From: Ahrensia sp. R2A130 | GTDB taxonomy: Bacteria > Pseudomonadota > Alphaproteobacteria > Rhizobiales > Rhizobiaceae | DNA length: 64,000 nt | Direction of reading: 5' to 3' | Assembly (NCBI RefSeq): GCF_000179775.1 | Contig: NZ_AEEB01000016.1 | Span: 1 to 64,000 of the forward strand | Translations under genes and position numbers: made by a program | Shown: positions 1-64,000 of the stretch, one piece after another | Numbering within the stretch: the stretch's first letter is position 1 | How the letters are laid out: every line of letters starts with the position of its first letter | Notes under the pieces: model-generated | Databases searched by the model: none | What the model was told of the DNA's origin: nothing | The model's input: the letters and a program-made list of their open reading frames with translations, nothing else

Positions 1-78
1 GCCCGGCCCTAGTTGGGCCGCCCCGCCGGAGCGAAGGGCGCAGCCCGACAGCATGAGGCCAAACCCAAACATCTAGCG
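1..78. other. Left-edge non-coding stretch with a short hairpin
   Basis: No gene can be supported here. A 6-bp inverted repeat (CGGCCC at 4-9, GGGCCG at 15-20) forms a small GC-rich hairpin downstream of the binding-protein gene that ends at 79. It has no clear T-run, so a terminator role is only possible. A minus-strand ATG at 72 opens a frame that runs off the edge and is too short to judge. Confidence 0.4.
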
Positions 79-1086
79 TTAGCTAGCTGGGCAAGCACTG
101 TCGCTCATGTAGTCGTGGACTTTGACATCGCCGGACTTGATGGAAGTTGCTGCAGCTTCGACAGCTTTCAGCATGTCCGCATCGACGAGGCTTTTGTTGT
201 TGTCGTCCATCGCGTAGCCGACACCGCCTGCTTTCAGGTCGAGAACGTTGAAGCCTGTGGTCCATTTTTCATCGGCCACATCCTTGAATGCTGAATAGAC
301 GGCGTTATCGACGCGCTTCAGCATGGAGGTGAGGATTTTGCCGGGGTGCATGCCGTTCTGGTTGCTGTCGACACCGATGCCGAGTGCGCCAGCGTCTGCT
401 GCTGCCTGCAACACACCGATGCCGGTGCCGCCTGCTGCGTGATAGACAACGTCTGCGCCACGGTCGATCTGCGACTTGGCAAGCTCGCCGCCTTTAACGG
501 GGTCATTCCATGCTGCGCCGGTTGTGCCGGTCATGTTCTGGAACACTTCAGCGTCCGGGTTCACGGATTTGACGCCCTGCACGTAGCCGCAAGCGAATTT
601 GCGGATCAGCGGGATGTCCATGCCGCCAACGAAGCCGACCTTGCCGGATTTCGATGCGGTCGCCGCCATCACACCGACAAGGTAGGAACCTTCGTGCTCG
701 GTGAAGAGAATGGAGCGCACGTTGGGCAGTTCCACAACCATGTCGACGATGCCGAATTTGGTGTCGGGAAATTCCTTGGCGACTTTTTCAAGCGCGACAG
801 CTTGCGAGAAGCCGATCACGACGACAGGGTTGTGGCCGTCGCGGGCGTAACGGCGCATGGCCTGTTCGCGCTGGGCGTCGTTCTGTATTTCGAAGTCTTT
901 GTAATCAATGCCGGTTTCTTCTTTGAAGCGCTCGGCTCCAGCGAAAGCGGATTCGTTGAAGCTCTTGTCGTTTTTGCCGCCGAGATCATAAACGAGGGCA
1001 GGTTTGACGTGACCATCGGCATAAGCGCCAACAACGCTGACAGCGGTAAAGGCTGCGGCGGCGAGGCCAAGCATGAAATGTTTCAT
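79..1086 (-). CDS. BMP-family ABC transporter substrate-binding protein
   Basis: Periplasmic binding protein of the BMP/PnrA (basic membrane protein, Med) family, whose members bind purine nucleosides or related ligands for an ABC importer. The ATG at 1086 gives 335 residues and starts a typical signal peptide with a probable cleavage after AYA near residue 23. The upstream AAAGGA supports this start over a longer open frame reaching 1398. The mature N-terminus carries the family motif LVYDLGGKNDKSFNE (residues 31-45). Permease and ATPase partners are not in the window; they may lie beyond the left edge. The gene is divergent from glucokinase. The family is certain, the ligand is inferred. 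Confidence 0.9.
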   Translation of the reverse strand: MKHFMLGLAAAAFTAVSVVGAYADGHVKPALVYDLGGKNDKSFNESAFAGAERFKEETGIDYKDFEIQNDAQREQAMRRYARDGHNPVVVIGFSQAVALEKVAKEFPDTKFGIVDMVVELPNVRSILFTEHEGSYLVGVMAATASKSGKVGFVGGMDIPLIRKFACGYVQGVKSVNPDAEVFQNMTGTTGAAWNDPVKGGELAKSQIDRGADVVYHAAGGTGIGVLQAAADAGALGIGVDSNQNGMHPGKILTSMLKRVDNAVYSAFKDVADEKWTTGFNVLDLKAGGVGYAMDDNNKSLVDADMLKAVEAAATSIKSGDVKVHDYMSDSACPAS

Positions 1087-1336
1087 GAGGAATGTCCTTT
1101 CGGGTGGGATGCGCGCCACAGGGGTGGCAATCGCGATCGGTTCGTGGGCTCTGGAAAGTGGTGCAGAAACCCGGTCCGGGGCCGGTTGAGGGCCACCGTT
1201 GCCATAAACCTTGCACGGTCTGCGCCGCATTGCACCGGCTTTTTTCCTTTGACGTGAGCGTAAGTCACCCTGTCCACAAACAGCTTCGGTAACTTCGCTC
1301 TTGAATGTCGCGGTGGCCGCTATAAGCAGCGTGTTC

Positions 1337-2350
1337 ATGACCCGTAACACCACTCCACCAGTTCCGTTTCCTGCATTGCTCGCCGATATCGGCGGCACGA
1401 ATGCACGCTTTCAGCTTGTCGATGCCGATGGCCCCAGGGGCGACGTTTGCGAACTCGTCGTTGCCGAGCATGAGAGCTTGGAAGCAGCAACGCAGTTGGT
1501 CATGCCAAAAGACGTGACCATCAAATCGGCCGTGCTGGCAGGTGCCGGACCTTTGAAGCCAACGGGAAGACAACTCACGAATTCCCATTGGGATATTGTG
1601 GCCGAAACTTTCATGGACCGTACGTCCATCGATAATCTGATCCTGTTCAACGATTTCGAAGCTCAGGCGCTCGCACTGCCGTTCCTCAAGCCGGAAGATT
1701 TCCATGAGTTGAATCCGCAAGCTATCGAAAACGAGCGTGCGACCAAAGCTGTTCTCGGCCCTGGAACAGGCCTCGGTGTCGGTCTTTTGGTGCGCAGCGG
1801 AGCTGGCTTCACCACCGTGGCCGGCGAGGGCGGCCACGTCGATCTTGGCCCGCGCAATGAACGCGAAGCGGCGATCTGGCAGCATCTGGACCGCATCGAC
1901 GGGCGCATTTCAGGTGAGCAAGTGCTGTGCGGCCGCGGCATGGCGAACCTCTATCGCGCCACGTGCGTTGCCGATGGCGTAACGCCCGCGTTGGAAAAAC
2001 CTGCCGACATTTCGGAGGCCGGGCTGGATGGCAGCGATCCGCAGGCCGTTGAAACGCTGCACATTTTTGCAGCCTGCCTTGGACGTATTGCGGGTGATCT
2101 TGCGCTTACATCTTTCAGCAAAGGCGGTGCGTATATCGGTGGCGGCATCGCAAGACGCTTGCTTCCGATCATCGATGAAGGCGGCTTGCTTGAAGCATTT
2201 CTCGACAAGGCTCCCCACAGGGCGCTGTTGGAAACCATGAAATTGGCCGTTGTCACCTGTCCGCAGCCCGCACTTCTCGGCCTGTCCGGATACGCCCGCG
2301 CGGCGGCACCTTTCGCGGTGGATCTTGAAGGTCGCCACTGGAAACGGTGA
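1337..2350 (+). CDS. glk: Glucokinase
   Basis: ATP-dependent glucokinase (EC 2.7.1.2), phosphorylating glucose to glucose 6-phosphate in the cytoplasm. The 337-residue length fits the proteobacterial Glk family. The phosphate-1 motif DIGGTNARF is at residues 17-25, the catalytic Asp sits in FNDFEA (about residue 106), and a glycine-rich GPGTGLG stretch (141-147) is followed by GEGGH (163-167). The ATG at 1337 is preferred over an upstream in-frame start at 1301 because it puts the nucleotide-binding motif at the usual distance. The next gene begins after a 170-bp gap in which I see no distinct element. Confidence 0.93.
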   Translation: MTRNTTPPVPFPALLADIGGTNARFQLVDADGPRGDVCELVVAEHESLEAATQLVMPKDVTIKSAVLAGAGPLKPTGRQLTNSHWDIVAETFMDRTSIDNLILFNDFEAQALALPFLKPEDFHELNPQAIENERATKAVLGPGTGLGVGLLVRSGAGFTTVAGEGGHVDLGPRNEREAAIWQHLDRIDGRISGEQVLCGRGMANLYRATCVADGVTPALEKPADISEAGLDGSDPQAVETLHIFAACLGRIAGDLALTSFSKGGAYIGGGIARRLLPIIDEGGLLEAFLDKAPHRALLETMKLAVVTCPQPALLGLSGYARAAAPFAVDLEGRHWKR

Positions 2351-2520
2351 TACGAGTGGTGCGTTTCGGGCTGCGGCATGCAACCCAAAAGCCACAGCCT
2401 GAAGCCAAACGCCGTTTTGGGCCTTTGATCTGCTTCGGGTGTGCAACCATCTCGGTCTAGAACGCACTCAAGCGGACGCTCTCGTCTGCAGTTTTATCAA
2501 AATTCGGGGCGCACGCGACT

Positions 2521-4314
2521 TTGGAGCGACTACTCAAACCCTTCATGAAGAACCCGCAGGACATGGGTATCTTCCAGCGCATGGTGTCGGAGAATTTCTC
2601 CCATTACCGGCGCGACTATGCATGGGCCGTGTTCTGCCTCGTCATCATGGCGGGCATCACTGCGTTTTCCGCCTGGCTTATGGGGCCGGTGGTGAAGGAC
2701 GTGTTCTACGGCAATGATATGAACCAGGCCGTGTTCCTGTCTTCCGTGGTCGCCGCGATTTTCCTTGTCAAAGGCGCGGTGAGTTATTTTCAGGCGGTCA
2801 TTTTGAACCGTATCGGCAACAACATGGTGGCCCGCTATCAGCGACGCCTGTTTCAGCACTTGCTCGATCTCGACGTAAAGTTCTTCGCCAAGCAGCATTC
2901 CGTGTCGCTGATCGCGCAGTTGAACCAGAACACGAACGCTGTGCGCGATCTACTCAACAACGTGGTTCTGGGCTATGCCCGTGATCTTGTTACGCTGATC
3001 GGCCTGGTCGGGGTGATGCTGTACCGCGACCCCTATCTGGCGCTGGCCATTCTTGTCATCGGCCCAATCGCACTCACGACACTGGCTCGCTATGCCCGGC
3101 GCGTGAAAGTGATCGCCCGCGAAGAGGTTCATATCAATTCGCAGGTCGCGACTGCCATGCAAGAGGTCGCCCACGGCATCCCGGTGGTGAAAGCCTTCAC
3201 CATGGAGGAGCAGCTTCGCGTCAAGCTGGACGCGCTGACGGTAAAAGCCGAAGGCCGCTCCAACAACATCGCCCGCATTACCGCGCGCACATCGCCGCTG
3301 ATGGAAACGCTCTCCGGTTTGGCGATTGCAGCGGTCATTTCCTACGGCGGTTGGCGTGTCATCACGCAGGGCTACGAACCCTCCGATCTGACCTCCTTCA
3401 TGACTGCGCTTCTGTTGGCCTACGACCCAGCCAAGAAACTCGCCAAACTTCGGGTGACACTGGAGCGGTCGATGGTCAACGCGCGGATGATCTATGAAGT
3501 GTTGGACACCGAAATTGCATCGAAAGAAGCCGAAGCCGGTGTCGATCTCGTGATGGACGGCGGCGCGATCACTTTCGACAATGTAACGTTCAGCTATGAC
3601 GAGCTGCCGGTGGAAGGGGCCACCCTGCGTGCCCCGTTGCCGGTTATTCGTGATCTTTCTTTCGTTGCGGAAGCTGGAAAAACCACAGCGCTTGTCGGCC
3701 CATCTGGCGGTGGTAAGTCCACCATCATCGCCTTGCTGCAGCGCTTCTATGCGACCGAAGAAGGCACGATCAGTGTCGATGGGCAGGATATCTCCAAGGT
3801 CTCCACCGCCGCTCTTCGTTCCAACATCGCCTACGTCTCGCAAGCTCCGGTGCTGTTTCAAGGTACGGTACGCGATAACCTGCGCTATGCCCGCCCTGAC
3901 GCGACCGACGCCGAGATCGAGCAGGCAGCGAAGAACGCGCAGGCGCATGATTTTATTACCGCTCTCTCCAAAGGCTATGACACTCCACTTGGCGAGAACG
4001 GCGCAAACCTTTCCGGTGGCCAGCGCCAGCGCCTCTCTATCGCCCGCGCCATCGTCCGCAACGCACCTATCTTGCTGTTGGACGAAGCGACCTCCGCCCT
4101 CGATAACCAGTCGGAAGCTTTGGTGCAGACCGCGCTGGACGAGTTGATGAAGGGGCGCACAACCCTCGTTATCGCTCACCGCCTGTCCACCATTTCCAAC
4201 GCTGACCGCATCATCGTCATCGACAATGGCGAGGTCGTCGACCAGGGCCGTCACGATGAACTTGTGGGTCGCAAGCGCGGTGTCTATGCAAGGTTGCATA
4301 ACGTCACCGGATAA
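2521..4314 (+). CDS. MsbA-like ABC exporter, fused membrane and ATPase domains
   Basis: Half-size ABC exporter (about 597 residues) that would work as a homodimer in the inner membrane. The N-terminal half is a six-helix ABC transmembrane domain. The C-terminal half has Walker A GPSGGGKST (393-401), signature LSGGQRQR, Walker B ILLLDEATSALD and the switch motif IAHR. Closest to the MsbA/lipid-exporter-like group, so lipid A or another amphiphile is a fair guess, but such genes are often multidrug exporters. The start is uncertain: TTG at 2521 or ATG at 2545, neither with a convincing ribosome-binding site. It sits directly upstream of dapB with a 24-bp gap. Confidence 0.88.
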   Translation: MERLLKPFMKNPQDMGIFQRMVSENFSHYRRDYAWAVFCLVIMAGITAFSAWLMGPVVKDVFYGNDMNQAVFLSSVVAAIFLVKGAVSYFQAVILNRIGNNMVARYQRRLFQHLLDLDVKFFAKQHSVSLIAQLNQNTNAVRDLLNNVVLGYARDLVTLIGLVGVMLYRDPYLALAILVIGPIALTTLARYARRVKVIAREEVHINSQVATAMQEVAHGIPVVKAFTMEEQLRVKLDALTVKAEGRSNNIARITARTSPLMETLSGLAIAAVISYGGWRVITQGYEPSDLTSFMTALLLAYDPAKKLAKLRVTLERSMVNARMIYEVLDTEIASKEAEAGVDLVMDGGAITFDNVTFSYDELPVEGATLRAPLPVIRDLSFVAEAGKTTALVGPSGGGKSTIIALLQRFYATEEGTISVDGQDISKVSTAALRSNIAYVSQAPVLFQGTVRDNLRYARPDATDAEIEQAAKNAQAHDFITALSKGYDTPLGENGANLSGGQRQRLSIARAIVRNAPILLLDEATSALDNQSEALVQTALDELMKGRTTLVIAHRLSTISNADRIIVIDNGEVVDQGRHDELVGRKRGVYARLHNVTG

Positions 4315-4338
4315 TCCGGTTTTGCCGGAGCCGCCTTT

Positions 4339-5163
4339 ATGTCCAGTCAGCCAATGAAAATCGTCGTCGTGGGCGCGGCTGGTCGTATGGGCCAAACGCT
4401 AGTGCGCGCGGTGGCCGAAACGGATGGTGTTATCCTGTCCGGCGCCACCGAGCGCGAGGGTTCCGATGCTATAGGCAAAGACGCAGGTGAGATCGCGGGT
4501 CTCGGCGCAAACGGCGTTATCATTTCCGACGATCCGCTGCCCGCGTTTGTTGAAGCAGATGGCGTTCTCGATTTTACTATTCCAGCAGCAAGCGTCGAAT
4601 TTTCCACGCTCGCCGCGCAGGCCCGTATCGTTCATGTTATCGGCACGACGGGGTGCACGGATGATGATGAAGCAAAGTTCCTCGCGGCTGCCCGACACGC
4701 CCGCATCGTAAAATCCGGCAATATGAGCCTCGGGGTGAACCTGCTCGCCGTGCTTGTGCGCCAAGCCGCGAAAGCGTTGGCTGCTGCCGACTTCGATATC
4801 GAGGTTCTGGAGATGCATCACCGCCATAAGGTCGACGCCCCATCCGGCACCGCGCTTCTTTTGGGCGAAGCTGCCGCCGAAGGCCGCGACATTGTCTTGG
4901 CCGAAAACTCCACACGCGTTCGCGACGGCATCACCGGCGCACGTCCTGCTGGCGAAATCGGCTTTGCCACACTGCGAGGCGGCTCTGTCATCGGCGAACA
5001 TTCGGTGCTTTATGCAGGCGAGGGCGAAACCATCGAACTCACCCATCGCGCCACCGACCGCCTGCTGTTCGCTCGTGGCGCGGTGAAAGCCGCCCTATGG
5101 GCATGGGACAAAAATCCAGGCCGCTACGATATGCTCGACGTGCTCGGGCTGTCCAAAGACTGA
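4339..5163 (+). CDS. dapB: 4-hydroxy-tetrahydrodipicolinate reductase
   Basis: NAD(P)H-dependent reductase (EC 1.17.1.8) of the diaminopimelate/lysine pathway, supplying precursors for peptidoglycan and lysine. The N-terminal nucleotide-binding motif VGAAGRMGQ follows the first strand. The substrate-binding/catalytic segment reads [15 protein letters not shown], with the His pair near residue 160. The 274-residue length is normal. The gene follows the exporter and is followed after 20 bp by gpmA, a neighbour seen in other Hyphomicrobiales. Confidence 0.96.
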
Positions 5164-5183
5164 ACCTTTTTAGGAGACCAAAT

Positions 5184-5825
5184 ATGTCCGGAACACTCGT
5201 CCTTGTGCGCCACGGCCAGAGCGAATGGAACAAGCTGAACCTGTTCACAGGCTGGAAAGATCCCGACTTGACGGAGCAGGGCGTCGAAGAAGCGATCGAG
5301 GCAGGCAAGACGCTTGGCGAACGCGGCATGAAGTTCGATGTGGCGTTCACATCAGAGCTAATTCGGGCCCAACGCACCTGCCAGTTCATTCTCGACGGCG
5401 TTGGTCAGGCTGATCTGCAAACCATCCGCCACGAGGCAATCAATGAGCGCGACTATGGCGATCTGGCAGGGCTGAACAAAGATGACGCGCGCGCCAAATG
5501 GGGCGAAGATCAGGTTCACATCTGGCGTCGCAGCTATGCCACACCGCCCCCCGGTGAAACCGGCGAGAGCCTGCGTGACACCGGTGCCCGCGTATGGCCC
5601 TACTACATCCGCGAAATTCTGCCCCGCGTTTTGCGTGGTGAAACGGTACTGGTCGCAGCCCATGGAAATTCCCTGCGCTCACTGGTCATGGTGCTCGATG
5701 GTCTGTCCAAAGAAGACATCACCGGCCTAAATTTAGGTACCGGCATTCCGATGATCTACAAGCTGAAAGCTGACAGCACGGTGGCCAGCAAAGAAGTGCT
5801 GGGCGACGACAGCAACGCGCACTGA
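5184..5825 (+). CDS. gpmA: 2,3-bisphosphoglycerate-dependent phosphoglycerate mutase
   Basis: Glycolytic/gluconeogenic mutase interconverting 3- and 2-phosphoglycerate (EC 5.4.2.11). The phosphohistidine motif [10 protein letters not shown] has catalytic His at residue 10. The acid/base Glu lies in [12 protein letters not shown], and the second His is in AAHGNSLRS. The ATG at 5184 follows a good TAGGAG site. A longer upstream frame overlapping dapB is a shadow. At 213 residues it belongs to the shorter form common in alphaproteobacteria. Confidence 0.95.
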
Positions 5826-5840
5826 GCTAAACTACGTCCT

Positions 5841-5876
5841 CAATTGTCATCCCCACGCAAACGGGGATGACAATTG
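5841..5876. terminator. Perfect 14-bp stem-loop between convergent gpmA and metZ
   Basis: CAATTGTCATCCCC (5841-5854) and its exact reverse complement (5863-5876) flank an 8-base loop, halfway between the convergent ends of gpmA and metZ. No long T-run follows on either strand, so it is either a bidirectional terminator-like hairpin or a copy of a dispersed palindromic repeat. The core GTCATCCCC/GGGGATGAC resembles repeats often seen in alphaproteobacterial intergenic DNA. Confidence 0.6.
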
Positions 5877-5885
5877 ATAGCCGAG

Positions 5886-7064
5886 TTAAATCGCAGCCAA
5901 CGCCTGCTCGACATCACCGATCAGATCGCCTGTGTCCTCCAGTCCCACAGACAGCCGAACTGTGCCGCCAGTGATGGACAATTCATCGCGGTCTTCATCT
6001 GACAAGTTCTTATGCGTGGTCGTGGCAGGATGGGTGACGAGGCTTTTGGCATCGCCGAGGTTGTTAGAAATTCCGACAATCGCAAGCGCATTTTCAAACG
6101 CAAAAGCCGCCTGTTTGGACGCCAGTTCAAACGCCACCATGGTGGAACCGGCTGCCATTTGGCGCGCCGCAATATCAGCCTGCGGGTGGTCCGCGCGACC
6201 GGGATAGATCACACGGCTGACGGCTGAATGGTCGGCCAGGAAATCCGCAATCGCACCGGCACTTTCGGTTTGCTGGCGCGCGCGTAACGGCAGGGTTTCC
6301 AGCCCTTTCAGCAACACCCATGCGTTGAATGGCGACATGCTGGGGCCGGTGTGGCGGTAATAATCGAACAAGGTCTCGTCACTCCATTTCTTGTCGGACA
6401 GGATAGCTCCGCCCAGACAGCGTCCCTGACCATCGATATGTTTGGTCGCGGAATAGACCACCACATGCGCGCCCAGTTCCAGCGGGTTTTGGTAGAGCGG
6501 CGTGGCGAACACGTTGTCGACCACGAGGCGAGCATTCGCATCGCGGGCGATTTCAGCGACCGCTGCGATGTCCACCAGTTCCAGCGTCGGATTCGTCGGA
6601 GATTCGAGAAAGAGCACCCGCGTGTTGGGCCGCATGGCCCCCTTCCATGCGTCCAACGAACGCCCGTCCACCAGCGTCGCTTCGATACCGTATTGCGGGC
6701 AGAGCGTTTCCACCACCCAGCGGCACGACCCGAACAGCGCGCGCGCTGCCACGATGTGATCGCCCGCTTTCAATCCGCACATAAGTGCTGCAGAAATGGC
6801 GGCCATGCCTGAGGCCGTTGCAAGGCAGGCTTCCGCCCCCTCCATTGCGCACATGCGCTCTTCAAACATGGAGACGGTCGGGTTAGCGTAGCGTGAATAG
6901 ACATAGCCTTCGTCTTCGCCTTTGAAGCGCGCTTCGGCAGCTTCCGCGCTGTCATAGACGAAGCCCTGAGTAAGGTAGAGCGCTTCGGATGTTTCGCCAA
7001 ACTGTGAGCGGGTAGTGCCGCTGTGGATCAGGCGGGTGGCGGGTTGCCAGTTGTGGTTCTTCAT
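5886..7064 (-). CDS. metZ: O-succinylhomoserine sulfhydrylase
   Basis: PLP enzyme of the Cys/Met-metabolism family making homocysteine directly from an activated homoserine and sulfide. The PLP lysine lies in SATKH (about K208), with the family segment ESPTNP at 154-159. The ATG at 7064 follows AAGGAA; the reading frame continues upstream across the riboswitch terminator, which rules out the longer start. The 392-residue length is normal. MetZ rather than MetB/MetC is chosen from the overall sequence and the SAM-II leader, which is typical of methionine-synthesis genes in alphaproteobacteria. Expression should fall when S-adenosylmethionine is plentiful. Confidence 0.92.
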   Translation of the reverse strand: MKNHNWQPATRLIHSGTTRSQFGETSEALYLTQGFVYDSAEAAEARFKGEDEGYVYSRYANPTVSMFEERMCAMEGAEACLATASGMAAISAALMCGLKAGDHIVAARALFGSCRWVVETLCPQYGIEATLVDGRSLDAWKGAMRPNTRVLFLESPTNPTLELVDIAAVAEIARDANARLVVDNVFATPLYQNPLELGAHVVVYSATKHIDGQGRCLGGAILSDKKWSDETLFDYYRHTGPSMSPFNAWVLLKGLETLPLRARQQTESAGAIADFLADHSAVSRVIYPGRADHPQADIAARQMAAGSTMVAFELASKQAAFAFENALAIVGISNNLGDAKSLVTHPATTTHKNLSDEDRDELSITGGTVRLSVGLEDTGDLIGDVEQALAAI

Positions 7065-7111
7065 ATTCGTTCCTTCGCAATGCACATGCGAAGCCGTTCT
7101 GTGATGAGGCA

Positions 7112-7149
7112 CAAAAAAAACCAGCTTCGCGGACAATCGCAAAACCGGT
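7112..7149 (-). terminator. Intrinsic terminator in the metZ leader (riboswitch expression platform)
   Basis: Read on the minus strand, a 12-bp stem (plus-strand arms 7138-7149 and 7120-7131, three G-U pairs, six-base loop) is followed by a run of eight T residues (A at 7113-7120 on the plus strand). It lies between the SAM-II aptamer and metZ, so it is the likely transcription-attenuation platform. Confidence 0.85.
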
Positions 7150-7171
7150 TGCATAGCGGGCTGTCCCACCA

Positions 7172-7232
7172 TCGTTCGGTCCTTTAGCGACTTATTTTAC
7201 GTGGCTGCAAGCCGACCGGCCAAATCACCACA
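7172..7232 (-). promoter_or_regulatory. SAM-II riboswitch aptamer upstream of metZ
   Basis: On the minus strand the leader reads GGTGATTTG, then CGGCTTGCAGCCACG, then GTCGCTAAAGG. These blocks and their order match my memory of the SAM-II (metA) aptamer, a pseudoknot that binds S-adenosylmethionine and precedes methionine genes in alphaproteobacteria. Its position ahead of metZ and an intrinsic terminator fits. Boundaries are approximate. An ATCACCA...TGGTGAT inverted repeat (about 7224-7243) overlaps its 5' edge. Confidence 0.85.
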
Positions 7233-7294
7233 AATATGGTGATAGGCTTCAAAGCACCGTTGCGTCAACGGCGTTCGCGCCGCACATCACTCTC

Positions 7295-8380
7295 ATGTCG
7301 AGCGTATCCGGTATCCTCAGTGACCGTCAGATCGGTGACCTGTTCCAAACAGGCCGCCTCGCTTCCGATTCCGAACTGGAAAAAGACCAGATCCAGCCTG
7401 CCAGCCTTGATCTGCGCTTGGGCAGCAAAGCTTGGCGTGTCCGTGCCTCCTTTCTGCCGGGCGAAACGACGGTGGCTGAAAAGCTGGACCGCTTCGCGCT
7501 GCACCAATTCACGTTGGATGGTGGCACTGTGTTGGAAGTCGGCTGCGTTTACATTGTCGAATTACAGGAGCGCGCCGCACTGCCCGAAACGGTAGCGGCA
7601 TCTGCCAATCCGAAAAGCTCTACCGGTCGTCTTGATATATTTACCCGCGTGCTTGTGGACCGTGCCCGCCAGTTCGACATGGTGGGGGCTGGTTACAACG
7701 GCCCGATCTATGTCGAGATTTCGCCTCGCACGTTCCCTGTTCTGGTCCGTCCCGGTTCGCGTCTGTCGCAAATCCGCTTCCGCGAGGGCGATGCGCTTTT
7801 GGGTGCTGAAGAGCTGTTGAAACTGCACGAAGCCGAAACGCTGGTGGCGGGTGAACGTCACGATATTGATGCCCGAGGCATCGCTATGTCCATTGATCTT
7901 TCAGGCGATGAAAACGGTCTTATCGGTTATCGTGGCAAACGCCACACCGGTGTGGTCGATGTGGACAAAAAGGCAGCCTGCAAGGTCGCCGACTATTGGG
8001 AACCGCTGCACCGCACCGATGGTGGCGAGCTGGTGCTGGACCCAGACGAGTTCTACATTCTCGTGTCCCGCGAGGCGGTTCACGTGCCGCCGGATTATGC
8101 CGCCGAGATGGTGCCGTTCGATCCGTTGGTGGGTGAATTTCGCGTCCACTACGCTGGTTTTTTCGATCCCGGCTTCGGCAATGCCAATGCCGGTGGTGCT
8201 GGCTCACGGGCTGTGCTGGAAGTCCGTAGCCACGAGGTGCCGTTTATCCTCGAACACGGACAAACTGTGGGTCGACTGGTTTACGAACGGATGCAGGAAC
8301 GCCCTACCGCGCTATACGGCTCGGACCTCGGCTCTAATTATCAGGCGCAAGGCCTAAAACTGTCGAAGCATTTTTACTAG
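7295..8380 (+). CDS. 2'-deoxycytidine 5'-triphosphate deaminase, double-domain form
   Basis: Nucleotide-pool enzyme of the Dcd/dUTPase superfamily, expected to turn dCTP into dUTP. At 361 residues it is nearly twice the usual Dcd length. An N-terminal half with PASLDLRLG (residues 35-43) and SPRTFPVLVRPGSRLS (142-157) is followed by a second half with AGFFDPGFGN and VLEVRSHEVPFIL, which resembles the Dcd core. The duplicated form is common in Hyphomicrobiales. The ATG at 7295 is divergent from metZ, sharing a 230-bp regulatory gap. Deaminase versus bifunctional activity cannot be decided from sequence alone. Confidence 0.85.
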   Translation: MSSVSGILSDRQIGDLFQTGRLASDSELEKDQIQPASLDLRLGSKAWRVRASFLPGETTVAEKLDRFALHQFTLDGGTVLEVGCVYIVELQERAALPETVAASANPKSSTGRLDIFTRVLVDRARQFDMVGAGYNGPIYVEISPRTFPVLVRPGSRLSQIRFREGDALLGAEELLKLHEAETLVAGERHDIDARGIAMSIDLSGDENGLIGYRGKRHTGVVDVDKKAACKVADYWEPLHRTDGGELVLDPDEFYILVSREAVHVPPDYAAEMVPFDPLVGEFRVHYAGFFDPGFGNANAGGAGSRAVLEVRSHEVPFILEHGQTVGRLVYERMQERPTALYGSDLGSNYQAQGLKLSKHFY

Positions 8381-8424
8381 GTCGTGCGGCGCAGGTCCGG
8401 CAAGCGGAGCGACGGCCAGATAGA

Positions 8425-10368
8425 TCACCGCCGCAGGCGGTGTTCGGTCTTTTCCCATTCATGCGGTTTGATGAGCAGGTGTAGCAATGCCCGCCATGCC
8501 GCAATGGACAACGCCATCCAATAGACCGGTAGCCATACGAGACCGGTCGCAAGGTGGCCTCGATTGCGCCACTTCAGAGTGCGCCAAGCCAGCCATGCGA
8601 AGGTGATGTAGCCCGCCAGAACGGTCGCCAAATCAATCGGCACCCAGACCGAAACCGGCTGCGAAGCTGCAACCGCGTTCCACACATCGACAGTCCAATA
8701 GGCGAGGAACCCCAGCAGAAGCGGATGCACCAACGCACAGCAGATCATGCCGGTTATCATAACGTGGAACATGATCGTGCCGCGAAAGCCAAGGTCGGAT
8801 GAAAGCGCGACTGGGTTCCGCATATGGACCAGCCACGTTTGCATCCAGCCTTTGAACCAGCGGGTGCGCTGGTTGCGCCACGCCGTGAAATGGATCGGCG
8901 CTTCCTCCCATGTTGGCGAGCGCAGCACGTCAGTTCGGTAGCCGGTGCGTGCCAAGCGCATTCCGAGGTCCGCATCTTCCGTCACATTCCATGCATCCCA
9001 CGCGCCACATTCGCGCAGCGCGTCCACCTTGAAATGGTTAGACGTGCCGCCCAGCGGCAGCGGTGCGCGAATGGAGGCTAGGAAGGGCAGCAAGCCGTCG
9101 AAAAGGCTGGAATATTCAACGGCGAACATCTTCGACAGCCAGCTCTCATCCGTGTTGTGAATGGCCAGCGGAGCTTGCAGGCAAGCGAGATCCGGGCCGC
9201 CTGCTGCAAAGGCATTGTGTGCTTCCATCAACTGGCCGGGGTGGGGGCGGTCTTCCGCATCGTAGATGACCAAGCGCTCAGCATCGATGAGTTGCAGCGT
9301 CCAATTCAACACCTTGGGTTTGGTGCGTGGCTTTGAGACGGGAACAACCACCAACTGCATATGGGCGAGGCCGGGTTTCTCCAATTCATGCCATACCGCA
9401 TTGATCGTTTCGCCATCGTCTGCATCGCATATCAAGCGGACCGCGAGCCGTTCCTTTGGCCAGATCAGCTTGGATAAAGCCCCTACCAAATCCGGCACCT
9501 GTCCGGCCTCTTGGCGCATGGGAACCAAAACGGCGTAGCGCGGCAGTGCTGCGCGGTCGCTTAAGCTTTCGGGCATGGATGTGTCGTGGGCCGGCGGTCT
9601 GGTGCGGCGAAAGCGGATGGCAGCCGCGCCGCGCACGGCAATGCAAGCGAGGTAAAAGCCCGTTGCCATGATGTGAAGCAGAAGCTGCGGTGTGCCGGGT
9701 GAGAAAATGGCGAGATACAGCAGAACCTGTATCAAGACCAAGAGCACGACGGCCTGAACGGCTGTCATGGAGCGCTCGGCGTTCATCCCTGCTAACCGCG
9801 ATGGATATATGGCCTTTTGCGTCAGACTGGCCGCGTGGCGTGCCTGCACCGCGATCCGATTTGCAGTGCGTGTGACGACACTCGCCCGTCCGCTGAGTGC
9901 TGATCTGTTGCGGGCCATCAGGTCCAAAACCTGCCGCCCCGGAGCAATATGAATGCGCCCGGGCAACGGGACGCCAGTTACCGGGTCAGCAACATGGGAA
10001 ACCAACTGCTCGGCTCGCGCCAATGTCTCCGGATCGGGGACGCCGTGGCGGGATGGTTCCAGTGAGATGGTGCGTTCTTCGAAGGGCAGGTTGTGGTGGA
10101 ATGCGAGGCAGCGGAAATAGTCGCGTTCGGTTAGCACTCCGTGGAACAGCAAGACGTCGGAAGCCGACACACCGAACAGGTGGGCGCGGTTTTGCGCAGC
10201 CGTTAAAACTGCGCGTTCGTGTCCGAAGCTTTCCAGAAATGCGATGTCTGCATCAAGCTGCTGCCCCGCGTCTTTAGGGGTCTGCGACTGATTGGATGTC
10301 GCGATAGCAGCATTATCCTGCGTAGAGTCCTGCTCCGCTGTACCGTAATTCACCCGCCGCCTTCCCAA
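8425..10368 (-). CDS. Membrane glycosyltransferase, family 2, with N-terminal MshEN-like domain
   Basis: A 647-residue inner-membrane processive-type glycosyltransferase. Residues about 45-130 resemble the type II secretion E N-terminal (MshEN/GSPII_E_N) domain, in some proteins a c-di-GMP sensor. Membrane helices follow near 200-245. The GT2 domain has VLVPMRQE, the DAEDRPHP metal motif, a TEDADLG acceptor motif and the QRTRWFKGW (QxxRW) signature, and hydrophobic helices close the protein. The product is probably a beta-linked surface polysaccharide; no other exopolysaccharide gene is nearby. The start at 10368 is the first in frame and may be long. Confidence 0.85.
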   Translation of the reverse strand: MGRRRVNYGTAEQDSTQDNAAIATSNQSQTPKDAGQQLDADIAFLESFGHERAVLTAAQNRAHLFGVSASDVLLFHGVLTERDYFRCLAFHHNLPFEERTISLEPSRHGVPDPETLARAEQLVSHVADPVTGVPLPGRIHIAPGRQVLDLMARNRSALSGRASVVTRTANRIAVQARHAASLTQKAIYPSRLAGMNAERSMTAVQAVVLLVLIQVLLYLAIFSPGTPQLLLHIMATGFYLACIAVRGAAAIRFRRTRPPAHDTSMPESLSDRAALPRYAVLVPMRQEAGQVPDLVGALSKLIWPKERLAVRLICDADDGETINAVWHELEKPGLAHMQLVVVPVSKPRTKPKVLNWTLQLIDAERLVIYDAEDRPHPGQLMEAHNAFAAGGPDLACLQAPLAIHNTDESWLSKMFAVEYSSLFDGLLPFLASIRAPLPLGGTSNHFKVDALRECGAWDAWNVTEDADLGMRLARTGYRTDVLRSPTWEEAPIHFTAWRNQRTRWFKGWMQTWLVHMRNPVALSSDLGFRGTIMFHVMITGMICCALVHPLLLGFLAYWTVDVWNAVAASQPVSVWVPIDLATVLAGYITFAWLAWRTLKWRNRGHLATGLVWLPVYWMALSIAAWRALLHLLIKPHEWEKTEHRLRR

Positions 10369-10545
10369 AGCTGCGATGCCCCATATCCGGGTTCACGCCG
10401 CAACTCGCCCATTTGGTGCATCAACTCAAGCAGATGCAATTCGCCCTTTCGGCCTGCCCACCGATAAGAAAGATTGGCGCGCTAGGAGCGTGTTTGCAAG
10501 CACTGCTGTGCCGCAGGCGACGTCTGACTTAGTCGATGGGAACGC

Positions 10546-11598
10546 TTAGTCAGGTGACAGACCACGCATACGTTCCGAACGACGACGAAGCAGTTCGACC
10601 GTGGTCAGCAATGCGATGGAGAAGAACACGAGGATTGTCGCAGCCGCCAAGATAGTGGGCGAAATCTGCTCGCGAATGCCGTTCCACATCTGGCGAGGAA
10701 TGGTCTGCTGGTCGAAGGCTGCGATGAACAGCACCACCACAACTTCATCAAACGATGTGACAAAGGCAAACAGCGCACCTGAAATCACACCCGGCGTAAT
10801 GAGCGGCAGTATGATCTGGCGGAAAGTCGTAAGATCGTTTGCGCCCAAAGACTGTGCGGCCCGTGTAAGCGAATGGTCGAAACCCACTAGCGTGGCTGTC
10901 ACGGTGATGATGACGAAGGGAATGCCCAGCGTCGCGTGGGCCATGATGATGCCGATATAGGAGTTGGCGAGGCCGACATCTGAGTAGAAAAAGAACAGGC
11001 CCGTTGCCGTGATGATGAGCGGTACGATCATCGGCGAGATGAGGAAGGCCATGATCGTCCGGCGCCAAGGCATTTCAGGACGCGACAGGCCGAGCGCTGC
11101 CAATGTGCCAAGTGCTGTGGCCAGCAAAGTGGCGAAAAAGCCGATGATAATGGAGTTCTTAGTGGCGTTCACCCATTGCGAGTTGTTCCACATATCTGAC
11201 CACCATGCAGCGGAATCTGGGTTGTCAGGGTTCGCCATGCCCAGCGCGAGCATCTGATCGTACCAACGCATGGAGTAGCCTGCGGGGTCGAAGGCCAGCA
11301 TCTTTTCGGTGAAAGTGAAGTACGGTTCCGCGTTAAACGATAGCGGAATGACCACGAGGATTGGCGATATGAGGAACACAAAAATAGCCGCGCACATGAA
11401 TGTATAGGTGTAGGCCCACGCCATTTCGCCGCGCGATGTGTAGGCCGGTTGCTCCTGCATCAGCGCCAATGGCACGCCGAAGAACAGAAGGAAGGCCAGA
11501 ACCACAATCCAGTTAAAGGTGACCACAGCCAACAGCACGGCGATCGCGACTAGCGCGATGGCACCTTTGCCGGACAGATTGTTGATGATGTGCTTCAT
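10546..11598 (-). CDS. Polyamine/opine-type ABC transporter permease (PotC-like)
   Basis: Inner-membrane permease of a spermidine/putrescine-type importer, 350 residues, with several hydrophobic helices and the cytoplasmic EAA-type loop (AAQSLGANDLTTFRQIILP) that contacts the ATPase. It is the last gene of the minus-strand unit agmatinase-potA-potD-potB-cupin-potC. Its ATG overlaps the cupin stop as ATGA, so translation is coupled. The N-terminus carries two extra hydrophobic segments before the usual PotC start, which is long for the family. Confidence 0.88.
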   Translation of the reverse strand: MKHIINNLSGKGAIALVAIAVLLAVVTFNWIVVLAFLLFFGVPLALMQEQPAYTSRGEMAWAYTYTFMCAAIFVFLISPILVVIPLSFNAEPYFTFTEKMLAFDPAGYSMRWYDQMLALGMANPDNPDSAAWWSDMWNNSQWVNATKNSIIIGFFATLLATALGTLAALGLSRPEMPWRRTIMAFLISPMIVPLIITATGLFFFYSDVGLANSYIGIIMAHATLGIPFVIITVTATLVGFDHSLTRAAQSLGANDLTTFRQIILPLITPGVISGALFAFVTSFDEVVVVLFIAAFDQQTIPRQMWNGIREQISPTILAAATILVFFSIALLTTVELLRRRSERMRGLSPD

Positions 11599-11897
11599 TT
11601 TATTTCGAGCTCCACGAAACTCATGGGCGCGTCACCGCCGTTGATGACGTTGTGTTCGACGCCGCAGGCGTTCTGGTAGGATTCACCGGCACCCAATTTC
11701 ACCGTGCGGCTGGTGCCGTCCGGCTCTTCCAGCAGGAAGTTGCACGGGGTGATGGTGGTGATGACGTAGTCGAGGCCGTGTGTGTGCCAGCCGGTTTCAG
11801 CGCCCGGCGCAAAGTCGAAACGCACGGAACGAAACCGTTCGTTTTCAAACAGCGGAACGACGGCGGCGGGTGATCGTTTTGTGTCGGAACGCGCCAT
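11595..11897 (-). CDS. Small single-domain cupin inside the transporter operon
   Basis: A 100-residue cupin (double-stranded beta-helix). The first motif reads GWHTHGLDYVIT, giving two metal-ligand histidines, and the second is EHNVINGG. Lone cupins act as isomerases, dioxygenases or ligand sensors; nothing here fixes the role. The gene is squeezed between the two permease genes: its ATG at 11897 shares a base with the potB stop (TGATG), and its stop overlaps the potC ATG. That arrangement suggests co-translation and a role tied to the imported substrate. The TTG one codon upstream is less likely as start. Confidence 0.8.
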   Translation of the reverse strand: MARSDTKRSPAAVVPLFENERFRSVRFDFAPGAETGWHTHGLDYVITTITPCNFLLEEPDGTSRTVKLGAGESYQNACGVEHNVINGGDAPMSFVELEIK

Positions 11898-13270
11898 CAA
11901 CCGAGCTTCATATTGTCGATGCCGATGATGCGGTCATAGAGCCAGTACATAATCAACACGATGACGAGCAGGATGGCGGAAAGTGCCGCAGCCAGCGACC
12001 AATTGAACGACTTTTCGATGTGGAAGGCGATCAGATTGGAGATCAGCGTACCCTTCGCGCCGCCAACAAGGGCGGGTGTGATATAGTAGCCAACGGCCAA
12101 AATGAACACGAGCAATAAGCCTGCGCCGATGCCGGGGATTGTCTGCGGGAAATAGACTTTCCAGAACGCCCGAGGTTGCGATGCGCCCAGCGAACGGGCC
12201 GCACGCACATAGCTCGGCGGGATGGTTTTCATGACCGAGAACAGCGGCAGGATCATGAAGGGCAGCAGAATGTGCACCATCGCAATGATCGTACCGGCTT
12301 GATTGAACATCATTTCCAAACGGCCGGTGGAGCCGATGATTCCAGCTTGTTGCATAGGGTCGAACAGCGCGAGTTTTTGCATCAGCGTGAAGAAGCCTAG
12401 CGCATCAAGCGCATCGTTGACGACGCCCTGCGATTGCAGCAGCACGATCCACGATGTCGTTCGCACCAGCAGCGATGTCCAGAAGGGCAGCAACACGAGT
12501 ATGAGCAGCAGGTTTGCATAGCGCGTCGGCACCGTCGCCAGCATATGCGCGACGGGGAAACCAAGCAGGAAACACAGCCCAGCGATGAGCGCTGACAGGA
12601 TCAATGTTCGAACGAAAATATCCTTATAGACCGCACGTTTTTCATCCACCGCGACGACAGAGCCGTCCGGTTGTTGCGTCAGATCAACTGCAGAATAGTA
12701 GAATGATGCGGTGTTTGGCGAAGAGCCGCGGCGCATGACGCCCCACAGGTCGGGGTCAACCCATCGTTTATCGACCTTCTCGAAGGCCTCTTTGAACGGT
12801 GCCTCCAGCTTGTCGGCACGACGGCCTGTTTTGGTGAAGAGCGAACGGGAACCGGGCAGGTCGTAATTGATACGCGTGCCCATCTGACCGGCGGTGCGTT
12901 CTTTCTTGGCGATCCTCAGGTCGGCAGCAAGCGCTGCCCATGCCGCCTCATCCTCCGGCACGCCGACGATGCCGGGGTTCTGATCGAACCACTGCGACAG
13001 GGCAGGCGCATTGGCGGAAAAGCTGTCGTTATTCACCGAGCGGAACAGCATCGACCCGATAGGTGCGATAAAGGTGATGAGGATAAAGGCCAGCAGCGGG
13101 GCCACCAGAATGAAAGCGCGAATGCGTGCCTGTCGTTGTGCTTTGCCCAACGCGGCCTTCAGCGGCGTGCCGTCAGCAGTGGTAAGAGGGCCTTTGCCTG
13201 TCTGCGGAGCGAGCGCGGCAAGTGCTGCGGCTTTGTACTGTGAATTATCAGCTGCGGTCGTATCGGCCAT
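11897..13270 (-). CDS. Polyamine/opine-type ABC transporter permease (PotB-like)
   Basis: Inner-membrane permease, 457 residues, longer than typical PotB because of a hydrophilic N-terminus of about 50 residues and a periplasmic insert between the first and second helices (about residues 80-220). The EAA loop reads AARSLGASQPRAFWKVYFPQ. A GAGGGGGC site precedes the ATG at 13270. It forms the membrane pore with the downstream PotC-like protein and is separated from the upstream binding-protein gene by a strong terminator. Confidence 0.88.
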   Translation of the reverse strand: MADTTAADNSQYKAAALAALAPQTGKGPLTTADGTPLKAALGKAQRQARIRAFILVAPLLAFILITFIAPIGSMLFRSVNNDSFSANAPALSQWFDQNPGIVGVPEDEAAWAALAADLRIAKKERTAGQMGTRINYDLPGSRSLFTKTGRRADKLEAPFKEAFEKVDKRWVDPDLWGVMRRGSSPNTASFYYSAVDLTQQPDGSVVAVDEKRAVYKDIFVRTLILSALIAGLCFLLGFPVAHMLATVPTRYANLLLILVLLPFWTSLLVRTTSWIVLLQSQGVVNDALDALGFFTLMQKLALFDPMQQAGIIGSTGRLEMMFNQAGTIIAMVHILLPFMILPLFSVMKTIPPSYVRAARSLGASQPRAFWKVYFPQTIPGIGAGLLLVFILAVGYYITPALVGGAKGTLISNLIAFHIEKSFNWSLAAALSAILLVIVLIMYWLYDRIIGIDNMKLG

Positions 13271-13416
13271 GTCTGCCCCCTCGCTCCACCCCCTCGATCT
13301 AAGGAGGGGAGCGGAAAATTGATGTGTCGGCGGCGCGGTTGGCAGCCATCTCCGACGGTGTCTTTAACGTTTTGCAGCGTGGCCCGAATGGCCCGTTCGC
13401 TGCAAGGACTTAGCAT

Positions 13417-13450
13417 AAAAAAGGCCGGAACATCCGTGGATGCCCCGGCC
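13417..13450 (-). terminator. Intergenic terminator between binding protein and permease genes
   Basis: GGCCGG-AA-CATCC (13423-13435) pairs with GGATG-CC-CCGGCC (13438-13450); the two central pairs are G-U in the minus-strand RNA, where a run of Ts (A at 13417-13422 on the plus strand) follows. It should let most transcripts stop after the binding protein, giving more of it than of the permeases. Confidence 0.8.
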
Positions 13451-13513
13451 TCTTATTAGTTCAAAGCGTCGGGGAAGCGAGGAGCATGCTCATCATCTCC
13501 ACCCGAAAGCGCC

Positions 13514-14614
13514 TTAGCTGTTCAACCATGCGTTGAAGCGCTCGGACAGTTCCGCATCGCGGTCAGCCCAGAACTCGAAGGAGTTCACGAGAGCGTTGCC
13601 CATGTTGGCTGCAGCTGTTGGCATCTGCGGGCCCATTTCGGTTTTACCGTCGTTGAACAAGCCAACGAGGGGACCGGAGGATTTGCGGGCTGGACCGTAG
13701 GAGATCCATTTTGCCTGCTCGGCCAGTGCTTCGGTGGACGTGGCGAACTTGATGAAGTCCATCGCGCCTTCTTTGTTCGGTGCACCTTTAGGGATCACGA
13801 ACAGGTCGAAGTCGAGGATCTGGCCGTCCCAGACGATTTCGAACGGCTTGTTCTCGGTAACGGCTGCGTTGAAGATACGGCCGTTATAAGCGGTGGTCAT
13901 GGCGACTTCGCCATCGGCCAGCAGCTGTGGCGGCTGTGCACCGGCTTCCCACCAGACGACGTCAGCTTTGATGGTGTCGAGTTTCGCGAGTGCGCGCTCG
14001 ACACCAGCTTCGGTTGCCAGCACTTCATAAACTTCAGCGGCAGGAACGCCGTCAGCCATCAGAGCCATTTCCAGGTTGGCTTTTGCAGACTTACGCAGGC
14101 CGCGCTTGCCTGGGAATTTCTTCGTGTCGAAGAAATCGGCCATCGTCGTTGGCTTGTCGCCCGAGATTTTCGAAGAGTCATAAGCATACACTGTCGACCA
14201 AACGATGTTGGCAACTGCACAATCGGTCAGTGCGCCTGGAATGAAATCGTCGGTAGCTTTGGATCCGTCGGCACCATCTGGCAGTGCGGAAGCATCGATT
14301 GGCTCCAGCAGGCCTTCGTCACACAGACGTACGGCATCGGAATACTCAACGTCAGCGACATCGACAGTCACGTTGCCGGCTTCGACCTGTGCTTTGATGG
14401 GTTTGGCAGGATTGTCGGAATCAACGGAGTTGATTTTGATGCCTGTCTTTTCGGTGAACGGCTTGTGGTAAGCCTCGACCTGGGACTTGGTGTAAGCACC
14501 ACCCCAAGACATCACGGTTACTGCTTTGGAGTGACCGTCAGCGAAAGCTGCGGTTGCGCCCAGAGCGACGGATGCTGTCAGCACGGTGCTGGCGAGAAGT
14601 TTTGTGAGTTTCAT
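13514..14614 (-). CDS. Polyamine/opine-type periplasmic substrate-binding protein (PotD-like)
   Basis: Extracellular solute-binding protein of the PotD/PotF type, 366 residues. The ATG at 14614 follows AAGGGAG and begins a signal peptide ending near ATAAFA (about residue 25). The mature start VTVMSWGGAYTKSQVEAY is typical of the family. Next to an agmatinase-like gene, the ligand is likely putrescine, agmatine or another guanidino compound; that is inference. It lies between potA and the terminator at 13417-13450. Confidence 0.9.
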   Translation of the reverse strand: MKLTKLLASTVLTASVALGATAAFADGHSKAVTVMSWGGAYTKSQVEAYHKPFTEKTGIKINSVDSDNPAKPIKAQVEAGNVTVDVADVEYSDAVRLCDEGLLEPIDASALPDGADGSKATDDFIPGALTDCAVANIVWSTVYAYDSSKISGDKPTTMADFFDTKKFPGKRGLRKSAKANLEMALMADGVPAAEVYEVLATEAGVERALAKLDTIKADVVWWEAGAQPPQLLADGEVAMTTAYNGRIFNAAVTENKPFEIVWDGQILDFDLFVIPKGAPNKEGAMDFIKFATSTEALAEQAKWISYGPARKSSGPLVGLFNDGKTEMGPQMPTAAANMGNALVNSFEFWADRDAELSERFNAWLNS

Positions 14615-14735
14615 GTGGTAGTCTCCCTTTGAGATAACTCTCATGTTTGTATCCGGCCTTGGTTTTCTGCTTTGGCTGGATGGTTTTGCGGTCTCCGCAA
14701 CGTTGTGCGGCGACCTGCAACTTTATTGGCCGTTT

Positions 14736-15839
14736 TTACGAAGCCAAATGATCGAGTGCCCGGCAATCGGCTGATTTCCAGCCAACGCGTACGGTATCGC
14801 CTTCAACCAGCGGTTTGTGATCCGCGCTGTTGGGCACTTTCACGATGAAGTCCGGGTTACCGGCGACATTCATACGTGTGCGAATATGGTCACCAAGATA
14901 GATCAACTCTTCGATGCGGCCGGACAGAATATTGTCCACCTGACCATCGTCTGGTTCTATCTCGACGCGCTCTGGGCGCAGCGACAGGGTTGTCAGATCG
15001 CCAGCGTTATCAATGCCAACGGCTTCTGCCGAAACCTTCTGCCCATCATCAAGCGTGATTGTGGCAACACTGTCCTTCACCTGATTGACCCGACCGTTCA
15101 GCTTGTTGTTCTCGCCGATAAACTGCGCAACGAACGAATTCATTGGCCGCTCGTAGAGGTCGTCCGGTGTCGAAAGCTGTTGGATCACGCCGTCTTCGAA
15201 GACCGCGATTCGGTCCGACATGGTCAGCGCTTCGGCTTGGTCATGGGTCACATAAACGACGGTGACGCCGAGATTTTCGTGAATATGCTTGATTTCATAC
15301 TGCATCTGCTCGCGCAGCTGCTTGTCGAGCGCGCCCAGCGGCTCATCCATAAGGATCAGCTTGGGATCAAACACCAAGGCACGAGCAACGGCGACACGTT
15401 GCTGTTGGCCGCCGGAAAGCTGTGCCGGGCGACGGTCGGCCATGGCAGGAAGTTCCACCATTTCCAGCGCGCGTTTCACCTTCGCTTCGGCTTCAACCTT
15501 GTTCATGCCGCGCACGTTGAGCGGAAAGGCGAGGTTCTCGGCCACAGTCATGTGCGGGAAAAGAGCGTAGTTCTGGAACACCATGCCGATGCCGCGCTTG
15601 TTGGGCGGCACGTTGTTGATGCTTTCCCCACCGAGATAAATCTCGCCATGGGTGGCGGGCTCAAAGCCTGCCAGCATCATCAAAGACGTGGTTTTACCTG
15701 AACCCGACGGGCCAAGCATGGTGAGAAACTCACCTTCGGGAATGTCGAGATTGAGATCTTTGACGACGAGCGTTTCGCCGTCATAGCTCTTCTGGACGTG
15801 GTCAAAACGCACATAGGCGTCGGACTCTGAGTTACTCAA
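14736..15839 (-). CDS. Polyamine/opine-type ABC transporter ATP-binding protein (PotA-like)
   Basis: Cytoplasmic ATPase of the importer, 367 residues. Walker A GPSGSGKT (43-50), Q-loop [10 protein letters not shown], signature LSGGQQQR, Walker [13 protein letters not shown], then a C-terminal TOBE-type regulatory region with [10 protein letters not shown]. The start is TTG at 15839 with AGGTGA upstream; no in-frame ATG lies near it. First transport gene of the unit, 172 bp below the agmatinase gene. Confidence 0.92.
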
Positions 15840-16011
15840 ATGGTCACCTGAATTTGGTCGGCCCCTGAGCGAAGAAATGACCGCGTGCCATCCCCTCGCG
15901 CGTGTTGCGGCGCAGACAACCCGATCATGACGTGAACGTCAACAGCAGAGTGCGACGCAGGCCGGTGTTGATACGACAACGGTTAAGTGCAGAATCGGCA
16001 ACGCCTATATT

Positions 16012-16983
16012 TTAGCGACCTGATTTGCGCTCGTGGAAGATGAAACCCAGCAGATTCAGCAGCACTTGTGCAGCCAGAATGGGCGTCGAACCTGACGGGT
16101 CATAATCGGGGGCGACTTCCACAAGGTCGATACCAACGATGGTGTGGCTCTTCGATAGCTCCTGCAGGAACTCCAGCACTTCGTAATAGAGAAACCCGCC
16201 ATGGGACGGCGTGCCGGTGCCCGGTGCGATAGAGGGGTCGAAGCCATCTATGTCGATGGTGATGTAGATCCTCTCACCGGCCGGAACCCTCTCCGCCATC
16301 GCCTGCGGTCCAAGCTTCCGGAACTGACGCACCGACATGATGTCGGAACCGCGCGACCGCGCATCCTCATAGCCTTCCTTAGCTGTAGAAGAGACATTAC
16401 GGATGCCGAATTGCGAGAGGCCGGTCACGTAGTCCCGCTCTGCTGCCCGTCGCATGGGGTTGCCGTGGCCGTTGCGAACACCGTGTCGTTCATCGACGAA
16501 ATCCAGATGCGCGTCGATCTGTACGATGTGGAACGGCTCTTCTTCGCTGAAGGCAGCGATGGCTGGAATGTTGATCGAGTGGTCCCCGCCCAGCGTTACC
16601 GGTATCGCGCCTGCCGCCAGCACCGCGCGCACGCCGGTCTCGATATTGGCGTGGGAGGTGACCGTATCGGTGTGGATGATGTCGGCATCGCCCATATCAA
16701 CGATGGTCACGTCACCATCCAGATATGTCGCGTCGTCCTCATGGTCGTAGGCACCGGCATGGCCGAAAGAGAACAGCGTCGAGGCTTCACGGATCGAGCG
16801 CGGCCCGAAGCGGGCGCCCGCGCGAAACTGTGTGCCTGCATCAAACGGTGCGCCAAGTACGGCTACGTCCGGTTTCATGTCTTTAAGCTTCGACCAATCA
16901 CCGCAAACCTCGCGTTTGCCGAAGGTCGCGATGCCGACGAAGGGCAGGTTCAACCGCCCGCTTTCATAGCCGTGAGATGACAT
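16012..16983 (-). CDS. speB: Agmatinase / ureohydrolase-family protein
   Basis: Manganese ureohydrolase of the arginase/agmatinase family, cleaving a guanidino group to urea; agmatinase would give putrescine. The dinuclear metal site is complete: GGDHS (132-136), DAHLDFVDE (157-165) and DIDGFDPSIAPG. The ATG at 16983 is preferred, but an in-frame ATG at 17040 would add 19 residues. It is first in the unit with the PotA-D-B-C genes, which suggests breakdown of an imported guanidino compound. Guanidinobutyrase or guanidinopropionase activity cannot be excluded, so the symbol is tentative. Confidence 0.82.
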   Translation of the reverse strand: MSSHGYESGRLNLPFVGIATFGKREVCGDWSKLKDMKPDVAVLGAPFDAGTQFRAGARFGPRSIREASTLFSFGHAGAYDHEDDATYLDGDVTIVDMGDADIIHTDTVTSHANIETGVRAVLAAGAIPVTLGGDHSINIPAIAAFSEEEPFHIVQIDAHLDFVDERHGVRNGHGNPMRRAAERDYVTGLSQFGIRNVSSTAKEGYEDARSRGSDIMSVRQFRKLGPQAMAERVPAGERIYITIDIDGFDPSIAPGTGTPSHGGFLYYEVLEFLQELSKSHTIVGIDLVEVAPDYDPSGSTPILAAQVLLNLLGFIFHERKSGR

Positions 16984-17165
16984 GGGCTTATCCGTTCTTG
17001 TTCTGGCTTGGCTTGTGGAGTGTTGCGCCGACTGTGGCATTTTTCACAGCCCCGCCTGCCATCGGTGTTAACTTGCCGTCAACCAATTGCCGTCTCGCGC
17101 GTTAGGGAGCAGACGAACACAGCCCCGGGCACAGGGCGATGCAAAACCTCAGAGGGAAGACCACG

Positions 17166-17693
17166 ATGCTTCGCACCGTCACGATAACTGCCGCCACATT
17201 ATTCAGTCTTGTATGGTTTGGCTTGCTTGCGCTTTCACTGTCAGTGCCAGCCGGCGCACAAGACGGCTGGGGCCAATACTGCAATCCGCGCTACCAGTTC
17301 TGTATCGACTATCCCACGGGCGTCTTCGAAGACCGCATCGAAGCCGATAATGGCGACGGGATTACACTGGTCTCTACGGACGATGACGCGGAATTGCGGA
17401 TATATGGCGTGATGAACGGTGATGAGCTGTCGCTGGAAGCCGTACAAGAAATTCTCGCTGAAGAGCGTGACGACCGCGAAGTGACCTACAAGGCCGCCAA
17501 GGAAAACTGGGTCGTGCTATCAGGCTATCAGGGCAAAGGTGAGGGCCGCTCGATCTTCTACCAGCGCCTCGAAACCAACGATGCGGGTGACCGTCTGTCC
17601 GGCATGGAACTGGTCTATCCCGAATCGGCTCGCCCCACCTATGATGGCCTTATCAAGCGCATGAGCCTATCGCTCACGCCACCTGCCAACTAA
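17166..17693 (+). CDS. Secreted protein of unknown function
   Basis: A 175-residue protein with a long hydrophobic signal peptide (residues 1-31, probable cleavage after AGAQ). The mature part opens with WGQYCNPRYQFCIDYP, whose two closely spaced cysteines may form a disulfide, and has no other hydrophobic segment. I recognise no catalytic family; its N-terminus resembles conserved rhizobial periplasmic hypothetical proteins. The ATG at 17166 follows AGAGGGAAG. It is divergent from the agmatinase gene and ends 10 bp before the SDR gene. Confidence 0.7.
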   Translation: MLRTVTITAATLFSLVWFGLLALSLSVPAGAQDGWGQYCNPRYQFCIDYPTGVFEDRIEADNGDGITLVSTDDDAELRIYGVMNGDELSLEAVQEILAEERDDREVTYKAAKENWVVLSGYQGKGEGRSIFYQRLETNDAGDRLSGMELVYPESARPTYDGLIKRMSLSLTPPAN

Positions 17694-17703
17694 GAGCCAC
17701 CAT

Positions 17704-18462
17704 ATGACGGATCAATTCGCCAGCTACCCTAGCCTCAAAGACAAATCCGTCCTCATCACCGGCGGTGCATCCGGCATCGGCGAATTGATGGTTCGTGCTT
17801 TTGCTGAACAAGGTGCCAAAGTCGGCTTTCTCGATTTTGATGCTGATGGCGCAACAAAGCTTGCTGCTGAACTTGGCGACGCGGTGGAATGCGGCATCTG
17901 CGATCTGCGCGACATCGACGCCATGCGCGCCAGCATCTCAGAATTGCGCGAAAAGCTTGGTGGCTTCGATGTCCTCGTGAACAACGCGGCCCGCGATGAC
18001 CGCCACGATTGGCGCGACGTGACACCGGAATATTGGGACGAGCGCCAGCACACCAATATGCGGCACCAGTTCTTCGCCATTCAGGCCGTGGCTGACGATA
18101 TGATTGCGGCAGGCGGCGGCTCCATCATCAATATGGGGTCGAACTCCTGGTGGGAAAAAGGCACCAACATGCCCGCTTACACCGCAGCTAAAAGCGCGGT
18201 TCACGGCCTCACTCGCTCCATGGCGAACGAACTCGGCGGCCACCGCATCCGCGTAAATTGCGTGGTGCCGGGCTGGATAATGACCGACCGCCAAAAGAAT
18301 CTTTGGGTGACCGAAGAAAGCATCGAGGCCCACCGCGACAACCAGTGTCTGCCAGACCTCATCGAGCCGGTTTATGTTGCCCGCATGGTGCTGTTTCTCG
18401 CATCTGACGATGCAAAGATGTGCACTGCGGCAAACTTCCTTGTGGAAGCGGGCTCTATCTAG
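17704..18462 (+). CDS. SDR-family sugar dehydrogenase (D-xylose 1-dehydrogenase-like)
   Basis: Classical short-chain dehydrogenase/reductase, 252 residues. NAD(P) motif TGGASGIG (19-26), NNAA (93-96), catalytic Ser in NMGSNSW (S146 or S148) and Y159-x3-K163. The stretches YPSLKDKSVLITGG and NNAARDDRHDWRDVTPEYWDER look strongly like Caulobacter-type xylose dehydrogenase (XylB), which oxidises aldoses at C1 to lactones. With the CUT1 sugar importer close by, an aldose or cyclic polyol is the likely substrate. It converges on the TetR gene, sharing a 4-bp CTAG stop overlap. Confidence 0.88.
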   Translation: MTDQFASYPSLKDKSVLITGGASGIGELMVRAFAEQGAKVGFLDFDADGATKLAAELGDAVECGICDLRDIDAMRASISELREKLGGFDVLVNNAARDDRHDWRDVTPEYWDERQHTNMRHQFFAIQAVADDMIAAGGGSIINMGSNSWWEKGTNMPAYTAAKSAVHGLTRSMANELGGHRIRVNCVVPGWIMTDRQKNLWVTEESIEAHRDNQCLPDLIEPVYVARMVLFLASDDAKMCTAANFLVEAGSI

Positions 18463-19046
18463 CTTTCCGCGCTGAACGCTTGCATCAGCCGCCATGCGCG
18501 ATTGGCGCGTTCGTAAATCATGGCCCGTGACACTTCCGGTATTGCGCCGGTGGCCCGTCTGATCTGAAGATCGCCGACCAGCAGCGCCACGAATAATTCC
18601 GCATGTTCCAGTCCCACTTCTGTGTTCGGTAGATGGGTCCGCAACAGATCCATCATCACAGGAAACACCCGCTCGCGTCCCGATTTTGCTAGCGCAGGCC
18701 CCAACTCGCCGGTTTCGTCTGCATCCGCAGCCGCTGCGCGGTTCAGAGCGATGGCGCGGTCGCCGGTCAGCATGGTGAGCAGGTGTTGGCCGAAGGCGAC
18801 CATCGGATGCATTGTGATTGTCTCGTTGAGTTCGGGCATGTCGGCCACGACGCTGTCGGCATTCCGCTCGATAAGGGCAGTGAACAAACCCTGCTTCGTG
18901 CCGTACCAGCGATATAGCGTTTGGTTGGAGGCTTTTGCGGCCTTGGCGACCGACAGCATCGAAGTTCGACGATAGCCCTTTTCCGCCAGCACCGCATATG
19001 CCGCGGCTTCAATGGTTTTGCGCCTTTCGTCATCACCGCTTGTCAT
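18459..19046 (-). CDS. TetR-family transcriptional regulator
   Basis: A 195-residue TetR/AcrR regulator. The N-terminal helix-turn-helix covers about residues 15-60 (YAVLAEKGYRRTSMLSVAKA...TLYRWYGTKQGLF), followed by a helical ligand-binding domain. The ATG at 19046 has AAGAGG upstream; the longer frame reaching 19100 crosses the operator region and is rejected. It is divergent from the membrane protein gene at 19130, with palindromic sequences between them, so it probably represses itself and that gene. Confidence 0.9.
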   Translation of the reverse strand: MTSGDDERRKTIEAAAYAVLAEKGYRRTSMLSVAKAAKASNQTLYRWYGTKQGLFTALIERNADSVVADMPELNETITMHPMVAFGQHLLTMLTGDRAIALNRAAAADADETGELGPALAKSGRERVFPVMMDLLRTHLPNTEVGLEHAELFVALLVGDLQIRRATGAIPEVSRAMIYERANRAWRLMQAFSAES

Positions 19047-19063
19047 GGAAACCTCTTGACCAA

Positions 19064-19111
19064 TAAGTGTACATGTATGCACCAATATTAGTGTACACAC
19101 AAATACACTTA
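19064..19111. promoter_or_regulatory. Candidate TetR operator region
   Basis: Between divergent starts lie an inverted pair TAAGTGTA (19064-19071) and TACACTTA (19104-19111), a perfect GTGTACAC palindrome (19091-19098) and a TACATGTA palindrome (19070-19077). Repeated GTGTAC cores on both sides suggest two operator sites for the adjacent TetR protein. Confidence 0.65.
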
Positions 19112-19129
19112 TGGAGATTTAGCGCACCC

Positions 19130-19660
19130 ATGGCCAGCCCTGACCGCCTTACATCCACACTTTCCCTCATCGCTATGCTGATGTTCGGTGCGATCTTCGG
19201 GTTCTTCTACGCATGGGTCTGTTCCACCATGTGGGGCTTGGATCAGGCCGACCCTATCGTTGCTGTGACAGCGATGCAGGCGATGAACGCATCTGTGCGA
19301 AACGCCGTTTTCTTTCCAGCATTCTTCCTTACGCCAGTGGTGGGGTTGGCCGCGGCGGCATCGGCATGGCGTACCGGTGCAAGGCTTGCGGCCATACTCT
19401 TTACAGCGGCAAGCGCCATTTATGTTTGCGGCGCGCTGCTGCCAACGGCGATGGTCAACGTACCAATGAACGAGGCGCTAGCCGTCGTTACCGACTTAGA
19501 AAGAACGGGTCGCGCCGCGCGAATCTGGGCGGATTATTCACCCCGTTGGCAGGCGTGGAACATCGCGCGCACGGTCGCTTCCGGCCTAGCGCTTTTGGTG
19601 TTCGGTATAGGTCTGCTGAATTTGCAAGGGCAGGCCTCAAAGCGCGTGGCGGTCATCTAG
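19130..19660 (+). CDS. DUF1772 (anthrone-oxygenase-like) membrane protein
   Basis: A 176-residue integral membrane protein with about four hydrophobic helices and the family signature VNVPMNEAL before the third helix pair. Members are called anthrone oxygenase-like or DUF1772, and bacterial functions are mostly unknown. The ATG at 19130 is chosen because the upstream 21 codons run through the operator region. It is divergent from TetR, so it is probably the regulated target. Its stop overlaps that of the convergent SnoaL gene by 4 bp (CTAG). Confidence 0.75.
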   Translation: MASPDRLTSTLSLIAMLMFGAIFGFFYAWVCSTMWGLDQADPIVAVTAMQAMNASVRNAVFFPAFFLTPVVGLAAAASAWRTGARLAAILFTAASAIYVCGALLPTAMVNVPMNEALAVVTDLERTGRAARIWADYSPRWQAWNIARTVASGLALLVFGIGLLNLQGQASKRVAVI

Positions 19661-20799
19661 CCTCTTAAGCCCAACCGGTTACGCCCGAACTGGTCGCGCA
19701 CACGGGCCATCACATCGACGCCCTGCTGCAACAGAATGTGAATGACATCGATGGGCACCCAGTTTTCGCGGATTTTGCCTTCGTGGTGGAGGTAGAAATC
19801 CATCACCCGCATCTCCACCGCTTTACCGGTGGTGCCGCAGCCGAACACTGCGCCTGTGCCGTCATGGACGGCCACCACACTCGGCCAGCCGCCGGTAACT
19901 GAATAGGATCCGTCGCCGATCTGGATGTAGTGGCCTGCATCGCTTTTTGTTTCGGTCTCAGTTTCGCGGTCGATGATGTTTTGCCCACCTGTGCGACCCG
20001 GCCATGTGAGGCGGAACGGCAATTGGTGAAAGTCCACAAACCCTGCCAACCCGCGCGTGGTGCCGATGCCGGATGGGCCGTACCACATCATCTTGTCGTG
20101 CCAGTATTCGCGCTGAGGCATGTTCAGCAGGCCGTCACGACCCTGCATGGCATGGTCGTTATAAGCGCCGAGCGTGGCATGCATGGCGAGGGTCTGGGCG
20201 ATTGATGCTAGGCCTTCGTCCATGTCTTGCTCGCTCATCAGCAAGCCATCGCCGGTGATCGGCCCCGCCCACATGCTTTCCGTGCCCCATGAAGGTGCCA
20301 GCGGCCAGAAACCGGCTTGGCGAATCACGTCCAACACGTCCCACAAACACGTTGAGCGGATGATCTTACCATCCCCCAACTCATGCACTTCGCCGTAGCG
20401 AAGGAAGATGGGTTGGCCGGTGGCAGGAATGCCCAACCAGTCCTTTTTGAACGTGCCGCAATAATGCCCGACGCAAGCGACCATTTCGCGCACTTCGCCA
20501 TGGCGGTTGCGATAGCGCCCGCCATTGATGATGAGGTCTCGGCGTTCGAGATCAGGGAACGATGCCCGCAGTGGCCGCCAAACGGTCTCGACCATGGCTT
20601 CTGCACCATCCATTTCGTTCAACGGATGCGACCCGCGCCAATGGGCATCATCTGCATAAAAAGATGCTAGCGTGCCTTCCAGTGCCGCGTCGGTTGCCGT
20701 CAGCACGGCCTCCATCGCGTTTGCCACGAACTGCTTGTTTTCCAGATTGAGCGCCTGCTCGATGGGCAGGCAGCCGTTTGCTAGTTTCTCGTCGCCCAT
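19657..20799 (-). CDS. Tandem SnoaL/NTF2-fold protein
   Basis: A 380-residue protein made of two SnoaL-like (nuclear transport factor 2 fold) domains, about 20-180 and 195-380. The second has WYGPSGIGTTRG...FHQLPF (239-262) and ends with ENWVPIDVIHILLQQGVD. These elements recur in the proteins at 27168 and 29158. The N-domain shares GHY..TF...L.IP.TG and WD....QA..WP..PS.G with the 29158 protein. SnoaL folds catalyse aldol cyclisation, hydration or ester cyclisation; the reaction here is unknown. It is divergent from the sugar importer (219-bp shared promoter region). Confidence 0.8.
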   Translation of the reverse strand: MGDEKLANGCLPIEQALNLENKQFVANAMEAVLTATDAALEGTLASFYADDAHWRGSHPLNEMDGAEAMVETVWRPLRASFPDLERRDLIINGGRYRNRHGEVREMVACVGHYCGTFKKDWLGIPATGQPIFLRYGEVHELGDGKIIRSTCLWDVLDVIRQAGFWPLAPSWGTESMWAGPITGDGLLMSEQDMDEGLASIAQTLAMHATLGAYNDHAMQGRDGLLNMPQREYWHDKMMWYGPSGIGTTRGLAGFVDFHQLPFRLTWPGRTGGQNIIDRETETETKSDAGHYIQIGDGSYSVTGGWPSVVAVHDGTGAVFGCGTTGKAVEMRVMDFYLHHEGKIRENWVPIDVIHILLQQGVDVMARVRDQFGRNRLGLRG

Positions 20800-21018
20800 C
20801 GTGCCGCCAAACCTAATCGTGTTTCGCCCAAAGCTAGGCCATCACTTTTGCGCGGAAGCAAGCGTCGTTTCTTCATCTTGCACCGCCTTTCAAATGGTGA
20901 TTGTTTTGGCGTGGACGCAAACCGGGTGAAGGCTCGCATTTGCACATCTATCGGGCGGATAGCTTTCATGACCGTTGGTTTCGGTCTGGCTCTGCGCCCA
21001 CCAACGGGAGAAGATCTT

Positions 21019-22290
21019 ATGAAAACTGTCACCAAATCCATTTTCGCCGCCAGCCTGATGCTGGCCGGTTCGCAATTCGCTTACATGACGCCAGCACTGG
21101 CTGATGGCCATGCGAAATGCGCTGTCGAATCCGGCCGAATCTCTATCGTCGGTAACGAATTCCCGGCCATTCAGACCGTTGGCAAAGGCGTCATGGAATG
21201 CGCCAAGGACGGCGTGGAAGTGAAAACCAACCTCACCGCCGACCACCAGAAAATCAACGTCGCTGGCATGACCGGTAACCCAGCGGAATACACATCCGCC
21301 ATCGTTGCCAACTCTTCCATCGTGGCGCTGATGAACGATGACCTCATCCGTCCGCTGGACGATCTGGTCGCAAAATTCGGTGGTAATCTGAAGCCAAACC
21401 AGTTGGTCAGCGTGAATGGTAAAGTCATGGCAGTGGCCTTCATGGCCAACGCCCAGCACCTCGTCTTCCGCAAGGACATTTTGGAAAAAGCCGGCCTCAC
21501 ACCGCCGAAAACCTATGAAGAAATGATCGCCGGCGGCAAGAAGATCAAGGAAATGGGTCTGCTCGAGAACCCGCTGGGCGGCCCTTACGCGGCTGGCTGG
21601 AACCTCGCGCAGGAATTCGTGAACATGTATATCGGCCACGGCGGCGAGTTCTACAAAGCCGGTTCCGCCGAAGTGAGCATCAACAACGAGCAGGGCGTTG
21701 CGGCCCTCGACATGCTCAAGCAGGTCGCATCGCTTTCCAACCCCGATTACCTGACCCACGATTCCAACGGCACATCAGCCGAGTGGAAAGCCGGTAACAT
21801 GGCGATGATGAATATGTGGGGCTCGCGCGTCGAACCGCTGAAATCGGCAGACGGTTCCACTGAAGAAGTCGCGGCCAGCACGGACATTGCCGGTCCGATG
21901 ACCGTTGGCGGTGGTTCAATTCCGGCAACGACGCTCTGGTGGGACGGTTTTACCATCTCCAAGAACATCTCCGATGAAGACGCGGAAGCCACCTTCAAAG
22001 CCTACATGCACGCCATTCGCCCGGACATCATTAAGGACGAAGAAGTGAGCAAGCAGGCTGTTTGGTTGCTGGACGGTTACCAGCCCACCGACGCTGCCAA
22101 AGGCGTATTCGCGGCAGCCCAAGGTGGTGCAAAGCCTTATCCGATGCTGCCTTACCACGGCCTGTTGCACAGTGCGCTGGGTGCCGAATTGCCAGACTAT
22201 TTGCAGGGCAAGGAAGACGCTGCCAAAACACTGGCTGACGTGGAAGCTGCCTACAATGCCGCTGCTAAAGAACAGGGCTTCCTGAACTAA
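21019..22290 (+). CDS. CUT1-type sugar ABC transporter substrate-binding protein
   Basis: Extracellular solute-binding protein (family 1), 423 residues, the ligand-capturing part of a carbohydrate importer. The ATG at 21019 has GGGAG upstream and starts a signal peptide cleaved near PALADGHA (about residue 28). The body has FRKDILEKAGLTPPKTYEEM and WKAGNMAMMNMWGSRV, typical of MalE/UgpB-like proteins. It is first of four transport genes in MalE-F-G-K order; a stem-loop separates it from the permease genes. Confidence 0.9.
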   Translation: MKTVTKSIFAASLMLAGSQFAYMTPALADGHAKCAVESGRISIVGNEFPAIQTVGKGVMECAKDGVEVKTNLTADHQKINVAGMTGNPAEYTSAIVANSSIVALMNDDLIRPLDDLVAKFGGNLKPNQLVSVNGKVMAVAFMANAQHLVFRKDILEKAGLTPPKTYEEMIAGGKKIKEMGLLENPLGGPYAAGWNLAQEFVNMYIGHGGEFYKAGSAEVSINNEQGVAALDMLKQVASLSNPDYLTHDSNGTSAEWKAGNMAMMNMWGSRVEPLKSADGSTEEVAASTDIAGPMTVGGGSIPATTLWWDGFTISKNISDEDAEATFKAYMHAIRPDIIKDEEVSKQAVWLLDGYQPTDAAKGVFAAAQGGAKPYPMLPYHGLLHSALGAELPDYLQGKEDAAKTLADVEAAYNAAAKEQGFLN

Positions 22291-22342
22291 TCGTAGCTTT
22301 TCACCTGTGTTTCAACACGGTGGATAAGGGTGAAAATTGAAG

Positions 22343-22372
22343 CGGGGAGGGTGGTGACATCCTCCCCGTTTT
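22343..22372 (+). terminator. Stem-loop between sugar-binding protein and permease genes
   Basis: CGGGGAGG (22343-22350) and CCTCCCCG (22361-22368) enclose a 10-base loop and are followed by TTTT. A leaky terminator or mRNA-stabilising hairpin here would raise binding-protein levels above the permeases, as in the polyamine operon. Confidence 0.75.
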
Positions 22373-22426
22373 GCGTCACGCTTTCGTCAGATTTGGGGAG
22401 CGCCGCATTGCGGCGAAGCGTGGCCG

Positions 22427-23452
22427 ATGAAGCACAAGACGTTTTTCTGGTTCTTCCTGCCCACAGGGTTGGCGATGCTTTTGTTCATCGCATTGCCCAT
22501 CGTTTCCGTGGTCATCCAGTCGGTCTACACGCCCCACGAACAGGTTATCATCGAGGTAGAAAACTGCGGCCCCTTCGGTTGCACCAAGGCTACGACGGTC
22601 GATAACGAGGCCACTGCTGCCCTGCGTGAAGCGCAGCCGCTGGGCCGCTTCGTCGGTCTCGATCTGTATTTTAACCGCGGACATCTGGCGACACAGGAAA
22701 TTGCTGCCTCATGGTCATCATCCGCGTCCATCGGCGAGTTCTTTTCCGACATTTTCAACCTGCCGTTCTACCGTGCGCTGGCTTTTACGCTTACCTACAC
22801 ATTCGTCGTGACGCCGCTGCTCATCGTGTTGGGTTTCGTCATTGCTGTCGCCGTCAACAATCTGTCGACATGGCTGAAGGGGCCGGTGATCTTCTTCTCG
22901 CTTCTGCCCATGATCGTCACCCCGCTTGTGGGGTCACTCATTCTCTTTTGGATGGTGGACAGCCGGGGGGTGTTGGGGGCCGCGCTGCAATATCTTGCCA
23001 ACGACCCCGGCCTGTCGCTGAAATCCTCCACGCCGCTGACGTGGATCATGCTGATGGTGTACGGCGTTTGGAGTTCGGCGCCGTTCGCCTTCGTGGTCTT
23101 CTACGCCGGTCTGCAAACACTACCGCAGGACACGCTGGAATCGGCGATGATTGACGGCGCAACCCGATGGCAGCGCATCCGCTATGTCGTCATTCCCCAC
23201 CTTATGCCGCTGGTGACATTCGTCGCGCTCATTCAATTGATGGACAATTTCCGCGTCTTTGAGCCCGTGGTCGGCTTTAAGGCGGAAGCCCATGCGACCA
23301 CCCTGTCCTGGATCATCTTTAATGATCTGGGCGGCGAAACCAGATTGCTGTCATCAGCCGCCACAACATCGGTGTTGACGATCATCGGTATCGCTATTCT
23401 TCTCCTGCCGGTGCTCGTTCGCACATGGCGCGACTTCAACGCGAAAACGTAA
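22427..23452 (+). CDS. CUT1-type sugar ABC transporter permease (MalF-like)
   Basis: Inner-membrane permease, 341 residues. One helix at 8-30 is followed by a periplasmic insert (about 35-105, including an ENCGPFGC segment with two cysteines), then the five-helix core. The ATPase-contact EAA loop reads ESAMIDGATRWQRIRYVVIPHLMP. It pairs with the MalG-like permease 11 bp downstream. Confidence 0.9.
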   Translation: MKHKTFFWFFLPTGLAMLLFIALPIVSVVIQSVYTPHEQVIIEVENCGPFGCTKATTVDNEATAALREAQPLGRFVGLDLYFNRGHLATQEIAASWSSSASIGEFFSDIFNLPFYRALAFTLTYTFVVTPLLIVLGFVIAVAVNNLSTWLKGPVIFFSLLPMIVTPLVGSLILFWMVDSRGVLGAALQYLANDPGLSLKSSTPLTWIMLMVYGVWSSAPFAFVVFYAGLQTLPQDTLESAMIDGATRWQRIRYVVIPHLMPLVTFVALIQLMDNFRVFEPVVGFKAEAHATTLSWIIFNDLGGETRLLSSAATTSVLTIIGIAILLLPVLVRTWRDFNAKT

Positions 23453-23463
23453 GGGCCTAAGCC

Positions 23464-24345
23464 ATGGATGCCGCAGCCCGCCACCGTTCTCCCGCCCTGA
23501 AGATTTTCTCGGCGCTTTTCATAATTATCTGGCTCGTCATCGCAGCCTTTCCTTTCCTGTGGACGTTCTGGGGTAGTTTCAAAGTCGAGTTGGACTTCTT
23601 CTCCAAGGCCGACTGGATGAACGCTCTGACCGGACCGCTCACGGTCCTCAAGGCTGGCAGTCCATTCACGGGTGAAGGCTATGAAGGAGCTTGGATTCAG
23701 GAAGAGTTCTGGCGCGCGGTTCTGAATTCCTTCCTCGTGTGTTTCTTCGTGGTCTGCACGTCGCTCACCATCGGCACGTTGGGGGGGTACGCGCTGTCTC
23801 GCTCCGGTTTCCGCTACACGATCTGGCTGCTTATCATCGCGCTTATCTTCCGCGCATTGCCGCAGATGACGCTGGTGTCCGGCTATCTGTTGCCATTCTT
23901 CGAGTGGAACCTGTGGGGCATTTTGCCGACCTCGATCATCGTGCTCGTGGCGATCAATCAGCCCTTCACGTTGTGGATGCTGCATTCTTTCTTCGAGAAA
24001 ATTCCGAAGGATTTGGACGAAGCCGCCATGGTCGATGGTTGCACGCGTTTTCAGGCTTTCCGACACGTCATCATTCCTGTCATGTGGCCGGGCGTTATTA
24101 CGACAGGGCTGTTCTCGTTCCTGCTCGCCTATAACGACTTCATCGTCACCTCGATGCTGCTGTCGAAAGAGAACCAGACGATGGTTCCCAAGATCGCCTC
24201 GTTCCTCGGCACCACGCAGACGGAGGGCAACGTCATGTTCGCCGTCGCCGCCGTTGTTTCCGCTACTGCCCCTCTTTTCGTGCTGGTCATGTTCTTCCAG
24301 CGCCAGATCGTCTCCGGCCTCACGGCTGGTGCGGTGAAAGGTTAA
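23464..24345 (+). CDS. CUT1-type sugar ABC transporter permease (MalG-like)
   Basis: Second inner-membrane permease, 293 residues, with an N-terminal helix (about 15-37) and five further hydrophobic segments. The EAA loop is DEAAMVDGCTRFQAFRHVII. Starts at ATG 23464 and is followed 5 bp later by the ATPase gene. Spacing and order are those of a standard CUT1 operon. Confidence 0.9.
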   Translation: MDAAARHRSPALKIFSALFIIIWLVIAAFPFLWTFWGSFKVELDFFSKADWMNALTGPLTVLKAGSPFTGEGYEGAWIQEEFWRAVLNSFLVCFFVVCTSLTIGTLGGYALSRSGFRYTIWLLIIALIFRALPQMTLVSGYLLPFFEWNLWGILPTSIIVLVAINQPFTLWMLHSFFEKIPKDLDEAAMVDGCTRFQAFRHVIIPVMWPGVITTGLFSFLLAYNDFIVTSMLLSKENQTMVPKIASFLGTTQTEGNVMFAVAAVVSATAPLFVLVMFFQRQIVSGLTAGAVKG

Positions 24346-24350
24346 TTCAG

Positions 24351-25403
24351 ATGGCTTCCATTTCCCTGAAGAGTGTTCACAAGCGCTGGGGCGATTTTAT
24401 CGGCGTTCACAATTTCGATCTCGAAATTGCCGACAAGGAATTCCTCGTTCTCCTCGGCCCCTCTGGCTGCGGTAAAACCACGACCATGCGGATGGTGGCC
24501 GGTCTGGAAGAACCCACATCCGGCGAAATCTGGATCGGCGATCGCATGGTCAACGATCTGGAACCGAAGGACCGCGATATCGCCATGGTGTTCCAGTCCT
24601 ACGGCCTCTACCCGAACATGACTGTCTGGGAGAACATCCGCTTCCCGCTTAAGGTGCGCGGCATTGATCCGGCCACCCATGAAGCCCGCGTGCAGCAGGC
24701 AGTCGATATGGTGGAACTGGAAGGCTTCACACACCGCAAACCGGCAGAACTTTCCGGCGGCCAGCGGCAGCGCGTGGCCTTGGCCCGCGCCATCGTGCGC
24801 GAACCCACGGTTTTCTTGATGGATGAGCCGCTGTCGAACCTCGATGCCAAGCTGCGCGTTAGCACCCGTGCCCAGATCAAAAACCTGCAAAACACGCTGG
24901 CCACAACCACCATTTACGTTACCCATGACCAGATCGAGGCCATGACTTTGGCCGACCGCGTTGTCGTCATGAGCGCTGGTAAGGTGCAGCAGGTCGGTAC
25001 GCCGGTGGAAATCTACGACCGCCCGCAAAACACGTTCGTTGCAGGCTTCATCGGTTCACCCGCCATGAATTTGCTCAATGGCGAAATCGCAAATGGCACG
25101 TTCACCGGCCATGGTGTGTCGGTTGCTAGTTTGGACACAAAACACACCGGTCCCGCCACGCTTGGTTTCCGTGCGGAAGATGCGGGCATCGTCGCGCAAG
25201 GCGGTGCGATTTCCGCGCCCGTCTATTCCATGGAACTGCTGGGCGAAGCCACAATGGTAACCTTCCGCGCTGGCAAGGAATTGCTGTCTGTGAAGGCCGA
25301 CAAGGAATACCGTGCCGAAATCGGTGAAACCGTGATGGCCGAAATTCCAGCCTCAATCTGTCATTTGTTCGACGTTGAATCTGGCGAGCGCCTGCCGGAA
25401 TAA
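24351..25403 (+). CDS. CUT1-type sugar ABC transporter ATP-binding protein (MalK/UgpC-like)
   Basis: Cytoplasmic ATPase of 350 residues. Walker A GPSGCGKTT (36-44), Q-loop VFQSYGLYPN, signature LSGGQRQR, Walker B FLMDEPLSNLD, switch His in VTHDQ, and a C-terminal TOBE/MalK-type regulatory domain with GFRAED. It closes the importer operon. The MarR gene converges on it, leaving only 6 bp between stops. Confidence 0.92.
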   Translation: MASISLKSVHKRWGDFIGVHNFDLEIADKEFLVLLGPSGCGKTTTMRMVAGLEEPTSGEIWIGDRMVNDLEPKDRDIAMVFQSYGLYPNMTVWENIRFPLKVRGIDPATHEARVQQAVDMVELEGFTHRKPAELSGGQRQRVALARAIVREPTVFLMDEPLSNLDAKLRVSTRAQIKNLQNTLATTTIYVTHDQIEAMTLADRVVVMSAGKVQQVGTPVEIYDRPQNTFVAGFIGSPAMNLLNGEIANGTFTGHGVSVASLDTKHTGPATLGFRAEDAGIVAQGGAISAPVYSMELLGEATMVTFRAGKELLSVKADKEYRAEIGETVMAEIPASICHLFDVESGERLPE

Positions 25404-25409
25404 GAGCAG

Positions 25410-25907
25410 CTAGACGTCGCGGTTCTCGTCCAGAATCACGCGCAGTTTTCGCAATTCGTCGAGCGTTGGTTCCAGATCGAGATCGCTCACTTTGCCGGAT
25501 AAAGCAGTAACCGCAGGCGCAAGTGCGGCAATGGCATCGCCACAAAACGCGCGACCGGCGGGCAGCAACCGCACGATCTTGCTGCGTCCGTCTTTTGGGT
25601 CGGCCTCAAGTTCGATGAAACCGCGCTCACCCAAAACACCAAGCGAATGGGTCATCGTTCCCCGCGTCACCTGAAAAGCGTCCGCCAACATGGCCGGTGT
25701 TTCAGGAAAATCACGCTTGGAAAGGTGGTTCAAAATGCCGAAGTGCGAGGCGTGTAATCCGTCTGGCAAGCGACGGTTCAGCAAAGTGGTGGAGAGCTGT
25801 GCCAGAATGCCGATCTCATTAAACAGCTGGAACAGCAGTGGCGGTGCGCCGCCTTCAGCCGGTGGCGCGGCGATAGGGGGCTCCGACTTTGACACTTTTT
25901 TCGCCAA
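25410..25907 (-). CDS. MarR-family transcriptional regulator
   Basis: A 165-residue winged-helix regulator. The wHTH spans about residues 40-115 (HFGILNHLSKRD...AFQVTRGTMTHSLGVLGERGFI...DPKDGRSKIVRL). It starts with TTG at 25907, supported by GGAGGCG at good spacing, and overlaps the 3' end of the upstream nitroreductase-like gene by 53 bp in another frame. Both are read from the 27054 operator region, so the pair is probably autoregulated. Confidence 0.88.
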   Translation of the reverse strand: MAKKVSKSEPPIAAPPAEGGAPPLLFQLFNEIGILAQLSTTLLNRRLPDGLHASHFGILNHLSKRDFPETPAMLADAFQVTRGTMTHSLGVLGERGFIELEADPKDGRSKIVRLLPAGRAFCGDAIAALAPAVTALSGKVSDLDLEPTLDELRKLRVILDENRDV

Positions 25908-27036
25908 TCACTTTCGCCTCCAACGGCCAGCGCGGGCTGGCGTTTACCGCTTCTCCATAGCCCAAGCGGATCAACATTTGCACCGTGCCACCCTCGGCCG
26001 CCCACATGTCGTGCACTTGTTTGTAGAGCTGTGCCATTTCCGGATATTCCTGCAAAGCCTGGCTGTGAGGCTGCATGTCGATGCCTTCTGCCGTGCAAGC
26101 CAGATGAACCCGCACCCAATCTCGCCCAGCGCTGATCTGGTCTGAACGGCTGTTGCCGGACGACACCATCCACATGTGCGCCATCGCGGTGGCCGGTGGG
26201 CCTAAAATCGCATCACGTCCCTGTTCAAAGCCGGTCTGGCCGGGCAGTAGCATGTCGTCGCGCGACAGCATCCCTGCAGCAGAAAGCCCCTCCATCAACG
26301 GTCCTGTCAGGTCGATACCATCGGGATTGGCGATCACTTCTTTCGCACCGATCCGCATCACGTCGATGCTTTCCTTGTGAGTGCGGGCGGTCTCCATTTC
26401 GATTGTGGATGCTGCGATGGTCAACTCCCGCAACTTCGCAACTTCAGTAGGGTTATTCGTCCACCCGATGCGGTTTTTTCGTGCAGCGGCTGCGATTCTG
26501 GTCAGTGTCGAACCATTCACATCGCGCGTCGTGTCATAGACCTCTTTATTGGACCTGCGGTCGAGCACATAGGCGAAAAGCGGGTCCAGCTTTATTGATG
26601 CATCCGACGTGAAACGCGCGGTCGCAACGGGTCGTTCATCAAGCGCATCAGCATTGCTACCGTGTGAAAACAGATCGAGATCAACTCGGAAACCGTCCTG
26701 CGCCGCAGCCATCACCAGTAGTTCAAGAAAGCAGCCCAAACCGATGGTGATCTGCCGGTTGTTCGGGTCGGTATGCGGCAGCAAGCGGTTCGCATCGGCA
26801 TAAAGCGTCACCTCATCCGGTACGCTCAAATCGACCTTCCACGGCTGTTGATTGTGCGGATTTGGGGCGAGGATCGCATAGGATAGCGCCTTGCGCCGTG
26901 GCTCGGTGTAGTCAGAACCCGCCGCACGCCACGGGGCGGAGGCCTGAGCCGGGCTTCGCATGACGCGAACAGTTCCTGCGCCAGCTGCCAACACCACACC
27001 ACCGCCAACTATCGCTAAAAACCTGCGTCTGTTCAT
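25855..27036 (-). CDS. Tat-exported nitroreductase-family (Acg-like) oxidoreductase
   Basis: A 393-residue FMN-binding-type protein of the nitroreductase superfamily. It opens with a twin-arginine signal (NRRRFLAIVGGG) and hydrophobic core, pointing to periplasmic export with a bound cofactor. ILAPNPHNQQPWKV (about 55-68) matches the N-terminal nitroreductase FMN segment; the later halves fit the Acg-like double-module form. Natural substrate unknown. GGAGCG precedes the ATG at 27036. It is divergent from the large catabolic operon and upstream of marR. Confidence 0.8.
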   Translation of the reverse strand: MNRRRFLAIVGGGVVLAAGAGTVRVMRSPAQASAPWRAAGSDYTEPRRKALSYAILAPNPHNQQPWKVDLSVPDEVTLYADANRLLPHTDPNNRQITIGLGCFLELLVMAAAQDGFRVDLDLFSHGSNADALDERPVATARFTSDASIKLDPLFAYVLDRRSNKEVYDTTRDVNGSTLTRIAAAARKNRIGWTNNPTEVAKLRELTIAASTIEMETARTHKESIDVMRIGAKEVIANPDGIDLTGPLMEGLSAAGMLSRDDMLLPGQTGFEQGRDAILGPPATAMAHMWMVSSGNSRSDQISAGRDWVRVHLACTAEGIDMQPHSQALQEYPEMAQLYKQVHDMWAAEGGTVQMLIRLGYGEAVNASPRWPLEAKVIGEKSVKVGAPYRRATG

Positions 27037-27053
27037 GATCGCTCCATAAGTTA

Positions 27054-27079
27054 GATATCAAACTATATAGTTTGATATC
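27054..27079. promoter_or_regulatory. Perfect 26-bp palindrome, probable MarR operator
   Basis: GATATCAAACTAT (27054-27066) is followed at once by its exact reverse complement (27067-27079). It lies 18 bp upstream of the nitroreductase-marR start and 89 bp upstream of the first gene of the nine-gene plus-strand operon. AT-rich perfect palindromes of this kind are typical MarR sites, and a minus-strand -10-like TATAGT lies inside it. Confidence 0.8.
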
Positions 27080-27167
27080 GAGCAATAATTGCATTGTCAA
27101 ACGCCTTGCCATCGCTTGCATGCCGCGCCAGTGAAGATGCAGCACCGCACCAGCAGGAATAAGCGAC

Positions 27168-27713
27168 ATGAAGGGTTCGAGACCGGAGCAGGCCAAGCTC
27201 ACCAAGAACAACGACGCATCGAAAGTGGAAGAAACCCGCCGCGTTATCGAAGGCATGGTGGATGGTCTCAACGACCACCGCATCTGTGACATTGGCGAAT
27301 TCTTCGCCAAGGATTTCCGATGGATGGGCAATGCCGGCTGCGGTTACAAAGAAGGGCTGGAGGAATTCCAACAAGGCTGGCAGCAACCATTTCAAGACGC
27401 CTTTTCCGACAAGGTCTGCATAGATGAAGGCCGCTTGTACGATGGCGAATGGGCCGCCGCCTTCGGTCGGCAGGAAGCCACGCATTCCGGTGAGTTCATG
27501 GGCATCGCACCCACCGGCAAGAAGGTCGTGATCCGCTATATGGACTTCTGGAAAATTGCAGATGGCCGCATCACCGACAACTGGGTGATGGTCGATTTTC
27601 CATCCGTCATGCGCCAGCTGGGCGTCGACGCATTCAATGGCCATGGTTGGGAAAAGAAGACAGATAACCCCGTAGCTCATCTGCGCCCGGACCAACTGCC
27701 GTGGCACCGATAA
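27168..27713 (+). CDS. Single-domain SnoaL/NTF2-fold protein
   Basis: A 181-residue SnoaL-like protein. Its core carries FRWMGNAGCGYKEGLEEFQQ...PF (50-75), a variant of the WYGP-GIG-RG-HQ-PF motif of the longer paralogues, and IRYMDFWKIADGRITDNW then MVDFPSVMRQLGVD at the end. A good AGGAA precedes the ATG. It is the first gene after the palindromic operator and heads the catabolic operon. Probable small-molecule lyase, isomerase or cyclase; no reaction can be assigned. Confidence 0.8.
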   Translation: MKGSRPEQAKLTKNNDASKVEETRRVIEGMVDGLNDHRICDIGEFFAKDFRWMGNAGCGYKEGLEEFQQGWQQPFQDAFSDKVCIDEGRLYDGEWAAAFGRQEATHSGEFMGIAPTGKKVVIRYMDFWKIADGRITDNWVMVDFPSVMRQLGVDAFNGHGWEKKTDNPVAHLRPDQLPWHR

Positions 27714-27770
27714 AGCCTTCGATAACTGCAGTGCCGAACGGGTCTTGCACGGGGCAGTGACCGCGATAGT

Positions 27771-27805
27771 GTCTGGCCTACACGCTGAATCGCCCGAGGC
27801 CAGAC
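27771..27805 (+). promoter_or_regulatory. Hairpin covering the ribosome-binding site of the HisD-like gene
   Basis: GTCTGGCC (27771-27778) pairs perfectly with GGCCAGAC (27798-27805), ending one base before the ATG at 27807. The 3' arm takes in half of the GAGG site (27796-27799). It could dampen translation or act as a partial terminator or processing site within the operon. Confidence 0.5.
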
Positions 27806-27806
27806 C

Positions 27807-29129
27807 ATGACAATTCGCCACCTGAAAACCGCACGTTCCGAAGAAGACCGCCGTGATGATGACGCCAAGGTGCGTGCATCCGTCGAGACGATTTTGAAGG
27901 ACATCGAAACCCGTGGCGATGCGGCGGTGCGCGAACTATCTGAGAAATTCGACAATTACTCGCCAGAAAATTTCCGTCTGTCGGACAGCGAAATCGAAGC
28001 AGCCATGCAGAAAGTTTCGACGCGCGATATGGATGATATCCGCTTCGCGCAGAAGCAAATCCGCACATTCGCGCAAGCCCAGCGCGCGTCGATGACGGAT
28101 ATCGAAATCGAGACGATGCCAGGCGTCATTCTTGGCCACAAGAATATCCCCGTACAGTCGGTCGGCTGCTACGTGCCCGGCGGGAAATTTCCCATGGTCG
28201 CCTCAGCGCACATGTCGGTGTTGACCGCCAATGTTGCAGGCGTTCCGCGTATCGTGGCGTCCGCACCACCGCAGAACGGTGAGCCGCACCCTGCCATTGT
28301 CGCTGCCATGAAGATGGGCGGCGCGCACGAAATTTACGTCATGGGTGGCATTCAGGCTGTCGGTTCCATGGCCATCGGCACTGAAACCATCGAGCCGGTT
28401 CACATGTTGGTCGGCCCCGGTAACGCTTTCGTCGCAGAAGCCAAGCGTCAGCTTTTTGGCCGCGTCGGTATCGACCTGTTCGCTGGCCCGACGGAAACCA
28501 TGGTGATCGCAGACGAGACAGTCGATGCTGAAATCTGCGCCACGGACCTGCTGGGGCAGGCGGAACATGGCTACAACTCGCCCGCCGTGCTGCTGACCAA
28601 TTCTGAGAAACTCGCCCGCGAAACGATGGACGAAATCACCCGCCTGCTGGAAATTCTACCCACCCGCGACACCGCATCGAAAAGCTGGGAAGACTATGGC
28701 GAGATCATCGTCTGCGACACCTATGACGAGATGCTTCAGGTCGCCGATGATATCGCTTCAGAGCATGTGCAGGTGATGACGGATCGCGACGACTGGCTCC
28801 TCGATAACATGACGAGCTACGGCGCACTCTTCCTTGGCCCACGCACCAACGTTGCCAACGGCGACAAGGTGATCGGTACAAACCACACGTTGCCGACGAA
28901 GAAGGCCGGTCGCTACACCGGCGGCCTGTGGGTGGGCAAATTCCTGAAGACGCATTCTTATCAGAAAATTACCACCGATGAGGCTGCGACCGAAATCGGC
29001 GAGTACGGGTCGCGCCTGTGCATGTTGGAAGGTTTTGTTGGGCACGCCGAACAGTGCAACGTCCGTGTGCGCCGTTATGGTGGTCGTAACGTGCCTTATG
29101 GTGCCAAGGCGGAGCCGGTGAACAGATGA
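27807..29129 (+). CDS. Histidinol-dehydrogenase-family alcohol dehydrogenase
   Basis: Zinc- and NAD-dependent dehydrogenase of the HisD fold, 440 residues, able in this family to oxidise a primary alcohol through the aldehyde to an acid. The catalytic set is intact: Gln/His in GQAEHG (Q251, H254), Glu/His in ASEHVQV (E319, H320), Asp in [10 protein letters not shown] (D353) and His in VGHAEQ (H413). The setting in a catabolic operon, without other his genes, and the GCYVPGG segment point to the HpsN-like (sulfopropanediol dehydrogenase) branch rather than histidine synthesis. The substrate is unknown. Confidence 0.85.
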
Positions 29130-29157
29130 GTGCGGAACCCCTTACAGACGCAGCGGA

Positions 29158-30201
29158 ATGAGCGCCGTCGATGCGGCTCGGCAGCTTTTAGAGCCGCTTA
29201 CGGCTGCGCTCTACGACTTCGAAACCGACGCTACCAAAGATGCGATCCTCGCCACCTTCGCAGATGATGCGCTGCTACGGCTTTGCCACCCGCTGACCCA
29301 CGGCCATGATGGTGTGACCGAAGGCGGGCAGGGCTATTGGAACCGCGCGATTAAGCCTCTCGCTGCAGCCATGCCGGATATGGAACGGCGCGTCTGGATT
29401 TCTATCGCGGGCGAGGCTGAAGGTGGCGATATTTGGGTCGGCCACGCGGGCCACTATGTTGTGACGTTCAATCAACCCTTCCTCGATATTCCGCCAACCG
29501 GCCATCTCGCCCATATGCGTTTCCATGAATTTTTTCGCGTGGTGGATGGCAAGGTCGTCGAAACCCAGATGATCTGGGACATTCCCGAATTGATGATGCA
29601 GGCATGCTGCTGGCCCATGTCGCCGAGCCTTGGTCGTGACTGGTGCGTACCGGCTCCGGCAACGCAGGATGGTATCGCTACCAGTCCCTATGATGCGGTG
29701 AAGGGTGGGCAGACATGCGCTTTCATCGTGGAAATGCTGGAAGCGATGGTGCGCCATCCGTCGAAAGGTGGACCCGAAGTTATGGAATTGGAGCGCTTTT
29801 GGTCGCCCCGCATGAATTGGTACGGCCCCACCGGCATCGGTACCGGTCGTGGTATCGAGGGCTTCCGTGAGTGGCATCAGATACCATTCCTCGCCGCGAT
29901 GCCGGACCGTGGGCAGAAGCCTGGCGACACCGCTCACCATTTTTTTGGCGAGGGCGATTATGCCGCCGTCACCGGCTGGCCCAACATGGCGCAGACCTTG
30001 AGTGATGATGGCTGGCTGGGCATCGCACCGGCAGGTCAGTGGCTCGAACTTCGCTCGCTCGATTTCTGGAGGCTGGAGGGCGAGGGTGAGGCCCGGCGCA
30101 TCCGCGAAAACTGGGTGATGGTCGATCTGCTGGACATGTACCGCCAGCTGAACGTCGACGTGCTGGCAAGAATGCGCCAACTCACTAGCGCACGACGCTG
30201 A
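29158..30201 (+). CDS. Tandem SnoaL/NTF2-fold protein
   Basis: A 347-residue two-domain SnoaL-like protein (about 1-165 and 185-347), paralogous over its whole length to the one encoded at 19657-20799. The C-domain has WYGPTGIGTGRG...WHQIPF (221-244), LRSLDFWRLEG and ENWVMVDLLDMYRQLNVDV. The ATG at 29158 overlaps the TGA of an 11-codon frame (29126-29161) that itself begins on the HisD-like stop, so translation is probably coupled. The role is unknown; hydration, cyclisation or elimination on the pathway intermediate is plausible. Confidence 0.8.
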   Translation: MSAVDAARQLLEPLTAALYDFETDATKDAILATFADDALLRLCHPLTHGHDGVTEGGQGYWNRAIKPLAAAMPDMERRVWISIAGEAEGGDIWVGHAGHYVVTFNQPFLDIPPTGHLAHMRFHEFFRVVDGKVVETQMIWDIPELMMQACCWPMSPSLGRDWCVPAPATQDGIATSPYDAVKGGQTCAFIVEMLEAMVRHPSKGGPEVMELERFWSPRMNWYGPTGIGTGRGIEGFREWHQIPFLAAMPDRGQKPGDTAHHFFGEGDYAAVTGWPNMAQTLSDDGWLGIAPAGQWLELRSLDFWRLEGEGEARRIRENWVMVDLLDMYRQLNVDVLARMRQLTSARR

Positions 30202-30223
30202 TCGCGCGGGGAGGCGCATAAAT

Positions 30224-30901
30224 ATGGCAACCACACGCAAAGCGGGCAGCTACACAGGGCTGGAAGAATTGGGCCGCGTGCGCCTGTCGCGGCATTTCTA
30301 CATGCGAAATTTCCTCTATTCGGAAATCGCCAATTTTCATGCCCGCCAGAACATGCCTGACGATCCGAAGCTTGCCATCGCGGCAGGCAGTGCGTTTTCC
30401 CAAAATCTACTCGACCCGCTGGTGGACACGTTCGGCCCTATCGAAATTCGTTCCGGTTTCCGCTCCTGCGACCTGAATCATTTTGGTGCAACGGAAGTGA
30501 CCCCGCAAAAATGCTCCGCTAACCCCGCCAATTACGCAGGCCATATCTGGGACAGGCGCGATGAAAATGGCCATATGGGTGCAACAGTAACCATCGTCAT
30601 TCCGTGGTTTGCCGACCAGTTCAATGCGGGCCGCGACTGGCGCGATCTCGCGTGGTGGATGAACGATCATCTCGACCATGCAGGGCTGTATTTCTTCCCG
30701 AAGAATGCCGCCTTCAATTTGAGTTGGCATGAAGCGCGGGGCAAATCGATCATCTCCTACGCCAAGCCGAAAGGCACGTTGTTGAAGGAAGGCGAAACAC
30801 CTGCGGAAGACCTCGCCACCCGCCAAAAACGCTATGCAGACTTCCCGTCATTTCGTGGTATCGCCTACCCCACCACCCCCGATACTTGGCAGCCATCATG
30901 A
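30224..30901 (+). CDS. Peptidase M15-like (D-Ala-D-Ala carboxypeptidase fold) protein of unknown role
   Basis: A 225-residue soluble protein without signal peptide. IEIRSGFRS (73-81) matches the RSGYRS segment of M15/hedgehog-type zinc peptidases, GHMGATVTI (116-124) occupies the place of the SxHxxGxAxD metal motif but lacks the aspartate, and NLSWHEA (165-171) matches the terminal WH ligand. Zinc peptidase activity therefore looks doubtful. It is translationally coupled to the next SDR gene (ATGA). Its steady presence in this operon type would have to be checked. The family call is tentative. Confidence 0.6.
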   Translation: MATTRKAGSYTGLEELGRVRLSRHFYMRNFLYSEIANFHARQNMPDDPKLAIAAGSAFSQNLLDPLVDTFGPIEIRSGFRSCDLNHFGATEVTPQKCSANPANYAGHIWDRRDENGHMGATVTIVIPWFADQFNAGRDWRDLAWWMNDHLDHAGLYFFPKNAAFNLSWHEARGKSIISYAKPKGTLLKEGETPAEDLATRQKRYADFPSFRGIAYPTTPDTWQPS

Positions 30902-31665
30902 CCGCTCTTCCCCGCACGCCTTCCTTCCGTCTCGACGGAAAACGCGCGCTGGTGACAGGCGCGTCGTCCGGCATCGGATTGGGCGGCGCGATGGCGCTGG
31001 CGGAGGCCGGCGCCCATGTCGTCATGGCCGCCCGCAATCTGGAGCGCACGCAGGGCGTGGTGGATGAAGTTCGCGCTGCCGGATTTTCTGCTGAAGCCAT
31101 CGCAATGGATGTCGGTGATCTTGATGATGCCCGCGCAAAAATCGCCGAACACGGCCCTTTCGACGTGCTTTTCAACAATGCAGGCACCAACGACCCGACG
31201 CCCTATCTCGACGTGGACGAAGCCAATTACGATATGATCGCCGACTTGAATTTGAAAGCGGCATTCTTCATCGCGCAGGCTGTCGCGAAGGGCATGAAAG
31301 CTACTGATATCAAAGGCTCGATTATCCACACCTCCAGCCAGATGGGCCATGTGGGTGGCATCGATCGTTCGGTCTATTGCGGTACGAAATTCGGTATCGA
31401 AGGTGTCACCCGTGCATCGGCCATCGAGTTGGCGGAGTTCGGCATCCGCGTGAACACCATCTGCCCCACCTTCATCCGCACGCCGATGACACAGTCCACT
31501 TTCGACAACCCGGAGCGCGTGGCGTGGCTGGAAGAGAAGATCAAACTGGGCCGCGTCGGCGAAATCGAAGATATCATGGGTTCTGTGCTTTTCCTTGCAT
31601 CAGACGCATCATCTCTCATCACCGGCACGTCCATCATCATCGATGGCGGCTGGACCGCAGATTAA
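30898..31665 (+). CDS. SDR-family dehydrogenase/reductase
   Basis: Classical SDR of 255 residues. TGASSGIG (20-27), NNAG (93-96), Ser in HTSSQMG (S146 or S147) and Y160-x3-K164. Overall it resembles gluconate 5-dehydrogenase and other keto-polyol reductases. The ATG at 30898 overlaps the preceding stop. It is the second SDR of the island and differs clearly from the XylB-like one, so the two probably act at different carbons. Confidence 0.88.
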   Translation: MTALPRTPSFRLDGKRALVTGASSGIGLGGAMALAEAGAHVVMAARNLERTQGVVDEVRAAGFSAEAIAMDVGDLDDARAKIAEHGPFDVLFNNAGTNDPTPYLDVDEANYDMIADLNLKAAFFIAQAVAKGMKATDIKGSIIHTSSQMGHVGGIDRSVYCGTKFGIEGVTRASAIELAEFGIRVNTICPTFIRTPMTQSTFDNPERVAWLEEKIKLGRVGEIEDIMGSVLFLASDASSLITGTSIIIDGGWTAD

Positions 31666-31692
31666 TTCAAGATACGAAACAGGACTAAGATT

Positions 31693-32694
31693 ATGGCCAT
31701 GCAAGGCTTCTCCCAACGCTGGAAAGACTTTCCCGACTACATCATCGGGGTGACCCGCGAGATTTGGGAGCACCGCGGCGTCGGCACGCTGAACCACACC
31801 TATGCGTCGGACATTCCGGTGCGTTCACCGATGGGTATCCAACGCGGCAACCAGCAGGTCATCGCCTCCACAATGGCGACGATCAACGAGTTTCCCGATC
31901 GTGAATTGTTTGGTGAAGATGTGATCTGGTGCGGCACGCCGGAGACGCATCTGCTGTCATCCCACCGCCTCATCACCACCGCCACCCACACACGTGACGG
32001 TCAGTTCGGGCCAGCCACAGGCAAGCGTTTTACCGTCCGCGTGATTGCCGATTGCGCCGCTAAGAATGACATTATCGACGACGAATGGTTGGTGCGCGAC
32101 TATGGCGGCATCGTGCGCCAGTTGGGCATGGAGCCGAAGAGCTACGCCCAAGGGCTGATTGATATCGAAGGCGGGCCGGAAAACGCGCCGGTGCCTTATC
32201 TGCCGGAAAACGATATCGAAGGTCCGTATAATGGCACGGGCAACGATAACGAATGGGGCACCCGCTACGCCGACACACTGACCGCCATCATGGCGAAAGA
32301 ATTCCATATCATTCCAGACCGCTACGACCGCGCGATCTGCACGGAATATGCAGGTGGCGAAAGCGGCCTGTCATGGGGTGCCGTGGACGGTTTCTGGGTC
32401 GGTTTGCGCTCATCATTCCCCAATGCGGAATTCAAAATTCGCCACACGATCGGTATGGATGGCGACATGTTGCCCCCCCGCGCCGCCGTGCGTTGGTCGC
32501 TCGACGGATTGCATGAAGGCTGGGGCACGTTCGGCGAACCCACCGGCGCCCGCGTACACGTCTTCGGCATGTGTCATGCGGAATACGGCCCGTTCCTGAA
32601 CGCCGATACGCAACAACCCGCCACCATCCGACGCGAAACCGCGCTCTATGATGAGATCGCGATCTGGAAGCAGATCCTGATGCAGGCGGGCTGA
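31693..32694 (+). CDS. Tandem SnoaL/NTF2-fold protein, divergent
   Basis: A 333-residue protein with two SnoaL-like halves (about 15-155 and 180-333). The first ends with DDEWLVRDYGGIVRQLGME (129-147), close to the C-terminal signature of its paralogues. The second contains ESGLSWGAVDGFW and MLPPRAAVRWSLDGLHEGWG. The WYGP-GIG-RG motif is not kept, so this is the most diverged of the four SnoaL-type proteins in the island. Function unknown. It lies 27 bp after the SDR gene. Confidence 0.75.
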   Translation: MAMQGFSQRWKDFPDYIIGVTREIWEHRGVGTLNHTYASDIPVRSPMGIQRGNQQVIASTMATINEFPDRELFGEDVIWCGTPETHLLSSHRLITTATHTRDGQFGPATGKRFTVRVIADCAAKNDIIDDEWLVRDYGGIVRQLGMEPKSYAQGLIDIEGGPENAPVPYLPENDIEGPYNGTGNDNEWGTRYADTLTAIMAKEFHIIPDRYDRAICTEYAGGESGLSWGAVDGFWVGLRSSFPNAEFKIRHTIGMDGDMLPPRAAVRWSLDGLHEGWGTFGEPTGARVHVFGMCHAEYGPFLNADTQQPATIRRETALYDEIAIWKQILMQAG

Positions 32695-32697
32695 CCC

Positions 32698-33327
32698 ATG
32701 GACAGCTTCGCCGACCTCATGTTCACCGATGCGGTGGCCGTTCATCAAAAAGCGGACGGTTCCTACGACCGCTTCCAGAAGATGTACGCCAATCGTTTCA
32801 AGGGTGATCTTGGTGAAGACGAACGCACATTCATTGAGAGCCGGACATCATTTTATATAGCCAGCCACAACGCTGACGGTTGGCCCTATGTGCAACACCG
32901 CGGCGGACCGGTTGGCTTCCTGAAGGTCATCGGGCCCACGCGCTTGGGCTTTGCCGATTACGCAGGAAACCACCAGTTCGTAACGCAGGGAAACTTGGAC
33001 GATGACAATCGCGTGTCGCTGTTCATGATGGATTACCCACGCAAGGCTCGCCTCAAAATGCTGGGCCACGCAACGATGATCGCAGCCAGTGATGACACAG
33101 GACTAGCGGCTCAACTGGCCACTGAAGATGGGCCTGAACCGGAACGCCTGGTCACCATCGACATCGCTGCGATGGATTGGAACTGCCCAAAGTATATCGA
33201 GCCGCGCTTCACCGAAGCTGAAATCGCCGCCATGCTCGGTCCACGCATCAAGGCGTTGGAAGAGCGCAACGTGGAGTTGGAAGCCGAACTCGCACACTAT
33301 CGAAAACAATCAGGATCGACCCAATGA
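32698..33327 (+). CDS. Pyridoxamine 5'-phosphate oxidase-family flavin-binding protein
   Basis: A 209-residue protein of the PNPOx-like FMN split-barrel fold, with FIESRTSFYIASHNADGWPY, QHRGGPVGFLKV and NHQFVTQGN segments typical of the broad family, not the vitamin B6 enzyme itself. The last 30 residues (IKALEERNVELEAELAHY) are a predicted coiled coil and may mediate oligomerisation. It could be a flavin reductase or an FMN/F420/haem-binding oxidoreductase. It begins 3 bp after the preceding stop and overlaps the cupin gene. Confidence 0.8.
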   Translation: MDSFADLMFTDAVAVHQKADGSYDRFQKMYANRFKGDLGEDERTFIESRTSFYIASHNADGWPYVQHRGGPVGFLKVIGPTRLGFADYAGNHQFVTQGNLDDDNRVSLFMMDYPRKARLKMLGHATMIAASDDTGLAAQLATEDGPEPERLVTIDIAAMDWNCPKYIEPRFTEAEIAAMLGPRIKALEERNVELEAELAHYRKQSGSTQ

Positions 33328-34304
33328 CCGCCGTTATCACTGTCGCTGAAATGGAAGCCCGCATCGTTCGCTACGGCGCGTTGCAGCCCTGCAAGACCGC
33401 CTTCATCGACGCTCACACGCCGGGCAGCGATCAGAAGGAAAATTTCACGATCATCGGTGGTGGTGTGTCGGAATCACCGGATCAGCACGTTCATATCGGC
33501 ATTCCGCACGGCTTCAATATCGGCGCTGCGGGCCAGCCGCCCAAATGCCGCAACTCTATGCACAGCCACCGCACTGCTGAGTGTTTTTGGGTGCTATCGG
33601 GCCGTTGGCGTTTTTTCTGGGGTCGCCACGGCACGGCGGGCGAAGTGTTTTTGGAGCAGGGCGACATCATCAACATCCCCACCGGTATTTTCCGCGGCTT
33701 TGAAAATGTCGGCACCGACTACGCTATGGTGATGGCAATCCTTGGCGGCGATGATGCCGGCGGTGGCGTCATCTGGGCGCCGCACGTCATCGAAGACGCG
33801 CAGGCCCACGGTCTTGTTTTGGCGGAAACCGGCAAGCTCTACGATACCAAGAAGGGGCAGGCACTGCCCGATGGCGTGAAACCCATGCCGCTGCTCACCG
33901 AAGACGAATTGGCTGGCTACCCCGAAATGTCTCCGATGCAGATCGTGGGTCAGGGCGTGCGCCGATATAACGATCTCGTGGCGTTGGCGAAAGACAAGCC
34001 GGTAAAAGTAATCGGCGAACGCGGTATGATCCGTGATCGCCCGGGCTTCGACGTTGATCTCGTCACGCGCTCATCGGCAACCGAAGAAATGCACAGTCAC
34101 GACCGCGCATCGGTGTTGATGCCCATTCGTGGTCATTGGAAGTTAATCTGGAAGGGCGGTGAGGCCTTGCTCGATCCGGGCGATACCGCGTCCGTTCCGG
34201 CTGGTCTGTCGCACACCGCAGTGCCCGCCATGAGCGGTGAGGCCGCCCTTTACCACATCATCGCAACCGACGATCCCGCCGGCCCAAGCACGATGGGCCA
34301 ATAG
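33324..34304 (+). CDS. Two-domain cupin (bicupin)
   Basis: A 326-residue bicupin. The first domain has NSMHSHRTAECFWVLSG (H80, H82) and the second EEMHSHDRASVLMPIRGHW (H257, H259), both with the two histidines and acidic residue of cupin motif 1, so two metal sites are possible. Bicupins include dioxygenases, decarboxylases and sugar isomerases. The ATG overlaps the upstream stop. As the eighth gene of the operon it probably opens or rearranges a pathway intermediate. Confidence 0.82.
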   Translation: MTAVITVAEMEARIVRYGALQPCKTAFIDAHTPGSDQKENFTIIGGGVSESPDQHVHIGIPHGFNIGAAGQPPKCRNSMHSHRTAECFWVLSGRWRFFWGRHGTAGEVFLEQGDIINIPTGIFRGFENVGTDYAMVMAILGGDDAGGGVIWAPHVIEDAQAHGLVLAETGKLYDTKKGQALPDGVKPMPLLTEDELAGYPEMSPMQIVGQGVRRYNDLVALAKDKPVKVIGERGMIRDRPGFDVDLVTRSSATEEMHSHDRASVLMPIRGHWKLIWKGGEALLDPGDTASVPAGLSHTAVPAMSGEAALYHIIATDDPAGPSTMGQ

Positions 34305-34337
34305 GTTCATTCCGCGTAAAAATTGAAGGCAAATTCC

Positions 34338-35468
34338 ATGACTAAAATTCCCGTCACACATGTCGGCTCTCTGCCCCGCACCCAAAAGGTGGTCGATTTC
34401 ATTTTCGCTCGCGAAAAAGGTGAGGACTACGATCAGGCCGCCTTCGACACCGCTATGCGCGATGCCGTCGATGAAACCGTGCGCCGCCAAAAAGAGGCCG
34501 GTGTCGATATCGTCTCCGATGGCGAGACGTCGAAGATCAGCTACGCCACCTATGTAAAAGACCGCTACACCGGCTTTTCCGGCGACAGCGACCGCAACGC
34601 CCCTGCTGACCTGAAGATGTTCCCGTCCTTTCTGGAGCGCCAGAAGGACTCCGGCGGAACCCCCACCTATGCCCGCCCGCAATGCACCGGTGATGTGAAA
34701 TCGAAGGGCAACGATGATCTCGATAAGGACATTGCGAACCTCACGGGTGCGATGAAAAAGCATGGCGTCGAGCGCGGCTTCATGAACGCGGCTTCGCCCG
34801 GTGTGATCTCGTTGTTCCTGCAAAATGCCCACTACAAAACGCGCGACGCTTATCTTGCAGCGCTCGCAGACGCGATGAAGCAGGAATACGAAACCATTGT
34901 TGCCGCCGGTCTCGACATCAATCTCGATTGCCCTGATCTCGCGTTGTCTCGCCACATGCTGTTCAGCGATTTGTCGGATGCCGAGTTCCTGAAGATTGCA
35001 GACAGCCACGTGGAAGCGCTGAACTATGCGCTGTCCAACGTGCCGAAAGAGAAGGTGCGGGTGCATATCTGCTGGGGCAATTACGAAGGCCCCCACTGCT
35101 GCGATATCCCCATGGATACGGTCTTTTCCACGTTGATGAAGGTCGATGCGCGATACGTTTTGTTCGAAACATCGAACCCGCGCCATGCCCATGAGTGGAC
35201 CGTTTTCCGCGACCGCCAGAGCGAAATTCCCGACGACAAAGTGCTCGTTCCCGGGGTCGTGGACACCACGACTAACTTCATCGAACATCCCGAAGTGGTG
35301 GCTCAACGGCTTGAGCGTTTCACCAGCATTGTCGGCGCGGATCGCGTTGTTGCAGGCTCCGATTGCGGCTTTGGAACTTTTGCGGGTTACGGCGCAATCG
35401 ACCCTGAAATCGCCTATGCAAAGCTCGCGACACTGGCGGAAGGGGCTGGTCTCGCCAGCGACCGCTAA
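34338..35468 (+). CDS. MetE-core-like zinc methyl/alkyl transferase
   Basis: A 376-residue protein matching only the C-terminal catalytic half of cobalamin-independent methionine synthase (MetE), a family that also holds epoxyalkane:coenzyme M transferase. All four zinc ligands are visible: H243 and C245 in RVHICWGN, E277 in FETSNPR and C343 in GSDCGF. HVGSLPR (8-14) is the family N-terminal motif. No N-terminal MetE duplicate is present, so it is not a classical MetE. It probably moves a methyl or alkyl group to or from a thiol, perhaps demethylating the substrate. The ATG at 34338 is preferred over TTG at 34323. Confidence 0.82.
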   Translation: MTKIPVTHVGSLPRTQKVVDFIFAREKGEDYDQAAFDTAMRDAVDETVRRQKEAGVDIVSDGETSKISYATYVKDRYTGFSGDSDRNAPADLKMFPSFLERQKDSGGTPTYARPQCTGDVKSKGNDDLDKDIANLTGAMKKHGVERGFMNAASPGVISLFLQNAHYKTRDAYLAALADAMKQEYETIVAAGLDINLDCPDLALSRHMLFSDLSDAEFLKIADSHVEALNYALSNVPKEKVRVHICWGNYEGPHCCDIPMDTVFSTLMKVDARYVLFETSNPRHAHEWTVFRDRQSEIPDDKVLVPGVVDTTTNFIEHPEVVAQRLERFTSIVGADRVVAGSDCGFGTFAGYGAIDPEIAYAKLATLAEGAGLASDR

Positions 35469-35474
35469 CACGGT

Positions 35475-36356
35475 TTGAACGCTACCTTCACGATCCGCGA
35501 TCACACGTTACATGCTCCGTCGCTACCGGCAGGGCTATATCCGGTCGCCACGCCCATCGGCAATCTGGGCGACATAACATTGCGCGCTTTGGAAACGCTG
35601 GCGGCTGCGGACGTGATAGCCTGTGAGGACACACGGACCAGTGGAGTTCTGCTGAAGCGCTACGGGATCGACGGTAAGCGTGTCTCCTATAACGAGCACA
35701 ACGCCGCCGAACGCGGCCCGGATCTGTTGCGTCAGATCGAAGCCGGTGCGTCTGTTGCGCTCATCAGCGATGCCGGAACACCGCTCGTCAGCGACCCCGG
35801 CCTGCGGCTGGTGCGCGACTGCGCTGCCGCTGGACTGACCGTGGTGCCATTGCCGGGCGCAAGCGCACCGCTGGCCGCATTGGTTGGCAGTGGCTTGGGT
35901 GAGGGGGAGTTCCGTTTCGTCGGTTTCCTGCCCAACAAACAGCAGGCCCGCCGCAGCCGGTTGGATGAACTGAAGGCAGACGCTGCAACACTGGTTCTCT
36001 TTGAAAGCCCTAACCGCATCGTCGATATGCTGACGGACGCCGCTGAAGTCTTTGGCTCTGAAAGGCCTGCCGTGGTCGCCCGCGAATTGACGAAAATGCA
36101 CGAGACATTCCATCGCGGAAACCTAGTCGAACTGGCTGAAGAGTTTTCGCAGATGGAACGCGTTCGGGGCGAAATTGCTCTCGTCATCGCACCCGCTCCA
36201 CCGGCAGAATTCAACACTTCCGACACCGATGACTTGCTGCGAAACGCGTTGGTCGAGATGAAGACCAAAGATGCGGCAGCTCATGTCGCGGCGCTCACCG
36301 GTGAACCGCGCCAGGCGCTCTACGCCCGCGCGTTGGCCATGAAGAACGAGCGGTGA
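35475..36356 (+). CDS. rsmI: 16S rRNA (cytidine1402-2'-O)-methyltransferase
   Basis: SAM-dependent tetrapyrrole-methylase-fold enzyme that 2'-O-methylates C1402 in the ribosomal decoding centre. It has VATPIGNLGDITLRALE (about 24-40), CEDTR, SDAGTPLVSDPG and FESPNRI, all hallmarks of RsmI. The length of 293 residues is normal. It starts with TTG at 35475, 6 bp after the MetE-like gene, with no good ribosome-binding site, so the true start could be slightly further in. It is followed by yraN with a GTGA overlap. Confidence 0.93.
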   Translation: MNATFTIRDHTLHAPSLPAGLYPVATPIGNLGDITLRALETLAAADVIACEDTRTSGVLLKRYGIDGKRVSYNEHNAAERGPDLLRQIEAGASVALISDAGTPLVSDPGLRLVRDCAAAGLTVVPLPGASAPLAALVGSGLGEGEFRFVGFLPNKQQARRSRLDELKADAATLVLFESPNRIVDMLTDAAEVFGSERPAVVARELTKMHETFHRGNLVELAEEFSQMERVRGEIALVIAPAPPAEFNTSDTDDLLRNALVEMKTKDAAAHVAALTGEPRQALYARALAMKNER

Positions 36357-36718
36357 GACACAAACCTCAAGATGCCCGTCTTGCGGCCTATCGCAAAGGC
36401 CATCGTGCCGAGTGGCTGGCGCTGATCGCGCTTATATTTAAAGGCTACCGCCCCGTTGCCCGCCGTGCGCGAAACACGTTTGGTGAAATCGACCTGATCG
36501 TTCGAAAGGGTGCGCTTATCGTCTTCGTTGAAGTGAAAGCGCGCGTAAGTGAGGGCGAAGCGTTGGACGCTGTTGGCTACGCCGCCCAAAGACGCATCGA
36601 GGCCGCAGGCGAACAGTGGATTGCCGAACAAGCTGATGCCGCAAAACTGAACTGGCGCTTCGATGTCGTGGCCGTGAAACCATGGAAATGGCCCGTTCAT
36701 TTTATCGACGTTTGGTGA
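36353..36718 (+). CDS. yraN: UPF0102 family protein YraN
   Basis: A 121-residue protein of the UPF0102 family, with a restriction-endonuclease-like core (FGEIDLIVRKGALIVFVEVKAR, the E...D...ExK pattern). Cellular role unknown, possibly nucleic acid processing. The GTG start overlaps the rsmI stop; this pairing is common in proteobacteria. It ends 1 bp before the convergent phosphatidyltransferase gene. Confidence 0.9.
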   Translation: MRHKPQDARLAAYRKGHRAEWLALIALIFKGYRPVARRARNTFGEIDLIVRKGALIVFVEVKARVSEGEALDAVGYAAQRRIEAAGEQWIAEQADAAKLNWRFDVVAVKPWKWPVHFIDVW

Positions 36719-36719
36719 A

Positions 36720-37328
36720 TTAGCCGAACGTCCGATACGCCATCAAGAAGCGGGAGATCGTGGTCCACACCACCATCGCGGCATAGATATAGGCCAACAC
36801 GGCAAACCAACCCGGCAGCAAACAGAACAGCACGAACGCGCAGATCGTCTCCGTCGCTTCAGTCAAACCCACCGTGTAGAGCAGGCTTTTGGAGCCGCGC
36901 TCGTCTTCCGCCAACCCCTGCTTTTCCGCCATCAGGGCGAAGGTCAGAAAGCTTGCGCCGTTGACGTAGAAGGTGAACAGCAGCACTGCGCCAGCGACAG
37001 CGTTGGCGGCTGGATCAAGGATGATAAAGGCCAATGGAATTGCGCCGTAAAAAGCGAAGTCCAGCACGATATCGAGAAAGCCGCCGAGGTCTGTTCCGCC
37101 TCCGGAATGCCTCGCGACCGCACCGTCCAGGCCATCGCAAATACGCGACACCAACAACATCACCGCGCCGGTCCATAGCCAGCCGAATGCAATCAACGCA
37201 GCTGCCAGCATGCCAAGCGCAAATCCGCTCCAGGTTACGCCATTCGCCGTCATGCCTGTCGCGGCCAGCCGAGCTGCACCACGGTTCAGCCACGGGTCGA
37301 TGTGGCGTCGTATGGATGTGTCCAGCAT
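36720..37328 (-). CDS. CDP-alcohol phosphatidyltransferase family protein
   Basis: Integral membrane enzyme of 202 residues that joins a CDP-linked diacylglycerol or sugar alcohol to an acceptor alcohol. The signature D-x2-D-G-x2-A-R-x8-G-x3-D-x3-D is visible in DGLDGAVARHSGGGTDLGG. Several hydrophobic helices follow. The ATG at 37328 has GAGGAG upstream. Which alcohol is used (glycerol phosphate, inositol, archaetidyl-type) cannot be said. Confidence 0.87.
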   Translation of the reverse strand: MLDTSIRRHIDPWLNRGAARLAATGMTANGVTWSGFALGMLAAALIAFGWLWTGAVMLLVSRICDGLDGAVARHSGGGTDLGGFLDIVLDFAFYGAIPLAFIILDPAANAVAGAVLLFTFYVNGASFLTFALMAEKQGLAEDERGSKSLLYTVGLTEATETICAFVLFCLLPGWFAVLAYIYAAMVVWTTISRFLMAYRTFG

Positions 37329-37440
37329 GTTACAAACTCCTCGCGCCCGCATGTGTGACGGGCAAGCGCATTGATGGCTTTCCCTTGTGGGTCTATCAAG
37401 TCGTGATGTGCAAAACCCGCGACCCTTTGGAATGCCTGCG

Positions 37441-37845
37441 ATGAGCGGAATTTATGAAGCCACCACCCACGGCATACGTGTCACCGTGCAACCGCAATAT
37501 CTCGAAGAGCGGTCATCGCCACATGAAGGGCAATGGGTGTGGGCCTATGAGGTGAAGTTGGAAAACCTCGGTCAGGACACGGTGAAACTGCTGACGCGGC
37601 AATGGCTCATCATCGACGCCAACGGCACACGCGAGGAAGTGCGTGGCGATGGTGTTGTGGGCGACCAGCCCATGCTGAACCCCGGCGACGAATACACCTA
37701 CACATCGGGTTGTCCGTTGAAGACGCCGTCCGGTTTCATGTCGGGCAGCTACGGAATGGTGGATGGGGAAGGGCAAGGTTTTGATGTCGAGATCCCGGCC
37801 TTTTCTCTCGATTTGCCCCACGCCACCGGTCGTGCGTTGAACTGA
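37441..37845 (+). CDS. apaG: ApaG domain protein
   Basis: A 134-residue ApaG protein, an immunoglobulin-like beta fold linked in enterobacteria to Co2+/Mg2+ resistance. VWAYEVKLENLG, LLTRQWLIIDANG and GDQPMLNPGDEYTYTSGCPL are diagnostic. The ATG at 37441 gives the usual length; the frame is open further upstream. Divergent from the phosphatidyltransferase, 12 bp before the trkH-like gene. Confidence 0.92.
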   Translation: MSGIYEATTHGIRVTVQPQYLEERSSPHEGQWVWAYEVKLENLGQDTVKLLTRQWLIIDANGTREEVRGDGVVGDQPMLNPGDEYTYTSGCPLKTPSGFMSGSYGMVDGEGQGFDVEIPAFSLDLPHATGRALN

Positions 37846-37857
37846 TGTGACCAACCG

Positions 37858-39375
37858 ATGACCCCGTTCGACGAAGAGGCAGCACCGCAAAACCGCTGGA
37901 CACCTGCGCCCGCTGGTGCCCGCGCGTTCATCGACCCGCGACCGATTGTACTCGTCATCGGGGCGCTGGTGTTCATGCTGGGTGCTGCGATGTTGCTGCC
38001 AGCGTTTGCAGACTTCATCGTGGGCGATGCCGACTGGCAGATTTTTGGCCTGTCCTCGCTGTTCACCATGTCTTGTGGCGGGGTGATGTTTCTCGCCACA
38101 CGCGGGTCCGGCCAAGGCCTGTCCACCCGACAAGCCTTTGTGATGACCGCTTTGGTTTGGGTGATGCTCGCCCTTTTCGCGTCACTTCCCTTCTACTGGT
38201 CCGGTGTGGTGCCTAGCTTCACCGACGCCTATTTTGAAAGCATCTCCGGCCTTACCACCACCGGTGCCACTGTGATGACGGGGCTGGATGATATGCCGCC
38301 GGGCATTTTGCTCTGGCGGGGCATCATGCAGTGGCTTGGTGGATTGGGCATCATCGTCATGGCCGTGTCCGTTCTGCCCATGTTGCAGATCGGCGGTATG
38401 CAGCTGTTCAAGGCGGAAGCCTTCGATACGCCTGAAAAAATCCTGCCCCGCGCGCAGCAGATTTCCGGTTTCATGACGTTGATCTTCCTCAACCTCACCG
38501 GTCTGTGCATGTTGGCTTATCTGATGGCGGGTATGAGTTTTCTCGATGCGCTGGTGCATGCGATGACCACGGTAGCAACCGGCGGCTTCTCCACGCGCGA
38601 TGCTTCATTGGGCTATTTCGACAGCACCGCAATCGATATGATCGCAACCACATTTATGGTGGTCGGTTCACTGCCATTCCTGCTGTATGTGCAAGCGCTG
38701 CAGGGCAGTTGGAAACCGCTGGGTACGGACGGCCAGGTACGTGCTTTCCTAACTCTTCTATGCGGAACCATCATCTTCGCGTGGTCGCTGGAAATCGCCT
38801 ACGGCGTACGTGCCGGTTGGGAAGCGCTGCGCTTTGCCACTGTCAATGTGACGTCGATTCTCACAGGTACAGGTTACGCCACCACGGCTTACGATGGTTG
38901 GGGGCCAGCGGCGGTGGCGTTCTTTTTCTTCCTCATGTTCATCGGCGGCTGCGCCGGTTCCACATCCTGCGGCATCAAGATTTTCCGCTTTCAGGTGCTG
39001 TTTCAAAACGTGAAGCAACACTTGGCACAGGTGCTTTACCCCAACGGCATCTTCACCCAGAAATTCAACGGTCGCCCCATCGCTGATGATGTGACGTCGG
39101 CTGTGATGAGCTTTTTCTTCCTCTATATTTTCACATTTGCAGTCTCAGCCACCGCACTGTCCATCGCTGGTGTTGATACGTTGACCGCCTTGTCGGGTGC
39201 AGGTTCTGCCATCTCGAATGTCGGTCCGGGTTTGGGCGCGCTCATCGGGCCAGCGGGCAATTACCAACCGTTGCCGGATGTGGCGAAGTGGATATTGCTC
39301 ATAACAATGCTGATCGGGCGGTTGGAATTGTTCACAGTTCTGGTCATTTTAAGCCCACGTTTCTGGCGGGCTTAA
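37858..39375 (+). CDS. TrkH-family potassium uptake protein
   Basis: Inner-membrane K+ translocating subunit of a Trk system, 505 residues, with a repeated M1-P-M2 pattern. Pore-loop segments are recognisable as SGLTTTGATV, ATGGFSTRDAS, LTGTGYATT and SAISNVGPGLG, the four selectivity-filter loops. TrkA, the regulatory partner, is not in this window. The N-terminus has about 25 hydrophilic residues before the first helix. Confidence 0.93.
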   Translation: MTPFDEEAAPQNRWTPAPAGARAFIDPRPIVLVIGALVFMLGAAMLLPAFADFIVGDADWQIFGLSSLFTMSCGGVMFLATRGSGQGLSTRQAFVMTALVWVMLALFASLPFYWSGVVPSFTDAYFESISGLTTTGATVMTGLDDMPPGILLWRGIMQWLGGLGIIVMAVSVLPMLQIGGMQLFKAEAFDTPEKILPRAQQISGFMTLIFLNLTGLCMLAYLMAGMSFLDALVHAMTTVATGGFSTRDASLGYFDSTAIDMIATTFMVVGSLPFLLYVQALQGSWKPLGTDGQVRAFLTLLCGTIIFAWSLEIAYGVRAGWEALRFATVNVTSILTGTGYATTAYDGWGPAAVAFFFFLMFIGGCAGSTSCGIKIFRFQVLFQNVKQHLAQVLYPNGIFTQKFNGRPIADDVTSAVMSFFFLYIFTFAVSATALSIAGVDTLTALSGAGSAISNVGPGLGALIGPAGNYQPLPDVAKWILLITMLIGRLELFTVLVILSPRFWRA

Positions 39376-39381
39376 AGAACT

Positions 39382-42300
39382 TCATTCGGCTGGCATAAGT
39401 CCAACCGGTTCACCCTTGCGGCCCTGCCGTTTGGACGAACCGAACAGCGCCCGCATGCCGTTGCCGATGTCATCGCCAATACCGATGAAAGCTGGAACTA
39501 GGAAGAGCACCAAAATCGTAGCCGACGCCAAGCCGAACACCATGGTGGTCGCCATGGGCAGCAGGAACTGCGCTTGCAGGCTTTTTTCAAACATCAGTGG
39601 AACAAGGCCGCCGATGGTGGTGAGCGAGGTGAGCAGCACGGCGCGCAAACGGTCGCGGCTGGCACCGATAGCAGCCTCGGACGGCTCATCACCCCCGTTC
39701 AAACGCTCGTCCAAACGGGTGACCAAAATGATGGAGTCGTTGACCAAAATACCGGCCAATCCCAACAGTCCGATGAAAGACAGGATGGTTAGTTTAATGC
39801 CGATGAGATAGTGCCCATAGACCGCGCCGACCACGCCGAACGGAATGATGAGCATCACCGCCAGCGGGCGCCAATAGCTCGCAAACACCCAGGCCAGCAC
39901 GATATAGATGATCGATAGCGCAATGATCGCGCCGATTTGTAGGTCGGCAAACGCTTCGCGCCGCTCTTCATCGCGCCCTGAATATTTGTAGTCGATGCCG
40001 AACCGATCAACGATTGCCGGTAGGCCGGATGCCTCCAGTGCTGCGATGGCCTCCTCGGTGGAGGACACGTTCGTATCGATATCTGCAGTCACGGATACAT
40101 TGGTTTTCCCATCGATCCGTTCGATAGCGGCAAAGCCTTGTTTCTCGGAAATCGACACGACTTCGGATAATGGCACGAAATCGCCTGCGGGGCTTTTCAG
40201 CTCAAAGTTCCGCAACGCTGCGGTACCGGCTTCGCGCATGACTTTGGAAACACGAATGGTCACCTCATCATCGCCATCGGCAAATTTGCGCGGAATTGCC
40301 CCCTCAAATGCGTTGCGCAATTGGCGGCCGACATTGTCGGTGCTGAAGCCTAGCGCGGCACCGCGCGGTAAAAGCTGCATCGTGAGCTCCGGCTTGCCAT
40401 AAGCAAGGTCGTCAGCAGCACCTGATACACCCGTAATCTGCGCGACCAAAGGTACGATAGCGGTCGCAGCTCCTTTCAAGACAGCAGCGTCCGGCCCCTG
40501 CAGTTGAATGTCGATATCACGTCCCGGAGGACCGCCACGAGATTCGAAAATAGCGGCACGGCGAACACCTGCAATCTTCGGCATGGCGCGCCGCCAAGCC
40601 TTTGTAATTTCGGGCGTTCGCACGGTGCGGACTTCCGATGAGGTAAGCTGCACGCGGATGGAGGCGACGTTATCGCCGGTGGAGCGACCGGCCTGTCCGA
40701 GCGTGGCGAAGCTTGCAACGATCAGTTTTTCATCGCCGCCGGTAAGCTCCTGCTCGGCCTGCTTGAGTGCTGCTTCGATGCGGGTGATGGCATCAATGGC
40801 CTTGTCTTCAGGCATACCTGCGTTGAATACGAGGCGGGCGTTGATGTTTTCGGCCTCTGCAGACGGGAAGAAGACGAAACCCACCTTGCCACCGCCAATC
40901 ATGCCCACCACGCCAACTGCAAACAGCGCGGCTGCGATCCCGATTGTCAGATAGCGGAAATGGTAAGTTCCGCGCACCATCTTGTCGAAGATGCCGTCGC
41001 GAAACCTGTTAAACTGCTTATCGAAACCACGGCGGAAGCGCCCGTCTTCGATAATGTCGCTGCGTCCGGCCTTCGCATCACGACGACGTTTCCAAACGCC
41101 CAGCAGCGCAAATATCGCCTCCATCGCAACTGATAGCGCGTAGGCGACGACCGCCAGTGCGCCGATAAACACCGGCCCGGAAACACTGGCGCGCTGCGCC
41201 TGAATGAAGTCCACCAACCCCTGCGCGGAACCCGGGAAAATTGGTAACGGTAGGTACCCTCTCACCCAACTCAACATGCCGTTGGAGAGTTCAACGAACC
41301 ATCCACCCGAGCCCGGTTCGGCAACGGACGTGGCGAAAACCCCGATCAAAAGCGCCAGCGTAAACTGCCGCCAGTATGACCAACGACGTTTGACGCGCGG
41401 TTGCAGCGTATGGGCCAGATGGCCCGGCAGGATAAGGAAACACTCGACCAGCGAAGCGATGATCACGGCCATCACCACGATGGGCAGCACCCCCATGATC
41501 TGCCCGATACCGCCTTGAATAACAAGGATTGGTCCGAAGGCTGCAAGCGTGGTGATCATGGCAGCGGAGACCGGCGTCACCATCTGACCGGCGCCGTTTT
41601 CAGCGGCCTCGTATGGGCCGTCCCCGGCGGTAAAACGGGTGGCGGTGTGCTCACCCACCACAATTGCGTCATCCACGATGATACCCAACATCATGATGAG
41701 GCCGAACAGCGAGATCATGTTGATGGACTGACCCAGCAACCACATGATGCCGATGGTAGCGAGCATGGCGACGGGAATACCCGCAGCCACCCAAAATGCG
41801 ATGCGTGCGTTCAGGAAGATGAACAGCACGGCGACGACGATCAACAAGCCACCAAGCCCGTTCGTCACCAGCAGCATGATGCGCTCGGTCAGCGCATTGG
41901 CTCGAATGTCGTATTGGTAAAGCTCCAGCCCGGCGGGCAGTTGGTCGGCCACTTCCGCAACATAGCTTTGCAACAGTTGGTTCGTGCGCAGCGTGTCGGC
42001 ACTGTCCGCACGTTGAATTTCGATCTGAATTGCCGGTTTGCCAGCGATGAAGCCGCGAGGTTCGCCGTCTTTATAACCATCGGTGATGGTGGCAATATCG
42101 CCCAGCAGCACCTTCTCGCCACTGTCGAAACTTCGAACCTCCAGCGCGGCTAGCTCGCGAGGCGTCTCGGCTTCTGCAAGTGTGCGAAGCTGTTTTTCAA
42201 CACTGCCTTCCATGTTTCCTGACGGCAGGTCGCGGGAGTTGGCCGAGATGGTATCGGAAACATCACCGATGGTGACGTTGAGCCGCCGCAACTCGCGTTC

Positions 42301-42882
42301 GGGAATATCTACATGCAGTTCACGGGTTCGCAGACCGGTGAAAATGATCTTGTCGATACCCCGTTCGATGAGGTCGTCGCGAATTTTCTTGGCGTAAAAG
42401 CGCAGGGCTGTTTCGGAAACATCGCCCGTCAGCGCCAGACGTGCCACGCGGTCGAAGCCTCGTGTTGATTGGCGCACAACCGGGGTTTCGGAATCCTCCG
42501 GCAAAAGCGTCACGGCCTTCACAGCCGTTTCCACCTCGCGCACCGCTTCCTTCATATCGACGCCGGTTTCGTATTCGATGCCGACGGATGCGATGCCTTC
42601 GCGCGCCCGCGATGTTAGCCTGTCGACGCCATCAAGATAGCGCAGTTCGGGTTCGAGAATTTCAAGGATACCCGCCTCTACATCTTCAGCACTCGCGCCG
42701 GACCATGCGACTGAAACTGTGACGACAGGTATTTCAATTTTCGGAAAAAACTGCGTGTTGATACGGCCTAGCGCAACAGCGCCGAAGATCACCATCAGCA
42801 CCATGACGAGGTTGGCGGCGTTGCGATGCCGCGCGAACAGGCTGACGAGGCCGGAAGCTCCGCCGATTTGCCGGGTTACCAT
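39382..42882 (-). CDS. RND-family efflux permease (AcrB/CzcA superfamily)
   Basis: Inner-membrane proton-driven efflux pump of 1166 residues, longer than AcrB (about 1050) because of an insert with extra hydrophobic segments between the two halves (about 510-640). Typical sequence is visible in the first helix region, ARHRNAANLVMVLM, in helix 4 (MISLFGLIMMLGIIVDDAIVV, with the proton-relay Asp pair) and in the repeated FIGLLGLAGILVNDSIIL. Substrate not predictable. Its upstream partner gene ends 3 bp before it. Confidence 0.92.
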   Translation of the reverse strand: MVTRQIGGASGLVSLFARHRNAANLVMVLMVIFGAVALGRINTQFFPKIEIPVVTVSVAWSGASAEDVEAGILEILEPELRYLDGVDRLTSRAREGIASVGIEYETGVDMKEAVREVETAVKAVTLLPEDSETPVVRQSTRGFDRVARLALTGDVSETALRFYAKKIRDDLIERGIDKIIFTGLRTRELHVDIPERELRRLNVTIGDVSDTISANSRDLPSGNMEGSVEKQLRTLAEAETPRELAALEVRSFDSGEKVLLGDIATITDGYKDGEPRGFIAGKPAIQIEIQRADSADTLRTNQLLQSYVAEVADQLPAGLELYQYDIRANALTERIMLLVTNGLGGLLIVVAVLFIFLNARIAFWVAAGIPVAMLATIGIMWLLGQSINMISLFGLIMMLGIIVDDAIVVGEHTATRFTAGDGPYEAAENGAGQMVTPVSAAMITTLAAFGPILVIQGGIGQIMGVLPIVVMAVIIASLVECFLILPGHLAHTLQPRVKRRWSYWRQFTLALLIGVFATSVAEPGSGGWFVELSNGMLSWVRGYLPLPIFPGSAQGLVDFIQAQRASVSGPVFIGALAVVAYALSVAMEAIFALLGVWKRRRDAKAGRSDIIEDGRFRRGFDKQFNRFRDGIFDKMVRGTYHFRYLTIGIAAALFAVGVVGMIGGGKVGFVFFPSAEAENINARLVFNAGMPEDKAIDAITRIEAALKQAEQELTGGDEKLIVASFATLGQAGRSTGDNVASIRVQLTSSEVRTVRTPEITKAWRRAMPKIAGVRRAAIFESRGGPPGRDIDIQLQGPDAAVLKGAATAIVPLVAQITGVSGAADDLAYGKPELTMQLLPRGAALGFSTDNVGRQLRNAFEGAIPRKFADGDDEVTIRVSKVMREAGTAALRNFELKSPAGDFVPLSEVVSISEKQGFAAIERIDGKTNVSVTADIDTNVSSTEEAIAALEASGLPAIVDRFGIDYKYSGRDEERREAFADLQIGAIIALSIIYIVLAWVFASYWRPLAVMLIIPFGVVGAVYGHYLIGIKLTILSFIGLLGLAGILVNDSIILVTRLDERLNGGDEPSEAAIGASRDRLRAVLLTSLTTIGGLVPLMFEKSLQAQFLLPMATTMVFGLASATILVLFLVPAFIGIGDDIGNGMRALFGSSKRQGRKGEPVGLMPAE

Positions 42883-42885
42883 CGT

Positions 42886-44487
42886 CTAGTTCTCCACCTT
42901 GTCGGAGGCACGATATTTAGCGATCATCGCGCGTCGTTCTGGTGGGGGCAGGGCGCGAAAATCGTCGCGCGTCATGTCGTTGGCTTTCACGATTGCTGCG
43001 ACTTCTTCAGGTGACGGGCGACCCTGCGGCGTGTCGATGCTTGCTGTTGGACGACCCTCGCCACTTTCCGGCCTGTCTTGGCCGCGAGGCGGATCGACAT
43101 CACCTTCCTTGCGCACGTTCAACCCGGCGCTGACCTCGGTAATTCGCGTGATAAGAACCTCATCGCCCGGCTTAAGACCGGCAGTCACGATTGCGTTTTC
43201 GCCTTCAAATGCAGCGATTTCAACTGTCCGCTCTTCCAAAACGCCCTCCACCGCGATGTAAACGGTGTCGCGCCCATAAACGGCTTGGTCAGGGATTATA
43301 AATGCACCTTCAAAGGTGCGGTCTGGAACCTTCACTTCGACAAACGCGCCGGGGCGCAAGGTCACGCGGTGGTCTGCGTCACCGATCGAGGCGAACACCT
43401 CAACGCCACCACGGGCGGAGGCGATGTCAGCGCCCAGACGATCTATGGTGGCGGGCCATGTGTAACCCTTGCCACCGACTGTCCAAGTCACATCAACCGT
43501 GCGGTTGTTGAGGCCAACTTCGTCTGTTTGCAAGCGGCCATATTGCGCGTCGGTGAGCGTAAATTTCGCGTCCAAGGCATCTTCTTCGTAAAGCGAAACG
43601 ACAACATCGTTGGCCGTTACATTGCGGCCAACTTGCGCGCTGCTCGTGCGCACCACGCCTGCAAACGGCGCTTTTAGAACGGTGGATTCCACGTTGCGCT
43701 GGGCCTGTGCAACGCGCCATTCAAGCCGCGCCAACGATGCGCGAAGCTGTTCCAGACGCGCTTCCTGCACCGCAATCGTATCACGAGCCAAAGCCAATTG
43801 CTGTTCGCGTTGGCTTTGTACGAGACGCCGCGCATCGAGCTGTTGTTGGGTGGAGGTGCCACGCTGGCGAAGTTGCTCGGCGCGCGCCACGTCATCTAAG
43901 GCAAATTTCAATTGCTCTTCTGCGGCGGAAAGCTTGCTCTGCTCCAGCGCGATTTGCGCTTCGTTTTCAGCAATACGTGCCTGCGCTTCGGCAAGGTTCG
44001 AACGTGCTTCTTGCAGGGCACCTTCAAATTCAAATGCGTCGATCGTCACCAGCGCATCACCCGCATCGACACGCGCACCGGCTTCCAGCTTGGGCGAAAT
44101 GGCGACGACTTCGCCGGACACAAGTGAGCGCAAATCGATAGTGCGGGCGGCAACCGTCTGGCCGTAGGCGATGAAGTTGGGCTGAACATTCATGGCCTGC
44201 GCCACAACCGTTTCCACGGTATAGACAGGCTTAAAGGCGCGCCGCTGGCTCGGTTCCGGCTTGTCGGCCAACATGGCCTTGGTCATCACAAAGGCACCTG
44301 CCAAGACGCCGATCATCAAAACGGATTGGATGATGATGAGCGCACTGCGTTTCACGATAACGCCTGCGCGGCTCTCAGTTTTTTCGTGCGCTGCTGGAGA
44401 CTTAACGTCCTGCGCAGAAAAAGCGGAAGGTACGGTATCCGTTGCCGGTACTGCATCCGTTTCAGTGCCGCTCACCTTGTCCAGCAT
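42886..44487 (-). CDS. RND efflux periplasmic adaptor (membrane fusion protein)
   Basis: Adaptor subunit of 533 residues anchored by one N-terminal helix (about 46-70). Then come lipoyl half (LRSLVSGEVVAISPKLEAG), a long alpha-helical hairpin (160-280), second lipoyl half (VLKAPFAGVVR) and beta-barrel. The C-terminal 60 residues are polar, low-complexity and unusual for the family. It forms a tripartite pump with the following permease; no outer-membrane TolC gene is nearby. Confidence 0.9.
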   Translation of the reverse strand: MLDKVSGTETDAVPATDTVPSAFSAQDVKSPAAHEKTESRAGVIVKRSALIIIQSVLMIGVLAGAFVMTKAMLADKPEPSQRRAFKPVYTVETVVAQAMNVQPNFIAYGQTVAARTIDLRSLVSGEVVAISPKLEAGARVDAGDALVTIDAFEFEGALQEARSNLAEAQARIAENEAQIALEQSKLSAAEEQLKFALDDVARAEQLRQRGTSTQQQLDARRLVQSQREQQLALARDTIAVQEARLEQLRASLARLEWRVAQAQRNVESTVLKAPFAGVVRTSSAQVGRNVTANDVVVSLYEEDALDAKFTLTDAQYGRLQTDEVGLNNRTVDVTWTVGGKGYTWPATIDRLGADIASARGGVEVFASIGDADHRVTLRPGAFVEVKVPDRTFEGAFIIPDQAVYGRDTVYIAVEGVLEERTVEIAAFEGENAIVTAGLKPGDEVLITRITEVSAGLNVRKEGDVDPPRGQDRPESGEGRPTASIDTPQGRPSPEEVAAIVKANDMTRDDFRALPPPERRAMIAKYRASDKVEN

Positions 44488-44507
44488 GAAGCCATTTCCT
44501 GTTTAAT

Positions 44508-44553
44508 GGCGCAATTGTGCGCCTGTTGAAACGGTCGAGGCTCCATTCGACCG
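44508..44553. promoter_or_regulatory. Two inverted repeats upstream of the RND operon
   Basis: GGCGCA (44508-44513) and TGCGCC (44518-44523) form a 16-bp palindrome, and CGGTCGA (44532-44538) with TCGACCG (44547-44553) a second one. They lie 21-66 bp upstream of the adaptor start, where a repressor operator or promoter is expected. No regulator gene is adjacent. Confidence 0.5.
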
Positions 44554-44647
44554 ACAGTTTTCTTTTAACCAATAGGACCTGAACCTAGCATGAAGGCGTA
44601 ATCATGCCAGAACAGCTTTGTCGCAGACTGTCACACTCGTTAATGAC

Positions 44648-45676
44648 TCAAGTAGCTTCCAGCGAGCTCAGATCATCAGGTGCAAAGCGGTAGCGTTTGG
44701 AGCAGAACTCGCAATCCACCTGAATGGCACCGTCTTCTGCGCTTTCGCCTTGTTGGTCAGCGGTGAGGCCTTCCAGCATACCGCGCACCTTATCTTCCGA
44801 GCAGCTGCAATCGTCCGCCACTTTTTGAGCGTCGAAAACGCGGACGCCGTGCTCGTTGAACAGGCGGAACAACAGGCGTTCCGGCTGCACTGCGGCGTCG
44901 GTCAGTTCGACATCGGCAATCGTGCCCATCAATGCGGTAGCTTCCAGCCAGGCGTCGTCGCCATCGTCGCCGTCGTCATCCACCGCGCCATCGCCGCCAT
45001 GAAGGTCTTTCTGGCGCATGCGCTCTTCGCTGTCGGGCAGGAATTGCAGCAACACGCCACCGGCGGTCCAGCTATGGCTTGGGCCGTTACCTTCTGCGTT
45101 GCGGGTCAGCACTTCACCGACGCCAAGACGAATTTCGGTGGGGATCTGTTCCGACTGGCGGAAATAGCGCCGCGCTACTTCTTCAAGACCGATGCCGTCC
45201 AGTTGAACGATGCCCTGATAACGCTGGGTGTATTCGCCCTGATCGATGGTCATGCCGAGAATACCGGTGCCCAACAGCGAAGGGGCGTCAGTGTTGCCGG
45301 TGCGCACAGCCTCCGTCACCGCAGCCTCGTCGTAACGGGCATAAGCGCGGATGGAGCCGGGAGTGCGAAAGTCCGTCACGATCATCGAAACCGGACCATC
45401 GGTCTGGGTTTGTACGATGAATTTGCCTTCGAACTTCAGCGCTGTGCCAAGAAGAACTGTAAGCGTGATCGTCTCCGCCAATAGCCGTGCCACCACCACG
45501 GGGTAATCGTGACGGTCCAAAATGCTGTCGAGCATCGGGCCGAGCTGCACCGCACGACCACGCACATCAAGAGGTGCGACCGAGAACGGGATGACGGCAT
45601 CTTGTCCGGCAAATTCAATGTTCAGATGAGCGCCTTCCGTTTGTCCAGAAGATACATGGATCGGGGTCTGCGCCAT
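44648..45676 (-). CDS. hslO: Hsp33 redox-regulated chaperone
   Basis: Cytoplasmic holdase activated by oxidation, 342 residues. The C-terminal zinc switch has the exact CxC-x29-CxxC spacing (CSC ... CEFC). The N-terminal substrate-binding domain has LLGTALKFEGKFIVQTQTDGP. An acidic linker (DDDGDDGDDAW) inserted around residue 240 is longer than in E. coli. Monocistronic by context. Confidence 0.93.
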   Translation of the reverse strand: MAQTPIHVSSGQTEGAHLNIEFAGQDAVIPFSVAPLDVRGRAVQLGPMLDSILDRHDYPVVVARLLAETITLTVLLGTALKFEGKFIVQTQTDGPVSMIVTDFRTPGSIRAYARYDEAAVTEAVRTGNTDAPSLLGTGILGMTIDQGEYTQRYQGIVQLDGIGLEEVARRYFRQSEQIPTEIRLGVGEVLTRNAEGNGPSHSWTAGGVLLQFLPDSEERMRQKDLHGGDGAVDDDGDDGDDAWLEATALMGTIADVELTDAAVQPERLLFRLFNEHGVRVFDAQKVADDCSCSEDKVRGMLEGLTADQQGESAEDGAIQVDCEFCSKRYRFAPDDLSSLEAT

Positions 45677-45817
45677 GGCGGGCCAACCTTGTTGTCGTGT
45701 GCTGAAGTGGCAGAGCTAAATGCCCTCGCCGTTACTGGTTATTTGGTTTGCTGGTTTGCAAGTTTCAAGTCGGCGGAAATTTCGCGTTTTGCCAAAGAGA
45801 TTTGGTATTAGGTGACA

Positions 45818-45914
45818 GGCGGCGAAGAGCCGCCCGACGCATACGCGTCGCCCACGCGGAGCATCGGCGTAGCCGATTGCGTGAGCGCAAAAATCAGCAG
45901 CGATTCATCGCTGC
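45818..45914. repeat. Array of five small perfect hairpins
   Basis: Five adjacent inverted repeats: GGCGGC/GCCGCC (45818-45834), CGACGC/GCGTCG (45835-45850), ATCGGC/GCCGAT (45863-45877), TGCG/CGCA (45878-45889) and GCAGCGAT/ATCGCTGC (45897-45914). The last overlaps the stop codon of the MoxR gene, so the array occupies its 3' untranslated region on the minus strand. No T-run follows. It may be a dispersed structured repeat or an mRNA-protecting element. Confidence 0.6.
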
Positions 45915-46744
45915 GATCTGGCCATGAAAGCCAGCCGTTCGAACAGATGCACGTCCTGCTCGTTTTTCAGCAGTGCACCATGCAGCTTTGGCAGGGCGTT
46001 TTTGGCATCACCGCGCAGGGTGGCAGGGTCCACATCATCGGCCACCAGCAGGCGGATCCAGTCCAACGCTTCCGATGTCGAGGGCTTTTTCTTAAGCCCA
46101 GCCGTTTCGCGGATTTCGTAGAATTGCGTCAGCGCCTCGCGCACGAGGTTCTGCTTGATGCCGGGAAAATGCACGTCGACGATTTTCATCAGCACTTCAG
46201 CGTCAGGAAACGAGATGTAGTGGAAGAAGCAGCGGCGCAAAAATGCGTCCGGCAATTCCTTCTCATTGTTCGATGTGATGATCACGATGGGCCGGTGCTT
46301 GGCCTTCACCATACGATCCAGCTCGTAGACGTAGAACTCCATTTTATCGAGTTCCTGCAACAGGTCGTTGGGAAATTCGATGTCGGCCTTGTCGATCTCG
46401 TCGATCAGCAACACCACCTTGCCGTCAGCCTCGAAAGCCTCCCACATCTTGCCTTTTTTGATGTAGTTGCCGATGTCGGCCACGCCCGCTTCGCCCAACT
46501 GGCTGTCGCGCAGGCGGGACACAGCGTCATATTCGTAAAGACCTTGCTGTGCCTTGGTGGTGGATTTGATATTCCACTCCATAAGCGGTAGGCCAAGCGC
46601 TTGCGCGATCTGGATAGCGAGTTCGGTCTTACCCGTGCCGGGTTCACCCTTCACCAACAGTGGTCGTTCCAGCGTGATTGCGGCGTTCACGGCAGTCGTT
46701 AGGTCTTGTCCGGCAACGTAGTCTGCGGTTCCGGTAAATTGCAT
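45905..46744 (-). CDS. MoxR-family AAA+ ATPase
   Basis: A 279-residue MoxR-type AAA+ chaperone. Walker A GEPGTGKT (33-40), Walker B VVLLIDEIDKAD (110-121), sensor 1 in IITSNNEK and an arginine-finger region in LPDAFLRRC. These ATPases usually work with a VWA-domain partner to mature metalloenzymes or complexes; the usual CoxE/VWA gene is not seen next to it here. The ATG at 46744 is chosen over a longer frame to 46819 because the MoxR domain begins immediately. Confidence 0.9.
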   Translation of the reverse strand: MQFTGTADYVAGQDLTTAVNAAITLERPLLVKGEPGTGKTELAIQIAQALGLPLMEWNIKSTTKAQQGLYEYDAVSRLRDSQLGEAGVADIGNYIKKGKMWEAFEADGKVVLLIDEIDKADIEFPNDLLQELDKMEFYVYELDRMVKAKHRPIVIITSNNEKELPDAFLRRCFFHYISFPDAEVLMKIVDVHFPGIKQNLVREALTQFYEIRETAGLKKKPSTSEALDWIRLLVADDVDPATLRGDAKNALPKLHGALLKNEQDVHLFERLAFMARSQR

Positions 46745-46891
46745 ATTATGTCTTCCGGCTGCGATAGTTTTCGCCTGCCTCTTACCCGTGGCACGGCAAA
46801 TAGCGCAACCGCATGGCATTAACTGCGTTGTTGTCGCACCAAAGCGTACCTATATCGGGTGCACTAACAACAACTTGTCGAAAGGAATCCA

Positions 46892-47440
46892 ATGTCGATT
46901 CTGAAAAAGGGTATGAAGGGCGCACCCGTAAAGCGCCTTCAGGAAAAACTTGGCGTAGGTGCTGACGGCGATTTTGGTCCCGGTACGCAGAAAGCTGTGA
47001 TGGACTTTCAGAAGGCCAATGGCTTGTCTGTCGACGGCATTGCTGGTCCAGACACATTCACCGCAATGGGTCTTGATGAGCTGGTGTTGCTGCGCGTCGG
47101 TTCGCGTGGCGAGCAGGTGAAAAAGTTGCAAGCTGCGCTCGGTGCTTCTGCGGACGGCATTTTCGGATCCGGCACAAAGCAGGCTGTGATGGACTACCAA
47201 AAAGCCAACGGTCTGGCAGTGGACGGCATGGCTGGCCCATCGACACTGGCCACCATGGATGCTTTCGATACCATGGATGCGTCAGTCGTCTCCCGCGCTG
47301 AAATTACGCCGGAAGAAGAAGCTGCATTCGACGGCGAAGATCTTCCAGAAATCTCCGGCAGCGATGCCGTTCAGGGTTCCGCTGGCGAAGTTGCTCCCAA
47401 AAAGTCCCTATGGGGTAAAGTCAAAGGTTGGTTCGGCTAA
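46892..47440 (+). CDS. Protein with two peptidoglycan-binding (PG_binding_1) domains, no signal peptide
   Basis: A 182-residue protein with two tandem PG_binding_1 repeats: LKKGMKGAPVKRLQEKLG...DGDFGPGTQKAVMDFQ (about 4-58) and VLLRVGSRGEQVKKLQAALG...DGIFGSGTKQAVMDYQ (65-125). An acidic tail ends in a basic WGKVKGWFG that could be an amphipathic membrane helix. No signal peptide or catalytic domain is visible, so how it reaches the wall is unclear. AAAGGAAT precedes the ATG. Confidence 0.85.
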   Translation: MSILKKGMKGAPVKRLQEKLGVGADGDFGPGTQKAVMDFQKANGLSVDGIAGPDTFTAMGLDELVLLRVGSRGEQVKKLQAALGASADGIFGSGTKQAVMDYQKANGLAVDGMAGPSTLATMDAFDTMDASVVSRAEITPEEEAAFDGEDLPEISGSDAVQGSAGEVAPKKSLWGKVKGWFG

Positions 47441-47460
47441 ACGCCAAACATCCTGCGGTT

Positions 47461-47928
47461 CTAGCTTCCAGCTAGAGCGACGACGATTTCATCAGGGCTC
47501 GCCACCATCGTGGCGGGCCTTTTTGTTGGCAGTGCGATACGCGCCAGTTTTTTAAGCTGCGGCCACTGTGGCTGGACACCGACCGCCGTATTGCGTGATA
47601 CGCGCTGAATCCGAACTTTAGCATGGCCGCGACCGATAAAGCCCAGCTTGCGCGCAGCACCTTTCGACACATCCAGAATGCGACCCTTAGCGAAGGGACC
47701 ACGATCATTCACCCGCACGATAACCGAGCGGTTGTTGTGCAGATTTGTGACTTTGATTTTCGTGCCGAAGGGCAGCTTGCGGTGCGCTGCCGTCATGCGG
47801 CTGGAGTTCATGCGCTCGCCACTGGCGGTCATGTTTCCGTCCAGCGCATACCACGAGGCCGAGCCGGTTTGCGCTGCAGCAGGCGTGATGATGGCGAGCG
47901 CGAGGGCTGCGGTGAGAGCGATTTTCAT
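47461..47928 (-). CDS. RlpA-like septal ring lytic transglycosylase-type protein
   Basis: Exported protein of 155 residues with a signal peptide (1-19, cleavage after AAAQ-type site) and a double-psi beta-barrel: GSASWYALDGNMTASGERMN (22-41) and VRVNDRGPFAKGRILDVSKGAA. These are the RlpA landmarks; RlpA trims glycan strands lacking stem peptides. No lipobox cysteine and no SPOR domain, so it is a short soluble form. Start at 47928 is taken from the signal peptide. Confidence 0.88.
   Translation of the reverse strand: MKIALTAALALAIITPAAAQTGSASWYALDGNMTASGERMNSSRMTAAHRKLPFGTKIKVTNLHNNRSVIVRVNDRGPFAKGRILDVSKGAARKLGFIGRGHAKVRIQRVSRNTAVGVQPQWPQLKKLARIALPTKRPATMVASPDEIVVALAGS
47497..47525 (+). terminator. 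Intrinsic terminator of the PG-binding gene, inside the convergent rlpA-like gene
   Basis: GCTCGCCAC (47497-47505) and GTGGCGGGC (47510-47518) form a 9-bp stem with a 4-base loop, followed by CTTTTTG. It faces the plus-strand gene ending at 47440 but is encoded within the last codons of the minus-strand gene. Confidence 0.7.
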
Positions 47929-48057
47929 AGCGGATGGTCCGGAACAGCGTTGTTGAACGCGCCACTGACCCTCAAATGTGTCGCCCATATGGACGAAACG
48001 TCCGGTGCCTATCAACGATTGTTGCAGCGTGAGAAGCGGCGGGAGCGGTCGTTCAAA

Positions 48058-50004
48058 CTAGCCTGTCCAACCCGCCAACCGCATGCCTTCCACCAGCTTG
48101 TCGAAATTGCGCCTGCGCACGAAGGGAACGCCGGCTTCCAGCGCTGGCATCGTATAGCCTGGCAAAATGCGTTCGCTCTCTGCCATGGCCTGCCGCGCCC
48201 GTTCAGGGTTGCCGGCCAAGGCTTCGGAAGCTGCGAGCAGGTGGTGGTGGAAAAACCAGTCGGGGCGTTTGGCAGCGCTTTCGCGGGCAAAATCGGCCGC
48301 TGCCGCAAAGTCTCCCTCGACGAAGGACGCAAGTGCCAGCGAATAAACCCAAAGGCTGATGTGAGGATCGGACGGTGATAACGCTATGGCGCGAAGGGCG
48401 GCGCGGCGCGCAGCCTCAGGCTGGTCGTCCAACGCGGAAAGCCGCGCGATCTCGCCCAGCGCACTGGCAAAATTCGGGTTGAGCTCCAGTGCACGCCGTT
48501 CAGCCGCAAGCGCTGGTCCAACATCACCGATCAGCGAAAGGGCAGTCCCCAGCGTGAAATGCGCGTTGGGGTTCGTGTCGTCTCTGTTCACCGCAAGCCG
48601 CGCCAGTCGCAGCGCTTCGGCAGCCTGTTTTTCTGGGTCTTCAGCCCAACCTGTCCAAGCTTGCGTCATGTGGCAGAAGGAAAGCAGCGCCAGAATTTGC
48701 GCGCTGTCCGGCTCCAGCTGCAAAGCTTTTTCGGCGCACACCATCGCGGAACGCACATGGCGGGGCGACCCGCGCCAAAAATGCCAGCGCGCCCGCATCA
48801 ACAGATCCCACGACGACATATCGCGCGGACGGGTATCGGCGGCACGTTCTGTTTCGTGGCGCAGAAATTCCGGTTCGATCATCGCCACGATTAGCGTGGT
48901 GATCTCGTCCTGAATGTCGAAAATGTTGCCATCGCGCCGGTCGTAATTTTCCGACCAGACCGTCGTGCCGGTGGGGCACTCTACGAGTGAGGCGGACACC
49001 CGCATCATGGTGCCTGCCGAGCGAATGCGTCCCTTCAGCAGGTAGCGAACACCAAGGTCGCGGGCGATTTCGTTATCGGCCCAAGTGGCTTCCGAATAGT
49101 TGAGCGAAGAGCGCGGCGAGATAACTTTCAGCCAGTTGGAACGCGACAGGGCATCGGCAATATCGGACGCCATGCCCATGGCCATATAGGCGTCTTCTTC
49201 TTTGTCCATGCGGCTGCCCGGCGGCACTTCGAACGGCAGCACTGCGATACCGCGCGCATTGTCGAACCAGTGGTCGCCTTCTTCTCCACTCGTTGCGTCT
49301 CGGTCGTTGCCATCCTTGGCATCGTAAGACGCTGCCAGACGCGCTGATGGCTCCATGATGATCTCGTCACCTTCGGCGACCCGATAGACGCGTACAGGGT
49401 CCGACATGCCTTTGACGACGCGAAAGCCCATATCGATGAAACGGTGGATGTTCGAGCCGCTGACTTGCCGGTGCGCTTCGCCGTCAATGTTGATCGAGCC
49501 GGGTTCTGCCATCTGCTGCAACCGTGCAGCTATATTCACCTTCGGGCCGGAAATCAGATGCTCCTCCTGCAACACGTTGCCGAAGGATACGCCGCAACGA
49601 AAACGCATCCGGTGGTCCACGGGCAGTTCTTCGTTCGCTTCAAGAACAGATGTTTGAAAGGTCGTCATGCCTTCCAGTGCGGAAGCGACGCTGGAGAATT
49701 CGGCGAACATGCCGTCGCCTGCCGTATCGATGATGCGACCGCCGTTGCACTCCACCAATTCGCCGAGATTACGGAAGTGCTTTGCCAGTCGCTTACGGGT
49801 CTCTTTAGGAGCTTTTTCCACGCTGGTAGAATATCCAACCGCATCGACGAAGACAGGACAGGACTGTTTCCATGTGTAACCGTCCGGGTCATTTTGGGCA
49901 GCAGTTGCAGAAGGTGTGTCAGCAGCAGCTTGACGCGCTTGCTCTTCCGCCTTCGTGTCGCGCAACTTTCCTGCGCCTGTTTGCCGGTCGTCCATAGTCG
50001 CCAC
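48058..50004 (-). CDS. Class III nucleotide cyclase with TolB-like and TPR regions
   Basis: A 648-residue soluble signalling protein. The catalytic domain (about 48-215) has metal Asp in FVDAVGYS and in GDGMFAEF, and the transition-state pair in VNIAARLQ. The lysine that normally selects adenine just before the GDG is Asp here (IIDTAGDG). A TolB-N-like segment (GIAVLPFEV..., about 250-370) and TPR repeats (about 420-630, including EKALQLEPDSAQILALLSF) follow. It probably makes cAMP or another cyclic nucleotide, with protein partners bound by the TPRs. Confidence 0.85.
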   Translation of the reverse strand: MATMDDRQTGAGKLRDTKAEEQARQAAADTPSATAAQNDPDGYTWKQSCPVFVDAVGYSTSVEKAPKETRKRLAKHFRNLGELVECNGGRIIDTAGDGMFAEFSSVASALEGMTTFQTSVLEANEELPVDHRMRFRCGVSFGNVLQEEHLISGPKVNIAARLQQMAEPGSINIDGEAHRQVSGSNIHRFIDMGFRVVKGMSDPVRVYRVAEGDEIIMEPSARLAASYDAKDGNDRDATSGEEGDHWFDNARGIAVLPFEVPPGSRMDKEEDAYMAMGMASDIADALSRSNWLKVISPRSSLNYSEATWADNEIARDLGVRYLLKGRIRSAGTMMRVSASLVECPTGTTVWSENYDRRDGNIFDIQDEITTLIVAMIEPEFLRHETERAADTRPRDMSSWDLLMRARWHFWRGSPRHVRSAMVCAEKALQLEPDSAQILALLSFCHMTQAWTGWAEDPEKQAAEALRLARLAVNRDDTNPNAHFTLGTALSLIGDVGPALAAERRALELNPNFASALGEIARLSALDDQPEAARRAALRAIALSPSDPHISLWVYSLALASFVEGDFAAAADFARESAAKRPDWFFHHHLLAASEALAGNPERARQAMAESERILPGYTMPALEAGVPFVRRRNFDKLVEGMRLAGWTG

Positions 50005-50192
50005 CCCAGTGCGAAACCGGTTCTACGCAACGTTCGCCCCGCCACGGTTAAACCGGACATTCTCCACCAAAGAAGATGCCTCGCTTATACATTAAGCTAG
50101 CACAGGTTGTGCGGTGCACAACGGTCTTGACGTAACAGATTGCTTTGCTGACAGGATTTGTCATCGTCGCAGGCTATGGGTTTAAAAGCACA

Positions 50193-50222
50193 AAGGGCTC
50201 GCAGCTTGCGCTGCGAGCCCTT
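50193..50222 (-). terminator. Terminator downstream of rpsA
   Basis: AAGGGCTCGCAGC (50193-50205) is the exact complement of GCTGCGAGCCCTT (50210-50222) around a TTGC loop. On the minus strand T-rich sequence (TTTGTGCTTTTAA) follows, 26 bp after the rpsA stop. Confidence 0.85.
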
Positions 50223-50247
50223 CGAATGTTTGTTCAAACAGCTAAAT

Positions 50248-51951
50248 TTAGCTGTCGCTGCCGTCGCGGTCTTTCAGGGCTGCGCCCAGAATGTCGCCCA
50301 GCGATGCACCGGAATCGGATGAACCGAACTGTGCCACGGCTTCTTTCTCTTCGGCGATTTCCAGCGCCTTGACGGAGAGGTTGGCCTTGCGCGTCTTGCG
50401 GTCGTACTGCGTGACGCGGGCATCGATCTTCTGACCGACGGAGAAACGCTCGGGGCGCTGCTCGTCGCGGTCGCGGGACAGGTCGCCACGACGGATGAAG
50501 GCTTCGATGTCGGTGTCGACGATACGGGTCTCGAGACCACCATCGGTGACTTTCATCACCTCGGTCGTAACGATTGCGTTGCGGCGGATTTCACCGGTGT
50601 CAGCGCCAGCATTGTCGGCACCATCAAGCTGTTTGATGCCGAGCGAGATGCGCTCTTTATCAACATCAACGTCGAGCACGACGGCTTTCACCATGTCGCC
50701 CTTGTTGAAGTCTTCGATGGCTTCTTCGCCGGAGCGTGACCAATCCAGATCGGAAAGGTGAACCATGCCGTCCACATCGCCGTCGAGACCGATGAACAGA
50801 CCGAATTCGGTCTTGTTCTTGACCTCGCCTTCGACAACCGTACCGGCTGGGTACTGGTCGGCGAAAGTGTCCCAGGGATTGGACAGGTTCTGCTTGAGAC
50901 CAAGCGAGATACGACGCTTGCCCGGGTCCACTTCCAGCACGATGACTTCGACTTCCTGAGAAGTCGCGACGATCTTGCCGGGATGGACGTTCTTTTTCGT
51001 CCAGGACATTTCGGACACGTGGATCAGGCCTTCGATGCCTGGTTCCAGCTCAACAAATGCACCGTAGTCGGTGATGTTGGTGATGCGGCCGTTGACCTTC
51101 GTATCGTTTGGATACTTGGCACCGATCGAATCCCATGGATCCGATTCCAGCTGCTTCATGCCCAGCGAGATGCGGTGGGTTTCCTGGTTCACACGAATGA
51201 TCTGAACCTTGACCGTTTCACCGATCTGCAGGATTTCGGTCGGGTGGTTGACGCGACGCCAAGCCATGTCGGTGACATGGAGCAGGCCGTCGATGCCGCC
51301 GAGATCAACAAATGCACCGTAATCGGTGATGTTCTTGACCACACCTTCCACGATCTGGCCCTCTTCGAGGTTCTGAACGATTTCCGAACGCTGTTCTGCG
51401 CGGGTCTCTTCCAGAATGGCGCGACGGGAAACAACGATGTTGCCGCGACGACGGTCCATTTTCAAAATCTGGAAAGGCTGCGGCGTGTTCATCAGCGGTG
51501 TGACGTCGCGCACGGGGCGGATGTCGACCTGCGAACGCGGCAGGAATGCCGTGGCACCATCCAGATCGACGGTGAAACCGCCTTTGACCTGGTTGAAGAT
51601 CTGGCCTTCGACCTTTTCTTCGGCTTCGAATTTCTTTTCGAGCTTGATCCAGCTCTCTTCACGACGGGCTTTGTCGCGCGACAGGACGGCTTCGCCCATC
51701 GCGTTTTCAACGCGCTCGAGGTAAACTTCGACGGTATCGCCGACTTTCAACGTGCTGGGCTGGCCCGGCAGGGAGAATTCTTTAAGCGCAACGCGGCCTT
51801 CGACTTTAAGACCGGCGTCGATGATCGCCATGTCTTTTTCGATGCCTGTAACGATGCCTTCGACAACGGTGCCTTCCTGAATGGATTGGGCTGCAAAGGA
51901 TTCGTCGAGGAGGGCTGCGAAGTCCTCCATGGATGGGTTCATTTCTGACAT
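50248..51951 (-). CDS. rpsA: 30S ribosomal protein S1
   Basis: Ribosomal protein S1 (567 residues) that captures mRNA on the small subunit. Six S1 RNA-binding repeats can be traced; repeats 3-5 show [21 protein letters not shown] and related [19 protein letters not shown] patterns. CAGGAG precedes the ATG at 51951. It follows cmk, the standard order, with a 274-bp gap that holds its leader and probably a promoter. Confidence 0.97.
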
Positions 51952-52225
51952 TTAAGCTCCTGATCCGCGGCTCGTATCGGTTTGCGAGCGACGGAGGTGC
52001 ACCGGGGTTGGTGTTGAAATAACCGAAACGGACGCCCCGTCGTCCCTTGGCGGGAAGACTGATCGGCCCTTCCACGAAGTGAAAAAGCCGCCGGGTGCGA
52101 AAGGCGCAAGAACGGTGTTTGTGCTGGTCGGGCCGGATCGCATTGTCGCAAATCAGACTAGGACAGAACCACGGGCGGACGTATCGGACCCGGGCACTCT
52201 GTCAGCGCATTTCAAAAGGACGGTT

Positions 52226-52870
52226 TCAGGACGCGCGAACGCGTTCCACGAAAGCCATAGCCGCATGAAACGCCGCTTCTATATCCATATGGGACGTATC
52301 CAGCAAGTGGGCATCTTCTGCAGGTCGAAGAGGGGAGTCCTCGCGGCCCATATCGCGGGCATCACGGGCTTCTATATCGGCGCGGATGGTTGCAAGTTCT
52401 GCAGTATCACCTCGTTCGCCGATTTCCGCCCAGCGTCGCCGCGCGCGTTCTTCAGCGGATGCTGTAATATAGAGCTTCACCTGCGCGTCGGGGCAAACCA
52501 CGGTGCCGATATCACGCCCGTCCAACACGGCGCCCTTGCCTGAATTGGCAAAAGCCCGCTGCTGTTCCACAAGCGCCGTTCGCACCGAACTCATCACCGC
52601 AACTTTCGATGCGCCTTCACCAATGTGATGACGCGCCAGAACAGTACGGTCCAAAGCGCCTAGATCGATTGTCCGCGCCCGTGCTTCGGCAACCGCCTCA
52701 TCATTGAGCGGTTCCCCCGCTTCCATCAATGCATGTGCCACAGCGCGATAGGTCAGCCCCGTATCAAGATGCGGCAACCCAAGCTCCGCCGCCAGCTTGC
52801 GCGAAATCGTGCCTTTGCCGGAAGCGGCAGGGCCGTCGATGGCGATGATGAAAGGGGTTTTCGAGATCAT
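52226..52870 (-). CDS. cmk: Cytidylate kinase
   Basis: CMP/dCMP kinase (EC 2.7.4.25), 214 residues from the ATG at 52870. The P-loop [13 protein letters not shown] is at residues 8-20, and [14 protein letters not shown] plus a RARRRW lid segment are conserved. Two in-frame upstream starts exist (ATG 52879, TTG 52891). Upstream of rpsA as in most bacteria; aroA is not seen above it, and phoX is divergent instead. Confidence 0.95.
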
Positions 52871-52923
52871 GTGCCTCATACGTTTGTTCAAAGTGGCAGA
52901 TCGCGACTTGCCGCCACTGTAGC

Positions 52924-52953
52924 AGTGTCATCGTCTTGTCACGGTTCGGTCAT
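52924..52953 (+). promoter_or_regulatory. Candidate Pho box upstream of phoX
   Basis: TGTCA (52926-52930), TGTCA (52937-52941) and GGTCA (52948-52952) recur at exact 11-bp intervals, the direct-repeat spacing bound by PhoB dimers. It lies about 90 bp before the PhoX start, so phosphate starvation should induce the gene. Confidence 0.75.
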
Positions 52954-53041
52954 GCGATTGCAACATCAGCCCCGCACTGAACGAGTGGACCAAACAACCC
53001 TGCCTACAAAACGCATCCGGCAGCCAATAGGAACAACCATC

Positions 53042-54952
53042 ATGGACACCCTGCACGATTTTCACAAAGATGAAGAAATGACGTTCGATGACTACGACGA
53101 GATTATCAACCCGAAGCCGCAGGACAATGATTTCGACGCTGTGATCGAACGTTCTATCAGCCGTCGTGGTTTTCTTGGCGGCGTACTCGCCATGGGCTCG
53201 GTCGTTGCTATTGGCTCCGCTACCACGGCGCTGACACTGATTTCTGCTGAAGCAGCGAGCAAACGCTTCGGCTTTGAAGCCGTTTCGGCCAATACCACAG
53301 ACGCAATCACCGTGCCGAAGGGCTACACATCCCACGTGGTTTCCCGCTGGGGCGACCCGCTGTTCTCGGATGTTGCCGAGTTCGACCCTGCCACACGCGG
53401 AACGCCAGAGACGCAGGCCCGTGCTGTCGGCGACAACAATGACGGCATGAGCGTCTTCGCCGATGGCGACCGCGACATCATGGTGTTGAACAATGAATAC
53501 ACCAACCGCTCTATCATCTGGGGCAACAATCCGGACGGCAAACCAGCATCGGATGCAGATATTGCCAAGGGTAAGGCTGCCCACGGCCTTACTGTTGCCG
53601 AAGTAAAACAGGGCGCAAACGGCTGGGAGATAGTGAAAGATTCGCCCGTAAACCGTCGCGTAACACCCGATACACCAATTGACATCACCGGCCCTGCGGC
53701 TGGCCACAATCTGCTGAAAACCGCAGCCGACCCCACAGGCACCAAAGCGCTGGGCACTTGGAACAATTGCGGCAATGGCGAGACGCCGTGGGGCACTTAT
53801 CTGGCCTGTGAAGAGAACTTCAACGGCTATTTTTCTGCCGAAAACGAAGACCACAAGGTCTCCGACGAGCTGGCCCGCTACGGCGTGTCCGGCAAGGGCT
53901 GGGGTTATGGTTGGGCAAAAATTGATGAGCGCTTCGACGTTGCCAAGCATCCCAACGAAGCCAACCGCGTGGGCTATGTGGTGGAACTCGATCCACGCGA
54001 TCCAAATTCCACGCCGAAAAAGCGTACCGGTCTTGGCCGTTTCAAGCACGAGAACGCTGAAGTTGTTCTCAATGCCGATGGCCGCGTCGTCGTCTATATG
54101 GGCGATGATGAGCGCGGCGAATTTCTCTACAAATTTGTATCCGATGGCGTCTACGCCGAAGGTGGTGACACCGAAGCGTTGCTCGATGAAGGCACGCTGT
54201 TTGCAGCTCAATTCGATGACACCGGTAGCGGTCGCTGGTTGGCGCTAACGCCGGAAACCACCGGCATGACCAAACCGGAAATCCACATCCATTCTCGTCA
54301 GGCTGCCTCCAAGGTTGGTGCAACGACCATGGACCGGCCGGAATGGGTAGCGGCCAATCCGTTAAAGGCTGAAATCTACTGCGCACTCACCAATAACAAG
54401 AACCGTGGTCTCAAGCCGAATGCAGGCGGCGACAACACACCTGTTGGCGGCCCAAACCCGCGCGAGGCCAACAATTACGGTCAGATCGTCCGCTGGCGCC
54501 CTGCCAACGGCGATCACGCATCGCCGTCGTTTACGTGGGATCTGTTCGTCATGGCGGGCAACCCGACGGTGCACAGCGATGCCTATGCCGGTTCGGCCAA
54601 TATTAATGCAGGCAATATGTTCAACTCGCCTGATGGATTGATTTTCGATAGCAAAGGTCTGCTTTGGATACAGACAGACGGCAACTACACGAACGAAGAC
54701 GATTTCGCGGGGCAGGGCAACAACCAGATGCTGGTTGGCGACCCGGCTTCGGGCGAAATTCGGCGTTTTCTTGTCGGCCCCAATGAAGCGGAGGTCACAG
54801 GTATGTCCTTCTCCGCAGACCGGAAAACGCTGTTCGTCGGCATCCAGCACCCCGGTGAAAAGGGCAACTCAAATTGGCCTGAAGGCGGTGACGCCGTGCC
54901 AAGGTCCTCCGTGGTTGCCATCCAGCGCGAAGACGGTGCCGCTATCGGTTAA
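53042..54952 (+). CDS. phoX: PhoX-family alkaline phosphatase, Tat-exported
   Basis: Calcium/iron-dependent phosphatase of the PhoX family (DUF839), 636 residues, releasing phosphate from organic phosphate esters outside the cytoplasm. A Tat signal (SISRRGFLGG, 38-47, then a hydrophobic core) sits behind a 35-residue acidic leader. NEYTNRSIIWG, GTWNNCGNGETPWGTYLACEE and FNSPDGLIFDSKGLLWIQTD are family blocks. AGGAAC precedes the ATG at 53042; the longer frame overlapping cmk is a shadow. Confidence 0.92.
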   Translation: MDTLHDFHKDEEMTFDDYDEIINPKPQDNDFDAVIERSISRRGFLGGVLAMGSVVAIGSATTALTLISAEAASKRFGFEAVSANTTDAITVPKGYTSHVVSRWGDPLFSDVAEFDPATRGTPETQARAVGDNNDGMSVFADGDRDIMVLNNEYTNRSIIWGNNPDGKPASDADIAKGKAAHGLTVAEVKQGANGWEIVKDSPVNRRVTPDTPIDITGPAAGHNLLKTAADPTGTKALGTWNNCGNGETPWGTYLACEENFNGYFSAENEDHKVSDELARYGVSGKGWGYGWAKIDERFDVAKHPNEANRVGYVVELDPRDPNSTPKKRTGLGRFKHENAEVVLNADGRVVVYMGDDERGEFLYKFVSDGVYAEGGDTEALLDEGTLFAAQFDDTGSGRWLALTPETTGMTKPEIHIHSRQAASKVGATTMDRPEWVAANPLKAEIYCALTNNKNRGLKPNAGGDNTPVGGPNPREANNYGQIVRWRPANGDHASPSFTWDLFVMAGNPTVHSDAYAGSANINAGNMFNSPDGLIFDSKGLLWIQTDGNYTNEDDFAGQGNNQMLVGDPASGEIRRFLVGPNEAEVTGMSFSADRKTLFVGIQHPGEKGNSNWPEGGDAVPRSSVVAIQREDGAAIG

Positions 54953-55142
54953 CTCCGCAATCTTTACCAAACCAGAAAAGGGTCATGTGCGGCATCACAC
55001 AATGCATCAGCACTAATATTTTAAAGTAAGTGTTAGAGAGCGGTAATAATCTGATTTGCAATAATTTTGGGATTTGCAAATTCAATTTGTTATATTACAA
55101 AAGCCTTGCACAAATGACCATAAACAGCCTTTGGGGGATTAC

Positions 55143-55385
55143 ATGATCAGAACTCTAGCACTCGCCAGCATCACGGTGTTGGCACTTACCACCGCAGCAG
55201 CGGCTGGCAGTACAACCTTGAAAAAAGGCGGAAAGTCCGTCTCTCTATGGTGCAACAACAGCGGTTGTTACACAGCAGAGAAGCTGAGCTTCTTCAAAAA
55301 AGGGCCTCAGAAGCGTATCGGCCCCGGTGGCGCTGCCAATTTCCGCGCACAAAAAACAAAAATGAAAAAAGCTGGTTGGAAATAG
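55143..55385 (+). CDS. Small secreted basic protein of unknown function
   Basis: An 80-residue protein with a clear signal peptide (residues 1-20, cleavage near AAA|GS). The 60-residue mature part is rich in Lys and has two cysteines five residues apart (WCNNSGCY), suggesting a disulfide, and ends KKAGWK. GGGGG lies just before the ATG, an AT-rich region (54953-55142) upstream, and a strong terminator downstream, so it is a tidy single-gene unit. No known family recognised. Confidence 0.75.
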   Translation: MIRTLALASITVLALTTAAAAGSTTLKKGGKSVSLWCNNSGCYTAEKLSFFKKGPQKRIGPGGAANFRAQKTKMKKAGWK

Positions 55386-55434
55386 TTTGTTTGCAAAACG
55401 GTCCATCGGGCCGTCGCAAACGATACGTGATGTT

Positions 55435-55469
55435 AAACGGGAGGTCGAAAGGCCTCCCGTTTTCTTTTT
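55435..55469 (+). terminator. Intrinsic terminator after the small secreted protein
   Basis: AACGGGAGG (55436-55444) pairs with CCTCCCGTT (55453-55461) around an 8-base loop, followed by TTCTTTTTG. It lies 50 bp after the stop at 55385. Confidence 0.9.
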
Positions 55470-55569
55470 GATGGTGGCGTTTATGCAAGGCAGGAAGGCG
55501 GGTCTTGTCGCATGGTAACTGCGCGCCAAATGTCTTAGGTCAACGCGGACACTTAAAACGGGGCCGACC

Positions 55570-56346
55570 ATGAACGACGAACGCAGCCGCGCCACTGGCG
55601 ATATGGCCACATCTTACGGTTTCACACCTGTAGAAGACGGTGAAAAACAGCCGCTGGTGAACGAGGTTTTTCACTCCGTCGCCAAGAGTTACGATGTGAT
55701 GAATGATGTCATGTCCATGGGCGTCCACCGGTTGTGGAAGTCCGCGATGGTCACGAAAGCTGCACCATCGAAAATCCGTCCGTGGCGCTCACTCGATGTG
55801 GCCGGCGGCACAGGTGATATCGCCTTTCGTTTGGTGGAAGCGTCCGACAAGAACGCCCACGTCACGGTGCTGGATATCAACGGCTCGATGCTGGATGTCG
55901 GTCGTGAGCGCGCCGAGAAAAACGGCCTCGCGCCGCATCTCGATTTTGTCGAAGCCAACGCGGAAGTTCTGCCCTTCGACGACAATTCTTTCGACGCTTA
56001 CACGGTGGCATTCGGCATCCGCAACGTGCCGCATATGGACCGAGCGCTGGCCGAAGCCTATCGCGTCTTGAAGCCGGGCGGGCAGTTTCTGTGCCTTGAA
56101 TTTTCCGAAGTCGACGTGCCGGGCCTCGACAAGTTTTACGACGCATGGTCCTTCAATGCGATCCCGCCCATCGGGCGCATGATTACGGGGGACGCTGAAA
56201 GCTACCAGTATCTGGTGGAATCGATCCGCAAATTCCCCAATCAGGAAGCCTTTGCCAAAGCCGTGCGCGAGGGTGGCTTCTCGCAGGTCAACTACCGCAA
56301 CATGACCGGTGGTATCGCCGCGCTTCACACCGGCTGGAAAATCTAG
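55570..56346 (+). CDS. ubiE: Ubiquinone/menaquinone biosynthesis C-methyltransferase
   Basis: SAM-dependent C-methyltransferase of quinone synthesis, 258 residues. [25 protein letters not shown] (paraphrased block at about 36-60), SAM motif [12 protein letters not shown], and the C-terminal [12 protein letters not shown] are UbiE hallmarks. It is followed 3 bp later by ubiB, the usual alphaproteobacterial pairing. Confidence 0.96.
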
Positions 56347-56349
56347 ACC

Positions 56350-57930
56350 GTGCTGACCAAGATCAGAGCCTGGTTTTCGCTCATCGCAGCCGTTTGGGTG
56401 CTCATGCGCGAAGGCGTCGTCACCGCACTGCCGGACGAAGGCGCACCTCCGCCTGTGGTGACGGCCAAACGCATCGCAAAGCTCATCGAACGCCGTCGCC
56501 CGCCCGGCACCACGCAGTCGAAAAAGCTGGGTGATGCACTGGGCCGTCTCGGCCCAAGCTGGGTGAAGCTCGGCCAGTTCCTTGCAACGCGGCCAGACAT
56601 TGTGGGCAAGTCCATCGCGCACGATCTGGAACTCTTGCAGGATCGGATGGAATCCTTCCCGACGGATCAGGCGAAAGCTGCGATCCGCGCCACGCTGGGT
56701 AAGCCGGTGGACGTGTTGTTCACCAGTTTTGGCGAACCGATTGCTGCAGCCTCCATCGCGCAGGTTCATAAGGCCACGGTGCAGGGCAAAGACGGCAACA
56801 CGCGCAACGTGGCGGTGAAGGTCATCCGCCCCGGCGTGCGCGAGCGTTTCGCTTGGGATTTGCACACATTCTATACGGCGGCCCGTTTCGTCGACCGCTG
56901 GTTCCCTGTCGCCCGCCGCCTGATGCTTGTCCAAAGCGTCGACATGCTGGCAGAATCGGCGCGGCTGGAAATGGAACTCCGTCTGGAAGCAGCGGCCTTT
57001 TCGGAAATGGCTGACAACACCAAAGACGACCCTGGCTTCCGCCTTCCCGCTATCGACTGGCAGCGCACCGGCCGCGATTGCGTGACCATGGAATGGGTCG
57101 ACGGCATCAAGATGAACAATCACGCGGCACTGGTGGAATCGGGCCACGACCTGAACGCGGTGGCCGACAACCTCATTCAGTCTTTCCTGCGCCACGCCAT
57201 CCGAGACGGCTTCTTCCACGCCGACATGCATCCGGGAAATCTGTTCCTCGACAAAGACGGCATCATCGTTGCTGTCGATCTAGGTATTGCGGGACGGCTG
57301 GGCAAACCTGAACGACGGTTCCTCGCAGAAATTCTCTACGGTTTCATCCGCAAGGATTATCGCCGCGTCGCCGAAGTTCATTTTGAGGCGGGTTACGTGC
57401 CGGGCGATAAGGACGTAGAAAGTTTTGCACAGGCGCTCCGTGCAGTCGGCGAGCCAATCTACGGCGCAACGGCGGAAGACATTGAAATGGGCGGCCTGCT
57501 TGCGCTGCTCTTCGACATCACCGAAGTCTTTGAAATGCGGACCCAGCCGCAGCTCCTGCTGCTGCAGAAAACCATGGTTGTGGTGGAAGGTGTTGCCCGC
57601 CGCCTCAACCCGGATTTCAACATGTGGCAGGCGGCCAAACCCGTGGTCATTCCGCAAGCGACCCGTCTCATCGGCCCTATCGGTCGTATCGATGAAGGTA
57701 TCGAAGGCGTGAAAGCGTTCGGTCAGCTGGCGCGTCAGGCACCGGAACTCGCCAAGCGCGCCGAGCGCTTGTCCGTTGCGGTGGATTCGATGGCCGTGAA
57801 CGGGCTGCATCTGGATGATGACACGATCAAACGTCTCGCCAAAGCCCAACGCCGAGAGCGCCGTTGGGACCGTGTTGCCCTATGGGTGATTGCGATTTCG
57901 GCGGCCATTTATACCGCTACTATCCTTTAA
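56350..57930 (+). CDS. ubiB: Ubiquinone biosynthesis protein UbiB (atypical kinase/ATPase)
   Basis: UbiB/ADCK family member of 526 residues, needed for coenzyme Q assembly. The family KxGQ motif is in LGPSWVKLGQFLATRPDIV; VAVKVIRPGV holds the ATP-binding Lys, and DGFFHADMHPGNLF plus VAVDLGIAGRL form the catalytic and metal loops. One C-terminal hydrophobic helix (about 505-526) anchors it in the membrane. Starts with GTG at 56350, 3 bp after ubiE. Confidence 0.95.
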   Translation: MLTKIRAWFSLIAAVWVLMREGVVTALPDEGAPPPVVTAKRIAKLIERRRPPGTTQSKKLGDALGRLGPSWVKLGQFLATRPDIVGKSIAHDLELLQDRMESFPTDQAKAAIRATLGKPVDVLFTSFGEPIAAASIAQVHKATVQGKDGNTRNVAVKVIRPGVRERFAWDLHTFYTAARFVDRWFPVARRLMLVQSVDMLAESARLEMELRLEAAAFSEMADNTKDDPGFRLPAIDWQRTGRDCVTMEWVDGIKMNNHAALVESGHDLNAVADNLIQSFLRHAIRDGFFHADMHPGNLFLDKDGIIVAVDLGIAGRLGKPERRFLAEILYGFIRKDYRRVAEVHFEAGYVPGDKDVESFAQALRAVGEPIYGATAEDIEMGGLLALLFDITEVFEMRTQPQLLLLQKTMVVVEGVARRLNPDFNMWQAAKPVVIPQATRLIGPIGRIDEGIEGVKAFGQLARQAPELAKRAERLSVAVDSMAVNGLHLDDDTIKRLAKAQRRERRWDRVALWVIAISAAIYTATIL

Positions 57931-58029
57931 CTCCCTTTGGCCTCTAAGTCCCTTTGGACATGCCACAATTGCTCTGGTAAGCCATATCGCTAGTCTGCCA
58001 ACCAACACGACGCGCTTCTGGAGCCCCCG

Positions 58030-59052
58030 ATGAACTGGATCACCAACTACGTCCGGCCGAAATTCGATTTTCTCGGTGGCCGCAAGGACATGCCGTCTGA
58101 TCTTTGGGTCAAGGACCCGGATTCTGGTGAGATGGTGTTCCATGCCGATCTGGCAAAGAACCAATATGTCGTTCCGTCCTCCGGCCACCACATGGCGATC
58201 CGCGCCGGTGAACGGTTGAGCCATTTTTTCGATGACGGTCAGTATGAAAAATTCGAGCAGCCTGAAGTTGCCACCGATCCGCTGAAATTCCGCGACGAAC
58301 GCCGCTACACCGACAAGCTGAAAGAGAACCGCCAGAAGACCGGTGAACAGGACACGATCCATTCCGGCCTCGGTCGTGTTCATGGTCAGCGGGTTACGGC
58401 CTGCGTGCAGGATTTCAAATTCATGGGTGGTTCGCTCGGCATGGCTGCGGGCGAGGCCATTATCTTCGCGATGGAAGAGGCGGTGCGCCGCAAAACGCCA
58501 TTCGTGCTGTTTGCGGCATCAGGCGGCGCGCGCATGCAGGAGGGCGTTCTGTCACTCATGCAACTGCCGCGCACCACCGTCGCCGTGCAACTTCTGAAAG
58601 AGGCAGGCCTGCCTTACATCGTTGTACTCACCAACCCGACCACTGGCGGCGTTACCGCGTCCTACGCCATGCTGGGCGACATCCATATCGCAGAACCCGG
58701 CGCGCTCATCTGCTTCGCTGGCCCGCGTGTGATAGAGCAGACTATTCGCGAAAAATTGCCGGAAGGCTTTCAGCGCGCGGAATATCTGAAGGAACACGGG
58801 ATGGTCGATATGGTGGTGCCGCGCACCGAGTTGAAGGACACGATCTCTGATCTACTCACCATTCTGATGCACCGCAAAAAGCGCGAGCCGGATGAAGACG
58901 AACAGGCAGATGAAGCACCGCAGGTAATGGGCGAAGATCTGACGCGAGCCCAAGAAAAACTCTCACAGGCAGGTGTTACTGCTGTCGCTGAAGAGCATGC
59001 CAACGATGTGACCGCGCCAATCGTCAAGGATATGGCCGCAAAGCCTGTTTAG
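58030..59052 (+). CDS. accD: Acetyl-CoA carboxylase carboxyltransferase subunit beta
   Basis: Beta subunit of the carboxyltransferase step making malonyl-CoA for fatty acids, 340 residues. Core blocks [28 protein letters not shown] and [17 protein letters not shown] are intact. The N-terminal zinc finger of E. coli AccD is degenerate: the four cysteine places read Asp29, Ser32, Val48 and Ser51. The acidic tail is longer than usual. Normally trpA-accD-folC; here a transporter gene intrudes and folC is reversed. Confidence 0.95.
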
Positions 59053-59951
59053 ACTTCCGGCACGACCACGGTTTCCGGTTTGGGCTGCACGAGAAACAGC
59101 CCGACCAATAGCAATGCAAGTGCTGCCCACAACCATGGCGAAGGCACTTCGCCCAACAATACCATGGACATCAGCACGCCCGAAGGCGTGACGAGATAGG
59201 CCACCTGCGCCGTGAACACCGGCCCCGCAGCGCCCACCATCCAGATATAGGTCAAATAGCCCGCCGCATGCATGAGGCAGACTGCGAGAAGAGCCAGTTC
59301 CACCTTACCGAAGCCCGCCATCGGGTCGATATAGGCATCGGTGGCGATAACCATCGGCGTCACGAGAAACAGGCCCGTAATGGATGCTCCGAGTAATGTG
59401 GCCACTGGCCCGGTGCCCTTCGGCGTGGCGGTGGCGACGTAATTTCCCTCCATGCCGTAGCAAAACGGGGCGATGAGCGCGATGAGGACCCATCCTGCCT
59501 TGGCCGGATCAGGCAGCGACCCTTGCGGCAAAACCAGCATCGCAATTGCAGTCGCACCGAGCACTACACCGATGGCGCGGCGAGGGGCGAAGCGTTCCAC
59601 CCGCATCACCAATGCTACGAGCAACGAAAAAATGGGCACAAGCGCGATAACCAATGCCATGACAGATGCTGGCAGGCGGCTTGCGGCCATATAGGAAAAC
59701 GAGTTCGGAATGATGGTTCCGATGATCGTTACCGTGGCGAAGAAAAACAAATGGCGCCGGTCGATGACGAGACGCGAGCCGCGAACAAGAGCCGCGATAC
59801 CCAGCACCACGGTTGCGACCAACAACTGCCAGAATACCATGCCCAGCGGCGCATGGCCGCTAGATACGGCTATCTTCGTCAATGGGATCGACGCGCCCCA
59901 CAACAAGCCGAGAAGAAACAGGACGGTGAAGAAGAACACGGTTCGAGACAT
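59049..59951 (-). CDS. DMT-superfamily (EamA) transporter
   Basis: Ten-helix drug/metabolite exporter of 300 residues, made of two EamA repeats: [15 protein letters not shown] near the N-terminus and [18 protein letters not shown] in the second half. Substrate unknown; relatives export amino acids or metabolites. Its stop overlaps the accD stop by 4 bp (TTAG), convergent. Confidence 0.87.
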
Positions 59952-60011
59952 GCTTCGCCTCTACCGCGCTTTCACGCCCGGCGATACGCACAAATGCGAC
60001 GTGGCATCGAG

Positions 60012-61328
60012 CTAAGTCGGTGGCGTCTCGTTCAACGCCAATGCGTCACCTGCCAGATAGAGCGACCCGGCTATGAGCACACGGGTGGGTTCGTCCGATT
60101 TCGCCATGTCGATAGCCTCCCTCAGACTGTTGGCAATACTCGTTTTCAATCCGGCAGAACCGGCGACCTCTGCCAGTTCATCAACTGGCACACCTGCATC
60201 GCTGGAGATAATCGGCACCGCGATGACGTGCGGCGACAGCGGTGCCAGCACTTCGAAATAGCCCGACGGGTCTTTCGTGTTCAACATTCCTGCGATCAAT
60301 GTGACAGGCCTCGGGTCGCGTTGCTGCAAACCGCCCAGCCAATCAGCCACCACCGCTGCGGCATGGGGGTTGTGCCCGCCATCGATCCACAATTCGGCAT
60401 CTTCGCCCAATCGTTCTTTCAACGCACCGCTCTGCACAGCTTGCAGTCTGCCCGGCCATGTTGCGGCAGCGAGGCCAGCCTCGACCGTATCTGCTGAAAG
60501 CTCTTGGCCGCGACCGGCCAGAAACCGCCTCACTGCCGTTATCGCGGTGGCCGCGTTGTCGATTTGATGGCGACCGGGCAGGTGGGGCGGGGCGACGTCA
60601 TAAAGAACATCTTCGGCCTGATAGAGCATCCGTCCGTCTTGCAACGTTGCGGAATAATGCTGACCGGCAGCTTCCACCGACGCGAGATTTTTAGCCGCCT
60701 GCCGCTCGATGACCTCCAGCGCTTCATCATCCTGCGGCCCGACCACTACGGGAGTGCGAGGTCGGATAATGCCCGCTTTTTCGAATGCGATCTTCGCGAC
60801 CGTATCGCCGAGATAAGCCTCGTGATCCATTGCTACCGGCGTGATGACAGACACTGCAACAGCATCATCTGCTATCACGTTGGTCGCATCGAACCGCCCA
60901 CCGAGACCGACTTCGATCAGGCATATGTCCGCAGGGTTTTCTGAAAACAGAACGAAGGTGACGGCGGTCAAAACCTCGAACACCGTGATCGGTTCGCCGG
61001 CATTTGCAACGGCCACACGGTCGATCGCATCGGCCAGCATGTCGTCTGAAACGAGTATTCCCGCCAACCGGTAGCGTTCGTGCCAGTTCACCAAGTGCGG
61101 CGACGTATGCACGTGAACCCTCAGCCCCTGCGCCTCCAGCAGCGCGCGGGCAAAGGCAATCGCCGAACCCTTGCCGTTGGTGCCCGCCACATGAATGACC
61201 GGCGGCATCTTGTCCTGCGGATTGCCCATACGGTCGAGCAGGCCACGGATGCGGTCGAGTGACAGATCAAACCCTTTTGGATGGATCTTCATCAACTCGT
61301 TGATGGCAGCTTCGGCCTTGTTCGTCAT
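60012..61328 (-). CDS. folC: Folylpolyglutamate synthase / dihydrofolate synthase
   Basis: Mur-ligase-family enzyme of 438 residues adding glutamate to (dihydro)pteroate/folate. ATP loop HVAGTNGKGSA (about 46-56), HTSPHLVNWHERYRLAG, EVGLGGRFDATN and DGGHNPHA are diagnostic. The ATG at 61328 is chosen; the frame reaching 61472 overlaps the upstream endonuclease gene. It probably forms a unit with that gene, 17 bp upstream. Confidence 0.95.
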   Translation of the reverse strand: MTNKAEAAINELMKIHPKGFDLSLDRIRGLLDRMGNPQDKMPPVIHVAGTNGKGSAIAFARALLEAQGLRVHVHTSPHLVNWHERYRLAGILVSDDMLADAIDRVAVANAGEPITVFEVLTAVTFVLFSENPADICLIEVGLGGRFDATNVIADDAVAVSVITPVAMDHEAYLGDTVAKIAFEKAGIIRPRTPVVVGPQDDEALEVIERQAAKNLASVEAAGQHYSATLQDGRMLYQAEDVLYDVAPPHLPGRHQIDNAATAITAVRRFLAGRGQELSADTVEAGLAAATWPGRLQAVQSGALKERLGEDAELWIDGGHNPHAAAVVADWLGGLQQRDPRPVTLIAGMLNTKDPSGYFEVLAPLSPHVIAVPIISSDAGVPVDELAEVAGSAGLKTSIANSLREAIDMAKSDEPTRVLIAGSLYLAGDALALNETPPT

Positions 61329-61345
61329 GGCGTCGTGTCCCGGCC

Positions 61346-62029
61346 TCAGCCGGTTGCGGCATAGGCCTTGCAGATGTGGTTGACCGGACAATCCGGGCAC
61401 TTCGGTGCGCGCGATGTACACACTTTTTTGCCGAATTGCAGCAGCCAGAAATGCCCGTCGCGCAATGCCCATTTCGGTGAGCGCTCTTCAAGGCTCGTGG
61501 CCGTGTGCGCTTCCGTCTTGCCCTGTGCCAAACCTGTGCGGTTCGACACGCGGTGAACGTGGGTGTCCACGGCGATCACGTCCTCGCCGAATGTGAACGA
61601 CATGACGATATCAGCGCATTTGCGCCCGATGCCCGGAATGGTCATCAGCCCTTCGCGGGTGGCGGGAATATCGCCCTTCAACTCGTCCACCACGAAGGCG
61701 CACATCTTCTTCAGATTGCGGGTTTTCATGTTGTAGAGGCCGCAGGGTTTGATGGCCGCCGCCACGTCTTCATCCGACAAGGCCAGAATACCTTCGGGCG
61801 TATCCGCCAGCGCAAAAAGCGCCTGCGAAGCGGCAGCGGTGTTCGCATCACGCGACTGCGCCGACAACATGCAAGACACGCAGGAGCGGAACGGGTTCGG
61901 CTGCTTCTTCGGCCCCTTTGCGGTGGGCGTGCGACCGGGCATGACTTCGGAAAGCGTGCGGTAGAGTTCCTCGATCTCACGCGGTTTCAACAGCTTCTCT
62001 GCAAAAGCGATCTTCTTCGGTTGGCTCAT
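61346..62029 (-). CDS. Endonuclease III-family DNA glycosylase, first copy
   Basis: HhH-GPD base-excision enzyme of 227 residues. The hairpin IPGIGRKCA carries the catalytic Lys (K137), VDTHVHRVSNR the catalytic Asp (D155), and the C-terminus the iron-sulfur loop C-x6-C-x2-C-x5-C (CTSRAPKCPDCPVNHIC). MLSAQSRD replaces the more usual LSAQATD, and the 45-residue N-terminus is diverged. A second copy starts at 63598, and that one looks closer to classical Nth. Confidence 0.9.
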   Translation of the reverse strand: MSQPKKIAFAEKLLKPREIEELYRTLSEVMPGRTPTAKGPKKQPNPFRSCVSCMLSAQSRDANTAAASQALFALADTPEGILALSDEDVAAAIKPCGLYNMKTRNLKKMCAFVVDELKGDIPATREGLMTIPGIGRKCADIVMSFTFGEDVIAVDTHVHRVSNRTGLAQGKTEAHTATSLEERSPKWALRDGHFWLLQFGKKVCTSRAPKCPDCPVNHICKAYAATG

Positions 62030-62048
62030 GGCTCGTCCTTTTCGCGCT

Positions 62049-62987
62049 TCAGTCGGCAGCGGTGACACCCGCTTCCCAACCCAGCATTGCGCGCTTGCGC
62101 GTCAGTCCCCAGTGATAGCCCGTCAGGCTACCACTTTTCCCGATGACACGGTGACACGGCACCACAAAAGAAATCGGGTTGGACCCGACAGCTGTTCCCA
62201 CCGCCCGCGCACCGGTCGGCTTGCCGATGGAATTCGCCAGATCGCCGTAAGTCGTGGCCTGCCCGACGGGGATCGACAGCAGCCCTTCCCAAACACGAAT
62301 CTGAAAGTCGGTCCCGATGAGCACCACACGCAGCGGATCCTCACTTTGCCAGCGTTCCGGCTGAAACACGCGGCTAGCATAAGGCGCGGTGAAGGCATCG
62401 TCTTCAGTATAGCGCGCCTTCGGCCAACGGCGTTGCATATCGGCCAGCGCTCCCGCCCGGTCGAAGGCGAGGCGACCGGTGGAGTCGGCTTCACCTTCTT
62501 CATCGGCAAAGGCGAGGCCTGCCAAGCCGCGCTCTGTCGCCATGACCAACGCTTCGCCAAAGGGCGAGGAGTGGAACGCGTAACGGATGTGCAGGCCGTC
62601 ACCGCCGGACTTGTAGGTGCCGGGCGACATTGCCTCGTGTGTCACGAAAAGATCATGCAGCCGTCCGGGGCTGGAAAGACCCAACTCATAGGTCGCATCC
62701 AGCAGCGGCAATCCATCGCCCAACAGACGGCGGGCGTGGTCCAACGTCACTGCTTGTAGAAACGCTTTGGGTGAGATACCCGCCCAGCGCACGAAGGTCT
62801 TTTGCAACCGCGCAGCGGGAATGCCGGTCAGGTCCGCCAACTCGTCCAGCTCCGGCTGGTTGCGCCAATTCTCGGTAATATGCGCCAACACGCTTTGTAC
62901 CACCGCGTAGTCGTCCAGCGGGCCGGGTAGGTTGGGCGAGGCGGAAATTGGAGAAGAGGGCATGGCGTGTACTGCTTGCGTGTGCAT
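62049..62987 (-). CDS. AraC-type HTH fused to methylated-DNA-protein-cysteine methyltransferase (Ada-like)
   Basis: A 312-residue fusion. An AraC-type helix-turn-helix (about 25-110, ITENWRNQPELDELADLTGIPAARLQKTF) is followed by an O6-alkylguanine-DNA alkyltransferase domain whose acceptor Cys is in VVPCHRVIG, with the Tyr/Arg helix GARAVGTAVGSNP. The N-terminal Ada zinc domain for phosphotriester repair is absent. It therefore repairs alkyl-guanine and may regulate, but without the classical Ada sensor. The ATG at 62987 follows AGGATAA; ATG at 62963 is possible. Confidence 0.9.
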   Translation of the reverse strand: MHTQAVHAMPSSPISASPNLPGPLDDYAVVQSVLAHITENWRNQPELDELADLTGIPAARLQKTFVRWAGISPKAFLQAVTLDHARRLLGDGLPLLDATYELGLSSPGRLHDLFVTHEAMSPGTYKSGGDGLHIRYAFHSSPFGEALVMATERGLAGLAFADEEGEADSTGRLAFDRAGALADMQRRWPKARYTEDDAFTAPYASRVFQPERWQSEDPLRVVLIGTDFQIRVWEGLLSIPVGQATTYGDLANSIGKPTGARAVGTAVGSNPISFVVPCHRVIGKSGSLTGYHWGLTRKRAMLGWEAGVTAAD

Positions 62988-63087
62988 CGGGATTATCCTG
63001 TGGTGGACATTGCCCATACACAAGCGCGACGTGCGAGCTGCCGCCACCCGATAACCACCGCTTCAGCGTTTTGCGGTGGACCGCGCC

Positions 63088-63576
63088 TTATCTTTTCGCG
63101 CTCGAAAGCGCTTGCGAAAACTCGACGGCAAAACTCTCGCGGTCGGCGGGGTTCAGAAATTTTCCAAACGCCACAGTTTCCTGCCGGTTGGCGATCCGCA
63201 TCGCGGTGATGCCGATTTCCTCATGCCGGTCCACCTCGAAACGCGTGCCGAACTGCGGGAACGCAAACTCTCTGCGTCCGCCCTTCGGCGTGACGTGGGC
63301 AAGGCTGACATGCTGGCGGGACACTTCGATGTCTTCGTAGGTTTCGCCATCGCGGTAGCTGGCGCGGAACGCCATGTAGATGAGCAACAGGTCCAGCCCC
63401 ATGAAGCCCGTCACCGGCCAAAGGCCGACTGACAAAAACACCAGCCCGACGGTCACGCAGAACGTCGCTACGAAGCCCATCAGAATGCGAAAGCCTTGGG
63501 GCGACAGCGACCGGTGCGGGGTCAACCGCGCGCTGAAAAGCGGGGTCGGTTCAGACATGGTGTTGTGCGAAGCCAT
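63088..63576 (-). CDS. DUF2244 membrane protein
   Basis: A 162-residue protein with two hydrophobic helices (about 30-70) and a soluble C-terminal domain (DIEVSRQHVSLAHVTPKG...RHEEIGITAMRIANRQETVAFGKFL), the pattern of the alphaproteobacterial DUF2244 family. Function unknown. It is divergent from the nth gene at 63598, a linkage seen in other Hyphomicrobiales. The start could also be ATG at 63558. Confidence 0.85.
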   Translation of the reverse strand: MASHNTMSEPTPLFSARLTPHRSLSPQGFRILMGFVATFCVTVGLVFLSVGLWPVTGFMGLDLLLIYMAFRASYRDGETYEDIEVSRQHVSLAHVTPKGGRREFAFPQFGTRFEVDRHEEIGITAMRIANRQETVAFGKFLNPADRESFAVEFSQALSSAKR

Positions 63577-63597
63577 ACCCGCTTTATACAACGTGGA

Positions 63598-64000
63598 ATG
63601 AGTGTATCAAAACCCAAATCGACGCAGCCGCCCGCTAAACGTCGTCACAAAAAATTACCGCGTGCAAAATACACGCGAGCGGAAATGCTGGCGATCTTCG
63701 AGCGCTTTCGCCTGCAACGGCCGGAGCCGAAGGGCGAGTTGGAACACGTCAATCCGTTCACGCTGGTGGTGGCAGTGGCGCTTTCCGCGCAAGCGACGGA
63801 TGTCGGCGTCAACAAAGCGACGCGGCGGCTGTTTCCCATCGCAGACACGCCGGAAAAAATGCTGGCGCTTGGCGAAGAAGGCGTGCGCGAAGCAATCCGC
63901 ACAATCGGGCTTTATCGCAATAAGGCCAAGAATGTGATCGCGCTATCGCAGAAGCTGGTGGACGATTTCGGCTCCGTCGTGCCGCAAACCCGCGAGGAGT
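63598..64000 (+). CDS. nth: Endonuclease III, second copy, cut by the right edge
   Basis: The ATG at 63598 opens a frame still reading at 64000 (134 codons), so only the N-terminal half is present. After a basic leader (PPAKRRHKKLPR) it shows NPFTLVVAVALSAQATD and KATRRLFPIADTPEKMLALG...IGLYRNKAKN, typical of Nth, the glycosylase/AP lyase for oxidised pyrimidines. The catalytic Lys, Asp and iron-sulfur loop would lie beyond the window. Confidence 0.92.
   Translation, partial: MSVSKPKSTQPPAKRRHKKLPRAKYTRAEMLAIFERFRLQRPEPKGELEHVNPFTLVVAVALSAQATDVGVNKATRRLFPIADTPEKMLALGEEGVREAIRTIGLYRNKAKNVIALSQKLVDDFGSVVPQTREE

What the first reader, a model, noticed from the sequence alone, without database searches (positions are those of the whole stretch)
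27054..27079. Perfect 26-bp palindrome controlling the divergent MarR and catabolic operons
A gap-free 26-bp perfect palindrome is very unlikely by chance. It sits where one site could repress both the nitroreductase-marR pair and the nine-gene operon. It gives a direct handle on the inducer.
Basis: partly seen in the sequence, partly recalled or inferred. Interest (0 to 1): 0.58.

Follow-up and report, generated by a model that had tools for sequence, protein, structure and literature searches.

The report
MarR double operator in catabolic cluster
The palindrome is real and is the core of a conserved two-box switch that a repressor gene most likely uses on its own small operon; in this bacterium that operon sits inside a catabolic gene cluster whose usual repressor is missing, so it may have taken over the cluster, which is not proven.

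Summary
Confirmed: GATATCAAACTATATAGTTTGATATC at 27054-27079 is a perfect 26-bp palindrome (about 0.0013 expected per 64 kb). It is the inner part of a longer element. Before the same nitroreductase-marR pair in other, mostly alphaproteobacterial, genomes lie two 16-bp boxes, AGTTYGATATCRAACT, usually 20 bp apart, with the -10 motif CTATAT between them: 67 of 70 loci not used for the matrix score above every random window. MarR recognition-helix residues 83 and 84 vary with half-site bases 5 and 6, so this MarR most likely represses its own operon here. Control of the nine-gene operon is plausible, not shown: no good + strand promoter overlaps the site, and no second tandem copy was found in the assembly or before the importer. 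In 19 of 19 other genomes with the catabolic cluster, nitroreductase-marR is not in it and a LacI-family regulator is present; the two genomes with the pair inside the cluster lack that LacI and its operators. A regulator swap is possible. The kind of repressor is known; my paper searches did not turn up this operator or the swap.

The parts
27054..27079 (.). perfect 26-bp palindrome, holding the two inner half-sites of the double operator
27049..27064 (.). box next to nitroreductase, AGTTAGATATCAAACT, 15 of 16 to the box consensus
27069..27084 (.). far box, AGTTTGATATCGAGCA, 13 of 16; its outer half-site is eroded (TGCTCGAT on the - strand)
27063..27070 (.). CTATATAG at the operator centre; reads as the alphaproteobacterial -10 CTATAT on either strand
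27096..27101 (-). TTTGAC, -35-like; 25 bases from CTATAT here (counted on the sequence), against 17 in relative G003
25855..27036 (-). Acg/Rv3131-family FMN oxidoreductase ('nitroreductase') with a twin-arginine-like N-terminus
25410..25907 (-). MarR-family regulator; its reading frame overlaps the end of the nitroreductase frame; recognition segment QVTRGTMTHSL
27168..35468 (+). nine-gene catabolic operon (SnoaL-like, HisD-like, SnoaL-like, 225-aa ORF, SDR, SnoaL-like, PPOX, cupin, MetE-like); possible second target
27106..27121 (.). TTGCCATCGCTTGCAT, 10 of 14 to the relatives' LacI operator; possible relic or chance (25 matches of 10 or more in the 64 kb)

Best explanation
The palindrome is the core of an autoregulatory double MarR operator. 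Two 16-bp boxes 20 bp (about two helical turns) apart flank the -10 element of the nitroreductase-marR promoter. Dimers of the MarR encoded at 25410-25907 bind there and keep RNA polymerase off; an unknown small molecule releases them, and nitroreductase and MarR are made together. Shown by computation: the element, its conservation in front of this pair, the absence of a second tandem copy, and its covariation with the recognition helix. Inferred: binding, repression, release by a ligand. In this window the far box is eroded and the -35-like element lies 8 bases further off than in G003, so local strength and the number of bound dimers are uncertain. Influence on the nine-gene operon is possible and unproven.
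For: The 20-base core (up to 2 mismatches) was found in 5 of 297 family genomes (the reversed control pattern in 2 others, G214 and G344), and 5 of 5 lie in front of a nitroreductase-marR pair. A matrix from 25 loci, window left out, gave 67 of 70 other loci above the maximum of 3,850 random windows, and 65 of 70 above the maximum of 2,310 shuffles. Of the 3 misses, L118 has the element 164 bases before the start I had assigned, L132 has no upstream sequence, L137 has none. No further tandem element above 18 bits in 77 loci of up to about 16 kb. In 79 of 93 distinct operators the best or tied-best CTTGAC-CTATAT promoter has its -10 at the operator centre; 73 of 93 score 9 or more of 12. MarR residue 84 Thr goes with half-site base 6 G (237 of 256 half-sites), Ala with A (67 of 80); residue 83 Thr with base 5 C (145 of 148). 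The window's Gly83 and Thr84 fit its AGTTTGAT half-sites.
Against: No binding data. Relatedness inflates the covariation: on well-supported branches residue 84 has only 2 independent pairs, both usually agreeing (1 on a MarR tree), and residue 83 has 3, of which about 2 agree and 1 does not differ; with weak branches allowed 6 of 6 and 5 of 6 agree. Recognition-helix columns as a group are not significantly above the rest (p 0.08), and columns outside the helix (113, 67, 52) also score high. The 93 operators were chosen by score above 13. The window's own promoter is atypical (8 of 12 at best). Weak single boxes elsewhere are not excluded: 13 further sites with 2-3 mismatches in the assembly against 5 for the reversed control.
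Confidence: 0.85

Rival explanations
1. One site controls both sides: besides its own operon the MarR represses the nine-gene catabolic operon, having replaced the operon's lost LacI regulator.
For: Nitroreductase-marR sits between importer and operon in this genome and in G003; their nitroreductases are sisters (98/95) in a tree carried mainly by nitroreductase. Both genomes lack the cluster LacI (best matches 29% and 34%). All 19 other genomes compared have it (51% or more): 16 near the cluster and 3 elsewhere in the genome. LacI operators stand before cluster genes in 15 of the 16, in 8 of them within 100 bases before snoaL1 or hisD, and before none in the window or G003. G001 has snoaL1 directly after abc.
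Against: Best + strand promoter candidate 8 of 12 with a poor -35; 88 bases to the first ATG; intergenic sequence outside the operator is hardly conserved between window and G003. No tandem operator before the importer. Probably one evolutionary event, so 0 of 2 against 19 of 19 is not a count of independent cases; this assembly is 94.9% complete, so a missing LacI could lie in a gap.
Confidence: 0.43
2. The operon is transcribed only from the importer promoter by read-through, and the palindrome matters only for nitroreductase-marR.
For: In several relatives importer and operon genes follow each other closely on one strand. No terminator-like sites above chance between them here: 2 found, 2.0 expected.
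Against: A 1.6-kb antisense pair now lies between; 8 of 16 relatives with LacI near the cluster have an operator within 100 bases before snoaL1 or hisD, which suggests an internal promoter there.
Confidence: 0.37
3. Another protein binds the palindrome, for example the TetR-family regulator at 18459-19067.
For: TetR proteins also bind palindromes (recalled); the gene is in the window.
Against: The element follows the nitroreductase-marR pair across genomes and varies with the MarR recognition helix; this TetR had no match at E 1e-8 in the 26 loci examined.
Confidence: 0.05
4. The palindrome works as an RNA hairpin or terminator, or is chance.
For: A 13-base stem is possible.
Against: If the -10 lies inside the element, a transcript would lack one arm (inference); inner half-sites covary no better than others; no terminator-like site was found around it; conservation makes chance very unlikely.
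Confidence: 0.03

Closest known systems
ZitR of Lactococcus lactis on its zit promoter (PMC6372160, passages read)
   Same: MarR-superfamily repressor with two palindromic operators that overlap -35 and -10 of its own promoter
   Different: Operator sequence TTAACYRGTTAA; zinc-responsive; controls zinc uptake. Here the boxes are AGTTYGATATCRAACT, and the target is an Acg-family flavoprotein gene
MarR-family regulators in general (review PMC10458429, passages read)
   Same: Binds a palindrome, usually 16-20 bp (the review's words); gene beside its likely target
   Different: The window protein stays far below the cut-offs of the NCBIfam models it matches; its operator did not show in the searches
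YetL/YetM, HpaR, CouR: MarR repressors (names in listings; details of their pathways partly recalled)
   Same: Local repressor that could answer to a pathway metabolite
   Different: No inducer is known here and the neighbouring pathway is not identified
Acg/Rv3131 family (NF047509; literature seen as titles and abstract starts only)
   Same: Nitroreductase gene scores 252 bits against a cut-off of 199
   Different: Here with a twin-arginine-like N-terminus and a MarR partner; how usual that is in the family was not searched

Membership tests
MarR family of regulators | MarR winged-helix domain | tested here: met
   PF12802 35.7 bits, cut-off 27; PF01047 gave no hit on this contig; PDB profile search finds MarR chains, best E 1e-14
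MarR family of regulators | Palindromic operator of about 16-20 bp beside the regulator gene | tested here: met
   Two 16-bp boxes, conserved with the pair
MarR family of regulators | Dimer binds the operator and a ligand releases it | not testable with these tools
   Needs gel shift and ligand screen
ZitR-like double operator over -35 and -10 | Two boxes that cover the promoter | tested here: inconclusive
   -10 at the centre in 79 of 93 operators. Window: -10 motif at the centre but -35 displaced and far box eroded
Shared divergent operator for the nine-gene operon | A + strand promoter overlapped by the operator | tested here: not met
   Best candidate 8 of 12 with -35 CGCTCC; 0 promoter-like sites at the tool's threshold. 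Promoters of other types were not tested
Acg/Rv3131 FMN oxidoreductases (NF047509) | Score above the curated cut-off | tested here: met
   252.4 bits against 199

The most novel reading that the evidence does not exclude
A self-regulated nitroreductase-marR cassette, carrying its own double operator, moved into the middle of a LacI-controlled catabolic operon, split it, and took over: LacI and its operators were lost, and the MarR operator now stands where half of the relatives with a nearby LacI have a LacI operator, before snoaL1 or hisD. This would be a natural replacement of a regulator together with its site.
Probability: 0.42. Interest if true: 0.62.

Novelty: new member of a known kind. 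Interest (0 to 1): 0.43.

Why it matters
It turns one palindrome into a defined regulator-operator pair, found in many alphaproteobacteria, with predicted specificity residues (83, 84) that can be tested by exchange. The cluster comparison offers a before-and-after case (G001 against this genome and G003) for asking how a catabolic operon changes its regulator.

Tried and rejected
Rejected: a single-palindrome reading (the conserved unit is two boxes); extra tandem operators near the pair in relatives (0 above 18 bits in 77 loci); terminator or RNA hairpin. Not settled: in the assembly the 16-base box has, apart from the two window boxes, 13 sites with 2-3 mismatches (none with 0 or 1) against 5 for the reversed control; their contexts were not examined.

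Led nowhere: literature on this operator. Searches returned nothing; one returned 4 papers that hold 11 of its bases, in the one opened (PMC4517056, one passage) as a primer, the others judged by title; one listed 15 of 18 general papers; 68 returned 1 and 72 listed 10 of 13, unrelated by title. Solved-structure search gives general MarR chains. The pathway of the operon stays unidentified.

Limits: the 80 named loci are the best of a capped list. Gene calling for the neighbours was mechanical and picked a wrong ORF for the window itself. The tree lacked MarR columns for 5 of 17 rows, including G003, G005 and G001. Three of 24 cluster loci (L169, L197, L199) were left out of the LacI count because their contigs end early. 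Operators scoring 13 or less were left out of the 93, and identical ones were counted once. The LacI-site decay before the importer rests on one alignment of three divergent sequences.

Full report
Observation. The 26-bp perfect palindrome at 27054-27079 is there. It is the longest gap-free palindrome in the window; 0.0013 are expected by base composition. Neither the window nor the rest of the 3.73-Mb assembly (22-base core, up to 3 mismatches; assembly 94.9% complete) holds another copy.

What it belongs to. I searched the 20-base core (up to 2 mismatches) in 297 genomes of the family: 5 genomes match, and the reversed control pattern matches in 2 others. All 5 matches lie directly before a nitroreductase gene followed by a marR gene, both homologous to those in the window. 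Lining up the sequence upstream of nitroreductase in 26 loci (window included) shows that the conserved unit is two 16-bp boxes, AGTTYGATATCRAACT, with ATAT or similar between them, 20 bp start to start in 21 of 26. The window's 26-bp palindrome holds the two inner half-sites. Its outer half-site far from the gene is eroded (TGCT for AGTT).

Test on other loci. A matrix from 25 loci (window left out) was applied to the 80 named loci returned by a capped search. 77 could be scored; 74 exceed the maximum of 3,850 random windows. Of the 70 whose operator was not in the matrix, 67 exceed it, and 65 exceed the maximum of 2,310 dinucleotide shuffles. Of the 3 misses one has the element further upstream of the start I had assigned (L118), one has no upstream sequence (L132) and one has none (L137). 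Of the three unscored loci, L112 has marR without nitroreductase and without operator, and L111 and L125 have too little upstream sequence. No second tandem element above 18 bits was found in 77 of these loci, so the regulator looks local. Genes on the far side of the operator vary: 47 of 76 are singletons in an all-against-all comparison, and 48 are divergent, 28 on the same strand (mechanical gene calling).

Link to this MarR. Across 93 distinct operators the strongest association of any protein column with a half-site base is residue 84 with base 6, then residue 83 with base 5. Thr84 goes with G (237 of 256 half-sites), Ala84 with A (67 of 80), Ser84 with G (34 of 36), Thr83 with C (145 of 148), Gly83 with T (105 of 148). 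These residues are in the segment that aligns with the helix-turn-helix of solved MarR chains (that it is the recognition helix is recalled). Cautions: for residue 84 the agreement by locus is 19 of 20 and 73 of 73, but the trait changes only about 6 times on the nitroreductase tree, and only 2 independent pairs are on well-supported branches (1 on a MarR tree); for residue 83 there are 3, of which about 2 agree and 1 does not differ. With weak branches allowed, 6 of 6 and 5 of 6 agree. The helix as a whole is not significantly enriched (p 0.08), and columns outside it also score high. The window's MarR has Gly83 and Thr84, whose commonest bases are T5 and G6, and both inner half-sites of the window are AGTTTGAT.

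Promoter. The consensus CTTGAC-N17-CTATAT is given for Sinorhizobium in PMC2873474 (passages read). In 79 of 93 operators the best or tied-best match has its -10 at the operator centre. G003 scores 11 of 12 there. The window scores at most 8 of 12: TTTGAC is present, but 8 bases further from CTATAT than in G003. On the + strand the same CTATAT is available, with a poor -35 (CGCTCC). So the site can be read as promoter-blocking for nitroreductase-marR in relatives; for the window this is likely but weaker, and for the + operon it is unproven.

The catabolic cluster. A protein from the operon (cupin) was searched in 297 genomes of the order; 34 match, 20 besides the window's with E below 1e-50. 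From these, and G001, G003, G005 and the window, 24 clusters were fetched; three were left out because their contigs end early, leaving 21. In the 19 apart from the window and G003, nitroreductase-marR is not in the fetched cluster region. In several, importer and operon genes follow each other closely on one strand; in G001, whose HisD-like protein is 89% identical, abc is followed directly by snoaL1. Elsewhere nitroreductase-marR stands apart from the cluster: of 25 relatives' pair loci only G003's has cluster genes beside it; among the named loci one other, L124, has a SnoaL-like gene several kilobases away.

LacI. In 16 of 21 clusters a LacI-family gene (51% identical or more to the query from G555) lies near the cluster, and in 15 of these 16 the palindrome TTGCATNCGNATGCAA (at least 12 of 14) stands before cluster genes, in 8 within 100 bases before snoaL1 or hisD. 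G372, G407 and G081 have no LacI in the stretches fetched, but each has a 51-53% match elsewhere in its genome, and G372 and G081 have a 12-of-14 site before cluster genes. So 19 of 19 genomes without the pair in the cluster have this LacI. The window genome and G003, the only two with the pair inside, do not (best matches 29% and 34%), and show no such site before cluster genes. By simple counting that split has a chance of 1 in 210, but the two cases are probably one event: their nitroreductases are sisters (98/95).

Mechanism. Most likely MarR dimers bind the two boxes and block the nitroreductase-marR promoter; an unknown ligand lifts this. Whether the operon on the other strand is also controlled cannot be decided from sequence. 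The absence of LacI and its sites makes a take-over by MarR attractive; the lack of a recognisable + promoter, and the continuity with the importer in relatives, argue for caution.

Unexplained. The two outermost half-sites of the operator resemble each other more (z 13) than the partners inside one box do (z 6-7). I have no explanation.

Verdict. It is a member of a known kind (MarR autorepressor with a double operator, compare ZitR). Searches did not show this operator or the swap in print; only open-licence papers were searched and few were opened.

Noticed in passing
25855-27036: The Acg-family 'nitroreductase' begins with a twin-arginine-like signal (MNRRRFL...GGG); an RR pair near the N-terminus is present in 26 of 26 aligned orthologues, which suggests export to the periplasm.
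   Followed up: partly
30224-30901: A 225-aa ORF in the operon matches no Pfam or NCBIfam family and had no homologue in the 22 relatives' loci compared.
   Followed up: partly
L193:11601-12611 and related clusters: A LacI-family regulator with a clear operator TTGCATNCGNATGCAA probably governs this SnoaL/HisD/MetE-like catabolic cluster in relatives of the same order (near the cluster in 16 of 21); pathway unknown.
   Followed up: yes
20878-20893: TTGCACCGCCTTTCAA before the importer aligns with the LacI operator of G001 and may be its decayed remnant.
   Followed up: partly
5840-5877 and 50193-50255: Other strong inverted repeats: 15-base arms with an 8-base loop, and 13-base arms with a 4-base loop followed by an 18-bp palindrome.
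   Followed up: no
operators of the 93 loci (L002-L025, L033, L036, L075-L154): Outer half-sites of the double operator resemble each other more than partners inside a box do.
   Followed up: partly
own assembly, 13 sites outside the window: Weak single matches (2-3 mismatches) to the 16-base box exceed the reversed control 13 to 5; contexts not examined.
   Followed up: no
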